A DNA stretch of 64,000 nucleotides from Falsiroseomonas bella (GTDB taxonomy: Bacteria; Pseudomonadota; Alphaproteobacteria; Acetobacterales; Acetobacteraceae), in contig NZ_QGNA01000003.1 in NCBI RefSeq assembly GCF_003173615.1, positions 744,001 to 808,000 of the forward strand, written 5' to 3'. A program made the position numbers and the translations under genes. Numbering within the stretch: position 1 is the stretch's first letter; every line of letters starts with the position of its first letter. The notes below the pieces were generated by a model, which saw only the letters and a list, made by a program, of their open reading frames with translations, made no database searches and had not been told where the DNA came from. Of this stretch, positions 1-64,000 are shown one piece after another.

Positions 1-152
1 ATGCGCTCGACATCCTGCGGCGTCGCCTGGTCGCCGGCGATCACGGCGGCCGGGTCGCCCGGCGCGATGTAGAGGAGGGAGAACACGAACAGCGCCACCA
101 CCGCCATGACGGGGATGGTCGCCAGCACGCGCCGGACGACGTAAGCGAACAT
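1..152 (-). CDS. DppB/OppB-type ABC transporter permease, N-terminal fragment
   Basis: Inner-membrane permease of a dipeptide/oligopeptide-type ABC importer. Only the first 50 residues lie in the window; the rest is cut off by the left edge. The protein begins MFAYVVRRVLATIPVMAVV and continues with a hydrophobic first membrane helix followed by the segment IAPGDPAAVIAG, which is the classic start of DppB/OppB permeases. The start codon at 152 is chosen because this family begins directly before the VRR-rich helix. It is the last visible gene of a minus-strand run that begins with five substrate-binding protein genes, so it probably serves one or several of them. A strong hairpin (174-201) separates it from the nearest binding protein gene. 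Confidence 0.85.
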   Translation of the reverse strand, partial: MFAYVVRRVLATIPVMAVVALFVFSLLYIAPGDPAAVIAGDQATPQDVER

Positions 153-173
153 CTAGATCCTGCCTGCCATGCG

Positions 174-201
174 GCCGGCCGGGCATTGCTGCCCGGCCGG
201 C
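174..201 (-). promoter_or_regulatory. Intergenic stem-loop between binding protein and permease genes
   Basis: GCCGGCCGGGCA at 174-185 pairs perfectly with TGCCCGGCCGGC at 190-201, giving a 12-bp stem with a 4-base loop. It lies 8 bases after the binding protein stop and 21 bases before the permease start. No T-tract follows, so it is not a classical intrinsic terminator. In other periplasmic transport operons such hairpins protect the 3' end of the binding-protein mRNA and lower expression of the permease genes; that role here is inference. Confidence 0.65.
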
Positions 202-208
202 GCGCGAC

Positions 209-1807
209 TCACGACTTCGAAACGCCCCAGGCGAAGGGGATCGGGCCCTTGACGATGCCCGACACGTTGCGCCGCCACGCCTGGTAGCCCAGGAAGAAGC
301 CGGTCGGGCAATACACCACATTCTCCACCGCGGCGCGGTTCAGGCGGCCGATCGCCGCCCGCTCCTGCTCCAGCGTGGTCGCGGCGAGCCAGTTCGGCAC
401 CTCCGCCTCCACCGCCGGGACAGTCGGCCAGCCGAACCAAGCGCCGTCGCCATTGGCGCGCACCGCGTTGTAGAGCACGGGATTGATGGCGTCCGCGCCG
501 GCATGCCAGGTGTGGAACATGCCCCAGCCGCCCTGGCCGGGCGGGTTCTTCATCGCGCGGCGCTGGCCGACGGTGCCCCAGTCGGTCGCCACGTATTCCA
601 CGTTCATCCCGAGCCGCTTCAGCAGGTCGGCCGTCACGTCGCCCTGCGCCTTGGTGATCGGCTGGTCCTGCGCGACCAGGCAGACCACCGGCTCGCCGGC
701 ATAGCCGGATTCCCTCAGCATCTGGCGGCCGCGCTCCATGTTGGCGGCCTTCATCATCTCGCCGCCTTCCTCGGTGTACAGCGGCGTGCCCGGCGTGAAG
801 AAGCCGCCCATGACCTTCCACAGGTTCTGGTCGGAGCCGACCAGCGCGGTCATGTAGTCCTGCTGGCTCAGCGCCGTCATGACCGCCTGGCGCACCTTCA
901 CGTTGTTGAAGGGCGCATGCAGGTGGTTCATGCGGAAGCTGCCGATGTTGCCGAGCGGATCGGCGATGTCGACCGCGATGTTCCGGTTGCGTCGCAGCAC
1001 CGGCACGAGGTCGGTGATCGGGTTCTCCCACCAGTCGATCTCGCCGTTCTGCAGCGCCGCGGCCGCGGTGGCGGGATCGGGCATGATCACCCACTCCACC
1101 CGGTCCACCATCATGCGCTTGCCGCCGGCAAGCCAGCTCGCCGGCTCGTTGCGCGGCACGTACTGGTCGAAGCGCTGGAAGACCGCGCGCGCGCCCGGCA
1201 CCCATTCGTTGCGCACGAAGCGCATCGGGCCGGAGCCGACGTATTCGTTGATCTGCGTGAAGCTGTCGAAGCGCGAGGCGATGCGCTCCGGCATGATGAA
1301 GCACATCGGCGTCGCGTTCTTGCCCAGCGCCATCTTCATCTTGGTGAAGGGCGCGCTCAGCACCCAGCGGAAGGTGCGGTCGTCCACCGCGCTGAGCTCG
1401 ACATTGATGGCGCGCAGCAGCTGGCCCATCGGGTCGCGCGGCATCCAGCGGTTGATCGAGGCGACCACGTCGCGCGCGCGCACCGGCTCGCCGTCATGGA
1501 AGCGCAGGCCCTCGCGCAGCTTGAAGGTCCAGGTCTTGCCGTCGGCGCTGACCTCCTCGCCCTCCACCATCTGGCGCTGCGGCTCCAGCTTCTCGTCGAA
1601 GCCGTAGAGCGTGTCCCACACCAGGACGGAGGCGTTGCGGACGACGTATTGCGTGCCCCAGATCGGGTCGAAATTGGCCAGGTTGGCCTGCGGCACGAAG
1701 CGCAGCGTGCGGTTGGCCGCCTGGCTGTAGGCCGGCGCGGAAAGCCCGCCCGCAGCCGCGACGGATCCGGCGGCTACGCCGGCCTTGAGAAACGACCTGC
1801 GATCCAT
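209..1807 (-). CDS. ABC transporter substrate-binding protein, family 5 (paralogue 1)
   Basis: Periplasmic solute-binding protein of the DppA/OppA/NikA family (SBP_bac_5), 532 residues, a usual length for the family. The N-terminus MDRRSFLKAGVAAGSVAAAG is a Tat signal (RRSFLK) with a long alanine/glycine-rich core. The mature part shows the family blocks FVPQANLANFDPIWGTQY, then WDTLYGFD, and LREGLRFHDGEPVRARD, where the domain I core of these proteins begins. GGGAGAG stands 7 bases before the ATG at 1807. It is the last of five tandem paralogues and the one adjacent to the permease, so it may be the binding protein originally coupled to it. The ligand cannot be told from sequence; di- or oligopeptides are only the family default. 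Confidence 0.93.
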   Translation of the reverse strand: MDRRSFLKAGVAAGSVAAAGGLSAPAYSQAANRTLRFVPQANLANFDPIWGTQYVVRNASVLVWDTLYGFDEKLEPQRQMVEGEEVSADGKTWTFKLREGLRFHDGEPVRARDVVASINRWMPRDPMGQLLRAINVELSAVDDRTFRWVLSAPFTKMKMALGKNATPMCFIMPERIASRFDSFTQINEYVGSGPMRFVRNEWVPGARAVFQRFDQYVPRNEPASWLAGGKRMMVDRVEWVIMPDPATAAAALQNGEIDWWENPITDLVPVLRRNRNIAVDIADPLGNIGSFRMNHLHAPFNNVKVRQAVMTALSQQDYMTALVGSDQNLWKVMGGFFTPGTPLYTEEGGEMMKAANMERGRQMLRESGYAGEPVVCLVAQDQPITKAQGDVTADLLKRLGMNVEYVATDWGTVGQRRAMKNPPGQGGWGMFHTWHAGADAINPVLYNAVRANGDGAWFGWPTVPAVEAEVPNWLAATTLEQERAAIGRLNRAAVENVVYCPTGFFLGYQAWRRNVSGIVKGPIPFAWGVSKS

Positions 1808-1829
1808 TCAGAGACTCTCCCACGTGCTC

Positions 1830-1885
1830 TTGCCCGGCTGCCGGGCAAACTGCCTCATTCCTGGGCGGGGCGCCAGCACCCCGCC
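1830..1885 (-). promoter_or_regulatory. Two adjacent intergenic hairpins
   Basis: TTGCCCGG (1830-1837) and CCGGGCAA (1841-1848) form a perfect 8-bp stem with a 3-base loop. GGCGGGG (1864-1870) and CCCCGCC (1879-1885) form a perfect 7-bp stem. Both sit in the 175-base gap between paralogues 2 and 1. Neither is followed by a U-run on the transcribed minus strand, so mRNA stabilisation or processing is more likely than termination. Confidence 0.5.
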
Positions 1886-1982
1886 ACCAAGAACCGCCGT
1901 ATCCGTCACGGCCACCTCGTCACTCAGCACACGGCATGCCACGAACCGTGAGGGCGGCCGCCCGCTGTCTCAGCGCCCCCTG

Positions 1983-3572
1983 TCAGGCCCGGCGCACGCC
2001 CCAGAACAGCGCGGGGCCGCCCTTCACCACGCCGGTGATGCTGCGGCGATACGCCATCGAGGGCAGCACCTGGCCGAGGGGGATGAAGGGCACTTCCTGC
2101 CACACGACCCGCTGCATCTCCGCCGCGATGCGCTTCTCGGCATCGAGGTCGGGTGCCTCGAACCACGCTTCGCGCAGTTCCTCGAGGCGCGGGATGGTCG
2201 GCCAGCCCGCCCAGGCCTGCGCGCCATGGCCGCGGATCGGCTGGTGGCTGCCGGGCACCGAGACGTCGAGGCCTTCCCAGGTGGTGCAGAACACGCTCCA
2301 GCCGCCCTGGTCCACCGGGCCACGGTTGTTGCGGCGCTGGATATGCGTGCCCCAGTCCATCGCCTGCAGGTCCACGTTGAAGCCGACGCGGCGCAGCAGG
2401 TCGGCCGCCACTTCCGCCAGGCTCTGCAGCACCGGCAGGTCGGTGGCCGAGAGCATCACCACGCGCTCGTTGCGGTAGCCGGATTCGCGCAGCGCGCGGC
2501 GCGCCGCCTCGACGTCGCGCGGCCCGGAGAGAACCTCGAGCCCCGCATCGTTGGCCAGCGGCGTGCCCGGCGTGAAGGCGCCGGCCGGCACGCGGAACAG
2601 CGAGGGATCGGTGCCCATCGCGGCGTTCATGAAGGCCTGCTGGTCCACGGCGGGCAGCAGCGCGCGGCGCACCGCCACATTGTCGAAGGGCGGATTGAGG
2701 AAGTTGAAGCGCAGCACGCCGAGGTTGCCCGCCGTGTTGATCAGGTCCACCACGATGTCGCGGTTGCGCCGCAGCAGCGGTAGCAGGTCCGCATGCGGCG
2801 TCTCCCACCAGTCGGCCTCGTTGTTCTGCAGCGCGGCCGAGGCGGTGGAGGGATCGGGCATCACCCGCCATTCCACGCGATCGAAATGCACCTGCTTGCC
2901 GCCGGCGAGGAAATCCGCCGCCTCCTGCCGCGGCTGGTAGCCGTCGAAGCGCTCATAGACCGCAAGATCGCCGGGGCGGAACAGGTCGCGGCGGAAGCGG
3001 AAGGGGCCGGAGCCGGTGCTGTCCGTGAGCTGCGTGAAGGGATCGGTCGCGGCGATGCGCGCCGGCATGATCGCGCACATGTTCGCCGAGGGCTTGCCGA
3101 AGGCGAAGGCGAGGCCCGGCCATGGCTTCTTCAGCCGCATCTCGAAGCGGCGGTCATCGAGCGCGCGGATCTCGTCGAGCAGCGCGTCCAGCCGCTGGCC
3201 GAGCACGTCGCGCTTCGCCCAGCGGCGGATGGAGGCGACGCAGTCCTCGGCCCGCACCGGCTCGCCGTCATGGAAGCGCAGCCCCTCGCGCAGCGTGACG
3301 GTCCAGCGCTTGCCGTCGTCGGTGATCTCATGGCCCGCGGCCATCTGCGGCCGCGGCCGGAAATCGCTGCCGAGGCCGTAGAGCGTGTCGTAGACCATCA
3401 GCCCGTGGTTGCGCACGACGACGGCCGTGGACCAGATCGGATCGAGGCTGGCCAGGTTGGCCTGCGGCACGAAGCGCAGCGTGCGCGCCTGCGCTCCCTG
3501 CGCCCCCACCACGCGCGGCGCGGCGACCAGCCCGGCCGCGGCGCCCAGGAATGCACGACGTTCGATCATCAT
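1983..3572 (-). CDS. ABC transporter substrate-binding protein, family 5 (paralogue 2)
   Basis: Second member of the array, 529 residues, same SBP_bac_5 architecture. Tat signal MMIERRAFLGAAAGLVAAPR ends near the GAQ-AQA segment; the mature part starts with TLRFVPQANLASLDPIWST. The motif LREGLRFHDGEPVRAEDCV is nearly identical to the other copies, whereas the ligand-contacting central region differs clearly, which suggests a different ligand rather than a recent duplicate. Two in-frame ATGs (3572 and 3569) follow a GGGGG stretch; either could be used, the second having the better spacing. The gap to the upstream paralogue is only 15 bases, so these two are almost certainly co-transcribed. Ligand unknown. 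Confidence 0.92.
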   Translation of the reverse strand: MMIERRAFLGAAAGLVAAPRVVGAQGAQARTLRFVPQANLASLDPIWSTAVVVRNHGLMVYDTLYGLGSDFRPRPQMAAGHEITDDGKRWTVTLREGLRFHDGEPVRAEDCVASIRRWAKRDVLGQRLDALLDEIRALDDRRFEMRLKKPWPGLAFAFGKPSANMCAIMPARIAATDPFTQLTDSTGSGPFRFRRDLFRPGDLAVYERFDGYQPRQEAADFLAGGKQVHFDRVEWRVMPDPSTASAALQNNEADWWETPHADLLPLLRRNRDIVVDLINTAGNLGVLRFNFLNPPFDNVAVRRALLPAVDQQAFMNAAMGTDPSLFRVPAGAFTPGTPLANDAGLEVLSGPRDVEAARRALRESGYRNERVVMLSATDLPVLQSLAEVAADLLRRVGFNVDLQAMDWGTHIQRRNNRGPVDQGGWSVFCTTWEGLDVSVPGSHQPIRGHGAQAWAGWPTIPRLEELREAWFEAPDLDAEKRIAAEMQRVVWQEVPFIPLGQVLPSMAYRRSITGVVKGGPALFWGVRRA

Positions 3573-3587
3573 CAGCCCCCTTCCCGC

Positions 3588-5180
3588 TCAGCCGCGGCGG
3601 ATGCCCCAGAACAGCGCAAGGCCCGCGACACGCCCGCTGAGATCGTTGCGCAGCGCCGTGTTCGACATGTAGGCGCCGACCGGAACATACGGCAGCTCGT
3701 CCATCGCCACCTCCTGGATCTCGCGCGCGATGCGCTGCTCCGTCGCGAGGTCCGGCGCCTCGAACCAGGCGTCGCGCAGTTCCTCCAGGCGCGGCGCGGT
3801 CGGCCAGCCGAACCACGCGCCCGTGCCGTTGCCGCGCAGCGGGAAATGCGCCGCCGGATTGGCGAAGTCGAAGGAGGAGAAGGCCGTGAACAGCATGCTC
3901 CAGCCGCCCCGCTCCACCGGCTCGCGCGAGGTGCGGCGCTGCACCGTCGTGCCCCAGTCGGTCAGCACGATGTCGGCGTTGTAGCCGAGCCGCCGCACCA
4001 GGTCCGCGCCCACCTGCGTCATCGCCGAAGGCGCCAGGATGTCCGTCGGGCCGATCAGGCGCATCGGCTGGTTCGTGTAGCCGGCCGCGCGCATCAGCTC
4101 CTTCGCCCGCTCGATGCTGCGCGGGCCGGTCAGCGGCGCAAGGGCGGCATCGTTCGCCAGCGGCGTGCCGGGCGTGAAGACACCGACGCCGGTGCGGTAG
4201 TCGCGCGGATTGGTCCCGACCACCGCCGACATGAAGTCCTCCTGGCTGATGGCCGGCAGGATGGACTGGCGCATCGCCTTGCTGTCGAAGGGCGGATGCA
4301 GGTGGTTGAAGCGCAGGATGCCGATCAGCGGCAGCGGATCGATCGTCTCGACGCGGATGTTGCGGTTGCGGCCGAACAGCTGCTGGATCTCCGGCGGCGG
4401 CTGCTCGTACCAGTCGATCTCGCCGGTCTGCAGCGCGGCCGCGGCCGTCGCCGCGTCCACGATGATGTGCCACTCGACTCGGTCGAAATGCGCGACCTTC
4501 GGTCCGGCGGTGAGGCTCGGCGTGCCGCTCGAAACCGGCACATAGGCCTCGTTCTTCGTGTACACGACCATGCTGCCGGAGTTGTACTCGTCGGCCTTGA
4601 AGCGGAACGGCCCGCTGCCGATCGCCTCCCGCACCTGCTGGAAGGGATCGGTGTTCGCCAGACGCTCCGGCATGATGAAGGCCGGGCTGTTGGAGACCTG
4701 GCCGAGGCCCGCGAACAGCGCCGGGAAGGGCCGCTTCAGGCGGAAGCGCAGGCGCTTGTCGTCCACCACCTCCACCGCGTCGGTGACGCTCGCGATCTTC
4801 TGACCGAAGGGGTTGCGGCGCATCCAGCGCTGCACGCTCGGCACCACGTCCTGCGCGCGCACCGGCTCGCCGTCGTGGAAGCGCAGGCCGTCGCGCAGCG
4901 TGATGGTCACGCTGCGCCCGCCATCCTCCACCACATGCCCCGCAGCCATCTGCGGCTGAGGGCGGAACTCCGCATCCAGGCCGTACAGCGTGTCGTAGAT
5001 CATGTGGCCGTGGTTGCGGGTGATGTTCGCCGTGGTCCAGATCGGGTCCAGGCTGGTGAGGTTGGCCTGCGGCACCATCCGCAGCGTGCGCGCGCGCGGC
5101 GTCTGCGCGACGGCGGCGCGCTGCAGACCGGTGGCGGCGCCCGCGGCCAGGCCGGCCTTCATCAGGTCCCTGCGCAGCAT
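3588..5180 (-). CDS. ABC transporter substrate-binding protein, family 5 (paralogue 3)
   Basis: Third paralogue, 530 residues. Tat-type start MLRRDLMKAGLAAGAATG, then RTLRMVPQANLTSLDPIWTT and the shared block LRDGLRFHDGEPVRAQDVV. A GGGAG motif lies 8 bases before the ATG at 5180. It differs from its neighbours in having EQPPPEIQQL where the other copies have WWE followed by a short D/T-rich stretch, a region near the binding cleft in this family, so ligand preference is probably different. It is transcribed with paralogue 2 (15-base spacing). No permease or ATPase lies between the copies, so all five would have to share the translocator that begins at the left edge or use one elsewhere. Confidence 0.92.
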   Translation of the reverse strand: MLRRDLMKAGLAAGAATGLQRAAVAQTPRARTLRMVPQANLTSLDPIWTTANITRNHGHMIYDTLYGLDAEFRPQPQMAAGHVVEDGGRSVTITLRDGLRFHDGEPVRAQDVVPSVQRWMRRNPFGQKIASVTDAVEVVDDKRLRFRLKRPFPALFAGLGQVSNSPAFIMPERLANTDPFQQVREAIGSGPFRFKADEYNSGSMVVYTKNEAYVPVSSGTPSLTAGPKVAHFDRVEWHIIVDAATAAAALQTGEIDWYEQPPPEIQQLFGRNRNIRVETIDPLPLIGILRFNHLHPPFDSKAMRQSILPAISQEDFMSAVVGTNPRDYRTGVGVFTPGTPLANDAALAPLTGPRSIERAKELMRAAGYTNQPMRLIGPTDILAPSAMTQVGADLVRRLGYNADIVLTDWGTTVQRRTSREPVERGGWSMLFTAFSSFDFANPAAHFPLRGNGTGAWFGWPTAPRLEELRDAWFEAPDLATEQRIAREIQEVAMDELPYVPVGAYMSNTALRNDLSGRVAGLALFWGIRRG

Positions 5181-5252
5181 GGTCGTTCTCCCGTGGTGAA
5201 TGCCCGTCCGGCGGGATCAGAACAGGGGAGCGCCGGGCGTGCAAGACGCGAA

Positions 5253-5278
5253 GGGCGCCGCGGTCCCCCGCGACGCCC
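5253..5278 (-). promoter_or_regulatory. Intergenic hairpin between paralogues 4 and 3
   Basis: GGGCG then CGCGG (5253-5263, one C between) pairs with CCGCG then CGCCC (5268-5278, one A between), giving 5+5 bp around a single C/A mismatch and a TCCC loop. It lies in the 123-base gap between two binding protein genes, like the hairpins at 174-201, 1830-1885 and 6971-7007. There is no U-tract. Confidence 0.45.
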
Positions 5279-5303
5279 CCTCGTTCCGGCAGGGCGACGG
5301 CCC

Positions 5304-6908
5304 TCAGCCGCTGCGCTGCACGTTCCAGAACAGCGGCAGGCCCTTGAGCACGCCGGTCAGGTTGCGGCGATAGGCCGTCGCCTGGAAATACTGGCCGAGC
5401 GGCAGATAGGGCACTTCCTGGAAGGCGACCTGCTGGATGTCGCGGCAGATGCGCTGCTGCGCGGCGAGGTCGGGCGCGTCGAACCAGGCCTGGCGCAGTT
5501 CCTCGATGCGCGGGATGGTTGGCCAGCCGAACCATGCCGCGTCGCCATGCCCGCGCAGGCTCTGGTGGACGCCCGGGTTGAACATGTCGAGCCCCGCCCA
5601 GAAGGTGCAGAACATGCTCCACCCGCCACGCGAAGGCGGCTCCTTGCTCGCGCGGCGCTGCACCACGGTGCCCCAGTCGGTGTTGACGAACTCGACATTC
5701 ATGCCCGCCTTGGTGAGCATGTCGTTCGACACCAGCGCCAGCGCGTTCAGGCTCGGGAAGTCGGAGGCCGCCATCAGCACCACGCGCTCGCCGTTGTAGC
5801 CGGCGGCGGCAAGGTCGCGCTTCACCTTCTCCATGTCGCGCGGCGAGGTCAGCGCATCGAGACCAACATCGGAGGCGAAGGGCGTGCCGGGCGGGAAGAA
5901 GCCGACGCCCTCGCGCCACAGGCTGCGGTCCGTGCCGATCACCGCCGTCATGAAGTCCGCCTGGTTCACCGCGCCGAGCAGCGCGCGGCGCACCGCCGGC
6001 TTGTCGAAGGGCGGATGCAGGTGGTTGAAGCGCGCGATCGCCATCAGCCCCGTGGGGTCGGGGATTTCCAGCGTGACGTTGCGGTTGCGCCGCAGCACGG
6101 GCTGCAGGTCGCCGGTCGGCTGCTCCCACCAGTCCATCTCGCCGTTCTGCAGCGCGGCGGAGGCGGTGGCGGGATCGGGCGTGACATGCCACTCGACGCG
6201 GTCGAAATGCACGCGCTTCGGCCCCGCCGTCCAGGACGGCGTGCCCTCGGCGCGCGGCACGTACTCCGCGAAGCGGGTATAGACCACGCGCGCGCCCGGC
6301 ACGCGCTCGTTCGCCGCGAAGCGGAAGGGGCCGGAGCCGATCAGGTCGCCGGTCAGCGGCCGGTTCGGGTCCTGGCTCGCCAGCCGTTCCGGCATGATTA
6401 AGCAGACCGGGCTCGAAGGCTTGCCGAGCGCGTCGAACATCAGCGGGAAGGCGCGCTTCAGGCGGAAGACGATGGTGCGATCGTCCGGCGCCGAGAGTTC
6501 GTCCGTCACCGACATCATCACCTGGCCGAGCGCGTCGCGCGCCGCCCAGCGACGGATCGAGGCGATGGCGTCCTTCGCCCGCACCGGCTCGCCGTCATGG
6601 AACTTCAGCCCCTCGCGCAGGCGCATCGTCACGCGCTTGCCGTCATCCTCGACGGTGTGGCCCTCCACCATCTGCGGCTGCGGCTTGTAGTCCGCGTCGA
6701 GGCCATACAGCGTGTCCCACACCATGTAGCCGTGGTTGCGGGTGACATAGGCGGTGGTGAGGATCGGGTCGGTCACCGCGAGATCCGCCTGCGGGATGAA
6801 CTTCAGCACCCGCGGCGCGCCCGAGGCGCCCTGGCCGAGCGCGGGCGCGCCCAGGGCGCCGGCGCCGAGCGCGGCCCCCGCCCCGGTGAGAAGGTGGCGT
6901 CGCAGCAT
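5304..6908 (-). CDS. ABC transporter substrate-binding protein, family 5 (paralogue 4)
   Basis: Fourth paralogue, 534 residues from the chosen start. An in-frame open frame extends 63 bases further upstream, but the ATG at 6908 is preferred: it has GGGAGG about 9 bases upstream and gives the Tat-type signal MLRRHLLTGAGAALGAGALG that matches the other copies. The mature part begins RVLKFIPQADLAVTDPILTT and carries LREGLKFHDGEPVRAKDAI and WWEQPTGDLQPVLRRNRN. Placed in the same minus-strand series; separated from paralogue 5 by 157 bases containing a long hairpin. Ligand unknown. Confidence 0.92.
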   Translation of the reverse strand: MLRRHLLTGAGAALGAGALGAPALGQGASGAPRVLKFIPQADLAVTDPILTTAYVTRNHGYMVWDTLYGLDADYKPQPQMVEGHTVEDDGKRVTMRLREGLKFHDGEPVRAKDAIASIRRWAARDALGQVMMSVTDELSAPDDRTIVFRLKRAFPLMFDALGKPSSPVCLIMPERLASQDPNRPLTGDLIGSGPFRFAANERVPGARVVYTRFAEYVPRAEGTPSWTAGPKRVHFDRVEWHVTPDPATASAALQNGEMDWWEQPTGDLQPVLRRNRNVTLEIPDPTGLMAIARFNHLHPPFDKPAVRRALLGAVNQADFMTAVIGTDRSLWREGVGFFPPGTPFASDVGLDALTSPRDMEKVKRDLAAAGYNGERVVLMAASDFPSLNALALVSNDMLTKAGMNVEFVNTDWGTVVQRRASKEPPSRGGWSMFCTFWAGLDMFNPGVHQSLRGHGDAAWFGWPTIPRIEELRQAWFDAPDLAAQQRICRDIQQVAFQEVPYLPLGQYFQATAYRRNLTGVLKGLPLFWNVQRSG

Positions 6909-6970
6909 CGAATTGGGCCTCCCTTGCGGCCGGCGCGGGGAACCCGCGACGGGCCGGTCCATCAACCGCA

Positions 6971-7007
6971 AGCCGCCGCCCCGCGCAAGAGCCGCGGGGC
7001 GACGGCT
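6971..7007 (-). promoter_or_regulatory. Long intergenic hairpin between paralogues 5 and 4
   Basis: AGCCG and CGCCCCGCG (6971-6985, one C between) pair with CGCGGGGCG and CGGCT (6993-7007, one A between): 14 base pairs around one mismatch, with a 7-base loop. It is the second strongest of the array's hairpins. No U-tract follows on the minus strand. Likely a transcript-stabilising or attenuating element; function is inferred. Confidence 0.55.
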
Positions 7008-7065
7008 GCGCTTACGCGATCACGCGCGCAGCGGCCTTTCCCTCACGCGCGTCGCCACCTTCCCC

Positions 7066-8679
7066 TCACGTGCGCCGTACGTTCCAGAACAGCGGCGGCT
7101 GTCCCTTCAGCATGCCCGTCAGATTCCGCCGGTAGGCCGTCGGCTGGTAGTACATGCCGGTGGGAACGTAGGGCACCTCCTCGAAGGCGATGCGCTGCAT
7201 CTCGGTCGTCGCGGCCTTGGCCGCGGCCTCGTCCGGCGCGTCGAACCACGCGTTGCGCTGCTGCTCGATCGCCGGGATGGTCGGCCAGCCCGGCCAGGCG
7301 TTCTCGCCATGGCCGCGGATCGAGGCGTGGCTCGCCGGGTTCCAGTGGTCCACGCCCGACCAGAAGGTGAAGAAGCCGGACCAGCCGCCCTGGTCGAGCG
7401 GGTTGCGACTGGCGCGTCGCGCAACGACCGATCCCCAGTCGGTGCTGACCAGGTCCACGTTGAAGCCCATGCGGCGGAACAGGTCGGCGCCCACCAGCGT
7501 CGCCGCGTTGATCGAGGCGAGGTCGGTGGCGTTCAGCAGCACCAGCCGCGCCCCCATCGCACCCGCCGCCTGCAACTCCGACCGCGCCGCATCCACGCTC
7601 TTCTTCAGCCGGTCGAGCCCGACGGTGGAGGCCGAGGGGCTTTCCGGCGCGAAATAGCCGATGCCCTCGCGCCGAAGGTCCGCCCGGCCCTGCACGCCCG
7701 TCTCGCCGATCACCGCGGTCATGAAATCGATCTGGTTGATCGCGGTCAGCACGGCGCGGCGCACCGCGGGGTTGTTGAAGGGCGCGGTCAGGTGGTTGGG
7801 GCGGAAGATGCCGATCAGGCCGGAATTGTTGATGATGTCCACGGTGATGTTGCGCGCATTCGCGCCGCGCAGGAACAGCGGAAACAGATCCGCCGTCGGC
7901 TGCTCCCACCAGTCGATCTCGCCCGACTGCAGCGCGGCGGATGCGGTGGAGGCATCGGGGATGATGTGCCACTCGACGCGGTCGAAATGCGCGACCTTCG
8001 GCCCCGCCGTCATGCTCGGCGTGCCGGAGGGAACCGGCACGTAGTCCGGGTTCTTCACATACGCGAGGCGCGAGCCCGGCACCCACTCGTTCTGCACGAA
8101 GCGATAGGGGCCGCTGCCGACCGCTTCGGTGATGTTCTGGAAGGGGTCCACAGTCGCCAGCCGCTCCGGCATCACGAACAGGCAGCTCGTCGTGACCTTG
8201 GAGAAGGCCTCGATCATCTTCGGGAAGGGCCGGTTCAGCCGGATGACGAAGACGCGGTCGCTCTCCTCCGTCATGTCGGCCACGCGCGCCATCAGCTCCT
8301 GCCCGAAGGCGTCGCGTCGGCCCCAGCGGCGGATGGAGGCGATGCAGTCGCGCCCGCGCACCGGCGAGCCGTCGTGGAACTTCAGCCCCTCGCGCAGGGT
8401 GAAGCGCCAGAGCAGCCCGCCATTCTCCACCACATGGCCCTGCACCATCTGCGGCACCGGCTCGAAGCGCTCGTTCATGCCGTAGAGCTGGTCGAAGACC
8501 AGGAAGGCATGGTCGCGCGCCACGAAGGCGGTGTTGGTGAAGGGGTCGATGTTGCCCGGATTGGCGTGCGGCACGTATTTCAGCGTGCGCGCGGCCGCGG
8601 GCTGGGCGATGGCGAAGCGCGGCAGGGCCGCGGCGGCGGCAGCGCCGGCGGCACCGGCGAGCAGGTCGCGACGAAGCAT
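7066..8679 (-). CDS. ABC transporter substrate-binding protein, family 5 (paralogue 5)
   Basis: Fifth and promoter-proximal paralogue, 537 residues from the ATG at 8679. The frame is open for 174 more bases upstream, but that extension is low-complexity, while MLRRDLLAGAAGAAAAAALP is a Tat-type signal like those of the other copies and has GGAG about 13 bases upstream. Family blocks: LKYVPHANPGNIDPFTNT, LREGLKFHDGSPVRGRDCI, and WWEQPTADLFPLFLRG. It is the most divergent copy at the N-terminal block (HANPGNIDPF rather than QANLxxxDPI). The upstream gene, a methyltransferase, is only 58 bases away on the same strand, so the array may be read from a promoter further upstream. Confidence 0.92.
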   Translation of the reverse strand: MLRRDLLAGAAGAAAAAALPRFAIAQPAAARTLKYVPHANPGNIDPFTNTAFVARDHAFLVFDQLYGMNERFEPVPQMVQGHVVENGGLLWRFTLREGLKFHDGSPVRGRDCIASIRRWGRRDAFGQELMARVADMTEESDRVFVIRLNRPFPKMIEAFSKVTTSCLFVMPERLATVDPFQNITEAVGSGPYRFVQNEWVPGSRLAYVKNPDYVPVPSGTPSMTAGPKVAHFDRVEWHIIPDASTASAALQSGEIDWWEQPTADLFPLFLRGANARNITVDIINNSGLIGIFRPNHLTAPFNNPAVRRAVLTAINQIDFMTAVIGETGVQGRADLRREGIGYFAPESPSASTVGLDRLKKSVDAARSELQAAGAMGARLVLLNATDLASINAATLVGADLFRRMGFNVDLVSTDWGSVVARRASRNPLDQGGWSGFFTFWSGVDHWNPASHASIRGHGENAWPGWPTIPAIEQQRNAWFDAPDEAAAKAATTEMQRIAFEEVPYVPTGMYYQPTAYRRNLTGMLKGQPPLFWNVRRT

Positions 8680-8737
8680 TTTTTGGTCGTCTCCAGGATG
8701 AAGCCGCGCCGAGGCTAGCGGGCGGCAGGCATGTCCC

Positions 8738-9712
8738 TCAAGGGGAAGCGGCGGGCCGGTAGAGGACGAAGCGGTTGGACAGCTGGGTGATGCGCGCCAG
8801 GGAGTTGTCGCGGTAGCAGGCCAGCACCCGGCAGCCGGCCTCGGCGATGGCACCGAAGACCGCCGCCTGCGGCAGCGCGTGCAGCTCCTGGTCGTCGATC
8901 GCGTCCATGCCGGCCAGATACTCCGCCAGGACGAAGCGATAGCCCTCGAGGAAGACCGGCAGCTGGAATACCGCGACGCCGCCGGGACGCAGCGCGGCGA
9001 GCATCCGGCGCAGCAGGAACAGCATCACCGGCGGCGGGTTGTGCTGCAGGACGATACGCGAATAGAGCAGGTCGCAGGCGGGCAGCACGAGGCCGGCCGG
9101 GTCCTCGATCCGCGCCAGCGTCACGTTGCCCACCCCCTCCGCCGCCAGATGCGCCCGGGCCAGCTCCAGATGCGGCGCCGAGACATCGAGGCCGGTCACC
9201 CGCTCCGCGAAGCCCGCCAGGTGGCGCGTCACCCGCCCGACGCCGCAGCCGAGCTCGACGCCATGCGACCAGCCCGTGGTCCTGAACCCGTGGCCGGCAA
9301 GCTCCGCCGCCAGCATCTCCGCCTCCGCCCGTCCCGTCGCCAGGAAGGCCGGCATCGTCTCCGCGATGCGCTCCGGCTTGTAGGCGGCGTGGCTCACCAC
9401 CGAGAAGTGCGGCTCGACCTCGCCCAGCCGGCTCCAGACGCGGCGCACATGCGCGAAGAGCCTGGCCAGGTCCTCCGGCGAGCATTCCGTCTCGACCGGA
9501 CCGTGCTTGCGCGTCGCAGCCCAGCCGGTCGTGAAGCGCAGGATCTCCCGCGCATTGGCCTGGCAGAACTCCGGCGCGTTCAGGAAGGTGGCGCGCAGCG
9601 CGGCGAGATCGCGCGCGCCCGACGCATGCGCCGCCACCACGGCCTCGTTCTCCGGCTCGCGGCCAAGGATCAGGCGATAGGCGGCGCGCACCTCCTCCGG
9701 CGTGACGGGCAT
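8738..9712 (-). CDS. Class I SAM-dependent methyltransferase with N-terminal DUF4214-like region
   Basis: Protein of 324 residues. Residues 1-60 (VTPEEVRAAYRLILGREPEN, then LRATFLNAPEF) resemble the DUF4214 helical repeat often found in RTX or glycan-related proteins. Residues about 130-260 form a Rossmann methyltransferase domain: motif I VELGCGVGRVTRHL (about 152-165), the acidic VTGLDVSAPHLELARAHL, and a motif-IV-like LPACDLLYSRIVLQHNPPP. The C-terminal part is a typical lid. The substrate is unknown; DUF4214-methyltransferase fusions are common in glycan modification clusters, but here the neighbours are an aldehyde dehydrogenase (9 bases upstream) and the binding-protein array, so no pathway can be assigned. 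Confidence 0.75.
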   Translation of the reverse strand: MPVTPEEVRAAYRLILGREPENEAVVAAHASGARDLAALRATFLNAPEFCQANAREILRFTTGWAATRKHGPVETECSPEDLARLFAHVRRVWSRLGEVEPHFSVVSHAAYKPERIAETMPAFLATGRAEAEMLAAELAGHGFRTTGWSHGVELGCGVGRVTRHLAGFAERVTGLDVSAPHLELARAHLAAEGVGNVTLARIEDPAGLVLPACDLLYSRIVLQHNPPPVMLFLLRRMLAALRPGGVAVFQLPVFLEGYRFVLAEYLAGMDAIDDQELHALPQAAVFGAIAEAGCRVLACYRDNSLARITQLSNRFVLYRPAASP

Positions 9713-9721
9713 GGCGCGCGC

Positions 9722-11245
9722 TCAGCCAGCCGCCGGCCGATGCCCGAAGCCGAGCACCGGCGCCGCCGCCGTCTCGACCCAGACCGCCTTGGACTGCGTG
9801 TAGGCGTTCAGCGCCTCGATGCCGGAGGACCGCCCATGCCCCGAGGCGCCGAAGCCGCCGAAGGGCGCGCTGACATGGATGGTGCGGTAGCCGTTCACCC
9901 AGAAGGTGCCCGCGCGCACCGCAGCCGCCACGCGATGCGCCCGCCCGACATCCCGCGTCCAGACCGCGCCGGCGAGGCCGAATGCCGTCGCATTCGCCAG
10001 CCGGATCGCCTCCGCCTCGTCTTCGAAGGGGATCGCCGCCACCACCGGCCCGAATATTTCGTCGCGTGCCACGCGCGATCCGTTGCCGACGCCCGCCAGG
10101 ATGGTTGGCGGCACCCAGAAGCCGCCGGGCGGCAGCGCCGCGTCGCGCGGCGCCGCCAGCACCTGCGCGCCCTCCGCCGTGCCGGCGGCGATCAGCGCCT
10201 CGACATGCGCGAATTGCCGAGCATTGCAGACCGGCCCGGCCTCCGTCGTCGCCTCCAGCGGGTCGCCGAGCGCAATGCGGCGCGACGCCTCGGCCAGCTG
10301 CGCGACGAAGCGGTCATGGACGCTGCGTTGCACCAGCAGGCGCGAGCCCGCGACGCAGCTCTGCCCCGACCCGGCGAAGATCGCCTGCTGCGCCCCCTGC
10401 ACGGCCAGCGGCAGGTCGGCGTCGTCGAAGACGATGTTGGCGCTCTTGCCGCCGAGCTCCAGCACGCAGGGGATGGTGCGGGCGGCGCAGGCGGCGGCGA
10501 TCGTGGCACCGGTCGCGGGCCCGCCGACGAAGGTGACCATCGCGACCTGCTCGGCCTGCAGCAGCGCCGCGCCCGAGGTCGCGCCGAGCCCGGCGACCAC
10601 CTGCACCAGCCCTTCCGGCAGCCCGGCCTCCAGCGCCAGGCGCGCGAAGGCGAGCGAGGTCAGCGGCGTGTATTCCGAAGGCTTCAGCACCACCGCATTG
10701 CCGGCGGCGAGCGCGGGCAGGACATTCCAGCCGCAGGTGAAGAGCGGCGCGTTCCAGGGCGTGATCGCCAGCACCACGCCGCAGGGCTCCCGCCGCACAT
10801 AGACGAGATGGCCGGAGGGCACGGGTATGGTTCGTCCCTCGATCTTGTCGCACCAGCCGGCCCAGTATTCGGCCATCTCCGCAACCCGGAAAACCTCGCC
10901 GCGGCAGTCGCGGATCGGCTTGCCGGTGTTGGCGCATTCGAGCCGCGCCAGCGCCTCCGCCTCCCGCCGGATCAGCGCGCCGAGCGCCCAGAGCCGGCGC
11001 CCGCGCTCCGCCGCCGGCAGGCCGATCCAGGCCTGCTGCGCGCGGGCCGCGCCCGCCGCGGCCGCCCGCGCCACCGCCGGCCCGGCATCGGCATAGGCCA
11101 GCAGGTCCGAGCCCGTCGCGGGATCGAGGAGCTCGATCGGCGTCCCCTCGCCCTCCCGCGTCGCGCCATCCACCAGGCTGCCGACGCGCCCGCCGAGCAG
11201 CGTCTCCACCCCCTCCCGCGCGACCGTCGCGGCGGCGAAGCTCAT
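9722..11245 (-). CDS. NAD(P)-dependent aldehyde dehydrogenase
   Basis: Cytosolic aldehyde dehydrogenase superfamily enzyme, 507 residues, a normal length. It oxidises an aldehyde to the carboxylate with NAD(P)+. Key residues are in place: Asn165 in TPWNAP, general base Glu263 in LELGGKSAN, and nucleophile Cys297 in GSGQSCVAGSR. The C-terminal FGASGHGRSSGIEALNAYTQ is the usual end motif of betaine/gamma-aminobutyraldehyde-type members. The start at 11245 overlaps the stop of the upstream 3-hydroxyisobutyrate dehydrogenase-like gene in an ATGA, so they are translationally coupled: the dehydrogenase could make the semialdehyde that this enzyme oxidises. The exact substrate is unknown. Confidence 0.9.
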   Translation of the reverse strand: MSFAAATVAREGVETLLGGRVGSLVDGATREGEGTPIELLDPATGSDLLAYADAGPAVARAAAAGAARAQQAWIGLPAAERGRRLWALGALIRREAEALARLECANTGKPIRDCRGEVFRVAEMAEYWAGWCDKIEGRTIPVPSGHLVYVRREPCGVVLAITPWNAPLFTCGWNVLPALAAGNAVVLKPSEYTPLTSLAFARLALEAGLPEGLVQVVAGLGATSGAALLQAEQVAMVTFVGGPATGATIAAACAARTIPCVLELGGKSANIVFDDADLPLAVQGAQQAIFAGSGQSCVAGSRLLVQRSVHDRFVAQLAEASRRIALGDPLEATTEAGPVCNARQFAHVEALIAAGTAEGAQVLAAPRDAALPPGGFWVPPTILAGVGNGSRVARDEIFGPVVAAIPFEDEAEAIRLANATAFGLAGAVWTRDVGRAHRVAAAVRAGTFWVNGYRTIHVSAPFGGFGASGHGRSSGIEALNAYTQSKAVWVETAAAPVLGFGHRPAAG

Positions 11246-12069
11246 GCCCGTTCCTCCTGCATCAACAGCGCGGCGATGCGGTTGAAGTCGGCATCGTCCG
11301 GCAGCGCCGGCGTCTCCCAGGCCGCCACCGCGGCGCCGCAGGCCGAAGGCTCGGCGCCCACCGCGCGCGCCAGCTCCAGCGCCAGCCGCGCATCCTTGCG
11401 CATCAAGCCCGCCGTGAAGCCCGAATCGAAGCTGCCGGAGAGCACCCAGCGCGGCAGGTTCACCTCCGTCGCGGCGGAGCGGCCCGAGGCGGCGTTCACC
11501 ACCGCCAGCAGCGCCTCGGCCGGCACTCCGGCGGCGGTTCCGATGCGCAGCGCCTCCCCGGCGACGACCAGATGCGTCGCGACCAGCAGGTTGTTCACCA
11601 GCTTCGCCACCTGCCCCGCGCCCGAATCGCCGACATGCAGGATGCGGGCGGCAATCCGCTCCAGCCCCGGCCGCGCGCGCTCCAGCGCCGCCGCGTCCCC
11701 GCCCAGCATCACGGTCAGCGTCCCCGCCGCCGCACCCGCCGGCCCGCCAGAGACCGGGGCGTCCAGATAGGCATGCCCGGCCGCCGCCACCCGCGCGGCG
11801 AAATCGCGCGCCTCGAGCGGCGAGATGGTGGAGGTGTCCGCGATCACGGCGCCCGCGGGCAGGGCGGGCAGCAGCCCGGCCAGCGCGGCGCCCACCGCCT
11901 TGCCGTCCGGCAGGGAGAGCAGCACCAGCGGCGCCGCGACCTCCTCAAGACGCGCCACGCCGCCATGACCGGGGGCGATGTCGTAGGCGACGACCTCCGC
12001 CCCCGTCTCCGCCAGGCGCTGGCGCATCGCGCCGCCCATCCTGCCGAGGCCCACCAGACCGATCCGCAT
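11242..12069 (-). CDS. NAD(P)-dependent oxidoreductase, 3-hydroxyisobutyrate dehydrogenase family
   Basis: Beta-hydroxyacid dehydrogenase of 275 residues, close to the family norm of about 290. It begins MRIGLVGLGRMGGAMRQRL, the dinucleotide-binding GxGxxG fold at the extreme N-terminus, which is why the ATG at 12069 is chosen over the much longer upstream open frame. The substrate-binding signature YLDAPVSGGPAGAAAGTL and the catalytic lysine region GQVAKLVNNLLVATHLV are present. It is the first gene of the minus-strand run and divergent from the gtrA-like gene, so the 141-base gap 12070-12210 should hold its promoter. Likely substrates are small 3-hydroxy acids (3-hydroxyisobutyrate, tartronate or similar); which one is unresolved. 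Confidence 0.87.
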   Translation of the reverse strand: MRIGLVGLGRMGGAMRQRLAETGAEVVAYDIAPGHGGVARLEEVAAPLVLLSLPDGKAVGAALAGLLPALPAGAVIADTSTISPLEARDFAARVAAAGHAYLDAPVSGGPAGAAAGTLTVMLGGDAAALERARPGLERIAARILHVGDSGAGQVAKLVNNLLVATHLVVAGEALRIGTAAGVPAEALLAVVNAASGRSAATEVNLPRWVLSGSFDSGFTAGLMRKDARLALELARAVGAEPSACGAAVAAWETPALPDDADFNRIAALLMQEERA

Positions 12070-12210
12070 CCGCACCGTCCCGCCTGTCGTCGCGGCAAGG
12101 TTGCAGCCCGGCCGGGACGCGTCCAGCCGCAGCCCCCCGCCTTGGTTCGGACACCGGTCCGTGCTTTGAGCCCCCGCATGACCCGCCTTGCCGCGCCGCA
12201 GAGGAGACCC

Positions 12211-12672
12211 ATGCAGGGCGATTCGCTGCTGCGTCGACTGCTGGATCGGCTCGGCCCGGCACGCAGCCGGACTCTCGGGCAATTCCTGCGCTTCGGCGTG
12301 GTCGGCACGATCGGCTTCGTGGTGGACACCGCCGTGCTCTATGCCGGGCTGGCGGTCGGGCTCGGGCTCTATGGCGGGCGCGTCGTCTCCTACCTGGCGG
12401 CGGCGACGACGACCTGGGCGCTCAACCGGGCCTGGACCTTCCGCGGCCAGGGCAGCGGCCCGGCGATGCGCCAATGGGCGGTCTTCGTCGTGGTCAACCT
12501 GGTCGGCTTCGCCTTCAACTACGGGACCTATGCGGCGCTGGTCGCTGGGGTGCCCTTCGTGGCGCAGCATCCGGTGATTGGCGTCGCGGCCGGTGCGCTG
12601 GCCGGGATGGTGGGCAATTTCGTGCTCTCGCGCCGCTTCGTCTTCGGGGGATCCCATGCCGGCGGATCGTGA
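12211..12672 (+). CDS. GtrA-like polyprenyl-phosphate sugar flippase
   Basis: Small inner-membrane protein, 153 residues, with four predicted membrane helices (about 25-47, 50-70, 88-110, 120-142). GtrA family signatures are visible: FLRFGVVGTIGFVVDTAVLY in helix 1, ALNRAWTFRG after helix 2, and a final FVLSRRFVFG. GtrA-type proteins are thought to flip undecaprenyl-phosphate-linked sugars to the periplasm. GAGGAG stands 4 bases before the ATG. It overlaps the next gene, a GtrB-like glycosyltransferase, by 17 bases, the classical gtrA-gtrB arrangement. The third component, a periplasm-facing GT-C transferase, is not adjacent. Confidence 0.85.
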   Translation: MQGDSLLRRLLDRLGPARSRTLGQFLRFGVVGTIGFVVDTAVLYAGLAVGLGLYGGRVVSYLAAATTTWALNRAWTFRGQGSGPAMRQWAVFVVVNLVGFAFNYGTYAALVAGVPFVAQHPVIGVAAGALAGMVGNFVLSRRFVFGGSHAGGS

Positions 12673-13630
12673 CGCCTGGGCCGCCAGCCCTGCCCCCCGC
12701 ATCGCCGTGCTGGTGCCCTGCTACAACGAGGAAGTGGCGATCCCGCGCGTCGTCGCCGCCTTCCAGGCGGCCCTGCCGGCGGCGACCATCTACGTCTACG
12801 ACAACAACAGCCGCGACCGGACGGCCGAGGTCGCCGCCGCGGCCGGCGCCGTGGTCCGGCGCGAGACGCAGCAGGGCAAGGGCCATGTCATCCGGCGCAT
12901 GTTCGCCGATGTCGAGGCCGACGTGTACGTGCTGGTGGATGGCGACGACACCTATGACGCCGCGGACGCGCCGGAGATGGTGCGCATGCTGCTGGCCGAG
13001 CAGCTCGACATGGTGACCGGCGTGCGCGTCACCGACGCGACAGCCGCCTACCGCCCCGGCCATCGGCTGGGCAACCGCGTGCTGACCGGGGTGGTGCGGC
13101 TGGTCTTCGGGGACCGGATCACGGACATGCTCTCCGGCTACCGGGTCTTCTCCCGCCGCTTCGCCAAATCCTTCCCCGCGCTGGCCTCCGGCTTCGAGAC
13201 CGAGACGGAATTCACCGTCCATGCGCTGGAGTTGCGCATGCCGGTCGGCGAGCTGCGCACCCGCTACCGGGAACGGCCGCCGGGCAGCCAGTCCAAGCTG
13301 AACACCTGGCGCGACGGCTTCCGCATCCTGCGCACCATCGGGCTGCTGGTCCGGCGGGAACGGCCCCTGCCCTTTTTCACGGCCGTCTCGGCGGCCGTCG
13401 CCGCACTGTCGCTGGGCCTGTCCGTGCCGGTGCTGCAGACCTTCTTCGAAACCGGCCTGGTGCCCCGCCTGCCCACCGCGGTGCTCTCGATGGGCCTGAT
13501 GCTGCTCGCCTTCCTGCTGCTGGCCTGCGGCCTGATCCTGGACACCGTGACGCGCGGCCGGCTGGAGGCGCGGCGCATCGCCTATCTCGCCATCCCCGCG
13601 CCGCAGGGCGAAACCGTCCGCACAAAGTAA
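12656..13630 (+). CDS. Glycosyltransferase family 2, GtrB/DPM-like
   Basis: Membrane-associated glycosyltransferase, 324 residues, that probably transfers a sugar from a nucleotide donor to polyprenyl phosphate. GT-A fold at residues 15-230: AVLVPCYNEEVAIPRVV (nucleotide binding), the acidic VLVDGDDTYDA (about 93-103, metal and donor binding), and DMLSGYRVFSRRFAKSFP, typical of GtrB and dolichyl-phosphate-mannose-like enzymes. Two membrane helices follow at about 240-262 and 275-297. The start at 12656 is chosen because GGGGG precedes it and the upstream part of the frame merely overlaps gtrA. With GtrA it forms the donor-making half of a lipid-linked glycan-modification module. Confidence 0.87.
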   Translation: MPADRDAWAASPAPRIAVLVPCYNEEVAIPRVVAAFQAALPAATIYVYDNNSRDRTAEVAAAAGAVVRRETQQGKGHVIRRMFADVEADVYVLVDGDDTYDAADAPEMVRMLLAEQLDMVTGVRVTDATAAYRPGHRLGNRVLTGVVRLVFGDRITDMLSGYRVFSRRFAKSFPALASGFETETEFTVHALELRMPVGELRTRYRERPPGSQSKLNTWRDGFRILRTIGLLVRRERPLPFFTAVSAAVAALSLGLSVPVLQTFFETGLVPRLPTAVLSMGLMLLAFLLLACGLILDTVTRGRLEARRIAYLAIPAPQGETVRTK

Positions 13631-13710
13631 CGATCCGTCAGCGCAGCCCCGGCAGGGCTACGACTCCGCGTTTTGTGCCCCCGGCCGGACGTGCTAGCCT
13701 GCCACCTGGA

Positions 13711-13733
13711 TGCCCGGTTTCGCCGGACGGGCA
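13711..13733. promoter_or_regulatory. Small inverted repeat upstream of the type I secretion genes
   Basis: TGCCCG (13711-13716) and CGGGCA (13728-13733) flank an 11-base spacer, 53 bases before the first gene of the secretion cluster. It could be an operator half-site pair or a leader hairpin. There is no further support. Confidence 0.25.
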
Positions 13734-13785
13734 AGATCCCCTCACGATCTATTCATCCGGCACGGTAAAAGAGCGCCAGGTCCTC

Positions 13786-14295
13786 ATGACGGCATCGGCT
13801 ACTGAAACGAGCGGCGACACGGAAGCCGAGCGCCCGGCGCCCGGTCCTGCGCCGGGGCGCATCAACCGCCTGGCCGGGGCGACCGGGCCTGTCGGCGTCC
13901 CGGGCCCCGATCCCGCCTCGGGCCTGCCCTCGCTGCGTGACTTCCTCGGCGCCGAGGAAAGCCGGCTGCGCGACCTCCTGGCCTTCGGCATGGCGGTGCA
14001 GGCGGGCAAGCCGCCCGGCCCCGACGGCGTGGAAAGCCTGCGCCGCAAGGCGGAAGCCGACCTGCACGCCTATGCGTTCCGGTTGCTGCACAACCAGGTG
14101 GAGGAGATCCGCCGCCAGGCGGTCGCCGAGCAGCTCGACCGGTTTCCCCGCCCGCTCGGTTTCCCCGGCGCGGTGCTGGCCAACCTCGCCGCCCTCGCCC
14201 TCGGCGCGGCGCTCGTCGCCGTGACGCTCGCGCTCGACCCGACCATCCCGTCGCGGCTGGCGGAGCTGCTTGCCCGCCTGTCCGGAGGGGCCTGA
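13786..14295 (+). CDS. Hypothetical tail-anchored protein preceding a type I exporter
   Basis: Protein of 169 residues that I do not recognise. Residues 1-48 are rich in Pro, Gly and Ala and look disordered. Residues 50-120 are charged and probably helical (SLRDFLGAEESRLRDLL; HNQVEEIRRQAVAEQLDRF). A single membrane helix follows at about 127-150 (from FPGAVLANLA to VTLAL) with a short C-terminal tail, so a tail-anchored inner-membrane protein is likely. It ends 5 bases before the exporter ATPase gene, so it belongs to the same operon and may assist or regulate the secretion complex. That role rests on position only. The ATG at 13786 is preferred because the longer frame upstream (to 13675) has no good ribosome binding site. 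Confidence 0.6.
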   Translation: MTASATETSGDTEAERPAPGPAPGRINRLAGATGPVGVPGPDPASGLPSLRDFLGAEESRLRDLLAFGMAVQAGKPPGPDGVESLRRKAEADLHAYAFRLLHNQVEEIRRQAVAEQLDRFPRPLGFPGAVLANLAALALGAALVAVTLALDPTIPSRLAELLARLSGGA

Positions 14296-14300
14296 TCCCG

Positions 14301-16055
14301 ATGCTGCGCCCGATGCCGCTCAACATGCCGATCCCCGAGCGGCCGGGGGAGACGGTGCTGTCCAAGGCCGTCAGCGCCTGCCGCCGCCAGATCGCCGCCG
14401 TCGCCCTGTTCAGCGGCGTGGTGAACATGCTGCAGCTCACCGTCTCGCTCTACATGATGCAGGTGTTCGACCGGGTGCTCTCCACCCGCAGCATGGACAC
14501 GCTCTACTACCTGACCGCCATCGCGATGTTCGCCCTGCTGGTCATGGCGGTGCTGGACGGCCTGCGCGGGCAGGTGATGCAGCGCATCGCCGGCTGGGTC
14601 GAGGGCAAGGCCGCGCCCGAGGCCTTCCTCCGCGCCATCGAAAGCCAGCTCCGCAACCGCCCCTACCGGATGGAGGCGCTGCGCGACCTGGCCGTCTGCC
14701 GCAGCTGGCTCGGCTCCCCCGCCGCGCTGACGCTGTTCGACGTGCCCTGGGTGCCGATCTTCCTCGCGGTGATCTTCCTGCTGCATCCCGCGCTCGGCGC
14801 CATCGCGCTGGTCGGCGCGGTGCTGCTGTTCATGCTGACCCTGGCGAATGAATGGGCCACCGGCGCGCTGCTGCGGAAGGCCTCGACCGGCGCCATGGCC
14901 AGCCAGCGCCGGGCCGAGAGCATGGTCCGCAACGCCGAGGTCATCGACAGCATGGGCATGGGCCCGGCCGTCATGCAGCGCTGGCGCGAGGGCCTCGCGA
15001 ATTCACTGCCGCCGCAGGAACGCGCCGCGGACCGCGCAGCCTTCCTGCTCTCCATCACGCGCTTCTTCCGCCTCGCGGTGCAGGTCGCGGTGCTGGGCTA
15101 TGGCGCCTATCTCGTGCTCGGGCAGCAGCTGACCGCCGGCGCCTCGATCGCCGCCTCGATCATCATGGGCCGCGCGCTGGCGCCGGTGGAGCAGATGATC
15201 GGCGGCTGGAAGCAGCTGGTGCAGGCGCGCCAGGCCTATCGCCGCCTGCTCGGCTTCCTCGCCCTGCCGCGGATGCGCCCGCCGGGGATGGCCCTGCCGC
15301 CGCCGACCGGGCGCGTCTCGGCCGAGCGCGTGACCTTCGGCTTCCCGGGCCAGCCGGTGGCGATCATCAAGGGCGTGTCCTTCAACCTCGCGGCCGGCGA
15401 ATCGCTTGCGGTGATCGGTCCCTCCGCCGCGGGCAAGACGACGCTTATCCGCCTGCTGATCGGCACGCTGCAGCCCTCCGCCGGCACGGTCCGGCTGGAT
15501 GGCGCCGACGTCTTCACCTGGATGCGCGAGGATTTCGGCAAGTATGTCGGCTACCTGCCGCAGGACGTCGAGCTGTTCGACGGCACGGTGCTGCGCAACA
15601 TCGCCCGCATGGCCGATGCCGACCCCGAGCTGGTGTTCGAGGCGGCGAAGCTCGCCGGCTGCCACGAGATGATCCTGCGCCTGCCGCAGGGCTACGACAC
15701 CGAGATCGGCGATGGCGGCCAGCACCTCTCGGGCGGCCAGCGGCAGCTGATCGGCCTGGCCCGCGCGCTGTTCGGCAGCCCGAAGATGGTGGTGCTGGAC
15801 GAGCCGAACTCGAACCTCGACGGCGACGCGGAGCAGGCGCTGATCCGCGGCATCGAGGAACTGAAGCGCCGCGGCACCACGGTGATCCTCGTCTCGCATC
15901 GCCCGACCCTGGTGCAGGGCGTGGACAAGGTCCTCCTGATGCGTGACGGCGCGGTGGAAGCCTTCGGCCCGCGCGCCGAGGTGCTGAAGCGCCTGGTGCA
16001 GCAGCAGAGCCGGCCCGCCGAGGTTCCGGCCCGCGTCGAAGGTGGCGCCCGATGA
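14301..16055 (+). CDS. Type I secretion ABC transporter (PrtD/AprD-like permease/ATPase)
   Basis: Inner-membrane exporter of 584 residues with a fused membrane domain (about 25-310) and nucleotide-binding domain (about 335-570), the usual size for PrtD-type exporters lacking an N-terminal peptidase domain. ATPase motifs: Walker A GPSAAGKTT (about 373-381), Q-loop region YLPQDVELF, signature LSGGQRQLIGLARALF (about 476-491), Walker B MVVLDEPNSNLD, and switch histidine SHRPT. The start SRSMDTLYYLTAIAMFALLV lies in the helix-2 region typical for RTX-protein exporters. The stop overlaps the start of the adaptor gene (ATGA). Probable cargo are glycine-rich RTX proteins, two of which are encoded elsewhere in the window (46961 and 61508). 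Confidence 0.92.
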   Translation: MLRPMPLNMPIPERPGETVLSKAVSACRRQIAAVALFSGVVNMLQLTVSLYMMQVFDRVLSTRSMDTLYYLTAIAMFALLVMAVLDGLRGQVMQRIAGWVEGKAAPEAFLRAIESQLRNRPYRMEALRDLAVCRSWLGSPAALTLFDVPWVPIFLAVIFLLHPALGAIALVGAVLLFMLTLANEWATGALLRKASTGAMASQRRAESMVRNAEVIDSMGMGPAVMQRWREGLANSLPPQERAADRAAFLLSITRFFRLAVQVAVLGYGAYLVLGQQLTAGASIAASIIMGRALAPVEQMIGGWKQLVQARQAYRRLLGFLALPRMRPPGMALPPPTGRVSAERVTFGFPGQPVAIIKGVSFNLAAGESLAVIGPSAAGKTTLIRLLIGTLQPSAGTVRLDGADVFTWMREDFGKYVGYLPQDVELFDGTVLRNIARMADADPELVFEAAKLAGCHEMILRLPQGYDTEIGDGGQHLSGGQRQLIGLARALFGSPKMVVLDEPNSNLDGDAEQALIRGIEELKRRGTTVILVSHRPTLVQGVDKVLLMRDGAVEAFGPRAEVLKRLVQQQSRPAEVPARVEGGAR

Positions 16056-17437
16056 ACCAGATCACGCTCCCCGAGAAGGCCGCCGTGGCGCAGGCCTCCG
16101 GCGGCGTCCCGGCGCTGTGGCAGCCGCCGACCGAGCCGCTGATCCTCGACGCGCCGCGCCCGCGCACCCGCGTGCCGATGCTGCTCGGCTACGCCATCGT
16201 GCTGATCTTCCTCGTCGGCCTGGGCAGCTGGGCGGCCTTCACCCCGCTGGCAGAGGCCGCGATCGCGCCCGGCGTGCTGAAGGTGGAGGGCACCCGCCGC
16301 ACCATCCAGCATTTCGAGGGCGGCATCGTCCGCGAGATCCTGGTGCGCGACGGCGACGAGGTGCGGCGCGGCCAGGTGCTGATGCGCCTCGACCAGCCCC
16401 AGGCCTCGCAGCAGACCGAGACGCTGCGCAGCCAGCGCTGGGCGCTGCTGGCGCAGGATGCGCGCCTCGTCGCCGAGCAGAACGACGCCGCCGCGATCAT
16501 CTTCCCGCCCGACCTGATCGGCGCCGAGGCGTCCCGCGCGCAGGATGCGGTCAACGGCCAGCGGGCGCTGTTCGAGGCGCGCCGCGTGGCGCTGGAAAGC
16601 CAGCTCAACGTGCTGAACGCGCGCGTCGAGCAGTTCCAGGCGCAGATCCGCTCCGGCGAGGCGCAGCGCGACGCGCAGGAGCGCATGCTGGTGCTGCTGC
16701 GCGCCGAGGAAGCCAACACCGCCCGGCTGCTGAGCCAGGGCCTCGCCCGCCTGCCGCAGCTTCTGGCCATCCAGCGCCAGGTCGCCTCGACCGAGGGCAA
16801 CATCGCCGACCTGCGCAGCCAGGCCGAGCGCAGCAACGCGCAGATCGCCGAGGCCGAACGCGAGATGCGCCGCCTGCGCGACCAGCGCGCCCAGGAAGTC
16901 TCCGCCGAGCTGCGCGAGGTGCGCGTGAAGCTCGCCGAGGCCGAGGAACGCCTGCGCGCGGCCGAGGACGTGTCCACCCGGCTCGACATCACCGCGCCGG
17001 AATCCGGCACGGTGCTCAACCTGCGGGTCTTCACCATCGGCGCCGTGGTGCGGCCGGGCGACCCGGTGATGGACCTCGTCCCGCGCGAGGACCGGATCAT
17101 CGCCGAGGTGAATGTCCAGCCGAACGACATCGAGGTGATCCATCCCGGCCTGCTCGCCGAGGTGCGGCTGCCCGCCTTCAAGCAGCGCCTCGTGCCCTAT
17201 CTGCACGGCCACGTGACCTTCGTGGCCTCGGACGTCACGCAGGACGACCGGCGGGGCATCGCCTATTACCGCGTCAACATCGAGATCGACCAGGCGCAGC
17301 TGCAGGCGCTGGAAGGCGTGCAGCTGCGTCCGGGCATGATGGTGGAGGCGATGATCCAGACCGGCGAGCGGTCCTTCGGGCGCTACCTGCTGCAGCCGGT
17401 CTTCGACAGCTTCCACCGCGCCTTCCGCGAGCAATAG
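16052..17437 (+). CDS. HlyD/PrtE-family type I secretion membrane fusion protein
   Basis: Periplasmic adaptor of 461 residues linking the ABC exporter to an outer-membrane channel. A single membrane anchor lies at about 46-67, then the lipoyl-like start EGTRRTIQHFEGGIVREILV with the family phrase QHFEGGIV, a long coiled-coil hairpin at about 120-300 rich in Glu/Arg/Ala/Gln, the second lipoyl half ITAPESGTVLNLRVFTIGAV, and the C-terminal beta-barrel containing LRPGMMVEAMIQTGERSFG, the HlyD consensus. Translationally coupled to the exporter (ATGA). No TolC-like gene is in the cluster, so a shared outer-membrane factor elsewhere must complete the channel. Confidence 0.92.
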   Translation: MNQITLPEKAAVAQASGGVPALWQPPTEPLILDAPRPRTRVPMLLGYAIVLIFLVGLGSWAAFTPLAEAAIAPGVLKVEGTRRTIQHFEGGIVREILVRDGDEVRRGQVLMRLDQPQASQQTETLRSQRWALLAQDARLVAEQNDAAAIIFPPDLIGAEASRAQDAVNGQRALFEARRVALESQLNVLNARVEQFQAQIRSGEAQRDAQERMLVLLRAEEANTARLLSQGLARLPQLLAIQRQVASTEGNIADLRSQAERSNAQIAEAEREMRRLRDQRAQEVSAELREVRVKLAEAEERLRAAEDVSTRLDITAPESGTVLNLRVFTIGAVVRPGDPVMDLVPREDRIIAEVNVQPNDIEVIHPGLLAEVRLPAFKQRLVPYLHGHVTFVASDVTQDDRRGIAYYRVNIEIDQAQLQALEGVQLRPGMMVEAMIQTGERSFGRYLLQPVFDSFHRAFREQ

Positions 17438-17452
17438 CCGCCGCGCCGAGAT

Positions 17453-17481
17453 GCGCGTGCCGCCGGCAGGGCGGCGCGCGC
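17453..17481 (+). promoter_or_regulatory. Intergenic hairpin after the HlyD gene
   Basis: GCGCG-T-GCCGCC (17453-17464) pairs with GGCGGC-G-CGCGC (17470-17481): 11 Watson-Crick pairs with one T/G wobble and a 5-base loop. It separates the adaptor gene from the small gene at 17519 and has no T-run after it, so it may limit rather than stop read-through. Confidence 0.5.
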
Positions 17482-17518
17482 CTTCACCCACCCCCAACGA
17501 CCGACAGGACACCGGACC

Positions 17519-17827
17519 ATGGCTGCCAGCCCCATCATCTTCGGCGACGGCGTGCTCGACGTGCACATCGCCAACGGCGTCGCCCGCCTGACCCTCGGCG
17601 CCGCCACGGCGCAGAAGGACGCGAAGCCGGAGCCCTCCGGCACGCTGGTGGTGCCGGTGGTTCAGCTGCCCGCGCTGGCGCGCGTGCTGGTCGAGGTGAC
17701 CAAGCAGGTCGAGCAGCGCGCCAAGGAGGCGATGGCCCAGGCCCAGGCCAAGGCCACCGCCGGCGAGGCTCCGGCCGCCGCGACCGATGGCGACCAGGTG
17801 AGCGGCGCCTTCCGCTTCAACGGCTGA
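17519..17827 (+). CDS. Small conserved-type hypothetical protein following type I exporter
   Basis: Protein of 102 residues, function not recognised. The first half is beta-rich (IIFGDGVLDVHIANGVARLT, then LVVPVVQLP), followed by an amphipathic helix (ALARVLVEVTKQVEQRAKEA) and a low-complexity Ala/Gln tail. The strand-strand-helix layout with a V-V-P-V-V-Q-L-P segment before the helix recalls DUF3467-like small proteins, but this is a loose resemblance. It lies 81 bases after the adaptor gene, on the same strand and before a palindrome, so it is probably the last gene of the secretion operon. A soluble accessory or regulatory role is possible. Confidence 0.6.
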   Translation: MAASPIIFGDGVLDVHIANGVARLTLGAATAQKDAKPEPSGTLVVPVVQLPALARVLVEVTKQVEQRAKEAMAQAQAKATAGEAPAAATDGDQVSGAFRFNG

Positions 17828-17837
17828 TCACGGCGCT

Positions 17838-17857
17838 CTCCCCCGCTTGCGGGGGAG
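17838..17857. terminator. GC-rich palindrome between convergent genes
   Basis: CTCCCCCGC (17838-17846) and GCGGGGGAG (17849-17857) form a perfect 9-bp inverted repeat in the 43-base gap between the small gene and galE, which converge here. It may serve as a bidirectional transcription barrier, although there is no T-tract. The same core (CCCCCGC / GCGGGGG) recurs at 33238-33263 and twice in 44410-44474, so it may instead be a copy of a dispersed palindromic repeat. Confidence 0.5.
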
Positions 17858-17870
17858 GGCCGCCCCGGCA

Positions 17871-18860
17871 TCAGCGGCCCGCATACCCCCGCGGATGCGC
17901 CGCGTGCCACGCCCAGGCGGTCCGCACGATGTCCTCGAGCGCCGGGAAGCGCGGCATCCAGCCGGTCTCCTCGCGCAGCCGCCGCGAGGAGGCGACCAGC
18001 GCGGCCGGATCGCCCGCGCGGCGCGGCCCGTAGCCATGCGGCACCGGCCGGCCGCCGACGCGCGCGACCGTGTCCAGCACCTGCTTCACCGAATAGCCCG
18101 TGCCGTTGCCGAGGTTGTAGCGGACCGAGCGCTCCTCCAGTACCGGCAGCGCGCGCAGATGCGCCTCCGCCAGGTCCGTCACATGCACATAGTCGCGGAT
18201 GCAGGTGCCGTCGGGCGTGTCGTAGTCGTCGCCGAAGACGGTGAGCGGCGGCCGCAGGCCGAGCGCGGCGCCGATCGCCAGCGGGATCAGATGCGTCTCG
18301 GGGTCGTGGTCCTCCCCCGCGCGGCCATCCGGGTCGGCGCCCGCGGCGTTGAAGTAGCGCAGCGCGGCGAAGCGCATGCCGTGCACCTTCTCGGCCCAGG
18401 CCAGCGCCCGCTCGCAGAGCAGCTTGCTCTCGCCATAGGCCGAGGCGGGCTCCAGCCGCTGCTCCTCGTCGATCGGGATGCGGTCCGGGAAGCCGAACAG
18501 GGCGGCGGTGGAGGAGAGCACGAATTTCCGGCACCCGGCCTTCGCCGCGGCGCCGGCCACGGCGGTCACGCCGGCCACGTTCTCCCCGATGTAGCGCATC
18601 GGGTCGCGCATGCTGTCGCCCACCAGCGACAGCGCGGCGAAGTGCAGCACGGCCTCGAAGGGGCCGCGGGCGAAGGCGGCCTCGACGGCGCGCGGATCGT
18701 CGCAGCGCCCCTGCACCAGCGTCGCCCCGGCCGGGACGGCGGCGCGATGGCCCTTGGAGAGATCGTCGAGCACGACGACCTCGTCGCCGCGGTCGAGCAG
18801 CGCCAGCACCGTGTGGCTGCCCACATAGCCGGCCCCGCCGGTCACCAGGAAACGCGCCAA
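17871..18860 (-). CDS. galE: UDP-glucose 4-epimerase
   Basis: Cytosolic NAD-dependent short-chain dehydrogenase-type epimerase interconverting UDP-glucose and UDP-galactose; about 329 residues, as expected. NAD motif FLVTGGAGYVGSH at the N-terminus, catalytic SSTAALFG and Y-x-x-x-K in SAYGESK, then RYFNAAGADPDG and the C-terminal YNLGNGTGYSVKQV, all GalE hallmarks. The start is uncertain: a TTG at 18860 has GGAG 8 bases upstream and gives the family-like MARFLVTGG; a GTG at 18866 and an ATG at 18902 (no ribosome binding site) are alternatives. It probably supplies UDP-galactose for surface glycans, in line with the gtrA/gtrB and GT-C genes nearby. Confidence 0.9.
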   Translation of the reverse strand: MARFLVTGGAGYVGSHTVLALLDRGDEVVVLDDLSKGHRAAVPAGATLVQGRCDDPRAVEAAFARGPFEAVLHFAALSLVGDSMRDPMRYIGENVAGVTAVAGAAAKAGCRKFVLSSTAALFGFPDRIPIDEEQRLEPASAYGESKLLCERALAWAEKVHGMRFAALRYFNAAGADPDGRAGEDHDPETHLIPLAIGAALGLRPPLTVFGDDYDTPDGTCIRDYVHVTDLAEAHLRALPVLEERSVRYNLGNGTGYSVKQVLDTVARVGGRPVPHGYGPRRAGDPAALVASSRRLREETGWMPRFPALEDIVRTAWAWHAAHPRGYAGR

Positions 18861-19000
18861 ATGCACCACTCCGAACGAGGCCACGCCGCGGCGGCATAGC
18901 ACGCCACCACTATGGCCGCCGCAAGGCGGGACGCGCCGGCTTCAAGGCGGGCGCCATCCGGGACTATCACTGGGTGGTGAGGCGGGTCGGAGAGGGCGGC

Positions 19001-19894
19001 ATGCGCGGGACGGCGTGCGGAACGGACAGGCTGCTTCGCGCGCTCGGGCTCGCCATGCTGCTTCTCCTGCCCGCATCGCGCGCGGGCGCAGCGGAAGGCC
19101 CGGTCGCGCGCGCCGCGGACTGGGCGGCGCCGGCACGCCCGGCCGCCGGGCCGCCCCGGGCCATCGGCGGCACCTCGCTCGGCTGCCTCGCCGGGGGTGT
19201 CGCGCTGCCGCATGACGGGCCGGGCTGGCAGGCGATCCGCGTCTCGCGCAACCGGCACTGGGGGCATCCGGCGGCGATCGCCCTGGTGGAGCATGTCGCG
19301 GGCCGGGCGCAGGCGGCGGGGCTGCCCGACCTCTGGATCGGCGACATCGCGCAGCCGCGCGGCGGGCCGCTGCCCTGGGGCCATGCCAGCCACCAGACCG
19401 GCCTCGACGTGGACATCTGGCTCGACCTGCGGCCGAAGCCCCTGGTGCCGGCCGGCCGGCGGGAGGAGCTCTCGATCCCCTCCCTGGTGCTGCCGGACGG
19501 CATGGCGGTGGACCCGGCGCGCTGGACCGCGCGGCACGCCCAGCTGATCCGCATCGCGGCCGAGGCGCCCGGCGTGGACCGGCTGCTGGTGAACCCGGCG
19601 ATCAAGCGGCGCCTCTGCGCCGACCATGGCGGCGCCGCCTGGCTGCGCCGGGTGCGGCCCTGGCGGGGGCATGACAGCCACATGCATGTGCGCCTGCGCT
19701 GCCCGCCGGACAGCCCGCTCTGCCGCGACATCGCCCCGCCGCCGCCGGGCGATGGCTGCGACTCGACGCTCGACTGGTGGTTCACCGAGGAGGCAGGGCG
19801 CCCCCCTGCGCGCCCCGCCCGGCCCGGCCCGCCGCCCCGCCTGCCCGCCGCCTGCACCGGCGTGCTGGCCGCGCCGGATGCGCCCGGAAGATAG
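19001..19894 (+). CDS. mepA: Penicillin-insensitive murein endopeptidase, MepA-like
   Basis: Periplasmic peptidoglycan D-alanyl-meso-diaminopimelate endopeptidase of the M74/LAS family, 297 residues. A signal peptide is present (LLRALGLAMLLLLPASRAGA). Zinc-binding and catalytic segments are clear: GHASHQTGLDVDIWLDL (LAS-type H...D) and HDSHMHVRLRCPP near residue 225. The family phrase RNRHWGHP with a following VEHVAG is also seen. GAGAGGG lies just upstream of the ATG at 19001, which is preferred over the in-frame GTG at 18974. The C-terminal 30 residues are Pro-rich and poorly conserved. Stands alone; divergent from galE. Confidence 0.87.
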   Translation: MRGTACGTDRLLRALGLAMLLLLPASRAGAAEGPVARAADWAAPARPAAGPPRAIGGTSLGCLAGGVALPHDGPGWQAIRVSRNRHWGHPAAIALVEHVAGRAQAAGLPDLWIGDIAQPRGGPLPWGHASHQTGLDVDIWLDLRPKPLVPAGRREELSIPSLVLPDGMAVDPARWTARHAQLIRIAAEAPGVDRLLVNPAIKRRLCADHGGAAWLRRVRPWRGHDSHMHVRLRCPPDSPLCRDIAPPPPGDGCDSTLDWWFTEEAGRPPARPARPGPPPRLPAACTGVLAAPDAPGR

Positions 19895-20028
19895 GCATTT
19901 TGCCTGCAGCCTCGGCACGGCCATGCCTCCTGCGGCGCTGCAAAAAGGGGTTCGCCCGTGGCGTGCGTCTTGCGTAGGGATGGCCCCGTGACGCACATCT
20001 CCGCGCACCAAGCCGGGCAGGGGGCAGA

Positions 20029-20835
20029 ATGGAACGGCCTTTCGTCGAGATCACCGGCGTTGCCATGCGCTACGGCGGCGTCGAAGGCACCCTCGCCCTG
20101 CAGGGCACCACGATGGACGTCCGCAAGGGCGAGTTCATCGCCGTGGTCGGGCCTTCGGGCTGCGGCAAGTCCACGCTGATGCGCCTGGTGACGGGCCTCT
20201 GGCCGGCCACCGCGGGCAATGTGGTGGTCGCCGGGCAGGAGGTGACGGGGCCGCTCTCCATCGCCGGGATGGCCTTCCAGAACCCCACCCTGCTGCCCTG
20301 GCGGAACATCCTGGACAACGTGATGCTGCCGCTCGAGGTGGTGGAGCCGCATCGCCGCCGGCTGCGCGCCGAGCGCGCGACCTATGAGGCCCGCGCCCGG
20401 GACCTGCTGGCCCTGGTCGGCCTCGGCGGCTTCGAGCAGAAATTCCCCTGGCAGCTCTCGGGCGGCATGCAGCAGCGCGCGAGCCTCTGCCGCGCGCTGA
20501 TCCACGAGCCCGCCCTGCTGATGCTGGACGAGCCCTTCGCCGCGCTCGACATCTTCACGCGCGAGGATCTCTGGGCGGTGCTGCAGGATGTGTGGATGGC
20601 GCGGCGCCCGACCGTGATCCTCGTCACCCACGACCTGCGCGAGGCCGCCTACCTCGCCGACCGCGTGCTGGTGATGTCCTCCCGCCCCGGGCGCATCATC
20701 GCGGAGCGCATCGTGGATTTCCCGCGCCCCCGCACGCTGGAGACCACCTACAAGCCGGAATTCGTCTCCCTCGTGCACGACCTGCGCGAGTACATCAGCG
20801 CCGCCCGCAAGGGCGAGGAGGTGGTGAATGCCTGA
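20029..20835 (+). CDS. ABC transporter ATP-binding protein, NitT/TauT (SsuB/TauB) type
   Basis: Cytoplasmic ATPase of 268 residues for a nitrate/sulfonate/taurine-type importer. Motifs: Walker A GPSGCGKSTLMRLVTGL (from about residue 42), Q-loop AFQNPTLLPWRNILDNVMLP, the hallmark of this subfamily, signature LSGGMQQRASLCRAL, Walker B LLMLDEPFAALD, and switch VTHDLREAAYLADRV. AGGGGG stands about 9 bases before the ATG. It overlaps the permease gene by 8 bases. No binding protein is present next to it; the NMT1-type binding protein at 54151 could be a partner but lies 33 kb away. Substrate unknown. Confidence 0.92.
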   Translation: MERPFVEITGVAMRYGGVEGTLALQGTTMDVRKGEFIAVVGPSGCGKSTLMRLVTGLWPATAGNVVVAGQEVTGPLSIAGMAFQNPTLLPWRNILDNVMLPLEVVEPHRRRLRAERATYEARARDLLALVGLGGFEQKFPWQLSGGMQQRASLCRALIHEPALLMLDEPFAALDIFTREDLWAVLQDVWMARRPTVILVTHDLREAAYLADRVLVMSSRPGRIIAERIVDFPRPRTLETTYKPEFVSLVHDLREYISAARKGEEVVNA

Positions 20836-21718
20836 CGACATGACCGCCCGCCAGGCGACGCTGCCCGCCGACAACGGCATGTCGCCGGAGGCGCTGCGCC
20901 GGCTTGAATCCATGGCCGCCGCCGCGCGGCGCCGCCGCAGGCTGCAGGCCGCCCTGCCCTGGATGGTGATCGTCGGCATGTTCGTGGTGTGGGAGATCGC
21001 GGTCCGCGCCTTCGACGTCCCGCAATTCGTCCTGCCCGCGCCGAGCGACATCGCCGCCAGCATGGTGAAGTGGTGGGTGCCGCTGCTCGACAATTCCTGG
21101 CAGACGCTGATGACGACGCTGATCGGCTTCGGCTTCGCCATCGTCTTCGGCCTGCTGCTCGGCGTCGCGATCGGCAGCTCGACCCTGCTCTATCACGGGC
21201 TCTATCCGCTGCTGATCGGCTTCAACTCCATCCCGAAGGTCGCGGTGGTGCCGATCCTGGTGATCTGGTTCGGCATCGGCACGGTGCCGGCGGTGATCAC
21301 CGCCTTCCTGATCAGCTTCTTCCCCATCATGGTGAACGTCGCGACCGGCATCGCCACGGTGGAGCCGGAGCTGCGCGACGTGCTGCGCGCGCTGGGCGCC
21401 CGGCATTCCGACATCATCCGCAAGGTCGGCCTGCCGCGGGCGATGCCCTATTTCTTCGCCTCGCTGAAGATCTCGATCACGGTCGCCTTCGTCGGCTCCA
21501 TCATCGCGGAGACGGTGGCGGCGAACAAAGGAATCGGCCACCTGATGATCCTGGCGAGCTCGCGCTTCGACGTGCCGCTGGTCTTCGCGGGGCTGATGAT
21601 GACCGCGATCATGGGCGTCGCGATGTATGTCGCCGCCGTCGCGATCGAGAACCGCACGACCGGCTGGGCCATGCGCGGCCAGAACGACCAGCAGCAGGTG
21701 AAGTTCGGCGGGGCCTGA
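20828..21718 (+). CDS. ABC transporter permease, NitT/TauT (SsuC/TauC) type
   Basis: Inner-membrane permease, 296 residues with six predicted helices. A charged N-terminal tail (about 1-45) precedes helix 1 (WMVIVGMFVVWEIAVRAF). FVLPAPSDIAASM is the typical periplasmic loop of this family, and the ATPase-coupling EAA-like loop is ELRDVLRALGARHSDIIRKV. Translationally coupled to the ATPase gene. The operon stops here: the next gene is convergent, 20 bases away, so no binding protein follows. Confidence 0.92.
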   Translation: MPDDMTARQATLPADNGMSPEALRRLESMAAAARRRRRLQAALPWMVIVGMFVVWEIAVRAFDVPQFVLPAPSDIAASMVKWWVPLLDNSWQTLMTTLIGFGFAIVFGLLLGVAIGSSTLLYHGLYPLLIGFNSIPKVAVVPILVIWFGIGTVPAVITAFLISFFPIMVNVATGIATVEPELRDVLRALGARHSDIIRKVGLPRAMPYFFASLKISITVAFVGSIIAETVAANKGIGHLMILASSRFDVPLVFAGLMMTAIMGVAMYVAAVAIENRTTGWAMRGQNDQQQVKFGGA

Positions 21719-21738
21719 TATCGGGCGAGGACGGCGCG

Positions 21739-23304
21739 TCAGCGCCGCCCGACCGGGCAGAGCGCCAGCGGGCCGCCGATGCTTGTGGTGAGCCGCCGGC
21801 AGGCGGCGAACTCCGCGGCCAGATTGTGCCGCGCGAGGGAGGCCGTGACATGCGCCTCCCCGCCCGGCGTCATCAGCACCAGCACCGGTCCGGGATGCGT
21901 GGCGATCCGCCGCGCGATCTCGGCGTCGAAGCCGGTCACCAGCCGCCCGGCCGGATCGTCATGCGCGACGATGCGCAGGAACGGCACCTCCGGCGGGAAG
22001 AAGGGGATGACGAAGGCGTTCGGCCGCCAGCCCGGATGCCACCCCGGCACCACCACCAGCGCGCCCTCCAGCGCCATGCCCCCGGGCGGCGCGGCGGCGA
22101 CGAAGGGGGCGCCCATCGCCCCGTCCCAGGCGATGCGGTCGCGGTTGCTCGGCTGGATCGGCAGGATCGCGATCATCAGCGCCACCGCCAGGATGCGCGC
22201 GGCCCGCGGCGCCAGCGGCGCGAAGCCCAGCGCCGCCAGGATCACCAGCGGCGCCAGCATCTCCACCGGGATCAGGTAGCGGTAGATCGAGAACAGGCGC
22301 AGCCAGACCAGGTAGCTGACCGCCGTGGCCACCAGCAGGAAGACCGCGATGCGTCGCTCCGCCAGCAGGTTCTCCGCGCGCGGCCGCGCCAGCGCCAGCA
22401 GCAGGCCGGCCGGCACCGCCAGATAGGCCACCAGCAGCTTCGCGTCGCGCACCGGGCTGTCCACCCGCCAGGGCGCGCGCAGCATCACCAGCGGCCAGGT
22501 CAGCGCCTCCCACAGGTCGCGCGGCATGGCGTGGCGGGTGCGCAGGTCCTCGGCGGGGCCGAGCGGCGAGCGGAAGACGTGGTTGAAGTACGGGAACAGC
22601 GGATTGCCCGTCGTCTCCCACAGGTGCCACAGCCAGAAGCCTGAGGTGGCGAGCACCCCGATCACGCCGCCGATGCCGAAGGCCACCATGCTCGCGATGC
22701 GCCGCCCCGGCAGCAGCAGCAGCGCGACGCCGATGCCCACCGCGAAGACCGCGACGGTCTGCTTGAGCCCCACCCCTGTCCCGGCGCAGGCGCCGGCCAG
22801 CACCAGCAGCGGCAGGCTCCGGCCGAGCGGGCCGTGCTGCACCAGATCCCAGCGGCGCAGGATCAGCCACAGCGCGGCGAAGACCGGCAGCGCCACCAGC
22901 GCGTCGTAATAGGTCGTCCCGACGACGTAGATCGAGCCCGCGCCCAGCATTCCGACCAGCGCCGGCACCAGCGGCGGAACGCCCGTGCCGGGCCGCAGCA
23001 CGTGCCCTGCGATGCGCCACAGCAGCAGCCCGTTCACCCCGTGCAGCGCGCCGAGCAGGAAGGTCAGCGCCGCGCCGGGCAGGTGCCGGTTGCCGAGGTA
23101 GAAGGGCAGGTCGAGCAGCGGGTTGAAGTAGACGTGGAAATCCGCCGCGAGCAGGTCGTGGCCGTTGCGCCCGTGAAGCCAGGCATGCGGGTTGTAGTAG
23201 TGGTAGTGCAGCAGGTCCCAGTTGTCGTCCTTGCCGAGCAGGACCGCGAGCAGCCCGAAGCCCAGCGGGAAGCCGAGCGCGGCGAGCAGGCTGCGCGCGC
23301 TCAT
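21739..23304 (-). CDS. Polytopic membrane protein, probable GT-C type glycosyltransferase
   Basis: Protein of 521 residues with about ten predicted membrane helices. The first periplasmic loop carries acidic residues and an aromatic cluster (KDDNWDLLHYHYYNPHAWLH), and AADFHVYFNPLLDLPFYLG follows; acidic residues in loop 1 are where GT-C enzymes bind metal or the lipid-linked donor. I cannot name a specific family. It overlaps the upstream membrane protein gene by 4 bases (ATGA). GT-C enzymes use polyprenyl-linked sugars at the periplasmic face, so this could be an acceptor-specific transferase fed by the gtrA/gtrB pair 9 kb away; that link is inference. Confidence 0.7.
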   Translation of the reverse strand: MSARSLLAALGFPLGFGLLAVLLGKDDNWDLLHYHYYNPHAWLHGRNGHDLLAADFHVYFNPLLDLPFYLGNRHLPGAALTFLLGALHGVNGLLLWRIAGHVLRPGTGVPPLVPALVGMLGAGSIYVVGTTYYDALVALPVFAALWLILRRWDLVQHGPLGRSLPLLVLAGACAGTGVGLKQTVAVFAVGIGVALLLLPGRRIASMVAFGIGGVIGVLATSGFWLWHLWETTGNPLFPYFNHVFRSPLGPAEDLRTRHAMPRDLWEALTWPLVMLRAPWRVDSPVRDAKLLVAYLAVPAGLLLALARPRAENLLAERRIAVFLLVATAVSYLVWLRLFSIYRYLIPVEMLAPLVILAALGFAPLAPRAARILAVALMIAILPIQPSNRDRIAWDGAMGAPFVAAAPPGGMALEGALVVVPGWHPGWRPNAFVIPFFPPEVPFLRIVAHDDPAGRLVTGFDAEIARRIATHPGPVLVLMTPGGEAHVTASLARHNLAAEFAACRRLTTSIGGPLALCPVGRR

Positions 23305-24884
23305 CGCAGCCGCCAGGCCGCAACCGTCGGGCCGGGCGGCAGCAGCCGCGCCGCGCCTGGCTCGGCCTGCAAGGCGCGGTCCGCGGCACCGCCGGGCGCG
23401 ACCAGCAGCACGCCGGCCTGCAGCGCCGCGAGCCGCTCTCGCGGCGGCAGCGCAGCCTCGGTGCCGAGGAAGGGGCGCTCCGCGAGGAAGGCCGTGAAGA
23501 TCGCCGCGAAGCCGAGCTCGCCGACCGAGGCGACACCGCCCGGCACGTCCTGCGCCTGCATCGCCGCCGCGACCTCACGCGCAGCCAGCAGCGCCGGGTT
23601 TGGCCGGCCGAGCAGCGCCACCGCAACGTCGTGGCGCAGCGGCAGCAGGAAGGCCACAAGCAGCAGCAGCGCGGCGAGCGCGCGTCGCAGCCCCTGCCAG
23701 GCGCCCTCCCCCGCCAGCGTGAAGGCGATGCCGGCCGCGGCGGCGAACATCAGCGGGTAGGCCAGCATCAGGTAGCGCGGCTCGCCGTTCGACAGCACGG
23801 GCAGGTAGATGGCCGCCACCATCGCCGCGGGCAGCACCGCCATGCGCCAGGGCTGCGCACCGGCCACGGCGGCCAGCGGCGCCAGCAGCAGCGCGGCGAG
23901 GCCGAGGCCGAAGGCGTCGAAGCCGCGCAGCGTGCGCAGGCTGAGCTCGGCATTGTAGCGGATCAGCCGCCCGAAATGCCGCAGCGAGGCCGCATCCGCC
24001 CAGGGCGTCCAGCTCACATAGGCCATCTCGGTCGGCTCTTCCCACGCCGTGACGCGGCCCCCGCGCGGCGCATGGAAGCTGGTGAAGGCCGGGTGATGCG
24101 GGTCGAAGCGGTCGCCCGCCGCCGCGACATAGCTCGGCCCGGCGATGGCGAGGTTCAGCGCGCCGCTCGTGCCGAAGCTCGGCTTGCTATATTGCGCCGA
24201 GAGCAGGCCGATCCAGGGCGCGGCGACCAGCAGCATCACCACCCCGGAGCGCAGCGCCGCCCAGGCGCCGCGCCAGCCCGCGCGCCACGCCACCATGTGC
24301 CAGAGCCCGCAGAGCACCAGCAGGCCGAGCCCGAGCGGCAGCGCCACCGCCTTCGCGTAGTAGGCGAGCCCCAGCAACAGCCCCGCCAGCGCCTGCCCCG
24401 CCAGGCGGCGCGGCCAGCCGGGCCGCAGCGCCGCGGCGAGCCCGGCCAGCAGCAGGCCGCTCACCAGCAGGTCGGGCGTGATGATCTGGATGGACCAGGC
24501 GAGGGCGAAGCCCATCAGGCACAGCCCACCCACCGCCTGCGCCGCCGCGGGCAACCCCGTCGCACGCAGCAGCGCGAGACCGCCGCCGAGGAAGACCAGC
24601 GCCGAGGCCGCCATCGCCAGCCGCGCCGCCGCCAGCAGGTCCCCGGTGAGGGGCAGCAGCGCGGCGACCATCCAGGGCAGCAGCGGCCCCCAGTATCCGC
24701 TGGTCGCCAGGTCCCACGCCCCCTCGCGCCAATGGCGGGCAAGCGTGAGGTAGGCAACCGCGTCCGGGTTGAAGCGATCCGGATTCGCCGCCGCCGCCAG
24801 CCCGAGCAGGGCGGCCGCGGTCAGCAGCAGCGCCGTCGGCAGAAGCCGACCGCCGGAACGACGCACCGGTTGAGTCCCCTTCAT
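23301..24884 (-). CDS. Glycosyltransferase family 39-like membrane protein (ArnT/PMT type)
   Basis: Protein of 527 residues with roughly eleven helices. After helix 1 comes ANPDRFNPDAVAYLTLARHW and then LATSGYWGPLLPWMVAAL, the first periplasmic loop pattern of ArnT/dolichyl-mannosyltransferase-like GT39 and related GT-C proteins (D-x-x-x-Y followed by a W-rich stretch). AGGGGG lies 3 bases before the ATG at 24884. Coupled to the next GT-C-like gene by an ATGA overlap, so the two probably act on the same glycan. Acceptor unknown. The 129-base gap upstream is shared with divergent dgoK. Confidence 0.75.
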   Translation of the reverse strand: MKGTQPVRRSGGRLLPTALLLTAAALLGLAAAANPDRFNPDAVAYLTLARHWREGAWDLATSGYWGPLLPWMVAALLPLTGDLLAAARLAMAASALVFLGGGLALLRATGLPAAAQAVGGLCLMGFALAWSIQIITPDLLVSGLLLAGLAAALRPGWPRRLAGQALAGLLLGLAYYAKAVALPLGLGLLVLCGLWHMVAWRAGWRGAWAALRSGVVMLLVAAPWIGLLSAQYSKPSFGTSGALNLAIAGPSYVAAAGDRFDPHHPAFTSFHAPRGGRVTAWEEPTEMAYVSWTPWADAASLRHFGRLIRYNAELSLRTLRGFDAFGLGLAALLLAPLAAVAGAQPWRMAVLPAAMVAAIYLPVLSNGEPRYLMLAYPLMFAAAAGIAFTLAGEGAWQGLRRALAALLLLVAFLLPLRHDVAVALLGRPNPALLAAREVAAAMQAQDVPGGVASVGELGFAAIFTAFLAERPFLGTEAALPPRERLAALQAGVLLVAPGGAADRALQAEPGAARLLPPGPTVAAWRLR

Positions 24885-24950
24885 TGCCCCCTGCGAAGAT
24901 TGCAGCCTCGCACAGGCCGGGCGGCGCCGGAAGCGGCCGGATGCGCGTCA

Positions 24951-24974
24951 CGCCCCGGCGATGGACGCCGGGCG
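24951..24974 (+). promoter_or_regulatory. Leader hairpin upstream of dgoK
   Basis: CGCCCCGGCG (24951-24960) and CGCCGGGCG (24966-24974) form a 9-bp stem with one bulged C and an ATGGA loop, 40 bases before the dgoK start in the divergent gap. It may be part of a regulated leader or an operator; weak support. Confidence 0.25.
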
Positions 24975-25013
24975 ACGCTTGCGCGCGGCACCGCCGCGGC
25001 CCATCCCTGGCGC

Positions 25014-25895
25014 ATGATCGGCATCGACTGGGGCACCACGAGCCTGCGCGCCTACCGGCTGGGTCCGGGCGGCGCGGTCACTGACCGCCTGGACCGGCCG
25101 GGCGGCATCCTGACCGTACCGGCGGGCGGCTTCCCGGCGGCACTGCGGGAGGCGGTCGGCCCCTGGCTGGCGCAGGGCGAGACGCGCGTGCTGCTCTGCG
25201 GCATGGTCGGCAGCCGACAGGGCTGGGTGGAGGCCCCCTATCTGCGCTGCCCCGCAGGCCCCGCCGAGATCGCCGCCGCGACCGTGCCCGTGCCCTTCGA
25301 CGGCGCCGAGATCCGCCTGGTGCCCGGCCTGACCACCGAGGATGCGGACGGCATCCCCGACGTGATGCGCGGAGAAGAGACGAAGCTGGTCGCGCTGGCC
25401 ATCGGGCTCGACGACGCGCTGGCCTGCATGCCCGGCACGCACAGCAAATGGGCGCGGCTGGAAGCCGACCGCGTCACGCATTTCACCACCCACATGACCG
25501 GCGAGACCTTCGCGGCGCTCTCCGCGCACACGATCCTGGCGCGCACCAGCTTGGATGGCCCGCACCGGCCGGAGGCCTTCGCGCGCGGCGTGACGCGCGC
25601 GCGCCAGCATGGCGGGCTGCTGCACCACCTCTTCGGCGCCCGCACGCTGCACCTGATGGACAGGCTGGAGCAGGCCGAGACGCGCAGCTACCTCTCCGGC
25701 CTGCTGATCGGCCACGAGATCGCCGCCGCGCTCGCCGCGCATCCCGTTGCGCAGGTGGAGCTGGTCGGCGCGGCGGAGCTCGCCGCGCTCTACGAGGACG
25801 CGCTGCGTCTGTCCGGGGTCACCGTGCGCAAGCACGACCCGGACCTCGTCGCCGCCGGACTGCACCAGATCGGACGGAGCCTCGGATGGATCTGA
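25014..25895 (+). CDS. dgoK: 2-dehydro-3-deoxygalactonokinase
   Basis: Sugar-acid kinase of 293 residues that phosphorylates 2-keto-3-deoxygalactonate with ATP in the De Ley-Doudoroff galactose/galactonate pathway. The N-terminus MIGIDWGTTSLRAYRL is the family phosphate-binding motif and fixes the start at 25014 within a longer open frame. Further DgoK signatures: LLCGMVGSRQGWVEAPY, DVMRGEET, and MPGTHSKWARL. The stop overlaps the start of dgoA by 10 bases. Kinase and aldolase together convert the deoxy-keto acid to pyruvate and glyceraldehyde-3-phosphate. Confidence 0.92.
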   Translation: MIGIDWGTTSLRAYRLGPGGAVTDRLDRPGGILTVPAGGFPAALREAVGPWLAQGETRVLLCGMVGSRQGWVEAPYLRCPAGPAEIAAATVPVPFDGAEIRLVPGLTTEDADGIPDVMRGEETKLVALAIGLDDALACMPGTHSKWARLEADRVTHFTTHMTGETFAALSAHTILARTSLDGPHRPEAFARGVTRARQHGGLLHHLFGARTLHLMDRLEQAETRSYLSGLLIGHEIAAALAAHPVAQVELVGAAELAALYEDALRLSGVTVRKHDPDLVAAGLHQIGRSLGWI

Positions 25896-26506
25896 AGGAC
25901 TGGCTCGCCCGCTGCCCGCTCGTCGCCATCCTGCGCGGCGTGCGGCCGGCGGAGGTGGAAGCGATCGGCGAGGCGCTGATCGCCGAAGGCATCGCCGTCA
26001 TCGAGGTGCCGCTGAACTCGCCCGATCCGCTCGACAGCATCGGCCGGCTCGCCCGGCGCTGCGGCGACCGCGCGCTGGTCGGCGCCGGCACCGTGCTCGA
26101 TCCGGCCGATTGCGCGCGCATCGCGGAAGCCGGCGGGCGGCTGGTGGTGACGCCACATGCCGACCCGGATGTGGTGCGCGCGGCGAAGGCGGCGGGGATG
26201 CTCGCCGTGCCGGGCTTCTTCACGCCGGGCGAAGCCTTCGCCCTGCTCAAGGCCGGCGCCGACGGGCTGAAGCTGTTCCCCGCCGAGGCCGCCTCGCCGG
26301 CCGTGCTGAAGGCGCTGCTGGCGGTGCTGCCGAAGGGCACGCCGATCCTGCCGGTGGGCGGGATCGAGCCCGGCAACATGGCGCCCTGGCGCGCCGCGGG
26401 CGCCGCCGGCTTCGGGATCGGCAGCGCGATCTATCGCCCGGGCGACGATGCGCCCACGGTCGCCGCCAAGGCGCGCGCGTTGCAGGGTGCCCTGGCCGGC
26501 GCTTGA
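25886..26506 (+). CDS. dgoA: 2-dehydro-3-deoxy-6-phosphogalactonate aldolase
   Basis: Class I aldolase of the KDPG/KDPGal family, 206 residues. It cleaves 2-keto-3-deoxy-6-phosphogalactonate to pyruvate and glyceraldehyde-3-phosphate. Catalytic features: LVAILRGVRPAEVEAIGEAL at the N-terminus, glutamate in IAVIEVPLNSP, phosphate loop VGAGTVLDP, Schiff-base lysine in GLKLFPAEAAS, and PVGGIEPGNM. LN-S-P after the catalytic glutamate is typical of the galactonate rather than the gluconate enzyme, which together with the neighbouring dgoK supports the DgoA name. It is followed 69 bases later by a TRAP transporter on the same strand. Confidence 0.92.
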   Translation: MDLKDWLARCPLVAILRGVRPAEVEAIGEALIAEGIAVIEVPLNSPDPLDSIGRLARRCGDRALVGAGTVLDPADCARIAEAGGRLVVTPHADPDVVRAAKAAGMLAVPGFFTPGEAFALLKAGADGLKLFPAEAASPAVLKALLAVLPKGTPILPVGGIEPGNMAPWRAAGAAGFGIGSAIYRPGDDAPTVAAKARALQGALAGA

Positions 26507-26575
26507 AAGCCGGCCCGGGCGCTTCTATTGCGGAATGGCGGCCGAAAAGCCGCGTCCAGGGAGGCAAGAAACATC

Positions 26576-27625
26576 ATGATCGCCCGTCGCTCGATCCTTC
26601 TCGCCGGGGCCGCCGGCCTCGCGGCGCCGGCGCTGGTGCGCCCCGCCTCCGCGCAGGAAGTGACGCTCCGCCTGCACCACTTCCTGCCCGCCGTGTCCAA
26701 CGTGCACCGCCACTTCCTGCAGCCCTGGGCGCAGAAGATCGCGACCGAGAGCGGCGGCAGGCTGCGCATCCAGATCTTCCCCTCGATGCAGCTCGGCGGC
26801 GCCCCGCCGCAGCTCTACGATCAGGCGCGCGACGGCGTCGCCGACATTGTCTGGACGCTGCCCGGCAACACGCCCGGCCGCTTCCCGAAGGTCGAGGTGT
26901 TCGAGCTGCCCTTCGTCGCGCATCGCCTTGCGATGCCGAACGCCAAGGCCTGCTGGGAATTCACCGACAAGCACCTGCGCGACGAGTTCCGGGAAGTGCA
27001 CCCGATCACGGTCTGGGCGCATGACGGCGGCTCGATCCATGCGAACAAGGAGGTCCTCACCATGGAGGACCTGCGCGGCCTGAAGCTGCGCTTCCCGACG
27101 CGCCAGGCCGGCGAGGCGCTGCGCGCCCTCGGCGCCGCGCCGATCGGCCTGCCCATCCCGCAGGTGCCGGAGGCGCTGAGCCAGCGCGTGATCGACGGCG
27201 CGGTGGTCCCGTGGGAGGTTGTGCCCTCCATCCGGCTGCAGGAGCTGGTGCGCAACCACACGGAGATCCCGGGCAGCCCGACGCTCTACGCCGCCACCTT
27301 CATCCTCGCGATGAACCCGGCGAAGTACCAGGCCCTCGCGCCCGACCTGAAGCGCGTGCTGGACGCGAACTCCGGCATGGTCGCGGCCGAGATGGCGGCG
27401 AAGGTCTGGGACGAGCAGGGCCCCGTGGTGCGCGCCATGGTGGAGCGCCGCCGCGACAACAAGATCGTGCAGATCTCCGAGGCCGAGAAGCGCCGCTGGA
27501 TGGATGCGACGAAGCCGGTGGTTGATTCCTGGGTCGCCGGATCGCGCGAGAAGGGCTTCGACGGCGCGGCGCTGCTGGCCGATGCGCGCGCGCTGATCGA
27601 GAAGAACTCCGGCGGGGTCGGCTGA
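26576..27625 (+). CDS. TRAP transporter substrate-binding protein, DctP family
   Basis: Periplasmic binding protein of 349 residues for a tripartite ATP-independent transporter. Export signal MIARRSILLAGAAGLAAPAL is Tat-like; GGGAGG stands about 12 bases before the ATG at 26576, which is chosen over the in-frame start 48 bases upstream. The mature part shows LRLHHFLPAVSNVHRHFLQP, the family segment LKLRFPTRQAGEALRALG with the conserved ligand-carboxylate arginine, and PIPQVPEALSQRVIDGAVVP. The gene sits directly behind dgoK-dgoA, so a sugar acid such as galactonate or its keto-deoxy derivative is a reasonable ligand guess; the pca genes downstream make an aromatic acid an alternative. Confidence 0.9.
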   Translation: MIARRSILLAGAAGLAAPALVRPASAQEVTLRLHHFLPAVSNVHRHFLQPWAQKIATESGGRLRIQIFPSMQLGGAPPQLYDQARDGVADIVWTLPGNTPGRFPKVEVFELPFVAHRLAMPNAKACWEFTDKHLRDEFREVHPITVWAHDGGSIHANKEVLTMEDLRGLKLRFPTRQAGEALRALGAAPIGLPIPQVPEALSQRVIDGAVVPWEVVPSIRLQELVRNHTEIPGSPTLYAATFILAMNPAKYQALAPDLKRVLDANSGMVAAEMAAKVWDEQGPVVRAMVERRRDNKIVQISEAEKRRWMDATKPVVDSWVAGSREKGFDGAALLADARALIEKNSGGVG

Positions 27626-27638
27626 GCCGGACGCGCCG

Positions 27639-28145
27639 GTGAGCGCGGACTCCCCCGGCACCGGGCCGCCTTCCGGCCCGGTGCCGCTGCTGGCCCGCGC
27701 GCTGGCCTTTCTGGGTGGCGCATCGTTGCTCGTCGCGGCCTGCGTCACGACCGTCTCCGTGCTGCTGCGCTGGACCACCAGCCAGCCGATCCGCGGCGAC
27801 TTCGAGATCGTCTCCATCGCCGCGGGCGTCGGCGTCTTCGGCTTCCTCGCCTATGGCACGCTGATGCGCACCAACATCCTGGTGGACAGCTTCACCACCT
27901 GGCTGCCGCGCCGCCTCAACGCCGCGATCGACGCCTTCTGGCTGCTGGTCTGGGCGGCGGTGACGCTCTGGCTGGCCGAGCGCATGACGCTCGGCGCGCT
28001 CGACACGCTGCGCAGCGGCACGCGCACCATCGGCCTGCTGGCCCTGCCCTTCTGGTGGGCGATCGCCATCGGCGCGATGTGCTTCGCCGCGGCGGGGCTG
28101 ATGGCGCTGTGGTGGGTGCCGCGGCTGCTGCGCGGCCGCAGCTGA
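27639..28145 (+). CDS. TRAP transporter small permease, DctQ family
   Basis: Inner-membrane protein of 168 residues with four predicted helices, the usual DctQ size. GTG start at 27639, 13 bases after the binding-protein stop. The phrases VLLRWTTSQPIRGDFEIVSI and FLAYGTLMRTNILVDSFTTW match the conserved first half of DctQ (E-x-x-S/V in helix 2 and N-I-x-V-D after it). The stop codon overlaps the start of the large permease (TGATG), so the two subunits are translationally coupled. Confidence 0.9.
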   Translation: MSADSPGTGPPSGPVPLLARALAFLGGASLLVAACVTTVSVLLRWTTSQPIRGDFEIVSIAAGVGVFGFLAYGTLMRTNILVDSFTTWLPRRLNAAIDAFWLLVWAAVTLWLAERMTLGALDTLRSGTRTIGLLALPFWWAIAIGAMCFAAAGLMALWWVPRLLRGRS

Positions 28146-29467
28146 TGGCGCCCGAATTCGTCCTGGCCGCGACGGGCTTCGCGGTGCTGCTCGGGCTGAT
28201 CGCGCTGCGCGCGCCGGTCGGGCTCGCGATGCTGCTGGTCGGCATGGGCGGCTATGTCCACATCCTGGACTGGACCGCGCTCGGCAACTACCTCAAGACC
28301 ACGCCCTACCACCTGTTCTCCAACTACACCCTCTCGGTCATCCCACTCTTCATCCTGATGGGCGCGCTGGCCGAGCGCGGGGGCCTCGCGCGCGACCTCT
28401 TCGCGGCGGCGAATGCGCTGGTCGGGCGCAAGCCGGGCGGGATGGCGATGGGCGTGATCGGCGCCTGCGCCTGCTTCGGCGCGGTGTGCGGATCCTCCGT
28501 CGCCACCACCGCCACCTTCGGCCGCGCCGCCCTGCCGGAACTGCGGCGCTACGGCTACGACCCCGGCTTCTCCACCGGCACCATCGCGGTCGGCGGCACG
28601 CTCGGCATCCTGATCCCGCCTTCGGTGATCCTGGTGGTCTATGCGATCAGCACCGAGCAGAACATCGCCAAGCTGTTCATGGCGGCGCTGATCCCGGGGC
28701 TGATCGCCGCGTCCCTCTATCTTGTGGCGATCTGGCTGGTGGTCCGCGCGAAGCCCGAGCTCGGCCCGCCCGGCGAGGTGCCGAGCGCGGCCGAGAAGCG
28801 CGACGCCTTCCTCAACGTCATCCCGGCGCTGCTGATCGCCGTGGTGGTGGTGGGCGGCATCTATGGCGGCGTCTTCACGCCGACCGAGAGTGCCGCCGTT
28901 GGCGTGATCGCGACGCTCGCCGTCGGCCTGCTGCGGGGGACGCTGCGCGGCCGCCACATCCGGGAAGCGTTGTTCGCCACCGCCGAGACCACGGCGATGA
29001 TCTTCGTCATCCTGCTGGGTGCGGAGGTGTTCAACGCCTTCCTGGCACTCAGCCAGGCGCCCGACCTGCTCGCGCTCTGGATCACCGAGCAGGATTTCCC
29101 GCCGTACGGCGTGCTGGTGCTGCTGCTGGTCGCCTACATCATCCTCGGCGCGGTGATGGATGAGCTGGCGATGATGCTGCTGACGCTGCCGGTCTTCTTC
29201 CCGGTGATCACCGCGCTCGACTTCGGTCTCACCACCGAGGAGACGGCGATCTGGTTCGGGATCCTGGTGCTCTGCGTGGTCGGGATCGGGCTGACCGCGC
29301 CGCCGATCGGGCTGAACGTCTTCGTCATCTCGTCCCTGGCGCGCGACGTGCCCATCACCCGCACCTACAAGGGCGTGCTGCCCTTCCTCGGGATGGACCT
29401 GATCCGCCTGGCGCTGCTGGTCGCCTTCCCCGCCCTGTCGCTCTGGCTGGTGAACGCGCTCAGTTGA
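28145..29467 (+). CDS. TRAP transporter large permease, DctM family
   Basis: Inner-membrane symporter subunit of 440 residues with about 12 helices, which drives uptake with a sodium or proton gradient. DctM features: [20 protein letters not shown] at the N-terminus, [20 protein letters not shown], the conserved [20 protein letters not shown] (hairpin loop), [19 protein letters not shown], and [19 protein letters not shown]. The final [19 protein letters not shown] is also characteristic. It completes a binding protein / small / large permease set. The next gene, a thiolase, starts 49 bases on and may be in the same transcript. Confidence 0.92.
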
Positions 29468-29516
29468 CGTCCGGGCCGGCGAGGGGCAAGCCCTGGCCAA
29501 ACGGAGGACCCGACGC

Positions 29517-30725
<1,209 letters not shown>

Positions 30726-30748
30726 CGCGTAGGCTCGTGGATCTCGCC

Positions 30749-31903
30749 ATGTTCCTCCAGCTCCACGACATCGCCGTCCACGCCGTCGTCGAGGGCCCGC
30801 CGCCGACCGCGGATGCCGCGCCGATCCTCATGCTGCATTCCATCGGCACGAACCTGCATGTCTTCGACCCGCAGGCCGCGGTGCTGGCGCGCAACCACCG
30901 CGTGATCCGCATGGACCTGCGCGGGCACGGGCTTTCGGGCGTCACCGCCGCGCCGGGCAGCATGTCCCGCCACGCGCAGGATGCGCTCGCGCTGCTCGAT
31001 GCGCTCGGCATCCGGCAGGCGCATGTCGTGGGGCTCTCCATCGGCGGGCGCATCGCGCAGCAGATCGCCGCCGAGGCGCCGGACCGCGTCGCCTCGCTGG
31101 TGCTGATGGACACCGCCGCGGAGTTCCCGCCGCCCGAGGCCTGGCAGCAGCGCATCGACATCGTCGCCGCGCAGGGCATGGCGGGGCTCGTGGACATGGT
31201 CATGCCGCGCTGGGTGGTGGATGCCTCGCTCGCCTCCGCGCAGGGCCTCAGGCGCATGCTGCTGGGAACGGACCCGCAGGGCTACGCCGCCTCCGCCGCC
31301 GCGCTTCGCGATGCGCGCGCGGCCGAGATCGCGGGGCGCATTGCCTGCCCCACCACGGTGCTCGTCGGCGAGCGCGACATCGCGACGCCGCCCGCCATGG
31401 CGGAGGCGCTGCGGGACATGATCCCGGGTGCGACGCTCGTCACCATCCCCGAGGCCGCGCATATCCCGACGCTGGAGCGCGCGGAGGCGGTGAACGCCGC
31501 GCTGCTCGACCACTTCGCCGCGCTCGCACCGCAACCGGGCGCGGAAGGCGGCCTCGCCATCCGCAAGGCCGTGCTGGGCGAGGCGCATGTCGCGCGCGCG
31601 CAGGCCAGCACCACGCCGCTCGACGCCGCCTTCCAGGCGTGGATCACGGAGAATGTCTGGGGCGGCGTCTGGACGCGCCCCGGCCTGCCGCGCCACACGC
31701 GCAGCCTGCTGACGCTTGCCATGATGGCAGCCCTCGGCCGGCACGAGGAGTTCGAACTGCATGTCCGCGCCACCCGCAACACCGGCGTGACGCCGGAGGA
31801 GATCGCGGAAGTGCTGCTGCAGGTCGGCGCCTATGCGGGGGTTCCCGCGGCGAATTCCGCGCTTAAGATCGCGCGGCGCGTCCTGCAGGAAGAGGCGGGC
31901 TGA
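30749..31903 (+). CDS. pcaL: Fused 3-oxoadipate enol-lactonase / 4-carboxymuconolactone decarboxylase
   Basis: A 384-residue protein joining two steps of protocatechuate breakdown. Residues about 1-255 form an alpha/beta-hydrolase (PcaD): oxyanion region MLHSIGTNLHVF, nucleophile elbow GLSIGGRIAQQ, and the late VTIPEAAHIPTLERAEAVN with the catalytic histidine. Residues about 265-384 form a PcaC-type decarboxylase: RHTRSLLTLAMMAALGRHEE and RNTGVTPEEIAEVLLQVGAY. Such PcaD-PcaC fusions are known as PcaL in several bacteria. An in-frame GTG at 30737 is an alternative start. It converts 4-carboxymuconolactone to 3-oxoadipate. Placed between pcaF and pcaHG. Confidence 0.9.
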   Translation: MFLQLHDIAVHAVVEGPPPTADAAPILMLHSIGTNLHVFDPQAAVLARNHRVIRMDLRGHGLSGVTAAPGSMSRHAQDALALLDALGIRQAHVVGLSIGGRIAQQIAAEAPDRVASLVLMDTAAEFPPPEAWQQRIDIVAAQGMAGLVDMVMPRWVVDASLASAQGLRRMLLGTDPQGYAASAAALRDARAAEIAGRIACPTTVLVGERDIATPPAMAEALRDMIPGATLVTIPEAAHIPTLERAEAVNAALLDHFAALAPQPGAEGGLAIRKAVLGEAHVARAQASTTPLDAAFQAWITENVWGGVWTRPGLPRHTRSLLTLAMMAALGRHEEFELHVRATRNTGVTPEEIAEVLLQVGAYAGVPAANSALKIARRVLQEEAG

Positions 31904-31958
31904 CCCTGCCCCTGCCGCAAGGTCCGCCCAAAAGGCCGCACGGCAAGGAAGGCACACG

Positions 31959-32663
31959 GTGAGCGACCCGATCCCCTATCGCCGGCCCGATCCGGCGACG
32001 CAGCCGCCGCTCGACAGCCCCGCCTATGGCAGCACGCACAAGCGGCACCCGAAGCAGCCTTTGCTGCGCATCCCGCATACCCTCACCGAGACCAGCGCGC
32101 CGCGCTTCGACGCGTCGCGCTATCCCGCGCATGCCGACATGAGCCAGGTGAACGGCAAGGGCGCGCTCGGCGAGCGCATCATCGTCGCCGGCCGCATCAC
32201 GGACGAGGATGGCCGCCCGCAGCGCGGCGTCATGGTGGAGGTGTGGCAGGCCAATGCGTCGGGCCGATACCACCATCCGCGCGACCAGCACGACGCGCCG
32301 CTCGATCCGAATTTCGAAGGGCGCGCGCGCATCTTCACGGACGACCAGGGGAACTACAGCTTCGTCAGCGTGAAGCCCGGCGCCTATCCCTGGCGGAACC
32401 ACTGGAACGCCTGGCGTCCCATCCACATCCATTTCGGCCTGCATGGCGCGGGCTTCGCCCAGCGCATGATCACCCAGATGTATTTTCCGGGCGATCCGCT
32501 GCTCGACCTCGATCCGATCTTCCTCTCCACGCCGGACAAGGCGGCGCGCGACCGGCTGATCTCGAAGTTCGACCTCGAGATCACCAAGCCCGAATGGGCG
32601 CTCGGCTACCGATTCGACATGGTGCTGCGCGGCCGCGAGGCCACGCCCTTCGAGAAGGCCTGA
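31959..32663 (+). CDS. pcaH: Protocatechuate 3,4-dioxygenase, beta subunit
   Basis: Iron-containing subunit of the intradiol dioxygenase that opens protocatechuate to 3-carboxy-cis,cis-muconate; 234 residues. The GTG start at 31959 follows AAGGAAGG at good spacing. The four Fe(III) ligands fit: Tyr104 (SGRYHH), Tyr143 (PGAYPWRN), His156 and His158 (RPIHIHFG). The PcaH N-terminus with Y-x-S/G-T-x-K-R-x-P (AYGSTHKRHPKQPL) is present, and the C-terminus FDMVLRGREATPFE is typical. Followed after 4 bases by the alpha subunit. Confidence 0.95.
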   Translation: MSDPIPYRRPDPATQPPLDSPAYGSTHKRHPKQPLLRIPHTLTETSAPRFDASRYPAHADMSQVNGKGALGERIIVAGRITDEDGRPQRGVMVEVWQANASGRYHHPRDQHDAPLDPNFEGRARIFTDDQGNYSFVSVKPGAYPWRNHWNAWRPIHIHFGLHGAGFAQRMITQMYFPGDPLLDLDPIFLSTPDKAARDRLISKFDLEITKPEWALGYRFDMVLRGREATPFEKA

Positions 32664-32667
32664 GGCG

Positions 32668-33210
32668 ATGACCGCAGCCACCGCGCACCAGACCGCCGGT
32701 CCCTACTGGCACATGATCGACTTCCCCGAATGGGCGGACCTGCTCCGCGCCGGCTCGGGCAACGAGGGCGTGCAGGGCGAGCGCATCACGCTGATGGGCC
32801 GCATCACCGATGGCGAGGGCGCGCCGGTCGCCGACGGCATGGTGGAGATCTTCCAGGCCGGGCCGGACGGGAAATACGAGGATGTCTTCCACGGCTTCGG
32901 CCGCGCCGCCACGGACAGCGACGGCGTCTTCCGCTTCACCACGCTGAAGCCGGGCCCCGTGCCCGGCCGCGGCAATGCGATGCAGGCGCCGCATATCGAG
33001 ATCGCGATCTTCGCCCGCGGCCTGATGCAGCACCTGGTCACGCGCGCCTATTTCGAGGGCGAGGCGCTGAACGCGACCGACCCCGTGCTGACGATGGTGG
33101 AGGATCCTGCGCGCCGCAGGACGCTGGTGGCGAAGCCGCAGGGCGACGGCGTCTGGCGCCTGGACATCCGGCTGCAAGGGGACGGAGAGACAGTATTTCT
33201 GGAGGTGTGA
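32668..33210 (+). CDS. pcaG: Protocatechuate 3,4-dioxygenase, alpha subunit
   Basis: Structural alpha subunit, 180 residues, of the alpha/beta dioxygenase. It begins with the PcaG pattern TAGPYWHMIDFPEW, has the shared beta-sandwich segment LMGRITDGEGAPVADGMVEI, and FARGLMQHLVTRAYFEGEAL. The iron-ligand histidine pair is replaced (PHIEIAIFA), as expected for the non-catalytic subunit. Start at 32668, 4 bases after pcaH. Confidence 0.93.
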   Translation: MTAATAHQTAGPYWHMIDFPEWADLLRAGSGNEGVQGERITLMGRITDGEGAPVADGMVEIFQAGPDGKYEDVFHGFGRAATDSDGVFRFTTLKPGPVPGRGNAMQAPHIEIAIFARGLMQHLVTRAYFEGEALNATDPVLTMVEDPARRRTLVAKPQGDGVWRLDIRLQGDGETVFLEV

Positions 33211-33237
33211 GGTGGCCGCGCCTCCCCCGCACACGTC

Positions 33238-33263
33238 TCCCTCCCCCGCACGCGGGAGAGGGA
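33238..33263 (+). repeat. GC-rich palindrome between pcaG and pcaB
   Basis: TCCCTCCCCCGC (33238-33249) and GCGGGAGAGGGA (33252-33263) match at 11 of 12 positions across a 2-base centre. It occupies most of the 70-base gap and also contains the only purine-rich stretch before pcaB. The core matches the palindromes at 17838-17857 and 44410-44474. Confidence 0.5.
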
Positions 33264-33280
33264 ACAGTCAGGCAGACCCG

Positions 33281-34630
33281 ATGACCGTGCACCCCGCCGA
33301 CGCGCCCGTGCATGGCGCCGTCTATGGCTCCGACGCGATGCGCGCGATCCTCGGCGAGCGCGCCGCGCTGCAGCGCATGCTGGATTTCGAGGCAGCGCTG
33401 GCCCGCGCGCAGGCGCGGCTCGGCCTGATCCCCGCCGAGGCCGCTTCCGCGATCACGGCAGCCGCCGACGCGACGCAGCTCGACCTGCCCGCGCTCGCCG
33501 CCGCCACGCGCAACATGGGTTTTTGCACGGTCGGCCTGGTGAAGCAGCTTTCGGCGCTCGCGGGCGCCGAGGCGGGCCGCTGGACGCATTGGGGCGCGAC
33601 CACGCAGGACGTGCTGGACACCGCGCTGGTGCTGCAGCTGCGCGACGCCATCGCGCTGCTCGACGCCGACCTGGCGCGCCTGATCACAGCCTTCGCAAAG
33701 CTCGCGCGCGCGCATCGCAACACCGTCATGCCCGGCCGCACCCATGCGCAGCAGGCGCTGCCGATCACCTTCGGCTACAAGGTGGCGCTCTGGCTCGATC
33801 CGCTGATCACCATGCGTGAACGGCTCGTGCAGCTTCGCCCGCGCGTGCTGCGCCTGCAATTCGGCGGCGCGGTCGGCACGCTCGCATCGCTGGGTGAGGA
33901 CGGACCGCGCGTCGCAGCGGAACTGGCGAAGGAGCTCGACCTGGCGCTTCCCGCCATCACCTGGCATGTCGCGCGCGACGGCATCGCGGAGCTCGGCTGC
34001 TGGTGCGGCATCCTCGGCGGCACGCTGGCCAAGCCCGCCACCGACATCCTCTGGTTGATGCAGTCGGAGGTCGGCGAAGCCAGCGAGCCCGCGGCCCCCG
34101 GCAAGGGCGGCAGCTCCACCATGCCGCAGAAGCGCAACCCGATCGGCTGCGAATACGTGATCGCCCAGGCCCGCGCCGCGCAGGCGCAGATCCCGCTGCT
34201 GCTCGGCGCCATGCTGCACCAGCACGAACGCGGCGCCGGCCCGATGCAGGAGGAACAGCTCGCCCTCGGCCAGATCCTGCTGCTGACGCATGGTGCGCTG
34301 GCCACGCTGCTGCCGATCGCGGAGGGGCTGGAGGTGGACGCCGCACGCATGCGCCGCAACCTCGACGCGGGCGGCGGGCTGATCATGGCGGAGGCGGTGA
34401 TGATGGGCCTCGCCCCCCATCTCGGCCGCGGCGCCGCGCACGACGCGGTCCATCACGCCTGCGACGTCGCGCTCGCCGAGGGCGTGCCACTCGCCGCCGC
34501 CCTCGCGCGCGACAGCCGCATCGCAAAGCTGCTCGATGCCGATGGCATTACGCGCCTCACCGATCCCGCGGGCTATCTCGGCGCGGCCCAGTCCTTCACG
34601 GATGCCGTGCTGCGGCGCAGCGGCGCTTGA
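33281..34630 (+). CDS. pcaB: 3-carboxy-cis,cis-muconate cycloisomerase
   Basis: Fumarase/argininosuccinate-lyase superfamily enzyme of 449 residues that cyclises 3-carboxymuconate to 4-carboxymuconolactone. The family signature GSSTMPQKRNPIGCEYVIAQ lies near residue 280, and THWGATTQDVLDTALVLQL and GRTHAQQALPITFGYKVALW are the other two conserved blocks. The ATG at 33281 is chosen because the upstream 69 bases of open frame are the palindromic spacer. Last gene of the pca run; the following gene is convergent 7 bases away. Confidence 0.92.
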   Translation: MTVHPADAPVHGAVYGSDAMRAILGERAALQRMLDFEAALARAQARLGLIPAEAASAITAAADATQLDLPALAAATRNMGFCTVGLVKQLSALAGAEAGRWTHWGATTQDVLDTALVLQLRDAIALLDADLARLITAFAKLARAHRNTVMPGRTHAQQALPITFGYKVALWLDPLITMRERLVQLRPRVLRLQFGGAVGTLASLGEDGPRVAAELAKELDLALPAITWHVARDGIAELGCWCGILGGTLAKPATDILWLMQSEVGEASEPAAPGKGGSSTMPQKRNPIGCEYVIAQARAAQAQIPLLLGAMLHQHERGAGPMQEEQLALGQILLLTHGALATLLPIAEGLEVDAARMRRNLDAGGGLIMAEAVMMGLAPHLGRGAAHDAVHHACDVALAEGVPLAAALARDSRIAKLLDADGITRLTDPAGYLGAAQSFTDAVLRRSGA

Positions 34631-34637
34631 CGACGCA

Positions 34638-35006
34638 TCACGCCGACGCGACGGCGCGCTCGAGCGTCTTGACCGCGCAGGACAGGCTGAAGGGCTTGGC
34701 GAGGAACGCCGCGTCCGGCAGGGCGCGCCGCGGATCGGCCTCCCGCACGCGGCCGGAGGCATAGACCACCGGCAGGTCCGGGCGCAGGCGCCGCGCGGCG
34801 CGCGCCAGCACGAAGCCATCGGCGCCCGGAAGGTTGATGTCCGTCAGCAGCGCGGAGATGTCGTCCCGCGAGGCCACGACATGCAGCGCGGCCTCCGCGT
34901 CGCCGGCCTCGAGCACCTCGAAGCCGGCATCGGTCAGCGCCTCGGCAAGCGTGCCGCGAACGAGCGGATCGTCCTCCACGAGGAGCAGCAGGCGCGACGA
35001 GACCAT
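34638..35006 (-). CDS. Single-domain response regulator (CheY-like)
   Basis: Receiver domain only, 122 residues. The acidic pocket Glu11-Asp12-Asp13 (LLVEDDPLV), phospho-acceptor Asp56 (LLTDINLPGADG), Ser84 and Lys104 (FLAKPFS) are all present, so it should be phosphorylatable. There is no output domain and no histidine kinase next to it, so it probably acts by protein-protein contact in a phosphorelay or serves a hybrid kinase elsewhere. The overall sequence resembles receiver domains that occur at the C-terminus of hybrid kinases. Confidence 0.87.
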   Translation of the reverse strand: MVSSRLLLLVEDDPLVRGTLAEALTDAGFEVLEAGDAEAALHVVASRDDISALLTDINLPGADGFVLARAARRLRPDLPVVYASGRVREADPRRALPDAAFLAKPFSLSCAVKTLERAVASA

Positions 35007-35093
35007 GGGCTGAAAGCAGGCTCTGATGCTGATGCCGTCACACTGCGGCAGCCCGCGTGCCCCGTCGCTTGAAAGTTGCGTGAGCCCTGGCCG

Positions 35094-35846
35094 TCAGCCG
35101 AGGTCCACGACCACCTCGCCAAGCCCGGCGAAGCCGCCGACCACGCGCTGGCCGCCCTCGACGAAAAGCAGGCCCGTCCAGCTTCCCGTGGTGACAACCT
35201 GCCCGGCTTCCAGATGCAGGCCGAAGGCGTGCAGGTGATTGGCCAGGCGCGTGAGGGACAGCAGCGGATCGCCGGCCGGGTTGCTGCCGCGCTTCTCCAC
35301 CTGCACCTGGCCGCCGCAGCTCTGCCGCACCGTCAGGTCGCCCAGGTCGTGGCTGCGCCAGCCCGGCACCTCCGCGCCGCAGATCAATCCGGCATGGGCG
35401 ATGTTGTCGGCCATGTTCTCGTTCAGCGTCACCGCCTTCAGGTCGGCGTAGCGGCTGACCACCAGTTCCACGGCCGGGAAGCAGGCGGCGATCGCCTCGG
35501 TCACTTCCTCGCGCGTATACGGCGTGCCGCGCGCCGGCAGGTCGCGGCCGAGGCGGAAGGCGATCTCGGTCTCGATGCCGATCTTCCCGCCCTTCGGCAC
35601 CGGCCAGGCCGCCGGCGCAGCCTTGATGCCGCGCGCATCCAGCAGCGCGGCCGAGGGCGGCGCGCTCGCCGGCGTCGCGCATTTGTAGCCGCCGATCGTG
35701 CCGCCCAGCCGGCGCAGGACCTCCTTCTGGATCGCCCAGGCCCCCGCCTCGTCGGAAGGCGCGGCGGCGCCGAGGCCGGGGATGGGCGGTGCGCCGTTGC
35801 GGACGGCGAGCAGCGCCTCGGCGGCGCGGAGGATGGTCTCTGACAT
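35094..35846 (-). CDS. 2-keto-4-pentenoate hydratase / fumarylacetoacetate hydrolase-like protein
   Basis: Protein of 250 residues of the MhpD-type hydratase/decarboxylase family acting on 2-hydroxy-dienoates in aromatic meta-cleavage, or a related oxo-acid enzyme. Features: GYKCATPAS, the metal-site region GIETEIAFRLGRDLP (E-x-E motif), FPAVELVVSRY, and SWTGLLFVEGG near the C-terminus. An open frame extends upstream, but the ATG at 35846 gives the family-like start MSETILRAAEALLAVRNGA, with GGGAA upstream. It is the last gene of a minus-strand group with a GNAT enzyme and an amidohydrolase run. It could support aromatic catabolism alongside the pca genes, but the substrate is not defined. 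Confidence 0.8.
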   Translation of the reverse strand: MSETILRAAEALLAVRNGAPPIPGLGAAAPSDEAGAWAIQKEVLRRLGGTIGGYKCATPASAPPSAALLDARGIKAAPAAWPVPKGGKIGIETEIAFRLGRDLPARGTPYTREEVTEAIAACFPAVELVVSRYADLKAVTLNENMADNIAHAGLICGAEVPGWRSHDLGDLTVRQSCGGQVQVEKRGSNPAGDPLLSLTRLANHLHAFGLHLEAGQVVTTGSWTGLLFVEGGQRVVGGFAGLGEVVVDLG

Positions 35847-35946
35847 GCGACGTTCCCGAGTGTGGCGGCAGCGCAGATCCGTGCCGCGGCCCCGCTGTCT
35901 ACAGCAGCCTTCGGGCGAGAGGAATGAAGCGCCGGGCGCTGGGGGT

Positions 35947-36444
35947 CTATGCCCGCAGGCCCGTCGCGCTCGGCGCCGGATCGGCCAGGCTCCGCCGCAG
36001 CGGCCGCACATGCGTCGCCGCCCGCTCGCCCACCGCGCGCAGGAAGCCGCAGCGCTCGTAGAACAGGAAGGCCGAGGCCGGCGCGCGTACGCGCAGCCGC
36101 GGCCAGCCGGCCTCCGCCGCGCCCTCGGTGATCGCCGCGAGCAGCGCCCGCCCCGCGCCATGGCCGCGCGCGGCGCGCCGCACATACAGCCTGCGCACGC
36201 GCCCCGCGGCATCCTCCAGATACGGATCGCGCGTCAGCCCGCCGAGGCCGAGCAGCGCATCCCCGGCATAGGCCGCGAACAGCGCCTCCCCGGGGGCGTC
36301 GAAGCGCTGCGTGCCGCTCTCCCAATCCTCGCGCAGCACGTCCAGCATCTTCTGGCTGTCGGCCAGTGCATCCGCCGCCAGCTCCGCGAAGGCGGGCGGC
36401 AGCGCGCGGACCAGCGCAACGCGGATCGGATGCGCGCTGCGCAT
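35947..36444 (-). CDS. GNAT-family N-acetyltransferase
   Basis: Acyl-CoA-dependent N-acetyltransferase, 165 residues. The acetyl-CoA pyrophosphate-binding motif A is RRLYVRRAARGHGAGRALLA (R-G-x-G-x-A pattern); motif B ends in FLFYERCGFLRAVGE. It begins only 1 base after the stop of the MlrC-like gene, so it is co-transcribed. Substrate unknown. Confidence 0.83.
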   Translation of the reverse strand: MRSAHPIRVALVRALPPAFAELAADALADSQKMLDVLREDWESGTQRFDAPGEALFAAYAGDALLGLGGLTRDPYLEDAAGRVRRLYVRRAARGHGAGRALLAAITEGAAEAGWPRLRVRAPASAFLFYERCGFLRAVGERAATHVRPLRRSLADPAPSATGLRA

Positions 36445-36445
36445 C

Positions 36446-37945
36446 TCAGCCGACCCGACGGTTGTCGCCGGGGCGGAGCCGAAGCCCCGGACGCAGCTGG
36501 CGGAAAGGCAGGATCGCCGGATCGGCGACCACCGGCCCCGGCGCGGCGGCGACCAGCACCGCGCGCGCGATCGGCTGGAAGTCGGCGCGGAAATGCACGC
36601 TCGACTTCAGCGCCAGGATCTTCTGCTCGCCCGGCTCGACCCCGAGATGGCGGAACAGCGCCTGGTCATAGGCCTGCATCTTGCGCGAGGTGACGATCAC
36701 CGCGACGCCGCCGATGCCGATCAGCGCGCTCGGCCCGAGATCCGCGCGGTTGCCGGCCGCCATCGGCCCGGTGCAGGTGAAGCATCCGTTGGACAGCGCG
36801 AGCACCCGCGCCTCCACCTCCAGCGGCGCCCCATCGGACTTGCCGCCGAGCCTCAGCGAGACCTGCGCCCCCTCCCCCGCCGCATGGCAGGCGGCCGCAC
36901 TCTCGGCGTCGTTGATCAGGCCGAGCACGGCGCCTTCCGCGCGCTGCGCCAGCAGCTCCGCCAGCAGGCCCGTGGTGTCGCCATGGCCGCCGCCGCCGGG
37001 GTTGTCCTGCGTGTCCGCGATCACCACCGGCTTGGTCGCGCCCTTCGCGAGCTCGATGGCCTGCGCCACTGCTTCCCTCGCCTCGAGGATCGGCTGGGCG
37101 AATTCCGTCTCCCGCAGGCGCAGCTCCTTCAGCAGCGCATCGGCCGCCGCATCCGCCGCCTCCTGCGTCACGCCATAGGCCACCAGCGCGCAGCCGCAAT
37201 CGGCGAAGTCGGCATAGGGAAAGCCGAAGCAGAGCGAGAGCTCCGCCGCGCCGAGCTTCGCGGAGATGGTCTGGCGCGCCGTCATCACCTCCGCCATCGG
37301 CGGCACCAGCGTGCATTGGCTGGTGATCGGGATCAGGTAGTCGAGCTGGCGGAACGCCTTGGCGAAGGGTTGCTGGCGCGCGATGCGGGCCAGCAGCAGC
37401 GTCATCGCGCGCGCGCCGGCCTCCTTCATGTCCACATGCGGATAGGTGCGGAAGGGGCAGAGGATGTCGGCATCGCGCACCATCGCAGCCGTCAGGTTGC
37501 AATGCGGGTCGAGGCTGGCGGCGATCGGCACGCCGGGCCCCAGGATGGCGCGCGCACGCCGCAGCAGCTCGCCTTCCGCATCGGGGAAATTCTCCGCCAC
37601 CATCGCGCCATGCAGGTCGAGATAGAGCCCGTCGAGCGGCCCTTCCGCCAGCGCCGCCTGCAGGTCGTGGAAGATCAGCGACGCCAGGCGCTCGAACGCT
37701 TCCGCGCTGACCGGCCCCGCCGGATTGGCGAAGCCCCAGGAGAGCGGCGCGATGGCGACGCCCGCCACCTCGGCCTCGCGGATGGCGCCCGCGGCCGGCA
37801 CCGCGGTGTCGCGCAGCGCCGCCACCAGCGTCGCCGGGCGCTGCACGGCGGGCCAGCCGCCGGGCTCCAGGAAGTCGCGCCAGGTCGTCGGCCGTGGCGC
37901 GAAGGAATGGCTTTCGTGCAGGAAGCCGCCGATCGCGATGCGCAT
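36446..37945 (-). CDS. M81-family metallopeptidase (MlrC-like)
   Basis: Protein of 499 residues of the MlrC family (N-terminal DUF1485 and C-terminal domain). It begins MRIAIGGFLHESHSFAPRPT, with the family H-E-S/T pattern; LYLDLHGAMVAENFPDAEGE and AASLDPHCNLTAAM hold the conserved Asp/His metal ligands, and DNPGGGGHGDTTGLLAEL is the family signature near residue 300. MlrC was named for microcystin breakdown, but most members are in organisms that never meet microcystins and are probably general amidohydrolases or peptidases. It lies 5 bases after an amidase gene and 1 base before a GNAT gene, in one operon. Confidence 0.88.
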   Translation of the reverse strand: MRIAIGGFLHESHSFAPRPTTWRDFLEPGGWPAVQRPATLVAALRDTAVPAAGAIREAEVAGVAIAPLSWGFANPAGPVSAEAFERLASLIFHDLQAALAEGPLDGLYLDLHGAMVAENFPDAEGELLRRARAILGPGVPIAASLDPHCNLTAAMVRDADILCPFRTYPHVDMKEAGARAMTLLLARIARQQPFAKAFRQLDYLIPITSQCTLVPPMAEVMTARQTISAKLGAAELSLCFGFPYADFADCGCALVAYGVTQEAADAAADALLKELRLRETEFAQPILEAREAVAQAIELAKGATKPVVIADTQDNPGGGGHGDTTGLLAELLAQRAEGAVLGLINDAESAAACHAAGEGAQVSLRLGGKSDGAPLEVEARVLALSNGCFTCTGPMAAGNRADLGPSALIGIGGVAVIVTSRKMQAYDQALFRHLGVEPGEQKILALKSSVHFRADFQPIARAVLVAAAPGPVVADPAILPFRQLRPGLRLRPGDNRRVG

Positions 37946-37950
37946 CTTGC

Positions 37951-39186
37951 TCAGTCTCTCGAAACCCCGGCGGCCGCGACCACGGCGTCCGCCAGCACCA
38001 CCAGCCCCGCCTCCGCCCAGGCGGGCGTGATGCTCTCCGCCTCGTTGTGGCTGATGCCGCCATGGCAGGGGCAGAAGAGCATCACGGCGGGCACGCGCCG
38101 CGCCACATACACCGCATCATGGCCGATCGCCGTCGGCATTTTTTTCGAACGTACGCCGCGGGTTCTGGCGGCGGCTTCCAGATGGCCGACCAGGGCGGGA
38201 TCGAAGGGCGTGGCCGGCGAGATCCAGAAATCCTCGATGGCGATCGCCACGCCGCGACGCGCCGAAATGCCCGCGGCCTCCGCCCGCATCGTCGCCGCCA
38301 GCGCCGCCAGCTGGTCCTCGTGATCGTGCCGCGTGTCCAGGCTGAACCACACGCGGCCCGGCACGACATTGCGGCTGTCCGGGTGCAGCGTCATGCGCCC
38401 GATGGTCGCGCGCGCGCCGCACGCCAGCGCCGCGCGCTCGATCATCAACGCGCACTCCGCGGCCGCCATCAGCGCGTCCTTGCGGCCCGCCATGGCGCTG
38501 CCGCCATGCGCATCCTCGCCGGTCACCGTCACCTCGAACCAATGCTGCGCCAGCGCATGGGTGACGATGCCGAGGTCAAGGCCCTCGCGCTCCAGCACCG
38601 GCCCCTGCTCGATATGCAGCTCGAAATAGGCGCCGAGGTCCTGTAGCGCCGCCGGATCGGCCTTCCCCGCCCAGCCGATGCGCGAAAGCTCCGCGCCGAA
38701 AACGGCGCCCGTGCTGTCGGTCTTCGCCAGCACCTCGGATTCAGGAAAAATGCCCATCGCGGCGCCGGAGCCCATCATCGGCGGCGAGAAGCGCGCGCCT
38801 TCCTCGTTGGTCCAGTTGATCAGCGCGACGGGCGCTTCGGTCTGCACGCCGGCCTCATGCAGCGCGCGCAGGATCTCAAGCCCCGCCAGCACGCCCAGCA
38901 CGCCGTCGAATTTCCCGCCTGTGGGCTGCGTATCGAGGTGGCTGCCGATGGCGACGGGCTTGCGCGCGGGATCGCGCCCCGGCCGCGTCAGCACCATGTT
39001 GCCCAAGCGATCCACGCTGAGCGTCGCGCCCGCCGCCGCGGCCTGCCTAGCCAGCAGATGCCGCGCCTCGGCATCGAGGTCGGTCAGGGTCTGCCGGTTG
39101 CAGCCGCCCTTCGGCGTCCCGCCGATGCGGGCGTATTCCATCAGGCTGTCCCACAGCCTGGCGCCGGAGACGGGCAGATTCCGCAT
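37951..39186 (-). CDS. Zn-dependent amidase / N-carbamoyl-amino-acid hydrolase (M20 superfamily)
   Basis: Amidase of the allantoate amidohydrolase / beta-ureidopropionase / L-carbamoylase family, 411 residues. Metal-binding blocks: GSHLDTQPTGGKFDGVLGVL, NWTNEEGARFSPPMMGSGA, and the C-terminal HDAVYVARRVPAVMLFCPCHGGISHNEAE (two parts) with the last ligand. The dimerisation lid contains EDAHGGSAMAGRKDAL. The ATG at 39186 overlaps the stop of the M20 deacylase in an ATGA. A run of six A's in the coding strand (38151 region, two lysines) does not disturb the frame. Substrate likely an N-carbamoyl or ureido acid, unproven. Confidence 0.87.
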   Translation of the reverse strand: MRNLPVSGARLWDSLMEYARIGGTPKGGCNRQTLTDLDAEARHLLARQAAAAGATLSVDRLGNMVLTRPGRDPARKPVAIGSHLDTQPTGGKFDGVLGVLAGLEILRALHEAGVQTEAPVALINWTNEEGARFSPPMMGSGAAMGIFPESEVLAKTDSTGAVFGAELSRIGWAGKADPAALQDLGAYFELHIEQGPVLEREGLDLGIVTHALAQHWFEVTVTGEDAHGGSAMAGRKDALMAAAECALMIERAALACGARATIGRMTLHPDSRNVVPGRVWFSLDTRHDHEDQLAALAATMRAEAAGISARRGVAIAIEDFWISPATPFDPALVGHLEAAARTRGVRSKKMPTAIGHDAVYVARRVPAVMLFCPCHGGISHNEAESITPAWAEAGLVVLADAVVAAAGVSRD

Positions 39187-40478
39187 CACGACAACGCCTC
39201 CACCCCGCACCACTCCGCCATGGTCAGCGCGATGGACCTCGTGATGTCGTGCATCGAATCCAGCCCCACGCTTTCGTCGATGCCGTGGATCTCCTGCGCA
39301 TCCGGCCCGAAGCAGGCGACCGGCGTGCCCTGGTAGAGCTGGAAGAAGCGCCCGTCGGTCAGCCCTGTCGCCGGATACTGGCGCAAATCCCCGCCGGTCA
39401 CCTCGGCATAGCTCCGCATCGCCAGCTTCACGATCGGCGCCTCCATGTCGAAGACGCAGGGATCGGCGTGGAAGCCTCGGAACTCCACGGTCACCTTGGC
39501 CCCCTTCAGCGCCGCGTCGTCCCGCGCCGCATCCACGATGCGCTCGATGTCCGCGCGGACCCGATCCGCACTGTTCCCCACCATGACCCCCACCCTCAGC
39601 CCCAGCCTCGCCCTTGTCGCGACCGAGCTGTTCCACTCGCCGCCGTCGAAAGTTCCGAGATTGACGTTTACCGGATGGTTAACGCCGCGGAAGCTGGCGT
39701 GGATGTGTTCGGCGCGGTTCATCTCGCGCTCATAGGCCTCGAAGCGTGACCAGATCGCCATCGCCGCCTCGATGGCGTTCACCCCCGCCTGCTTGTCCCG
39801 CACATGGGCCGGCCGGCCGGTGACGGTGACGAAGGCCCAGACCACGCCGACCTCGGCGGAATACATCGCGGGCAGGCCGGGTCCGGGCTCCGGGATGATC
39901 GCCGCCTGGCAGGGCGGCATCGCCACCATGCAGGCCAGCGCGCCGTTGCCGCTGCATTCCTCCTCGATCACCGCATGCATCTGCACCTCGGCCGCCGGCT
40001 GCAGCCCGGCCTCCTTCAGCGCGCGGAAGGCCGTGACGTAGCTGATGATGCCGGCCTTCATGTCGCCGGCCCCGCGGCCATACATCCGCCCGTTGCGGAT
40101 CGCGGGCTCATAGGGCGGCGTGGTCCATTCGTCGGCGGCGCCTTCGGGCACCACGTCCACATGCCCCTGCAGGACCAGGCTGCGTCCGGTCGCGCTGCGC
40201 GGCCGGTGCACCGCAACGACGTTGTCGCGCCCGTCATACGAAACAAGCGGTGGCGAGAAGCCGGGATGCGCCCTGAGCTTCTCGACCTCGACCGGGACGC
40301 GCTGCGGCGCCAGGCCCAGCCCCTCATAGATCCGCGCCATCTCGTTCAGCGCCGAGGCCTCGTTGCCCAGCGTGGAGGGGCAGCGCACCAGGCGCTCCAG
40401 CAGGCGCACGGACTCCTCGCGCAGCGCGTCGCAGCTTTCGAGGATCGCGCGCCGCGCGCCCGGGTCCAACTCCGTCAT
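39186..40478 (-). CDS. M20-family deacylase (ArgE/DapE type)
   Basis: Zinc peptidase/deacylase of 430 residues that removes acyl groups from amino acids or splits small peptides. Metal site 1 LQGHVDVVPEG with GRGAGDMKAGIISY, catalytic/metal glutamates in HAVIEEECSGNGALA, and C-terminal region CFGPDAQEIHGIDESVGLDS. The ATG at 40478 has GGGAAGG 9 bases upstream and lies 43 bases from the divergent HDAC-like gene, so the two promoters must overlap. First gene of a run M20 - amidase - MlrC - GNAT, which looks like a pathway for breaking amide bonds in acylated or carbamoylated amino compounds. Confidence 0.88.
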   Translation of the reverse strand: MTELDPGARRAILESCDALREESVRLLERLVRCPSTLGNEASALNEMARIYEGLGLAPQRVPVEVEKLRAHPGFSPPLVSYDGRDNVVAVHRPRSATGRSLVLQGHVDVVPEGAADEWTTPPYEPAIRNGRMYGRGAGDMKAGIISYVTAFRALKEAGLQPAAEVQMHAVIEEECSGNGALACMVAMPPCQAAIIPEPGPGLPAMYSAEVGVVWAFVTVTGRPAHVRDKQAGVNAIEAAMAIWSRFEAYEREMNRAEHIHASFRGVNHPVNVNLGTFDGGEWNSSVATRARLGLRVGVMVGNSADRVRADIERIVDAARDDAALKGAKVTVEFRGFHADPCVFDMEAPIVKLAMRSYAEVTGGDLRQYPATGLTDGRFFQLYQGTPVACFGPDAQEIHGIDESVGLDSMHDITRSIALTMAEWCGVEALS

Positions 40479-40521
40479 GCCGTCCTTCCCGCCGTCAGGT
40501 GGCGGGCCTAACCTGCCAAAG
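40479..40521. promoter_or_regulatory. Very short divergent promoter region with inverted repeat
   Basis: Only 43 bases separate the M20 deacylase and the HDAC-like gene. They contain CAGGT (40496-40500) and ACCTG (40511-40515), an inverted repeat with a 10-base spacer whose centre is near the middle of the gap. A shared operator is possible; promoter elements would have to extend into the coding regions. Confidence 0.3.
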
Positions 40522-41553
40522 ATGAAGGCATTCGCCCACCCCGCCGAGGCCCGGCACGATCCCCGCTTCTTCCTGATGCGCGGCCGCGTGCGTCCGAACT
40601 TCGAGGTGCCGGGTCGCGCCGCGGCCTTGCGGGAAGGTCTGTCGCGCCTCGGCATCGTTCCGGAAATCCCGCCCGAGGCGCCGCGCGCCGCGCTGGAGGC
40701 GGTGCACGCGCCGGACTACCTCGACTTCCTGCGCGACGCGCCCGCCGCCTGGGCCGCCCTGCCGGAACCCGGCCCCGAGGTCGTCGGCAACATGCACCCG
40801 ACCCCCGAGATGCTGCTGGAGGATGCGCGCCGTCCGAAGGGCCTGGTCGGCCAGGCCGGCTGGTACAGCGCCGACACCGCCTGCCCCATCGGTCCCGGCA
40901 CCTATGACGCCGCGATCGGCGCCGCCGCCTGCGCGCTCGCCGCAGCCGCCGAGGCCGCGCAGGGCCGCACCGCCTACGCCCTCTGCCGCCCGCCCGGCCA
41001 TCACGCCTACGCCGCGCGCGCCGGCGGGCATTGCTACCTCAACAATGCCGCCATCGCCGCCCAGGCTTTGCGCGATGCGGGGGCCGCGCGCGTCGCCGTG
41101 CTCGACATCGACAGCCACCACGGCAACGGCACGCAGGGCATCTTCTGGCTGCGCGGCGACGTGTTGACCGTGTCCGTCCATGGCGACCCGGACGGCTACT
41201 ATCCCTGGTTCGTCGGCCGCGCCGAGGAGCGCGGCGACGGCGACGGCGAGGAGCGCAACCTGAACCTGCCGCTGGCCCAGGGCACCGGCGATGCCGACTG
41301 GCTGGAGGCGATCGAGACGGGCCTCTCCGCCATCCGCGCGTTCAAGCCGGATGCGCTGGTCGTCTCCCTCGGCTTCGACGCCAGCGAGCACGAGCCGCTG
41401 AATTTCCTGGCCGTGACCGAGGACGGCTTCGCGCGGGCGGGCGCGATGATCGCCGCGGCGGGGCTGCCGGCGGCGATCATCCAGGAAGGCGGCTACAACG
41501 TGGAGCGGATCGGCGGGCTGCTGGGGCGGTTCCTGGGCGCCTGGGGCGGCTAG
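40522..41553 (+). CDS. Histone-deacetylase-family amidohydrolase (acetylpolyamine amidohydrolase-like)
   Basis: Zinc hydrolase of 343 residues of the class II HDAC/acetylpolyamine amidohydrolase family; likely removes acetyl groups from small amines such as acetylated polyamines. All active-site elements are visible: His160-His161 in CRPPGHHAY, zinc ligands Asp197 and His199 in LDIDSHHGNGTQ and Asp286 in SLGFDASEHEPL, and the transition-state Tyr325 in EGGYNVE. The N-terminal MKAFAHPAEARHDPRFFLMR is typical of the acetylpolyamine subgroup. Divergent from the amidase operon; its last 4 bases overlap the convergent PEP-CTERM gene. Confidence 0.88.
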   Translation: MKAFAHPAEARHDPRFFLMRGRVRPNFEVPGRAAALREGLSRLGIVPEIPPEAPRAALEAVHAPDYLDFLRDAPAAWAALPEPGPEVVGNMHPTPEMLLEDARRPKGLVGQAGWYSADTACPIGPGTYDAAIGAAACALAAAAEAAQGRTAYALCRPPGHHAYAARAGGHCYLNNAAIAAQALRDAGAARVAVLDIDSHHGNGTQGIFWLRGDVLTVSVHGDPDGYYPWFVGRAEERGDGDGEERNLNLPLAQGTGDADWLEAIETGLSAIRAFKPDALVVSLGFDASEHEPLNFLAVTEDGFARAGAMIAAAGLPAAIIQEGGYNVERIGGLLGRFLGAWGG

Positions 41554-42200
41554 GCCCGGACGACCGCGCGCCGCCCTGCCCGCAGACCGGCCAACCCGGC
41601 GAGCCCGAGGCCGAACAGCGCCAGCGCTACCGGCTCCGGCACGGTGACCTCGACGAGGCGGAGGCCGCTCAGCGTGAACGCGGCTTGGCCGGGGTCATTT
41701 CCGGAGAACTCGACGACGCCGTCCGTGCCGTCGAAGGCGCCGAACACGAAGGGCAGCGGCAGCCCGGCAGCGGCCGGCCCGAACACCGCGCCTGTGGAGT
41801 CCGACAGCTCGATACGGGGACTTGCAGGCACCAGCCCGTTGATGGCCGCGCCGGTCACCGGGTTGGATCCCTGGATGCCAAGGACGTCGTTCGTGTCATT
41901 GACGATGACGATCCGTCCCCCGGTCGAGGTCGCCGTGTAGCCGCCGACGGTGATGCTGAAGGCCGTGATCGCGGCGTAGCCGGCGACAGTCGCGTCGGAG
42001 GAGCCGTCGGCAGGGGTGGTGGTGTCCACCTTGAAGAAGCCGCTGACGGCCTGGCCGCTTGTGATGGTCGGTGCGAGACCGCCTGCGAAGGTCACCGTGC
42101 CCGTGAAGACGTAGGTCTGGATCGCCGCCTCGCCCGGCGCCGCCCAGCCCAACCCCGCGCACAGCGCGCAGCCCGCCGCAATCCATGACCGACCGATCAT
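41550..42200 (-). CDS. PEP-CTERM sorting-domain protein
   Basis: Secreted, surface-destined protein of 216 residues. An N-terminal signal peptide (RSWIAAGCALCAGLGWAAPG, cleaved after EAA) is followed by a Thr/Ser/Gly-rich beta-type domain (QTYVFTGTVTFAGG; VGGYTATSTGGRIVIVNDT). The C-terminus carries the tripartite PEP-CTERM signal: V-P-E-P, a hydrophobic stretch VALALFGLGLAGLAGL, and a basic tail RAGRRAVVRA. Such proteins are cut and sorted by an exosortase, which is not encoded here. The body resembles other short alphaproteobacterial PEP-CTERM proteins of unknown role, often linked to exopolysaccharide. No operon partner. Confidence 0.87.
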   Translation of the reverse strand: MIGRSWIAAGCALCAGLGWAAPGEAAIQTYVFTGTVTFAGGLAPTITSGQAVSGFFKVDTTTPADGSSDATVAGYAAITAFSITVGGYTATSTGGRIVIVNDTNDVLGIQGSNPVTGAAINGLVPASPRIELSDSTGAVFGPAAAGLPLPFVFGAFDGTDGVVEFSGNDPGQAAFTLSGLRLVEVTVPEPVALALFGLGLAGLAGLRAGRRAVVRA

Positions 42201-42265
42201 TGGTCGCCCCCACCAGGATGCCGTTGTGAAACCATAAGGCGAGAGACAAACACTCCGCAACGGTC

Positions 42266-43246
42266 TCACCGCGGCGCGGCGTTCACCCTTCGCCCGATCT
42301 CCTGCGCGATGCGCGATTGCTCCTGCACGAAGACCGCGAACTGGTCGGGCGGCATGGCGATGCCCTGCAGACCCTGCGTGTCGAACAGCGCCAGGATCTC
42401 CGGGTCGTTCACCGCCGTCCGCATCGCGGCATGCGCCTTCTCCACGATCGGGCGCGGCGCGCCGGCCGGCATCCACAGGCCGAACCAGTTCACCACGTCG
42501 TAGCCGGCCAGCCCCTGCTCCTGCATCGTCGGCACGTCCGGCATGCCCTTCCAGCGCCGCGCGCCGGTCAGCGCGATGGCGCGGAGCCGCCCCGCCTGCA
42601 CATGCTCCAGCGCGACATTCGTGCCGACGAAGAACATGTCGATGCGCCCGGCCAGCAGGTCGGTCACGCCCTCGCCTACGCCGCGATACGGCACGGAGAG
42701 GATGTCGGTCCCCGTCATCGCCTTCATCAGCTCGGCGGGGATGTGGCTGGCCGTGCCGTTGCCCGCGTTGACGTAGGTCAGCCTGCCCGGCTCACGCTTC
42801 GCCAGCGCGATCAGTTCCGCCAGGTTGGTCGCCTGCACCGAGGGATGCACCACCAGCGCCTGCCCGAAATTCTGCACGGCGAGCGTCACATGCGTGAAGT
42901 CGGCGATCGGGTCGAAGTTGACGTTGGGATTGAAGGGGGGCGTGTTGACGTGGCTCGCCGTGGTGAACAGCCATGTGTAGCCATCCGCCGGCATGCGCGC
43001 GACCTGCGCGGTGCCGACGATGCCGCCCGCGCCAGGCCGGTTCTCGATCACCACCGTCTGCCCGATCGCCGCCGAGAGTTTTGGGGCCAGCGCGCGAATG
43101 ATCAGGTCCGGCGGCCCGCCCGGCGGCGAGGGAACGACGGCGCGGATCGGCCGGCTCGGGTAATCCGTGCCCTGTGCCGCCGCCGTGCCGGAAGCCAGCG
43201 CCGCCGCGCCGAGCAGCGCCGCGCGTCGCGTGAATCGAATCGTCAT
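42266..43246 (-). CDS. Bug-family (tripartite tricarboxylate transporter) substrate-binding protein
   Basis: Periplasmic binding protein of 326 residues of the TctC/Bug family, usually binding small carboxylates. Export signal RFTRRAALLGAAALASGTAA. Family marks: YPSRPIRAVVPSPPGGPPDL, ENRPGAGGIVGTAQVARMPADGYT (two phrases), and the C-terminal VNWFGLWMPAGAPRPIVEKA. ATG 43246 (GAGGGG upstream) is chosen; an ATG at 43264 overlaps the previous stop as ATGA and is a fair alternative. No TctA/TctB partners are near, as is common for expanded Bug families. It follows a Gfo/Idh/MocA oxidoreductase gene, suggesting a polyol or sugar-acid context. Confidence 0.9.
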   Translation of the reverse strand: MTIRFTRRAALLGAAALASGTAAAQGTDYPSRPIRAVVPSPPGGPPDLIIRALAPKLSAAIGQTVVIENRPGAGGIVGTAQVARMPADGYTWLFTTASHVNTPPFNPNVNFDPIADFTHVTLAVQNFGQALVVHPSVQATNLAELIALAKREPGRLTYVNAGNGTASHIPAELMKAMTGTDILSVPYRGVGEGVTDLLAGRIDMFFVGTNVALEHVQAGRLRAIALTGARRWKGMPDVPTMQEQGLAGYDVVNWFGLWMPAGAPRPIVEKAHAAMRTAVNDPEILALFDTQGLQGIAMPPDQFAVFVQEQSRIAQEIGRRVNAAPR

Positions 43247-43260
43247 CGCCTGATCCCCTC

Positions 43261-44268
43261 TCATCCCACCTTCACCGGCCCGCCCGATGCGATGGAGGCC
43301 ATGATCGCCTCCAGCACCGCCACGTTGTGCACGCCATCGCCATCCGGCAGGGCGAGCGGACGCTTCGCCAGCGCCGCCCCCGCGAAGTGGTCGAGTTCCG
43401 CGCGCTCCGTGCTGGTGTCCTCGAAGGTGATCACCTCCGGGCGCTGCTTCTTCCCGATGTCATTGCGGTCGATCAAGCAGAGCCGCAACTGCCAGGTCGG
43501 CAAATGCTCGACATCACCCACCTCGGCCCAGCCGTTCGCGCCGAACACCTGCAGCCGCCAGGTCTCGGCGGTGGCGATGACCGTGCCGAGATAGCCTGTC
43601 GCACCGGAGCGGAAGCGGAACAGCATGGAGGTCGTGTCGTCCATGCCGAAATCCTGCACCAGCCGGAAACTCTGCGCCGTCACCTGCTCGATCGGCCCGG
43701 CGAGCGAGAGCATCGCATCCACCACATGCACGCCGCGCCCGGTCATGCCGCCGGCCGGGCCTTCCTTCCGGTCGTGCCGCCAATGCCCCTTCGGGAAGCG
43801 ATAGGCCGACGGCCCGCAGAAATTGCCCTCCATGTGCAGGATGCGGCCGAGCGTGCCGTCCTCGACCAGCGCCTTGATGCGCTGCAAAGCCGGCTGGAAG
43901 CGCCAGTTGTAGCCGACGGCAAGCGTCACCCCCGCCCTCGCGCAGGCCTCCGCCGCGCGCCGCGCCTCCGCGGCGTTCACGCCGAGCGGCTTCTCGGTGA
44001 AGACCGGCTTCCCCGCGGCCGCGGCGGCGACGATCTGGTCGGTGTGCTGGGTGTGCGGCGTGGCGAGCACCACCGCGTCCACTTCCGGATCGGCCAGCGC
44101 GGCTTCGTAGCTTTCCAGCATGCGCAGGCCGCGCGCGGCGGCGAAGTCGGCGGCCTTGGCGGGGGTGCGCGTCGCGGCGGCGGTGAAGCGGATGTGCTTC
44201 GCGCCCTCCGCGCAGCGGACGAGATGCTGCCCCCAGGTGCCGAGGCCGATGATGGCGGCGCGGATCAT
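43261..44268 (-). CDS. Gfo/Idh/MocA-family oxidoreductase
   Basis: NAD(P)-dependent sugar/inositol-type dehydrogenase of 335 residues. The Rossmann motif IRAAIIGLGTWGQHLVRCAE starts the protein, which fixes the ATG at 44268; the family E-K-P motif is VFTEKPLGVNAAEARRAAEA, and the C-terminal domain contains the catalytic-type GRGVHVVDAMLSLAGP (H-x-x-D). Coupled with the Bug protein gene. Substrate unknown. Upstream lies a 327-base gap with palindromes. Confidence 0.88.
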   Translation of the reverse strand: MIRAAIIGLGTWGQHLVRCAEGAKHIRFTAAATRTPAKAADFAAARGLRMLESYEAALADPEVDAVVLATPHTQHTDQIVAAAAAGKPVFTEKPLGVNAAEARRAAEACARAGVTLAVGYNWRFQPALQRIKALVEDGTLGRILHMEGNFCGPSAYRFPKGHWRHDRKEGPAGGMTGRGVHVVDAMLSLAGPIEQVTAQSFRLVQDFGMDDTTSMLFRFRSGATGYLGTVIATAETWRLQVFGANGWAEVGDVEHLPTWQLRLCLIDRNDIGKKQRPEVITFEDTSTERAELDHFAGAALAKRPLALPDGDGVHNVAVLEAIMASIASGGPVKVG

Positions 44269-44595
44269 GCGTGCGGTGTGCCTGTGTTGTGTCGGCGCCA
44301 TGAGACGACGATGCGGCGCGGGGTGGAAGAGGGTGGCGCTGCATCCGGCAAGTCGGTCGCGCCCCCACCCCCAACCAGCCTTCGGCCTCCGACGCCTCTG
44401 GCGCCGAAGCCCCCGCACAGCGGGGGAGTGAGCAGGGCGCGCGAATGGTCCCTCCCCTGCGAAGCGGGGGAGGGTGGTTGAGCGGAGCGAGGCCGGGTGG
44501 GGGCACGACCAGCCCCGCAGAAAACGCAAAAGAATCCCCATGCTCAGCAAAACCCACGGTTGATCTCGCGCCCCCGCCCGCCCCACCCTCGCCGC
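44269..44595. repeat. Gene-free spacer with nested palindromic element
   Basis: This 327-base divergent gap holds no credible gene. From 44355 to 44510 it contains a nested palindrome: outer arms GGTCGCGCCCCCACCC (44355-44370) and GGGTGGGGGCACGACC (44495-44510) pair at 15 of 16 positions; inside are CCCCCGC/GCGGGGG (44410-44426, 3-base loop) and CCCTCCCCTGC/GCGGGGGAGGG (44450-44474, 10 of 11, GAA loop). The bounded, symmetric structure looks like a dispersed REP/BIME- or MITE-like unit. The rest of the gap should hold the promoters of the two flanking genes, but no clear boxes are visible. Confidence 0.6.
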
Positions 44596-46098
44596 GTGTC
44601 CTCCATCGCCCGCATCCCGACTTTCGCCTTCGCCGGCATCGAAGCCGTGCCCGTCGAAGTCCAGGTGCAGATCGCCCCCGGCCTCCCCGCCTTCCTCGTC
44701 GTGGGCCTGCCCGACAAGGCCGTGGGCGAATCCCGCGAACGGGTGCGGGCTGCGCTCACCGCCATCGGCCTCTCCCTGCCGCCCAAGCGCGTGCTGGTGA
44801 ATCTCGCTCCCGCCGACCTGCTGAAGGAGGGCAGCCATTTCGACCTGCCCATCGCGCTCGGCGTCCTCGCCGCGATGGAGGTCATCCCCCGCGACGCGGT
44901 CGCCGAATTCGCCGCCCTCGGCGAACTGGCGCTGGACGGCACCCTCGCCCCTGTCGCCGGCGTGCTGCCCGCCGCGATCGGCGCCGGCGCGCGCGAACTC
45001 GGCCTGGTCTGCCCCGGCCCGCAGGGCGGCGAGGCCGCCTGGGCCGGCACGGTGGAGGTGCTGGCGCCGCCCGACCTCCCTTCCCTCATCAACCACTTCG
45101 CGGGCCGCCAGCTTCTCTCGCCGCCGACGCTGCCGGATGTCGAACCGGAGCCCTGGCGCGGCGCCGACCTCGCCGAGGTGCGCGGCCAGGAATCCGCAAA
45201 GCGGGCGCTGGAGATCGCGGCGGCGGGGTCGCTGAACCTGCTGATGGTCGGCCCGCCCGGCGCCGGCAAATCCATGCTCGCCGCGCGCCTGCCCGGCCTG
45301 CTGCCCGACCTCACGCCCGCCGAGGCGCTGGACGTCTCGCTGGTCCACTCCGTCGCCGGCATGCTTTCGGGCGGCAGGCTGATCCGCCGCCCGCCCTTCC
45401 GCGACCCGCACCACTCCGCCTCCGTCCCCGCCCTGGTCGGCGGCGGGCATCGCGCGAAGCCGGGCGAGATCAGCCTGGCGCATCTCGGCGTGCTGTTCCT
45501 CGACGAATGGCCGGAATTCCCTCGCCCGGCGCTGGAGGCGCTGCGCCAGCCGATGGAGACCGGACGCACCACGATCAGCCGCGCCAATGCGCATGTCTCC
45601 TACCCCGCGCGCTTCCAGTGCATCGCGGCGATGAACCCCTGCCGCTGCGGCTATCTGGGCGACGCCACGCGCGAATGCGCCCGCGCGCCGGGCTGCGGCC
45701 AGGACTACCTGGCGCGGCTCTCCGGGCCGCTGCTCGACCGCATGGACCTGGTGATCGAGGTGCAGCCCATCCCCGCCGTGGAGCTCGCCCGCGCCCCCAT
45801 CGGCGAACGCACGGAGGTCGTCGCCGCACGCGTCGCCGCCGCGCGCGAACGCGGCCGCGCCCGAGGCGGCGCCCCGCGCAACGCCGAGGCCGGCTGGGAC
45901 GAGCTGCAGCCGGGCCTGGACGCGGAGGCGCTAACCCTGCTCGAGACCGCATCCGGCCGGCTGCGCCTCTCCACCCGCGGCCAGGTGCGGGCGCTGCGCG
46001 TCGCGCGGACCATCGCCGACCTGGCCGGCGAGGCCCGCATCGCCCGCGCCCATGTCGCCGAGGCTCTGGCCTTCCGCCACCGGATGCCGGGTCGTTGA
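44596..46098 (+). CDS. comM: YifB/ComM-family Mg chelatase-like AAA ATPase
   Basis: Cytosolic AAA+ ATPase of 500 residues. ComM is a hexameric helicase that promotes branch migration when transformed DNA is integrated; distant homologues without competence are usually called YifB. Domains: N-terminal Lon-like segment (AFAGIEAVPVEVQVQIAPGL; LVVGLPDKAVGESRERVRAA), AAA core with Walker A MVGPPGAGKSMLAARLPG (about residue 218), LLFLDEWPEFPRPALEALRQ (Walker B), and a zinc-like Cys cluster CGYLGDATRECARAPGCG. The GTG at 44596 matches the usual start; the frame is open further upstream but only through palindromic DNA. Confidence 0.9.
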   Translation: MSSIARIPTFAFAGIEAVPVEVQVQIAPGLPAFLVVGLPDKAVGESRERVRAALTAIGLSLPPKRVLVNLAPADLLKEGSHFDLPIALGVLAAMEVIPRDAVAEFAALGELALDGTLAPVAGVLPAAIGAGARELGLVCPGPQGGEAAWAGTVEVLAPPDLPSLINHFAGRQLLSPPTLPDVEPEPWRGADLAEVRGQESAKRALEIAAAGSLNLLMVGPPGAGKSMLAARLPGLLPDLTPAEALDVSLVHSVAGMLSGGRLIRRPPFRDPHHSASVPALVGGGHRAKPGEISLAHLGVLFLDEWPEFPRPALEALRQPMETGRTTISRANAHVSYPARFQCIAAMNPCRCGYLGDATRECARAPGCGQDYLARLSGPLLDRMDLVIEVQPIPAVELARAPIGERTEVVAARVAAARERGRARGGAPRNAEAGWDELQPGLDAEALTLLETASGRLRLSTRGQVRALRVARTIADLAGEARIARAHVAEALAFRHRMPGR

Positions 46099-46142
46099 TT
46101 TGTTCTCACCCCAACTTTCGGATTGATTTCGTCCCACTCTCG

Positions 46143-46158
46143 GGACGCAGCGGCGTCC
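46143..46158 (+). terminator. Possible terminator after comM
   Basis: GGACGC (46143-46148) and GCGTCC (46153-46158) form a 6-bp stem with an AGCG loop followed by TTCT, 45 bases after the comM stop. A short U-run and moderate stem make this a weak intrinsic terminator. Confidence 0.35.
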
Positions 46159-46216
46159 TTCTGGTGGTCTCCGGGCCAGCCGCGCCGCGTCGCGCCAAGC
46201 CAGGAGAGAGAACGAG

Positions 46217-46726
46217 ATGCTCGCCACCAGCTGCCGGATCGCCGTCACCCGCGCCTCCGCCGCCGGCGCACCCCTCTGCTTCCGGCGCCTGAACGGGGAG
46301 GACCGCCACGCCCTGGCGGTGCATCTGCAGGAGCTCTGCGGCTGGGACCGGGTCGCGCGCTGGGGATCGCCGCGCACCGATGCCGAGATCGATGCCGAGT
46401 GCCGCGGCTTTGACTTCCGCCCGCGGCTCGGCAACGTCGTGGGCTTCGGCGCGGTGACGGGCAGCGGCCGCATCGCCGGCGCCGCACTCACCTGGCGCCT
46501 GCCGGATGGCGGCGTGACGCTTGCCGTCAGCGTCAGCGAGCCCTGGCGCCGCCGCGGCATCGCGAGCGAGCTGATGGCCTGCCTCGTGCCCGGCGGCCTG
46601 CTCGGCCTCGGCGCGAGCACCGCCGAGGTGAGCTTCGAGGCCGAAAACACCGCCATGCGCCGCCTCCTGCGCGGGCTGAAGGCGCATGTGCTGTTCGGCA
46701 CCGGCCGCGCCATGGTGACGGTCTGA
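46217..46726 (+). CDS. GNAT-family N-acetyltransferase
   Basis: Protein of 169 residues. Acetyl-CoA-binding motif A is LAVSVSEPWRRRGIASELMA (R-R-R-G-I-A), preceded by a beta strand AGAALTWRLPDGGV and followed by EVSFEAENTAMRRLLRGLKA, where the asparagine and the LL-R-G-L correspond to motif B. The gene has GGAGAGAG upstream and stands alone in a 118-base leader, flanked by comM and the RTX gene. Substrate unknown. Confidence 0.8.
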   Translation: MLATSCRIAVTRASAAGAPLCFRRLNGEDRHALAVHLQELCGWDRVARWGSPRTDAEIDAECRGFDFRPRLGNVVGFGAVTGSGRIAGAALTWRLPDGGVTLAVSVSEPWRRRGIASELMACLVPGGLLGLGASTAEVSFEAENTAMRRLLRGLKAHVLFGTGRAMVTV

Positions 46727-46752
46727 CACCAGGGACCCCAAGGCTGGATCTG

Positions 46753-46772
46753 CGGCCGGCATATGCCGGCCG
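46753..46772. promoter_or_regulatory. 20-bp perfect palindrome upstream of the RTX gene
   Basis: CGGCCGGCATATGCCGGCCG is a perfect 20-base palindrome, 26 bases after the acetyltransferase stop and 188 bases before the RTX start. It could be a dyad-symmetric operator or the stem of a terminator for the upstream gene (no T-run follows). It is the only even-length perfect dyad of this size I saw in the window. The rest of the 234-base gap also holds CGGGCG/CGCCCG flanking a CACGTG-containing spacer. Confidence 0.45.
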
Positions 46773-46960
46773 AGCCGCCGAATGGCGACCGCCGCGCGCC
46801 GACACGCACGAAACGCCTGCAAGGCGGGCGTTGCACGTGACACATGCGCCCGTACACCGTGTCGCGCACGACTGCGTGCTGTTCCCGCGGTGACATCGGC
46901 CGGAAGCCCGACAGGTCTAGCGTAGCGCCACCTGCAGATCCGCAGGGGGAGCAACGCATC

Positions 46961-49669
46961 ATGGCGATCACCGCACTCTCGAGCGCCGGCCGGCTCTTCG
47001 CCTTCGGCGATTCGCGCGACAACGACATCGAGGTCGGCCGCGACGCCGCGGGCCGGCTTCTCGTCAACAACGGCGCCGTCCCGATCAAGGGCACGGTGCC
47101 CACCGTCGCCAACACCCTGCAGATCCAGGTCTTCGGCCAGGGCGGCAACGACCGGATCACGGTGAACGAGGCGAACGGCGCGCTGCCGCGCGCGACCCTG
47201 TTCGGCGGCGCGGGCGACGACACCATCACCGGCGGGTCCGGTTCGGACATGCTGTTCGGTCAGGACGGGAACGACGCCCTGCTCGGCAAGGGCGGCAACG
47301 ACCTGCTCTTCGGCGGCCGCGGCGACGACACGCTCACCGGCGGCGACGGCAACGACCAGCTCTTCGGCGAGGCCGGCAACGACCTGCTGATCTGGAATCC
47401 GGGCGACGACACCGACCTGTTCGAGGGCGGCGCCGGCATCGACACGACTCAGGTCAATGGCGGGAACGGCGCGGAAGTCTTCACCGCCACCGCCAACGGC
47501 ACGCGCGTGCGCTTCGACCGGCTGGATCCCGCGCCCTTCTCCCTCGACATGGGCACGGTGGAGACGCTGGTCGTCAACATGAACGGCGGCAACGACAGCT
47601 TCTCCGCCACCGGCAACCTCGCCGCGCTGATTTCCGTCACGGTGGATGGCGGCACCGGCAACGACACGATCCTTGGCTCCAACGGCACCGACCTGCTGCT
47701 CGGCGGGGATGGCAACGACTTCGTGGACGGCCAGCAGGGCAGCGACACCGCCTTCCTCGGCGCCGGAGACGACGTGTTCCAATGGGACCCGGGCGACGGC
47801 AGCGACGTGGTCGAGGGCCAGGCCGGCACCGACACGCTCCTGTTCAACGGCAGCAACGGCAACGAAGTGATGAGCCTCGCCGCCAATGGCGGCCGTGCGC
47901 TGTTCGCCCGCAACCTCGGCAACATCGTCATGGACCTCGACGATGTGGAGACGCTGACGGTCAACGCGCTGGGCGGCGCCGATACCGTCACGGTGAACGA
48001 CATGACCGGCACCGATGTGACGCGCGTGAACGTCAACCTCGCCGGCACGATCGGCGGCACCGCGGGCGATGCGGCGGCGGATGTTGTGGTCGTGAATGGC
48101 GGCGGCGGCAACGACGTCGTGGACGTTTTCGGCGCCGGCGGCAGCGTCGCGGTCCTCGGCCTGGCGGCGCGGGTGGACATCACCGGCGCGGAAGGCGCGA
48201 ACGATGCGCTGGTGATCAATGGCGGCGCCGGCGACGATGGCATCACCGCGACCACGCTGCCGGCAGGCGTCATCCGGCTGACCCTCGATGGCGGCGCCGG
48301 GAACGACGTGATCCTGGGCAGCCAGGGCGCGGACGTGCTGATCGGCGGCGACGGCGACGACTTCGTCTTCGGCGACAACGGCAACGACCTGGCGCTGCTC
48401 GGCGCCGGCAACGACGTGTTCCAATGGGATCCCGGCGACGGCAGCGACGTGGTGGAGGGCCAGGCCGGCGCCGACACGCTGCTGTTCTTCGGCTCCAACG
48501 CGTCGGAGACCATCAACCTCGTCGCCAATGGCGGCCGGGCGCTGTTCCTCCGCGACGTCGGGAACGTCACGATGGACCTCGACGACGTGGAGAAGGTCTC
48601 CTTCCGCGCGCTCGGCGGCGCGGACAACATCGTGCTCGGCGATCTCTCCGGCACCGATGTGACGCAGGTCGAGCTCGACCTGCGCGGCCCGAACGGCGGC
48701 GGCGACGGCGCGGCCGACACCGTGACGGTCAACGCCACGCAGGGCGCCGACACCTTCGGCGTCACCGGCGATGCCGGCGGCGTCACGGTCTTCGGACTGC
48801 CGGCGCAGACGAAGATCCTGTTCAGCGACGGCGCCAATGACCGCCTGGTGCTGAACGGGCTCGGCGGCGACGACGTGATGGACGCGAGCGGCCTCGCCGC
48901 CGGCGCGGTGACGCTCACCATGAATGGCGGGCTCGGGGCCGATGTCCTGCTCGGCTCCGCGGGCGACGACCTCATCAATGGCGGGGACGGCAACGACCTC
49001 GCCCTGATGGGCGCTGGCGACGACATTTTCGTCTGGAATCCCGGCGACGACAACGACGTGGTCGAGGGCCAGGACGGCTTCGACACCCTGCAGTTCAACG
49101 GCGCCAATGTCGCCGAGACGATCAACATCCTCGCCAATGGCGGCCGCGCGCTGTTCACCCGCGACGTCGCCAACGTGCTGATGGACCTGAACGACGTGGA
49201 GAAGATCGCCTTCAACGCGCTCGGCGGCGCCGACAACATCACCATCGGCGACCTCTCCGGCACCGACCTGACGGAGATCGCGATCAACCTCGCCGGCGCG
49301 GGCGGGGCCGGAGACGGAGCGGTGGACACCGTCACGGTCAACGCCACGAACGCCGACGACGTGATCCTCGTGGTGGGCGATGCCTCCGGCGTGTCCATCT
49401 TCGGCCTCGGCGCCACGATCCACCTCACCGGCTTCGAGGCGACGGACCGGCTGGTGGTCAACGGCCTCGGCGGCGACGACGTGATCGAGGCCTCCGGCCT
49501 TCAGGCGGTGATGCAGCTCATCGCCAATGGCGGCGAGGACGACGACGTGCTCATCGGCGGAGAGGGCGCCGACATCCTGAACGGCGATGCCGGCGACGAC
49601 GTGCTGATCGGCGGCCCCGGCCTCGACGTGCTGAATGGCGGCCTGGGCGACAACATCGTGATCGCCTGA
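46961..49669 (+). CDS. RTX-type calcium-binding repeat protein with four long modules
   Basis: Acidic, glycine-rich protein of 902 residues, probably secreted by a type I exporter: no N-terminal signal peptide, and an RTX-like end LNGGLGDNIVIA. Nonapeptide repeats (GGxGxDxxx) cluster at about 86-145. Then a longer unit recurs: a W-x-P-G-D-x-x-D segment starts at about residue 145 (IWNPGDDTDLFEG), 272 (VFQWDPGDGSDVVEGQAG), 486 (same) and 689 (IFVWNPGDDNDVVEGQ), each followed by a beta-rich stretch (DTLLFNGSN..., ANGGRALF, MDLDDVE, LGGADxx) and another RTX block. The modules two to four are about 205 residues apart. GGGGGAG precedes the ATG at 46961; the longer frame upstream is not needed. Enzymatic activity is not indicated; likely a surface or extracellular scaffold. 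Confidence 0.85.
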   Translation: MAITALSSAGRLFAFGDSRDNDIEVGRDAAGRLLVNNGAVPIKGTVPTVANTLQIQVFGQGGNDRITVNEANGALPRATLFGGAGDDTITGGSGSDMLFGQDGNDALLGKGGNDLLFGGRGDDTLTGGDGNDQLFGEAGNDLLIWNPGDDTDLFEGGAGIDTTQVNGGNGAEVFTATANGTRVRFDRLDPAPFSLDMGTVETLVVNMNGGNDSFSATGNLAALISVTVDGGTGNDTILGSNGTDLLLGGDGNDFVDGQQGSDTAFLGAGDDVFQWDPGDGSDVVEGQAGTDTLLFNGSNGNEVMSLAANGGRALFARNLGNIVMDLDDVETLTVNALGGADTVTVNDMTGTDVTRVNVNLAGTIGGTAGDAAADVVVVNGGGGNDVVDVFGAGGSVAVLGLAARVDITGAEGANDALVINGGAGDDGITATTLPAGVIRLTLDGGAGNDVILGSQGADVLIGGDGDDFVFGDNGNDLALLGAGNDVFQWDPGDGSDVVEGQAGADTLLFFGSNASETINLVANGGRALFLRDVGNVTMDLDDVEKVSFRALGGADNIVLGDLSGTDVTQVELDLRGPNGGGDGAADTVTVNATQGADTFGVTGDAGGVTVFGLPAQTKILFSDGANDRLVLNGLGGDDVMDASGLAAGAVTLTMNGGLGADVLLGSAGDDLINGGDGNDLALMGAGDDIFVWNPGDDNDVVEGQDGFDTLQFNGANVAETINILANGGRALFTRDVANVLMDLNDVEKIAFNALGGADNITIGDLSGTDLTEIAINLAGAGGAGDGAVDTVTVNATNADDVILVVGDASGVSIFGLGATIHLTGFEATDRLVVNGLGGDDVIEASGLQAVMQLIANGGEDDDVLIGGEGADILNGDAGDDVLIGGPGLDVLNGGLGDNIVIA

Positions 49670-49680
49670 CGGGACAGGCG

Positions 49681-49708
49681 GCGCGGTCGGCCATCCGGTT
49701 GACCGCGC
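49681..49708 (+). terminator. Stem-loop after the RTX gene
   Basis: GCGCGGTC (49681-49688) and GACCGCGC (49701-49708) form a perfect 8-bp stem with a 12-base loop, 12 bases after the RTX stop and 26 bases before panC. There is no U-tract; probable partial terminator or mRNA end-protector. Confidence 0.45.
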
Positions 49709-49734
49709 CCCTGCCGCCATGGGAGGCAGCGCGC

Positions 49735-50565
49735 ATGCAGCGCATCCGCACGCTTCCCGAATTGCGCCAGGCCAGCGCCACGCTGCGCGCCGGCGGCCGC
49801 CGCCTCGCCCTGGTGCCGACCATGGGCGCGCTGCATGAAGGGCACGTCGCGCTGGTCGAGGCCGCGCGCCGCGCCGCGGATGCCGTCGCCGTCTCGATCT
49901 TCGTGAACCCCTTGCAGTTCGGCCCCTCCGAGGATTTCGCGCGCTATCCGCGCGACGAGGAAGGCGACCTGCGCAAGCTGCGCGACGCGGGCTGCGACCT
50001 GGTCTGGCTGCCGGATGTCGCCACCATGTATCCGCCCGGCAGCGCCAGCACGATCGAGGTCGCCGGCCCCGCCGAAGGCTTCGAGGGCGAAGCACGCCCC
50101 GGCCATTTCCGCGGCGTCGCCACCGTCTGCACCAAGCTGTTCAGCCAGACCCAGGCCGATGTCGCGGTATTCGGCGAGAAGGACTGGCAGCAGCTGCAGG
50201 TGATACGTCGCGTCGTCGCCGACCTCGACCTGCCCATCGCGATCCTCGGCCATGAGACCGTGCGGGAGCAGGACGGCCTCGCCTGCTCCTCCCGCAACAT
50301 CCGCCTGACGGCGGCGCAGCGCGCGATCGCGCCGCTGCTGCCCGCCACGATGCGCGACGCGCTGGCCCGCATCGCTGCCGGCGAGGCGTCCGGCCCCGTG
50401 CTGACGGAGGCAGTGCAGCGCCTGGTCGAGGCCGGCTTCGCGCCGGACTACTTCGCGCTCGTGGAGCCGGAGACGCTGCGCCCCTGGCAATCCGGCCCCG
50501 GCCGCCTGCTGGCCGCGGCGCGGCTCGGCGATGTGCGCCTGCTGGACAACATGGCGCTGGCCTGA
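49735..50565 (+). CDS. panC: Pantothenate synthetase (pantoate--beta-alanine ligase)
   Basis: Cytosolic enzyme of 276 residues that joins pantoate and beta-alanine with ATP to make pantothenate for CoA. Motifs: [17 protein letters not shown] (HIGH-like nucleotide site), [49 protein letters not shown] and [11 protein letters not shown] (KMSKS-like). The start at 49735 has GGGAGG upstream. Not next to panB; it converges on yraN 5 bases later. Confidence 0.95.
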
Positions 50566-50570
50566 CGCGC

Positions 50571-50942
50571 CTACTCCACCCGGAACGCGTCCGCGATCCG
50601 CCGCACGCGGCCTTCAGCGTCCACCAGCAGCACGTCGAACCGCACCCCCGCCGTGCCATGCGCCGGGTTCGCCGCCATCCAGGCCTCGGCCGCCGCGATC
50701 AGCCGCGCGCGTTGCCGCGGGCCGAGCGCGAACGCGGCCTCCGTCAGGCTGGCCCGCGCCTTCACCTCCACGAAGGCCAGCAACCCCTCGCGCTCCGCCA
50801 CCAGGTCGATCTCGCCGGCCGGGGTGCGGACGCGCTGCGCCAGCACCGCCCAGCCCTCCGCCGCCAGCGCCGCCGCCGCCTTCGCCTCCGCGTGACGGCC
50901 GCGGCGATCGGCGGCCTTCCGCAGATCCTCTCCCATGCGCAT
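50571..50942 (-). CDS. yraN: YraN family (UPF0102) protein
   Basis: Small protein of 123 residues with a restriction-endonuclease-like fold. Family motifs: [39 protein letters not shown] (the E-x-D and E-V-K pattern of a nuclease core), and [14 protein letters not shown]. Typically follows the rRNA methyltransferase RsmI gene; here it stands between panC and ggt. Start at 50942 (M-R-M-G-E) or 50936; both fit. Function uncharacterised, a nuclease role suspected from the fold. Confidence 0.9.
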
Positions 50943-50977
50943 GCTGCGAGCCTGCCACGGCGACCACGGAGTCCGGA

Positions 50978-52675
50978 ATGCGCCGCCTGCTCGCCCTGCT
51001 CGCGCTCTGCCTGATCGCCGCCTTACCGGTCGCATGGGCCGCGCAGGCGCAGCCCGCCACGCGGCACATGATCGTCGCACCCCACCCGATGGCTGCCGAA
51101 GCCGGCCTGGCCGTGCTGCGGGAAGGAGGCAGCGCCCTGGACGCCGCCATCGCCGCCGCGGTCATGCTCACCCTGGTCGAGCCGCAGTCGAGCGGCATCG
51201 GCGGCGGCGGGCTGATGCTGCATTTCGGCGCGGCGGATCGCCGCATCGAAGCCTGGGACGGGCGGGAGACGGCGCCCGCCCTCGCAAGCCCCGACCAGTT
51301 CCGCCGCCCGGACGGCCAGCCGATGCCCTTCGTCGCGGCGATGGAAAGCGGCCGCAGCGTCGGCGTGCCCGGCCTGCTGCGCATGCTGGAGCACGCGCAT
51401 CGCCGCCATGGCCGCCTGCCCTGGGCGCGGCTGATGGCGCCCACGATCCAGGCCGCCGAGGCCGGCTTCCCGGTGCCGGAGCGCATGGCCGCCGCGGTCG
51501 GCGGCGCGGTCGCCGCCCTCCGGCGCGATCCCGCCGCAAGCGCCTATTTCCTCGACGCCGGCGGCGATCCCTGGCCGCCCGGCCATGTGCTGCGCAACAT
51601 CGCGCTGGCTTCCACGCTGCGCGCCGTCGCGGCGGAAGGCGCCGATGCGCTCTACACGGGGCCGATCGCGGCCGAGATCGTCGCCGCCGTGCAGCGCCAC
51701 CCGAACCCGGGTGCGCTGAGCCTCGCGGACCTCGCCAACTACCTCCCCCGCCTGCGCGCCGTGGTCTGCGCCCCCTATCGCGCGCGGCAGGTCTGCGGCA
51801 TGGGGCCGCCGACCTCGGGCGGCGTCGCGGTGGCGCAGGTGCTGGGGATGCTCGCCCGCTTCGACCTCGCGGCGCTCGATCCCGCCGGCGAACCGGCCGC
51901 GCATCTGCTGGCCGAGGCCGGGCGCCTCGCCTTCGCCGACCGCAACCTCTACCTCGCCGATGACGATTACGTGCGCGTGCCGCTGCGCGGCCTGCTCGAT
52001 CCGGCCTATGTCGCCGGCCGCGCCGCGCTGATCGACCCGGCCCGCGCCATGGCCCCGCCCGCCGCCGGCGACCCGCCCTTCCGCGAGGGCCGCGCCGCGC
52101 CGCAGGGCGCGGAGCAGGAGGCCGGCACCAGCCACATCGTTGCCTTCGACGCCTTCGGCAACGCCGTCTCCCTCACCCCAACGATCGAGGCCTCGATGGG
52201 GTCGCGGATCTTCGTGCGCGGCTTCCTGCTGAACAACCAGCTGACCGACTTCGCCTTCCTGCCGGAGCAGGAGGGCCGCCCGGTGGCCAACCGCCTGCAG
52301 CCGGGCAAGCGGCCGCGCTCCTCCACTTCCCCCACCATCGTGCTCGATGCGCTGGGGCGGCCGGAGATCCTGGCAGGCTCGGCCGGCGGGTCGCGCATCA
52401 TCTTCCATGTCGCGCAGACCCTCGTCGCCATGCTGGACTGGAGCATGCCCCCGGCCCGGGCCGTGGCGCTGCCGCGCATCGGCGTCATCGGCACCGGCCC
52501 GGTGGAGCTGGAGGCCGGCACGGAGGCGGCCTCCCTCGCGCCCGCGCTGCAGGCGATGGGCCATCGCACGGATGTGCGCGCCAATGTCTCGGGCCTCTCG
52601 GTGATCCGGATCACCCCGGCCGGGCTGCTCGGCGCGCCCGACCCCCGGCGGGAGGGCGTCGCGCTCGGCGATTGA
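50978..52675 (+). CDS. ggt: Gamma-glutamyltransferase
   Basis: Periplasmic enzyme of 565 residues that hydrolyses or transfers the gamma-glutamyl group of glutathione. Signal peptide [20 protein letters not shown]. The precursor is processed at Thr384 in [17 protein letters not shown], giving the small subunit, and the substrate loop [21 protein letters not shown] follows. N-terminal [20 protein letters not shown] and [18 protein letters not shown] are family blocks. Divergent from yraN with a 35-base gap. It may recycle glutathione- or gamma-glutamyl compounds as an amino acid source. Confidence 0.93.
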
Positions 52676-52751
52676 TTTCATCGTCGCCGCGGTTGCGGCG
52701 CGCCGCGCGGCCATGCTGACTCCGCGTAACGCCCGCATGGAGGACCACCGC

Positions 52752-53231
52752 ATGCCCGCCCTGCCCCGCCTGCTGCCCGCCCTGGCCCTGCTGCTCGCCG
52801 CGCTGCCCGCCGGCGCCGCGGAGGAGACGCGCGAGATCGGCTACGTGAACACCGCCATCACCAATCTCGGCCTGACGCGGAGCCACCGCGTGGTGGTGGA
52901 GCGCTTCGACGACCCGGAGGTGCGCAACGTCTCCTGCTGGATCAGCCAGGCGCGCACGGGCGGCTTCTCCGGCATGCTGGGCGTCGCCGACGACCCGGCG
53001 CGCTTCTCCCTGACCTGCGCCGCCACGGGCCCTGTGGAGCTGCGCGACGGCGCCCGCCGCGGGGAACGCGGCGAACAGGTCTTCGAGAGCAGCACCAGCC
53101 TGTTCTTCAAGGAGACGCGCGTGCACCGCTTCGTGGACGAGGAGCGGAACGCGGTGGTCTACCTCGCCTGGTCCACCAAGCTGGTGGACGGCTCGCCCTA
53201 CAACGCGGTGGCGGTGGTGCCGATCCGGTAG
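52752..53231 (+). CDS. creA: CreA family protein
   Basis: Periplasmic/outer-envelope protein of 159 residues and unknown function. Signal peptide MPALPRLLPALALLLAALPA; conserved CreA segments HRVVVERFDDPEVRNVSCWI, ARTGGFSGMLGVADDPARFS, LTCAATGPVEL, and YLAWSTKLVDGSPYNAVAVV. GGAGG precedes the ATG at 52752, preferred over an in-frame ATG at 52713. Ends convergent with the M48 protease gene, 10 bases apart. Confidence 0.9.
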   Translation: MPALPRLLPALALLLAALPAGAAEETREIGYVNTAITNLGLTRSHRVVVERFDDPEVRNVSCWISQARTGGFSGMLGVADDPARFSLTCAATGPVELRDGARRGERGEQVFESSTSLFFKETRVHRFVDEERNAVVYLAWSTKLVDGSPYNAVAVVPIR

Positions 53232-53241
53232 GCAGCCGCGC

Positions 53242-54042
53242 TCAGCTCCGGCGCGGCATCGGGTTGGCGCCGGCCGCCTGGATCTCGTCCACCGTGCGCT
53301 CCCACGCGGCGAGGCGCTGCGGGCCGGTGGGATGCGTGCTGAGGAAGCTCGGCTGCTCGGCCCCGCCGGAGGCCTGGGCCAGGCGCACCCAGATCTGGCC
53401 CGCCTGATCCAGGTCGTAGCCGGCGCGCCGGACCATGAAGGCGGCGAGGTAGTCGGCCTCGCGCTCCTCCTCCTGAGAATAGACCAGCCGCGCGGCGCCG
53501 CCGCCGAGCTGTGCCCCGGTCTGCGCCAGCTGGTCGCCGCCCAGATAGGCCCCGATCACCGCGCCCGCGAGCGAGCCGAGCTGCGTGCGCGTGCCGGCGC
53601 GCTGGATGTGGTTCGCCAGGTGGTGGCCGTATTCATGCGCCACCACGGCGGCGAGCTCCGCATCGTTGCGCACCACCTGCAGCATCCCCGATGTGACGCC
53701 GACCACGTTGCTGTCGGTGGCGAAGGCATTCACATCCTCCGACCGGGCCAGGCCGACGCGGAAGCGGCAGGTGTTGCCCAGGTAGTCCTGGCAGAGCGGG
53801 TCGGAAGCCTCGGCGACGCGCTGCGCCACGCGGCGCAGCATGGCGACCTGTTCGGCCTCGCTGCGCTGGCTGCGCTGCAGCGGGCCGGCCGCCGCGATCG
53901 CCTGGCGCGCTTCCGCCAGTTGCGCCTCGCCCGCCTGCGGCAGGGCGTGCTGCGCGCCGCAGCCGCACAGCGCGAACCCGGTCGCAAGCAGCAGGGACCG
54001 GCGCGGCAGCGCGGCAGGCAGGCAGGCGAGACGGGATGACAT
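53242..54042 (-). CDS. M48-family metalloprotease, probable lipoprotein
   Basis: Zinc metalloprotease of 266 residues, similar to the LoiP/YggG or BepA group that handles outer-membrane protein quality. Zinc site HEYGHH (in LAAVVAHEYGHHLANH) with the third ligand Glu in EEEREADYLAAFMVRRAGYD. The N-terminus RRSLLLATGFALCGCGAQHA carries a lipobox-like LCGC, so a lipoprotein anchor is likely, although Cys at -2 is unusual. DVNAFATDSNVVGVTSGMLQ is typical of the family. Confidence 0.88.
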   Translation of the reverse strand: MSSRLACLPAALPRRSLLLATGFALCGCGAQHALPQAGEAQLAEARQAIAAAGPLQRSQRSEAEQVAMLRRVAQRVAEASDPLCQDYLGNTCRFRVGLARSEDVNAFATDSNVVGVTSGMLQVVRNDAELAAVVAHEYGHHLANHIQRAGTRTQLGSLAGAVIGAYLGGDQLAQTGAQLGGGAARLVYSQEEEREADYLAAFMVRRAGYDLDQAGQIWVRLAQASGGAEQPSFLSTHPTGPQRLAAWERTVDEIQAAGANPMPRRS

Positions 54043-54115
54043 GGCGACCTCCGGCGGAATGTTTGCCGTCCAGGACGCCCGGAAACGGGTCCGGTTCCCT
54101 CCGCCGCGCCACGGC

Positions 54116-54142
54116 CGCGGGAAGGGCCACGCCCTTCCCGCG
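54116..54142 (-). terminator. Strong stem-loop after the NMT1-type binding protein gene
   Basis: CGCGGGAAGGGC (54116-54127) and GCCCTTCCCGCG (54131-54142) form a perfect 12-bp stem with a CAC loop, 8 bases after the stop of the gene at 54151. No U-run follows on the minus strand. Probably a transcript end or stabiliser. Confidence 0.55.
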
Positions 54143-54150
54143 CACCCGGA

Positions 54151-55185
54151 TCAGGCGGCCGGCGCCACCTGCAGCTCGCTCGCCGGCGGCAGGAAGCTGC
54201 CGTCGAAGACCTGGTCCACGCTCGGCGTGCGCGGCAGCGAGAAGGTCTGCACGATGGCCTCGATCTGCTTCTGCGCGCGCGCCGGCTCGAAATGGCTGAG
54301 GCCGTGGCGCTTCACCGTGTCGCTGATCATCATCTCGTCGAAGGTGACCTGCTGGCGTTCCGTCTCGATCGCGACATCGGTCAGCGTCTCGCGCTGCTTC
54401 AGGAAGGCGATCGCCTCGGTCGGGTTGCGATAGGCCCAGATGGTGGACTGCAGGATCGCGCGGATCGCGGCGCGCGCGGCTTCGGGCCGCTCGCGCAGGA
54501 AGGTGCGCGTGGTGATCAGGCCGGAGCCGTAGAAATCCATGCCGTAGTTCTTGTAGCGGAAGATGCGCTGCTGCGGCCAATCCATTCCCAGCGCCTTCAG
54601 GCTGAGGCCGGTCGAGGTGATGAAGCCGGTGATGCCGTCCGCGCGGCGCTGCACCAGCATCGGCTCGCGCAGCTCGGGCGAGATGCTGTTCCAGCGGACC
54701 GTGTTCGCGTCGATGCCGACGGCGCGCGCGAAGACCGGGAAGATCTGCCGCCCCCCGTCGAATTCCGGCGCCGCGAGCGTCCTGCCTTCCAGCATCTTCG
54801 GCTCGGTGATCGGGCCATCGGCGCGCACGGTGCAGCAGGCGGGCGACTGGTCGTAGACGATGGCGACCGCGACCACGTCGCGCTGCGGGTTCTCCGCCAT
54901 GAAGCGGATCGCGGGCGTCATGTCGCCGATGCCGATGTCGTAGGTGCCTGCCGCGACGTCGATCGGCACCCGGCCGGAGCCGTAGCCGCGCGTGATGGAG
55001 AACTCCACGCCGTTGTTGCGGAAGATGCCGTTGCGCTCGCCGGCGGCGGCGAAGCTGTAGGAGCCGTGGAACACCCAGTCCAGCGTGAAGCGCACGCGGT
55101 GCAGGCTCTGCGCCGTCACGACATTGGGCGCGCCGAGCAGCGCACCCGCGCCGAGCAGCGCCTGGCGGCGCGTGATGTTGGTCAT
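54151..55185 (-). CDS. ABC transporter substrate-binding protein, NMT1/THI5-like (NitT/TauT family)
   Basis: Periplasmic binding protein of 344 residues. Tat-like signal ITRRQALLGAGALLGAPNVV. Family marks: VRFTLDWVFHGSYSFAAAGE (aromatic-rich N-terminal block of NMT1 proteins), IDVAAGTYDIGIGDMTPAIRF, and LAAPEFDGGRQIFPVFA. GGAG-rich sequence precedes the ATG at 55185. It has no adjacent ATPase or permease; the matching ABC pair type lies at 20029-21718. It follows a FAD-dependent oxidase gene by 23 bases, so ligand and oxidase substrate may be related. Confidence 0.9.
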   Translation of the reverse strand: MTNITRRQALLGAGALLGAPNVVTAQSLHRVRFTLDWVFHGSYSFAAAGERNGIFRNNGVEFSITRGYGSGRVPIDVAAGTYDIGIGDMTPAIRFMAENPQRDVVAVAIVYDQSPACCTVRADGPITEPKMLEGRTLAAPEFDGGRQIFPVFARAVGIDANTVRWNSISPELREPMLVQRRADGITGFITSTGLSLKALGMDWPQQRIFRYKNYGMDFYGSGLITTRTFLRERPEAARAAIRAILQSTIWAYRNPTEAIAFLKQRETLTDVAIETERQQVTFDEMMISDTVKRHGLSHFEPARAQKQIEAIVQTFSLPRTPSVDQVFDGSFLPPASELQVAPAA

Positions 55186-55208
55186 CGGCTTCTCTCCTTC
55201 GTGTCGCC

Positions 55209-56606
55209 TCAGGGTTTGACCGGGACGTAGCTTTCCATCTTCCCGGGATTGAGCAGCCCGTGCGGATCCACCTCGGCCTTGAAGCCGAGCTGGTCGCCGG
55301 GCACGCGCTTGTGGCGGCTGCCCGCCTCCAGCGTGTTCACATGCGGATTGGCGACCGGGACGCCCGCCGCCTCATGCGCCGCGATGATCGCGTCCAGCCG
55401 CGCACGCGCCGCCGCGTCGTCCTCCGGCAGGCGCAGCAGATGCGCGCCGTTCGCCGCGACCGCGCCCTCGTAGAGGATGAAGCAGAGATGCATCGGCATC
55501 TCCCGCCCGCCGAAGTGGCGCCAGGACCATTCGACGCTCTCCAGAACGCGGCCGGGCGGGTTCAGCGTCTGCAGATAGGTCAGGCCGCGATCCAGCTTGC
55601 GCGCATGCAGCGTCGTGTGGCCCCAGGCGCATTCGTAGACGGGCGTGGCATCCGCATCGGCCTCCCGCGCGCGGCTTCCGGTCCAGAGCGTCACGCGCCC
55701 GTTCTGCGCTTCCATCAGCGCACGGAACTCGCGCTCCGCCTCGGCGGGCAGCATCGCGAGCAGCAGATGCGCGCCCGGCGGCGCCACCGCATCGCCCAGC
55801 ACCGGCGGCAGGCCGATCGCCGCCGTGTCCTCCAGCACGTCGCAGAGCTTCGCCCCGAGGCCGCTGCGCGACAGCGCATCGCCCGCGCGCGCCGCGTCCA
55901 TGAAGTGCTCGAAGGCCACCACCGCGTCGCACCAGTCGCGATGCGGCGCCAGCGGCACCTCCACCTCCGTCACGATGCCGGTGCTGCCATAGGTGCGGTT
56001 CACAAGATTGCAGTCGGCACCGCGCAGCTCCAGCACGCGCGGCGTTTCCTCCAGCGTGATCACGCGGGCGGCCTGCATGTTGCCGGGCTCCCGCAGTCCG
56101 CCCCAGAGCAGCGCGCCGATGCCGCCCGACCCGCCGCAGAAGAAGCCACCCAGCGTCGCCATGCGCTTGGTGGAGGGATGGATGCGCAACTCGCCGCCGG
56201 CCGCGATGGCCGCATCCTCCGCCGCCATCATGCGGATGCCCGCCTGCGCGCGCAGGCCGCGTTCGGGATCGGCGAAGACGAGCCGGTCGAGCCGCGTCAT
56301 GTCGAGCAGCACGCCGCCCTGCTCCGGCACGCCCTGGCCATAGGTGCCGGTGCCGGCGCCGCGCAGCGTCACGGGGATGCGCAGCCGCGCGCAGGCGGCG
56401 GCGAGCGCGATCACCTCGGCCTCATCCGCCGGCAGCGCCACCACATCGGCGGATTTGCGGCGAAGCTGGCGATCCAGCAGCGGGCTGAACCAGAAGAAGT
56501 CGCGCGAGCGCTGGCGGACCAGCGCCCGATCCTCGATCAGCGCGAGGCCCGGAAGAGCGGCCTTGAGCGCGGCGATGTCATGCGGTCGGGGCGCACCGTC
56601 GGGCAT
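55209..56606 (-). CDS. FAD-binding oxidase (GlcD-like)
   Basis: Flavin-dependent oxidase or dehydrogenase of 465 residues. FAD-PCMH domain at about 55-235 with IPVTLRGAGTGTYGQG, GGVLLDMTRLDRLVF and HPSTKRMATLGGFFCGGSGG; C-terminal FAD-linked oxidase domain ends LGFKAEVDPHGLLNPGKME, the usual end. The ATG at 56606 is chosen over a TTG 15 bases upstream. GlcD-type enzymes oxidise 2-hydroxy acids such as glycolate or lactate; the partner subunits GlcE/GlcF are absent, so it may act alone. Likely co-transcribed with the binding-protein gene. Confidence 0.87.
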   Translation of the reverse strand: MPDGAPRPHDIAALKAALPGLALIEDRALVRQRSRDFFWFSPLLDRQLRRKSADVVALPADEAEVIALAAACARLRIPVTLRGAGTGTYGQGVPEQGGVLLDMTRLDRLVFADPERGLRAQAGIRMMAAEDAAIAAGGELRIHPSTKRMATLGGFFCGGSGGIGALLWGGLREPGNMQAARVITLEETPRVLELRGADCNLVNRTYGSTGIVTEVEVPLAPHRDWCDAVVAFEHFMDAARAGDALSRSGLGAKLCDVLEDTAAIGLPPVLGDAVAPPGAHLLLAMLPAEAEREFRALMEAQNGRVTLWTGSRAREADADATPVYECAWGHTTLHARKLDRGLTYLQTLNPPGRVLESVEWSWRHFGGREMPMHLCFILYEGAVAANGAHLLRLPEDDAAARARLDAIIAAHEAAGVPVANPHVNTLEAGSRHKRVPGDQLGFKAEVDPHGLLNPGKMESYVPVKP

Positions 56607-56704
56607 GGTTCGGTGTCGCAAGAAGCCGCTCGCCGCTTCAAGCGCGCATTGCCCCTGATTTCGGCATCACCCCGCGGCACCGCACGCCTTCTCGGCAACA
56701 CGCA

Positions 56705-56729
56705 AGAAAACATGCCCGCCTGGCAGGCA
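56705..56729 (-). terminator. Intrinsic terminator of the MgtC/DUF4010 gene
   Basis: On the minus strand TGCCTGCC-A-GGCGGGCA (56729-56713) folds into a stem with one T-G wobble and is followed by TGTTTTCTT (to 56705), 8 bases after the stop at 56738. A stem plus U-rich tail is the standard layout; the best intrinsic terminator seen in the window. Confidence 0.6.
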
Positions 56730-56737
56730 AATGCGTT

Positions 56738-57994
56738 TCAGACGAGAAGCAGCAGCGCCCCGCCGGCCGCCAGCGCCGCCACCGACGGCAGCGCGATGCG
56801 CAGGCCGTAGCCCCACCCCCCGATGCCCAGCGCATAGCCCGCCTTGGCGACGATGTTGCTCGCCACCGCCACCGCGATCGCCGTCGCGGCGACCGTGGCC
56901 GTCAGGCTCGCCGGCACGAGCTGCGGCACGGAGAGCGTCACTGCATCCACATCCGCGAGCCCCGTCACCGCCGCGACCACCAGCACGGCCTCCGCCCCCA
57001 GCCGCTCCGCGGCAAGCCGCGCGAGCAGCGCGACGGCCGCCAGCAGCAAGGCGAGCTTCAGCACGGCCAGCAGCTCGAAGGGATTTTCGGGCAGCGCCCC
57101 CGCCTGCCCGCGTCCGTTGCGCCGGCCCGCGAGCAGGGCCGGCAGCCCGAAGGCAAGCGCCGCGCCGCAGAGCGGCAGCCAAACCTGCCCGCCCACTACA
57201 GGCGAAACCGCCAGCGCCAGCCCGGCCGTGCGCAGGCAGGAGACGGCACCGGCCGCCAGCGCGCCCGCGGCCAGCGCCGGCACCGGCCCGCCGGCCCGCG
57301 CGGCCCGCCCGTTCGACAGCGTGACGGCGGTGGAAGAGACAAGCCCTGCCGCCGCGCCCGCCAGCAGCAGCCCGCGTTCCGCGCCCACCAGCCGCACCGC
57401 CAGGTAGCCCGCGAAGGACACCGCCGCGAGCACGATGGCCAGCCGCCAGACCTGCGCCGGATTGACGCCGCCGAGCGCCGCGATCGGCGCATCCGGCACC
57501 AGCGGCAACGCGACCAGCGTCATGGACAGCAGCAGGATCGCGCTGCGCATCTCGGCCCAGGTGATGCGCGCCACCAGGCCGTGCAGGGACTCGCGGCTGG
57601 CCAGGATCGCGGTCAGCGCAACGGCCGCCGCCCCGGCCGCCGCCGTCTCGCCGAAGGCCGCGAGCGCGCCGAGCGCCACGGTCGCGATGGCGGCCACCAC
57701 GGTGGTGGCGCTGAAGCTGCCATCGGCCGCAGCCTCACGCAGCGCGAAGGGCAGCACGGCGCCAAGCGCGGCGAGGATCGCGCCGGCCAGGACCAGCCCC
57801 TGCGCCGCGCCCGAAAGCTCCGAAGCGAGGATCCCGGCGACGCCGCCGAACAGGCCGAGCGTACCGAAGGTGCGCACCCCGGCCGTGCGATGGCCCGCCG
57901 CCGCATCGCGCTCCCGCCAATGGCGCTCCACGCCGACCAGCAGCCCGATGGCCAGCGCGATGCCGAGGCGCTGGAGGATGGCGTCATGCTCCAT
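56738..57994 (-). CDS. MgtC/SapB-DUF4010 family membrane protein
   Basis: Polytopic inner-membrane protein, 418 residues with about 12 helices. The N-terminal third is the MgtC/SapB-like domain (RLGIALAIGLLVGVERHWRE; HRTAGVRTFGTLGLFGG), the rest is DUF4010 (SLHGLVARITWAEMRSAILL; GLADVDAVTLSVPQL). This pairing is widespread but its transport role is unknown; MgtC itself affects magnesium and phosphate homeostasis. Stands alone, with a terminator behind it. Confidence 0.85.
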   Translation of the reverse strand: MEHDAILQRLGIALAIGLLVGVERHWRERDAAAGHRTAGVRTFGTLGLFGGVAGILASELSGAAQGLVLAGAILAALGAVLPFALREAAADGSFSATTVVAAIATVALGALAAFGETAAAGAAAVALTAILASRESLHGLVARITWAEMRSAILLLSMTLVALPLVPDAPIAALGGVNPAQVWRLAIVLAAVSFAGYLAVRLVGAERGLLLAGAAAGLVSSTAVTLSNGRAARAGGPVPALAAGALAAGAVSCLRTAGLALAVSPVVGGQVWLPLCGAALAFGLPALLAGRRNGRGQAGALPENPFELLAVLKLALLLAAVALLARLAAERLGAEAVLVVAAVTGLADVDAVTLSVPQLVPASLTATVAATAIAVAVASNIVAKAGYALGIGGWGYGLRIALPSVAALAAGGALLLLV

Positions 57995-58039
57995 GCCGGA
58001 AGTCTGATCCTCCGGCCGGGTTACGCAAGCGGCGTGTTG

Positions 58040-58573
58040 TCAGCCCACCGGCGGCGTCGTCGCACCTTCGCCGAGCTGACGCGTCATCAGCACGCTGTCC
58101 ACCCAGCGGTCGAACTTCCACCCCACCGCGGGCAGGGTTCCCACCATGGTGAAGCCGCAGGCCTTGTGCAGGCCGATGGAGGGCGCATTCGCGCTGTCGC
58201 CGATCACCGCCACCATCAGCCGCAGCCCCTGCGCCGCGCAGCGCGCGATCAACGCCTCCAGCAGCGCGCGGCCGATGCCGCCGCGGTTCGCGTCCTTGTG
58301 GACATAGACCGAGTTCTCGCAGGAGAAGCGATAGGCCGGCCGCGTGCGCCAGTGCGAGGCATAGGCATAGCCCAGCACGCGCCCGCCCTCCCCTTCCGCC
58401 ACGATGTAGGGGAAGCCGGCGGCGAGCACGGCCTCGCGCCGCTTCGCCATCTCGGCCACATCGGGCGGCGAAAGCTCGAAGCTGGCCAGGCCCGTCGAGA
58501 CCCAGTGACCGTAGATCGCGGCGATCGCCGGAATGTCCTCGGCGCGGCTGTCGCGAAGCGTGATGCCGGACAT
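58040..58573 (-). CDS. GNAT-family N-acetyltransferase (phosphinothricin acetyltransferase-like)
   Basis: Acetyltransferase of 177 residues resembling the Pat/Bar/YncA group that acetylates amino-acid analogues. TLRDSRAEDIPAIAAIYGHW at the N-terminus, RFSCENSVYVHKDANRGGIG and GRALLEALIARCAAQGLRLM (motif A), and IGDSANAPSIGLHKACGFTM (motif B) are all canonical for that group. It follows a cupin gene by 4 bases. Substrate unknown; methionine sulfoximine- or phosphinothricin-like compounds are family examples. Confidence 0.87.
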   Translation of the reverse strand: MSGITLRDSRAEDIPAIAAIYGHWVSTGLASFELSPPDVAEMAKRREAVLAAGFPYIVAEGEGGRVLGYAYASHWRTRPAYRFSCENSVYVHKDANRGGIGRALLEALIARCAAQGLRLMVAVIGDSANAPSIGLHKACGFTMVGTLPAVGWKFDRWVDSVLMTRQLGEGATTPPVG

Positions 58574-58577
58574 GGCC

Positions 58578-58943
58578 TCAGCCGAATCCCTTGCCGGCCT
58601 TGCGATACGCCTCGCGCGGCGGCGCGAAGATGTCGAGCACCTTGCAGCCCTCGGGCCCGGCCCGCATCGTGTGCGGCACGCCGCCCGGCGTGCGCCAGAA
58701 ATCGCCCTTCCGCACGGCGATCTCCTCGCCGCCCTGGAAGCGGATGGCGCTGCCTTCCAGCAGCACACCCCATTGCTCCTCCGGATGGTCATGCATCGTG
58801 CCCATCGCGCCCGGCGCGATGGTGACCACCGAGAGCATCGCATGCTCGCCCGGGAAGATGCGCGTGGTCAGGCCCGGCGCGAGTTCGCGGAACAGGCCCT
58901 GCGTCTCGTCGAACAGGTGGTGGAACTCGTCGCGCTGGCTCAT
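58578..58943 (-). CDS. Cupin-domain protein
   Basis: Small beta-barrel protein of 121 residues. The cupin metal motif 1 is HDHPEEQWGVLLEGSAIRFQ (two His and one Glu spaced as usual), and the second motif PGGVPHTMRAGPEGCKVLDI contains the final His. ATG 58943 (GAGAG 7 bases upstream) is preferred; a GTG 15 bases upstream would overlap the purA stop as GTGA. Binding or isomerase role unknown. Confidence 0.83.
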   Translation of the reverse strand: MSQRDEFHHLFDETQGLFRELAPGLTTRIFPGEHAMLSVVTIAPGAMGTMHDHPEEQWGVLLEGSAIRFQGGEEIAVRKGDFWRTPGGVPHTMRAGPEGCKVLDIFAPPREAYRKAGKGFG

Positions 58944-58954
58944 CTCGTTCTCTC

Positions 58955-60244
<1,290 letters not shown>

Positions 60245-60249
60245 GGGCC

Positions 60250-61392
60250 TTACTCCTTCAGGGCGCGCGGCGTGCCGGCCGCGTCGAGGATATGGGTGCA
60301 GCGCAGGCTCTGGGCCGTGTCCGCCGGCGAAAGCTGCGCGACGGTCGCCATGCCCTTCGCGCGCAACGCGCGGGCCAGGGCGGGATCGGTGCCGAACGCA
60401 AGAAAGACGCGCGGGCGCGGCGGCGCGGGCGGCACGCCGCGCAGCAGCGCGTCGGGATAGAGCGTCATGCCCGTCGCGCATTCCTCGCCCGACATGTAGC
60501 GCCCGCCGCGCGCGATCTCGCCGGTGGCGCCGGCGCCGAAGACCGTGAAGGCGACGCCGGTGTGGTAGCGGAAGCCGCGGAACTCCACCGGATCGAGCGT
60601 GATGCGCAGCCCCGGCGCGCGGGCGCGCAGCGCCGCGATCACGGCACCCGCATTGTCCGCGATGGCGCGCGCCGCCGGCGGCAGCGCGGCATCCTCGAGC
60701 GCCGCGAGCGCGCCCTCCGCGGGGCCTGCGGCCGCGAGCAGCCCGGGCAGCACATGCGCCGCCTCCCCGGCCTCGCGCACCAGCGCCTGCACCGCGGCGG
60801 CGTCCTTGCGGTCCAGCGCGCGCGCCAGCCGCCGCCGCGCCTCCCCCTCCACCCCCGCGGCGTCGAGCAGCGCGGGGGAGAGGCGCGGCAGGGTGATGTC
60901 CAGCGTCGGGTCGGCGATGCCGATGGCTGCCAGCGCCTCGGCCGCCACCGCCGCGACCTCGGCATCGGCTTCCGGCAGGTCCGGCCCGATCAGCTCGATG
61001 CCCGCCTGGGGAAGCTGCCGCGCGGGGGCGAGCTGCGTGCCGCGCACCCGTAGCACCTGCCCGGCATAGGACAGGCGCAGCGGGCGGGGCGTCCGCGCCA
61101 GGCGCGTCGCCGCGATGCGGGCGACCTGCGGCGTGGTGTCGGCGCGCAACCCCATCATGCGCTGGCTGACGGGGTCCATCAGCCGGAAGGTCTGGTCGGC
61201 CAGGGCCGCGCCCGATCCGGCGAACAGGCTGTCCTCGAATTCCAGCAGCGGCGGCTTCACCCGCTCGTATCCGTGCCGCCCGAACACCGCGACCATCGCC
61301 TCCACCAGCGCGGCCTCGCGCTCGGCCTCGGGCGGCAGCAGGTCGGAGAGGCCGGCGGGCAGCAGGGCCGGGCTGGGCGGATCATCGGTCAT
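60250..61392 (-). CDS. hisZ: ATP phosphoribosyltransferase regulatory subunit
   Basis: Protein of 380 residues, a histidyl-tRNA synthetase-like paralogue that activates the short-form HisG and mediates histidine feedback. It has class II synthetase-type blocks ([61 protein letters not shown]) but a degenerate C-terminus and no anticodon-binding domain. The ATG at 61392 gives the family N-terminus; the frame further upstream is non-coding. First gene of hisZ-purA-cupin-GNAT. Confidence 0.93.
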
Positions 61393-61491
61393 GACGACGC
61401 GGAGGGATGCCAGCCGGGGCGGCGGGGAGCAAGCCGAAGGGGAAGCGGGGGAGATCCGCCCAGGCTGCAACCGATGGTCTGTTGCCTTTCA

Positions 61492-61500
61492 CCCCCCCCC
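61492..61500. repeat. C9 homopolymer tract before the second RTX gene
   Basis: Nine consecutive C residues lie 7 bases before the ATG at 61508 in the divergent gap between hisZ and the RTX gene. Such tracts are prone to slippage and, when close to a start codon, can alter expression of surface proteins. It is also preceded by an open frame, so slippage would not by itself shift a verified coding frame. Confidence 0.5.
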
Positions 61501-61507
61501 GCATACA

Positions 61508-63724
61508 ATGCGCACTCGCATCGATCATGTCTGGCCGAAGGCAAGGGGAAGAGTTTTGGGCACGCCGGAGGACGATCTGCTGGAAGGCGGCGAGGGTGGT
61601 GAGTCCCTCGCGGGCTTCGCCGGCGCCGACACGATCCTCGGCGGCGGCGGCGACGATACCGTCCAGGGCGGCCCCGGCTTCGACGTGCTGGATGGCGGGC
61701 CGGGTCGCGATCTCCTTAGCTACGAGGATGCGCCGCATGGCGTCCAGATCGGCCTCTACCGCGGGGCGCCGGCCTATGGTGACGGCCGCGACGAGATCGT
61801 GCTCGGCGGCTACTGGGGCGAACTGACCTTCGAGGACCTCCGCGGCTCCGCCTTCGACGATAGGCTCACCGGCAACCGCTTCGCCAATCTCATCGAAGGC
61901 GGCGCGGGCGACGACACGATCAGCGGCGCGGGCGGCACAGACACGCTGTTCGGCGGCGCCGGGGCCGACAACATCGGCGCTTCCATCGAGGCGGCGACGC
62001 TGACCGGCGGCGAGGGCGCGGACACCTTCCGGCTGGCAACCGGCGCGCCGGACCCTCTTCTCGGCATGCCGCGCATCACGGACTTCTCGCGCGCGGAAGG
62101 CGACCGGCTGCGTATCGTGGAGCGCACCGCGGAGGCGGAGCCCTACGTCTCTCCCCCCGGCTGGTCCACCGGCGGCGGTTTCGTCAACAGCATCGTTCCC
62201 TACTCCATTTCAGCCTTCCCGCACGGCGGCTGGGTGTGGATCGGCACCCTCGAGGGCAGCGCACCCACCATGGGCATGCGGCTGCTGGCCGCGGAATATG
62301 ACATCATTGGCTGGCACGCAGGCTGGCTGCCGGACCCGGCAGGCGGTGGCTGGGTGCTGCTCGACCGGGACGGCGATGGCGTCTTCGGCGCCCGCGACCG
62401 GGTCATCCGCTTCGACGGAGCGCCGGGCTTCGCGATCGGCGCCGACGACTTCCCCGATCTCCGCTTCTCGGCGCAGCGAGCCGGGCCGGCTGGGGAGCGC
62501 CTGGTCGGCAGCGACATCATCGTGCCAGCAGACAATCCCGGTTTCGACCCCGTCCTGCCGGCCACCGACATCCTGCTTGGCGGTGCCGGCAACGACACGC
62601 TGATCGGCCTCGACGGCGCGGATTTTCTCGCCGACGGGAAAGGCGCCGACATCATGATCGGTGGCGCGGGCGGCGACACCTATGTCGTGGACGATCCCGG
62701 CGACATCGTTTCCGAGAAGCCGGACACCGAGCCCTTCTACATCCTGGACGACTTCGACACCGTCATCGTGTCCTTCAGCTACCGACTGCCGCGCAATGTC
62801 GAGACCTTGATCCTGCGTGAAAGCGCAGAGGCGATCAAAGGCACCGGCAACGACGGCATGAACTTCCTGTTCGGGAACAGCCTCGACAACCGGCTGATGG
62901 GCAGGGGGGGCTTCGACCAGCTGGACGGCGGGGCCGGGAACGACAGCCTGTTCGGCGAGGCAGGCAACGACGTCCTGTACGGCGGCGGCGGCAATGACCG
63001 CCTCGCCGGCGGCGACGGCAACGACACCGTCCGCGGGGAGGAAGGCGCAGATCGCCTGATTGGCGGCAACGGCAACGACAGCCTGATCGGCGGGGCCGGT
63101 CCGGACACGCTCGTTGGCGGCGCAGGCGCGGACACGCTGCGCGGTGGCGAAGATGATCTGGATGATGACAGCGTCGACCGGCTGTTCGGCGACCAGGGCG
63201 ACGATTTCTACATCGTCGAGGCGTCAGGCACGCGAATCCTCGAATTTGCGGGCTTCGGCGCCGACACGATCCTGGCCGACCTCGGCGAGCCCACCGTCTT
63301 CCGCATCCCGGACCATGTCGAGGGCCTGATCCTCGGCTGGCGCGTCGGCACGGGGATCGGCAATAGCGCCGACAACATCATCGAGGGGAGTTTGCGGGCA
63401 GACCGGCTGGAGGGCATGAGCGGCCAGGACACGCTGATCGGCGGCGGCGGCGCGGACACCCTCGTCGGCGGCGACCGGGCCGACCTGTTCGTCATGACAC
63501 TCCATGGCGGCGCCGACGTCATCCTCGACTTCCAGCCCGGCGTGGACCGCATCCGCTATGCGGCGGTCGATCCGCGCCTCGTGGATTTCGCCGATGTGCG
63601 GGCCGTCCTCACGGACACGGCCGAGGGCGTGCGCATCGGCAGCGTGTATTTCGGCGCGCCCACGCTCCTGCTCACGAGCGTCAGCGCCGCGAGCCTGACC
63701 GAAGGCGATTTCCTGTTCGGCTGA
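61508..63724 (+). CDS. RTX (hemolysin-type) calcium-binding protein
   Basis: Protein of 738 residues from ATG 61508 (or 722 from the TTG at 61556, which has AGGGG at ideal spacing). No signal peptide. RTX nonapeptides occur in two N-terminal blocks (about 35-75 and 125-165), a middle block near 365 and a dense one at about 465-560 (repeats such as GGAGNDSLFGEAGNDVLYGG), then a further one near 640. Between them is a region without obvious relatives (about 190-350). The C-terminus ends with LTSVSAASLTEGDFLFG, an aliphatic/D-F-L-F type tail seen in type I secretion substrates. No catalytic motif is evident, so an enzyme or toxin name is not justified. It is a candidate cargo for the exporter at 14301-17437. 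Confidence 0.85.
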   Translation: MRTRIDHVWPKARGRVLGTPEDDLLEGGEGGESLAGFAGADTILGGGGDDTVQGGPGFDVLDGGPGRDLLSYEDAPHGVQIGLYRGAPAYGDGRDEIVLGGYWGELTFEDLRGSAFDDRLTGNRFANLIEGGAGDDTISGAGGTDTLFGGAGADNIGASIEAATLTGGEGADTFRLATGAPDPLLGMPRITDFSRAEGDRLRIVERTAEAEPYVSPPGWSTGGGFVNSIVPYSISAFPHGGWVWIGTLEGSAPTMGMRLLAAEYDIIGWHAGWLPDPAGGGWVLLDRDGDGVFGARDRVIRFDGAPGFAIGADDFPDLRFSAQRAGPAGERLVGSDIIVPADNPGFDPVLPATDILLGGAGNDTLIGLDGADFLADGKGADIMIGGAGGDTYVVDDPGDIVSEKPDTEPFYILDDFDTVIVSFSYRLPRNVETLILRESAEAIKGTGNDGMNFLFGNSLDNRLMGRGGFDQLDGGAGNDSLFGEAGNDVLYGGGGNDRLAGGDGNDTVRGEEGADRLIGGNGNDSLIGGAGPDTLVGGAGADTLRGGEDDLDDDSVDRLFGDQGDDFYIVEASGTRILEFAGFGADTILADLGEPTVFRIPDHVEGLILGWRVGTGIGNSADNIIEGSLRADRLEGMSGQDTLIGGGGADTLVGGDRADLFVMTLHGGADVILDFQPGVDRIRYAAVDPRLVDFADVRAVLTDTAEGVRIGSVYFGAPTLLLTSVSAASLTEGDFLFG

Positions 63725-63733
63725 CGGCCGCCC

Positions 63734-64000
63734 TCACGCCACGAAGACGTCGAACTCCGCGCGCTGACCGCCATCCACGGGCGTCACGCGCGCCATCAGC
63801 AGCGCGCGGCTTTCGGGCGCAACGCGCCGCAGCAGCCCGTCCGTCTCGTTGCGCGGCTCGCCCGGGAAATAGACCTGCGTGGTCAGCCCCGCCCCGCCGC
63901 CCGCCGGCTGCGCGCGCAGATGGATGTGCGGGGTGCGGCCGGGATAGAGGCCGGGGCGGATCGTGCGGAAGGCGTAGCGCCCCGCGCCGTCGGCCACGGC
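63734..64000 (-). CDS. Intradiol ring-cleavage dioxygenase, C-terminal part
   Basis: The last 88 codons of a gene whose start lies beyond the right edge. Residues GRYAFRTIRPGLYPGRTPHI followed by HLRAQPAG contain the iron-ligand Tyr (GLYPGR) and the H-x-H pair (HIHL) of intradiol dioxygenases, then TTQVYFPGEPRNETDGLLRR. In PcaH the same elements are Tyr143, His156 and His158. It is more like the small stand-alone dioxygenases than PcaH. The catalytic site is intact as far as seen. It converges with the RTX gene, 9 bases apart. Confidence 0.85.
   Translation of the reverse strand, partial: AVADGAGRYAFRTIRPGLYPGRTPHIHLRAQPAGGGAGLTTQVYFPGEPRNETDGLLRRVAPESRALLMARVTPVDGGQRAEFDVFVA

Follow-up and report, generated by a model that had tools for sequence, protein, structure and literature searches.

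A Dpp-type ABC importer as the probable shared hub of a large family of periplasmic binding proteins in Falsiroseomonas bella

Five consecutive genes for periplasmic substrate-binding proteins (SBPs) precede a single permease gene in Falsiroseomonas bella, raising the question of whether one ABC importer accepts substrates from several receptors or whether each receptor has a translocator of its own elsewhere. The window, that is the whole stretch of DNA analysed, comprises 64,000 nucleotides (C8:744001-808000) of a 5.94-Mb genome. An earlier note on this DNA had described five consecutive family-5 binding proteins with Tat signals, and this description was borne out: the ORFs, here named S1 to S5 (Table 1), are complete, tandem and on the minus strand, and encode proteins of 529 to 537 amino acids. 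All five exceed the Pfam cut-off for SBP_bac_5, and this match together with a two-lobed cluster C fold places them in that family. A twin-arginine motif is present at the start of each; only S4 and S5 approach the textbook consensus RRxFL, but the arginine pair is preserved in every orthologue examined that has a Met start. The framework motifs given in the earlier note, FHDGEPVRAxD and WWE/YEQ, need correction for S1 (FHDGSPVRG), S3 (WYEQ), S4 (WWET) and S5 (WWEN). Pairwise identity is 43-55%, and the divergence attributed earlier to the central regions is real but extends along the whole protein (identity 0.35-0.75 in 25-column windows).

The next gene is that of a DppB-type permease, as the earlier note had stated, with its start at position 152. 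Left of the window, to which that note had pointed for the remaining components, the sequence carries a complete set of dppB, dppC, dppD and dppF (313, 287, 330 and 347 amino acids). Two permeases (DppB and DppC) and two ATPases (DppD and DppF, with the oligo_HPY domain) encoded in one operon identify a Dpp/Opp/Nik-type ABC importer, of the same composition as the translocator of Escherichia coli DppABCDF. The genes downstream of dppF encode a CoxS/CoxL/CoxM-like molybdenum hydroxylase.

Table 1. Features of the receptor array and its surroundings (window positions unless prefixed C8)
Feature	Position	Strand	Remarks
dppB, 5' end	1..152	minus	hub translocator; gene exits the left edge of the window
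dppB, dppC, dppD, dppF and coxSLM-like genes	C8:735693-744152		left of the window, downstream of S5
Hairpin	153..208	minus	between S5 and dppB; strong, z -4.7
S5	209..1807	minus	SBP_bac_5 core receptor adjoining dppB, 532 aa; orthologue group n=46, support 1.0
Second conserved block	1846..1877	minus	between promoter and S5
Sigma-54-type -24/-12 promoter, TGGCATGCCGTGTGCT	1926..1941	minus	before S5-dppBCDF; 37/44 relatives within 2 mismatches of the consensus
S4	1983..3572	minus	SBP_bac_5 receptor, 529 aa; orthologue group n=11, support 1.0
S3	3588..5180	minus	SBP_bac_5 receptor, 530 aa; orthologue group n=38, support 1.0
S2	5304..6908	minus	SBP_bac_5 receptor, 534 aa; orthologue group n=45, support 0.99
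S1	7066..8679	minus	SBP_bac_5 receptor, 537 aa, heads the array; orthologue group n=27, support 1.0
Methyltransferase	8738..9712	minus	immediately precedes S1; of the related arrays, just two were seen to have it (L040, L041)
Aldehyde dehydrogenase	9722..11245	minus	upstream of the array, here and in many relatives
3-Hydroxyisobutyrate dehydrogenase-like reductase	11242..12069	minus	upstream of the array, here and in many relatives

The genome yielded 55 matches to SBP_bac_5, representing 54 genes since one is split over two matches, and 26 DppB-type loci. Manual comparison of coordinates placed an SBP beside every one of these loci (26/26), so that no Dpp translocator stands vacant for S1-S4. 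Together with seven further SBPs the five receptors form a clade of their own, whose 12 members are 38-57% identical to S4; the nearest SBP outside it is 33% identical, over part of its length. The genes of these seven are dispersed: six are more than 8 kb from any DppB, and one is situated 8 kb from a Dpp set already provided with an SBP. Three of the orphan genes adjoin enzyme genes on the same strand, each in a different context: adenosine deaminase; an amidase and a cupin protein; and a polysaccharide-deacetylase-family enzyme with a short-chain dehydrogenase.

Conservation of the array was examined by scanning public genomes with a profile of the five proteins, the sample being the best 80 matches rather than a random draw. 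The scan returned 79 loci, those with names being nearly all Roseomonas-type or other Acetobacteraceae. An orthologous translocator is present in 46 of them (Acetobacteraceae), with DppB 76-97% identical, and is preceded by between one and eight SBPs of the clade, counts that are approximate as a few include broken copies. In a tree of 213 proteins S1, S2, S3, S4 and S5 formed five groups with support of 0.99-1.0. The order S1-S2-S3-S4-S5-dppB is retained while members are lost or added, and S5 nearly always adjoins dppB. Five supported orthologue groups in a constant order indicate that the copies are old and separately maintained and not recent duplicates. The earlier note had held that its proposal would fail if each binding protein had a translocator elsewhere or if the array were absent from all relatives. 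Neither is the case: the array is conserved, and the other 25 DppB loci of the genome are each occupied by their own SBP. Members do occur apart from the hub: S1 stands away from it at one locus (L044) and is solitary at five others (L056-L060), where no Dpp gene of the hub kind was seen within 10 kb on each side.

Receptors of the clade greatly outnumber the hub translocator. Searches of single genomes found 12 clade SBPs here and 31, 28 and 44 in three relatives, each of the four genomes having one hub DppB (79-100% identity). Only 5, 7, 2 and 4 of these SBPs adjoin the hub, while 6, 23, 20 and 37 are more than 8 kb from any DppB. One of the relatives, G062, has a second DppB, 62% identical and with two clade SBPs beside it. 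Among 80 genomes of the family, one per genus, the hub DppB occurs in 40, all of which encode at least two clade SBPs. Clade SBPs were found in three of the other 40 (G002, G068 and G063), of which G002 was rejected as an exception, its hub DppB being split over two contigs. Of the 43 clade-positive genomes 41 thus have the hub, and the clade is found in every genome that has the hub, in raw counts that ignore kinship; the remaining exceptions are G068, with two clade SBPs, and G063, with a single weak one. In the wider class, hub-type DppB (E up to 1e-105) was found in 36 of 40 clade-positive genomes and in none of 40 clade-negative ones, kinship again being ignored. Genomes of another family encode 35 and 44 clade SBPs with one hub-type DppB each, so that many receptors accompany one hub-type DppB in at least two alphaproteobacterial families.

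The sigma-54 consensus comprises -24/-12 elements, TGGCAC-N5-TTGC, with GG-N10-GC spacing. Alignment of the relatives' gaps before S5 revealed a sharply conserved TGGCACG-N4-gTGC[AT], which fits this consensus in sequence and spacing and is conserved in position. With up to two mismatches allowed, the element was found in 37 of 44 last gaps, the corresponding figures being 1 of 93 for middle gaps and 2 of 46 for regions upstream of the first SBP; shuffled last gaps contained it in 1.6% of cases. The copy before S5 is the only match to TGGCAYG-N5-TGCW in the window. Since such a match also arose in 20 of 100 shuffled versions of the whole window, the case for a promoter rests on conservation and not on the single match. 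The same element precedes the equivalent SBP at 4 of 11 loci in other alphaproteobacterial families; of 33 other SBP ORFs in the present genome, a single one has it upstream. There is one match to rpoN in the genome (E 8.5e-68); no regulator gene was identified in the neighbourhood of the array. Sites before the orphans of this genome were unconvincing, the best having three to five mismatches, and co-regulation of the orphans with the hub is therefore not supported. The suggestion in the earlier note that the receptor genes might differ in regulation found support in the placement of the sigma-54-type promoter before S5-dppB only. On the simplest reading, S5-dppBCDF would form a sigma-54 unit, and transcription of S1-S4 would start at another place, probably ahead of the dehydrogenase genes.

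Several explanations of the array compete with a shared importer. S1-S4 could serve other Dpp translocators of the genome, their present location being historical. Twenty-five further DppB-type loci are available, and in a few relatives (L062, L063 and G062) clade SBPs lie near another Dpp set, but each of those 25 has its own adjacent SBP, the DppBs concerned are at most about 50% identical to that of the hub, and clade SBPs and hub co-occur across genomes; such an arrangement is highly improbable. That the five receptors are redundant copies for the same ligand, retained for the sake of dosage or to suit differing growth conditions, would accord with their common fold and framework and with a presumed promoter of S5 that differs from that of the other receptors. 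Against it stand the separate maintenance of five old orthologue groups at 43-55% identity and nine alignment positions that differ consistently between the groups (51, 167, 225, 311, 382, 385, 414, 507 and 522 in S5 numbering), of which 382 and 385 align near R383 of DppA, and redundancy appears distinctly improbable.

It is also conceivable, although unlikely, that only S5 works with DppBCDF and that S1-S4 and the orphans act as sensors for chemoreceptors or histidine kinases, or as buffers. Such roles are known or proposed for SBPs, as in DppA1 and DppA2 of Pseudomonas aeruginosa (PMC12728205) and the SBPs of TTT systems (PMC5994714), and the isolation of S5 with dppB in the sigma-54 unit would agree with them. 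S1-S4 nevertheless remain directly upstream of the translocator across many genera, and no sensor was found among the neighbours tested, which covered part of the seven orphan neighbourhoods.

The reading preferred here is that the DppBCDF-type importer probably acts as a shared hub for exchangeable periplasmic receptors. The complete dppBCDF, the conservation of the array and the lack of any DppB locus without an SBP support the earlier proposal of one importer with a swappable receptor set, physical sharing being what these comparisons of genes and genomes suggest. S5 would be the core receptor. It is passed on along with dppBCDF, to which the downstream molybdenum hydroxylase is added in most of the relatives whose sequence covered that stretch, and is probably co-expressed with them from a sigma-54 promoter. 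S1-S4 would be old paralogues that have diversified in ligand, each delivering its own presumed ligand to the common DppBC pore; their transcription probably starts further upstream and also covers the aldehyde-handling enzymes. The seven orphans here, and the up to 44 clade members of relatives, would most likely use the same hub. The chances are about even that this extends to a general design, in which a sigma-54-controlled translocator with S5 serves as docking hub for receptors numbering up to about 44 in a genome, most of them orphans and a few borne on the cassette, as the ABC counterpart of the Bug/TTT systems.

The label DppA-type applied to these proteins in the earlier note is right for the fold and fails for dipeptide specificity. 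In E. coli DppA, R383 and D436 hold the termini of the dipeptide and also receive E41 and R42 of the DppB scoop loop (PMC12136057). The clade has no counterpart of R383, and so departs from the dipeptide-binding pattern of R383 and D436 (Gly-Asp-Asn). In the clade the loop bearing D436 exceeds that of DppA by about eight residues; S1-S5 each have an Asp aligned at this point, in a stretch where the alignment is uncertain. The scoop loop of the hub DppB reads GDQ in all 46 hubs, whereas that of E. coli, with its single dipeptide-specific SBP, reads GER. Scores of S1-S5 were 20.7-57 bits against the NCBIfam DppA_dipep model (cut-off 1005) and 45.9-88.7 bits against nickel_nikA (cut-off 393). Taken together, these features suggest that the ligands are probably neither ordinary dipeptides nor nickel. 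An AlphaFold2 model of S5 (pLDDT 91.7) matched PDB 8vdx best, followed by binders of dipeptide, agropinic acid, HEHEAA, sialic acid and nickel. The 8vdx protein, an SBP of Bordetella bronchiseptica RB50 whose entry title gives no ligand or function, is the closest solved structure (E 4e-191 to the five-protein profile); aligned structurally with S5, it shows 40% identity. As to the downstream hydroxylase, true (form I, aerobic) CO dehydrogenases carry AYxCSFR in the active-site loop and form II enzymes AYRGAGR. The CoxL-like large subunit has AYRGAGR and scored under the NCBIfam cut-off for CO dehydrogenase; a form I enzyme was rejected, leaving a role in CO oxidation as unsupported as those in dipeptide and nickel uptake. 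The enzymes adjoining the orphans and the sigma-54-type promoter hint that the ligands, presumably small non-peptide compounds, may contain nitrogen.

An importer with several receptors is established in P. aeruginosa, where one DppBCDF takes substrates from DppA1-A5, which differ in ligand profile and of which four are encoded beside it and one elsewhere (PMC4206461, PMC12728205). Here, too, several paralogous SBPs adjoin one DppBCDF. Those of P. aeruginosa bind di- and tripeptides and keep Gly-Asp-Asn, whereas the present clade differs at R383, in the D436 loop and in the scoop loop of its partner; unlike that system, the array varies from one to eight SBPs, genomes hold up to 44 and a sigma-54-type element separates S5-dppB from the rest. 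A large, mostly orphan receptor family with few membrane components has its likeness in the Bug/TTT SBPs, numbering 79 in B. pertussis and 434 in Rhodoplanes, for which sharing of one membrane component has been proposed (PMC5994714). TTT systems belong to other SBP and transporter families and are not ABC importers; the present locus has SBP_bac_5 receptors and an ABC hub in place of TctC-type SBPs with TctA/TctB membrane proteins. Multiple receptors for a single Dpp, and mass orphan SBPs of the TTT/Bug family, are thus already known. The locus joins both precedents, its Dpp-type hub being accompanied by receptors in Bug-like numbers, and what is new is the probable use of an ABC importer as a many-receptor hub, the cassette that varies in membership but keeps its order, and the conserved split in control. 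A limited, partial literature search found no paper describing a Dpp-type hub with such a receptor family, and a non-exhaustive one none on such an expansion in Roseomonas-type genomes.

Annotation usually assigns one receptor to each ABC importer pump and leaves orphan receptors without assignment. Should a single pump serve dozens, a partner would be found for many orphan family-5 receptors of these environmental bacteria, the number of translocators would no longer measure transport capacity, and nutrient range could evolve through the addition of receptor genes alone. The orthologues of S1-S5 form a natural set for distinguishing receptor residues required by the pump from those free to change.

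Intergenic hairpins were considered as a conserved device of the array and rejected: the one between S5 and dppB is strong in the window, but the gap that holds it measures just 0-25 nt in most relatives, so the hairpin is not general. An apparent 602-aa fusion of DppC and DppD (ORF L031:15284-17092) was likewise rejected: the permease domain of dppC is read in a different frame from this ORF, and dppC and dppD are two separate genes.

Genes for a CoxSLM-like molybdenum hydroxylase with a form II loop follow dppF in F. bella and many relatives, and an imported ligand might be the substrate of this enzyme. Enzyme genes also lie beside three F. bella orphan receptors of the clade containing S1-S5, the five tandem SBP genes, and offer possible hints to the receptor ligands. 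S1 orthologues (80-88% identical) are orphan receptors, separate from the dppBCDF hub, in several genomes. Apparently broken or frameshifted SBP copies, seen as split matches, were found within arrays, as expected if the arrays were cassettes that both gain and lose members. No hub translocator was found within the L115 stretch, which carries five clade SBPs.

Between the sigma-54-type site and S5 lies a second conserved block, the core of which is palindromic in several relatives (ATTGATGCAAT). A good sigma-54-like site (CGGCACGCCGCTTGCT, one mismatch) was also present upstream of the F. bella SBP L017 (G000:C11:227030-228124), which is not a clade member.

Coordinates of receptor arrays, orphan receptors and associated features
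Feature	Location	Strand	Remark
CoxSLM-like molybdenum hydroxylase	L031:9693-13430 (= C8:735693-739430)		loop AYRGAGR
Orphan	L038:7125-9777		with adjoining adenosine deaminase gene
Orphan	L039:8706-12210		with adjoining amidase and cupin genes
Orphan	L037:8522-11730		with adjoining polysaccharide-deacetylase-family enzyme and short-chain dehydrogenase genes
Hub-separate S1 orthologues	L044:10001-11608; L056-L060:10001-11600		
Arrays with apparent broken SBP copies	L072:14538-17406; L098:14796-15717; L085:11765-12786		
Four consecutive clade SBPs	L115:1893-9370		fifth on opposite strand
Second conserved block	window 1846-1877	(-)	conserved among relatives
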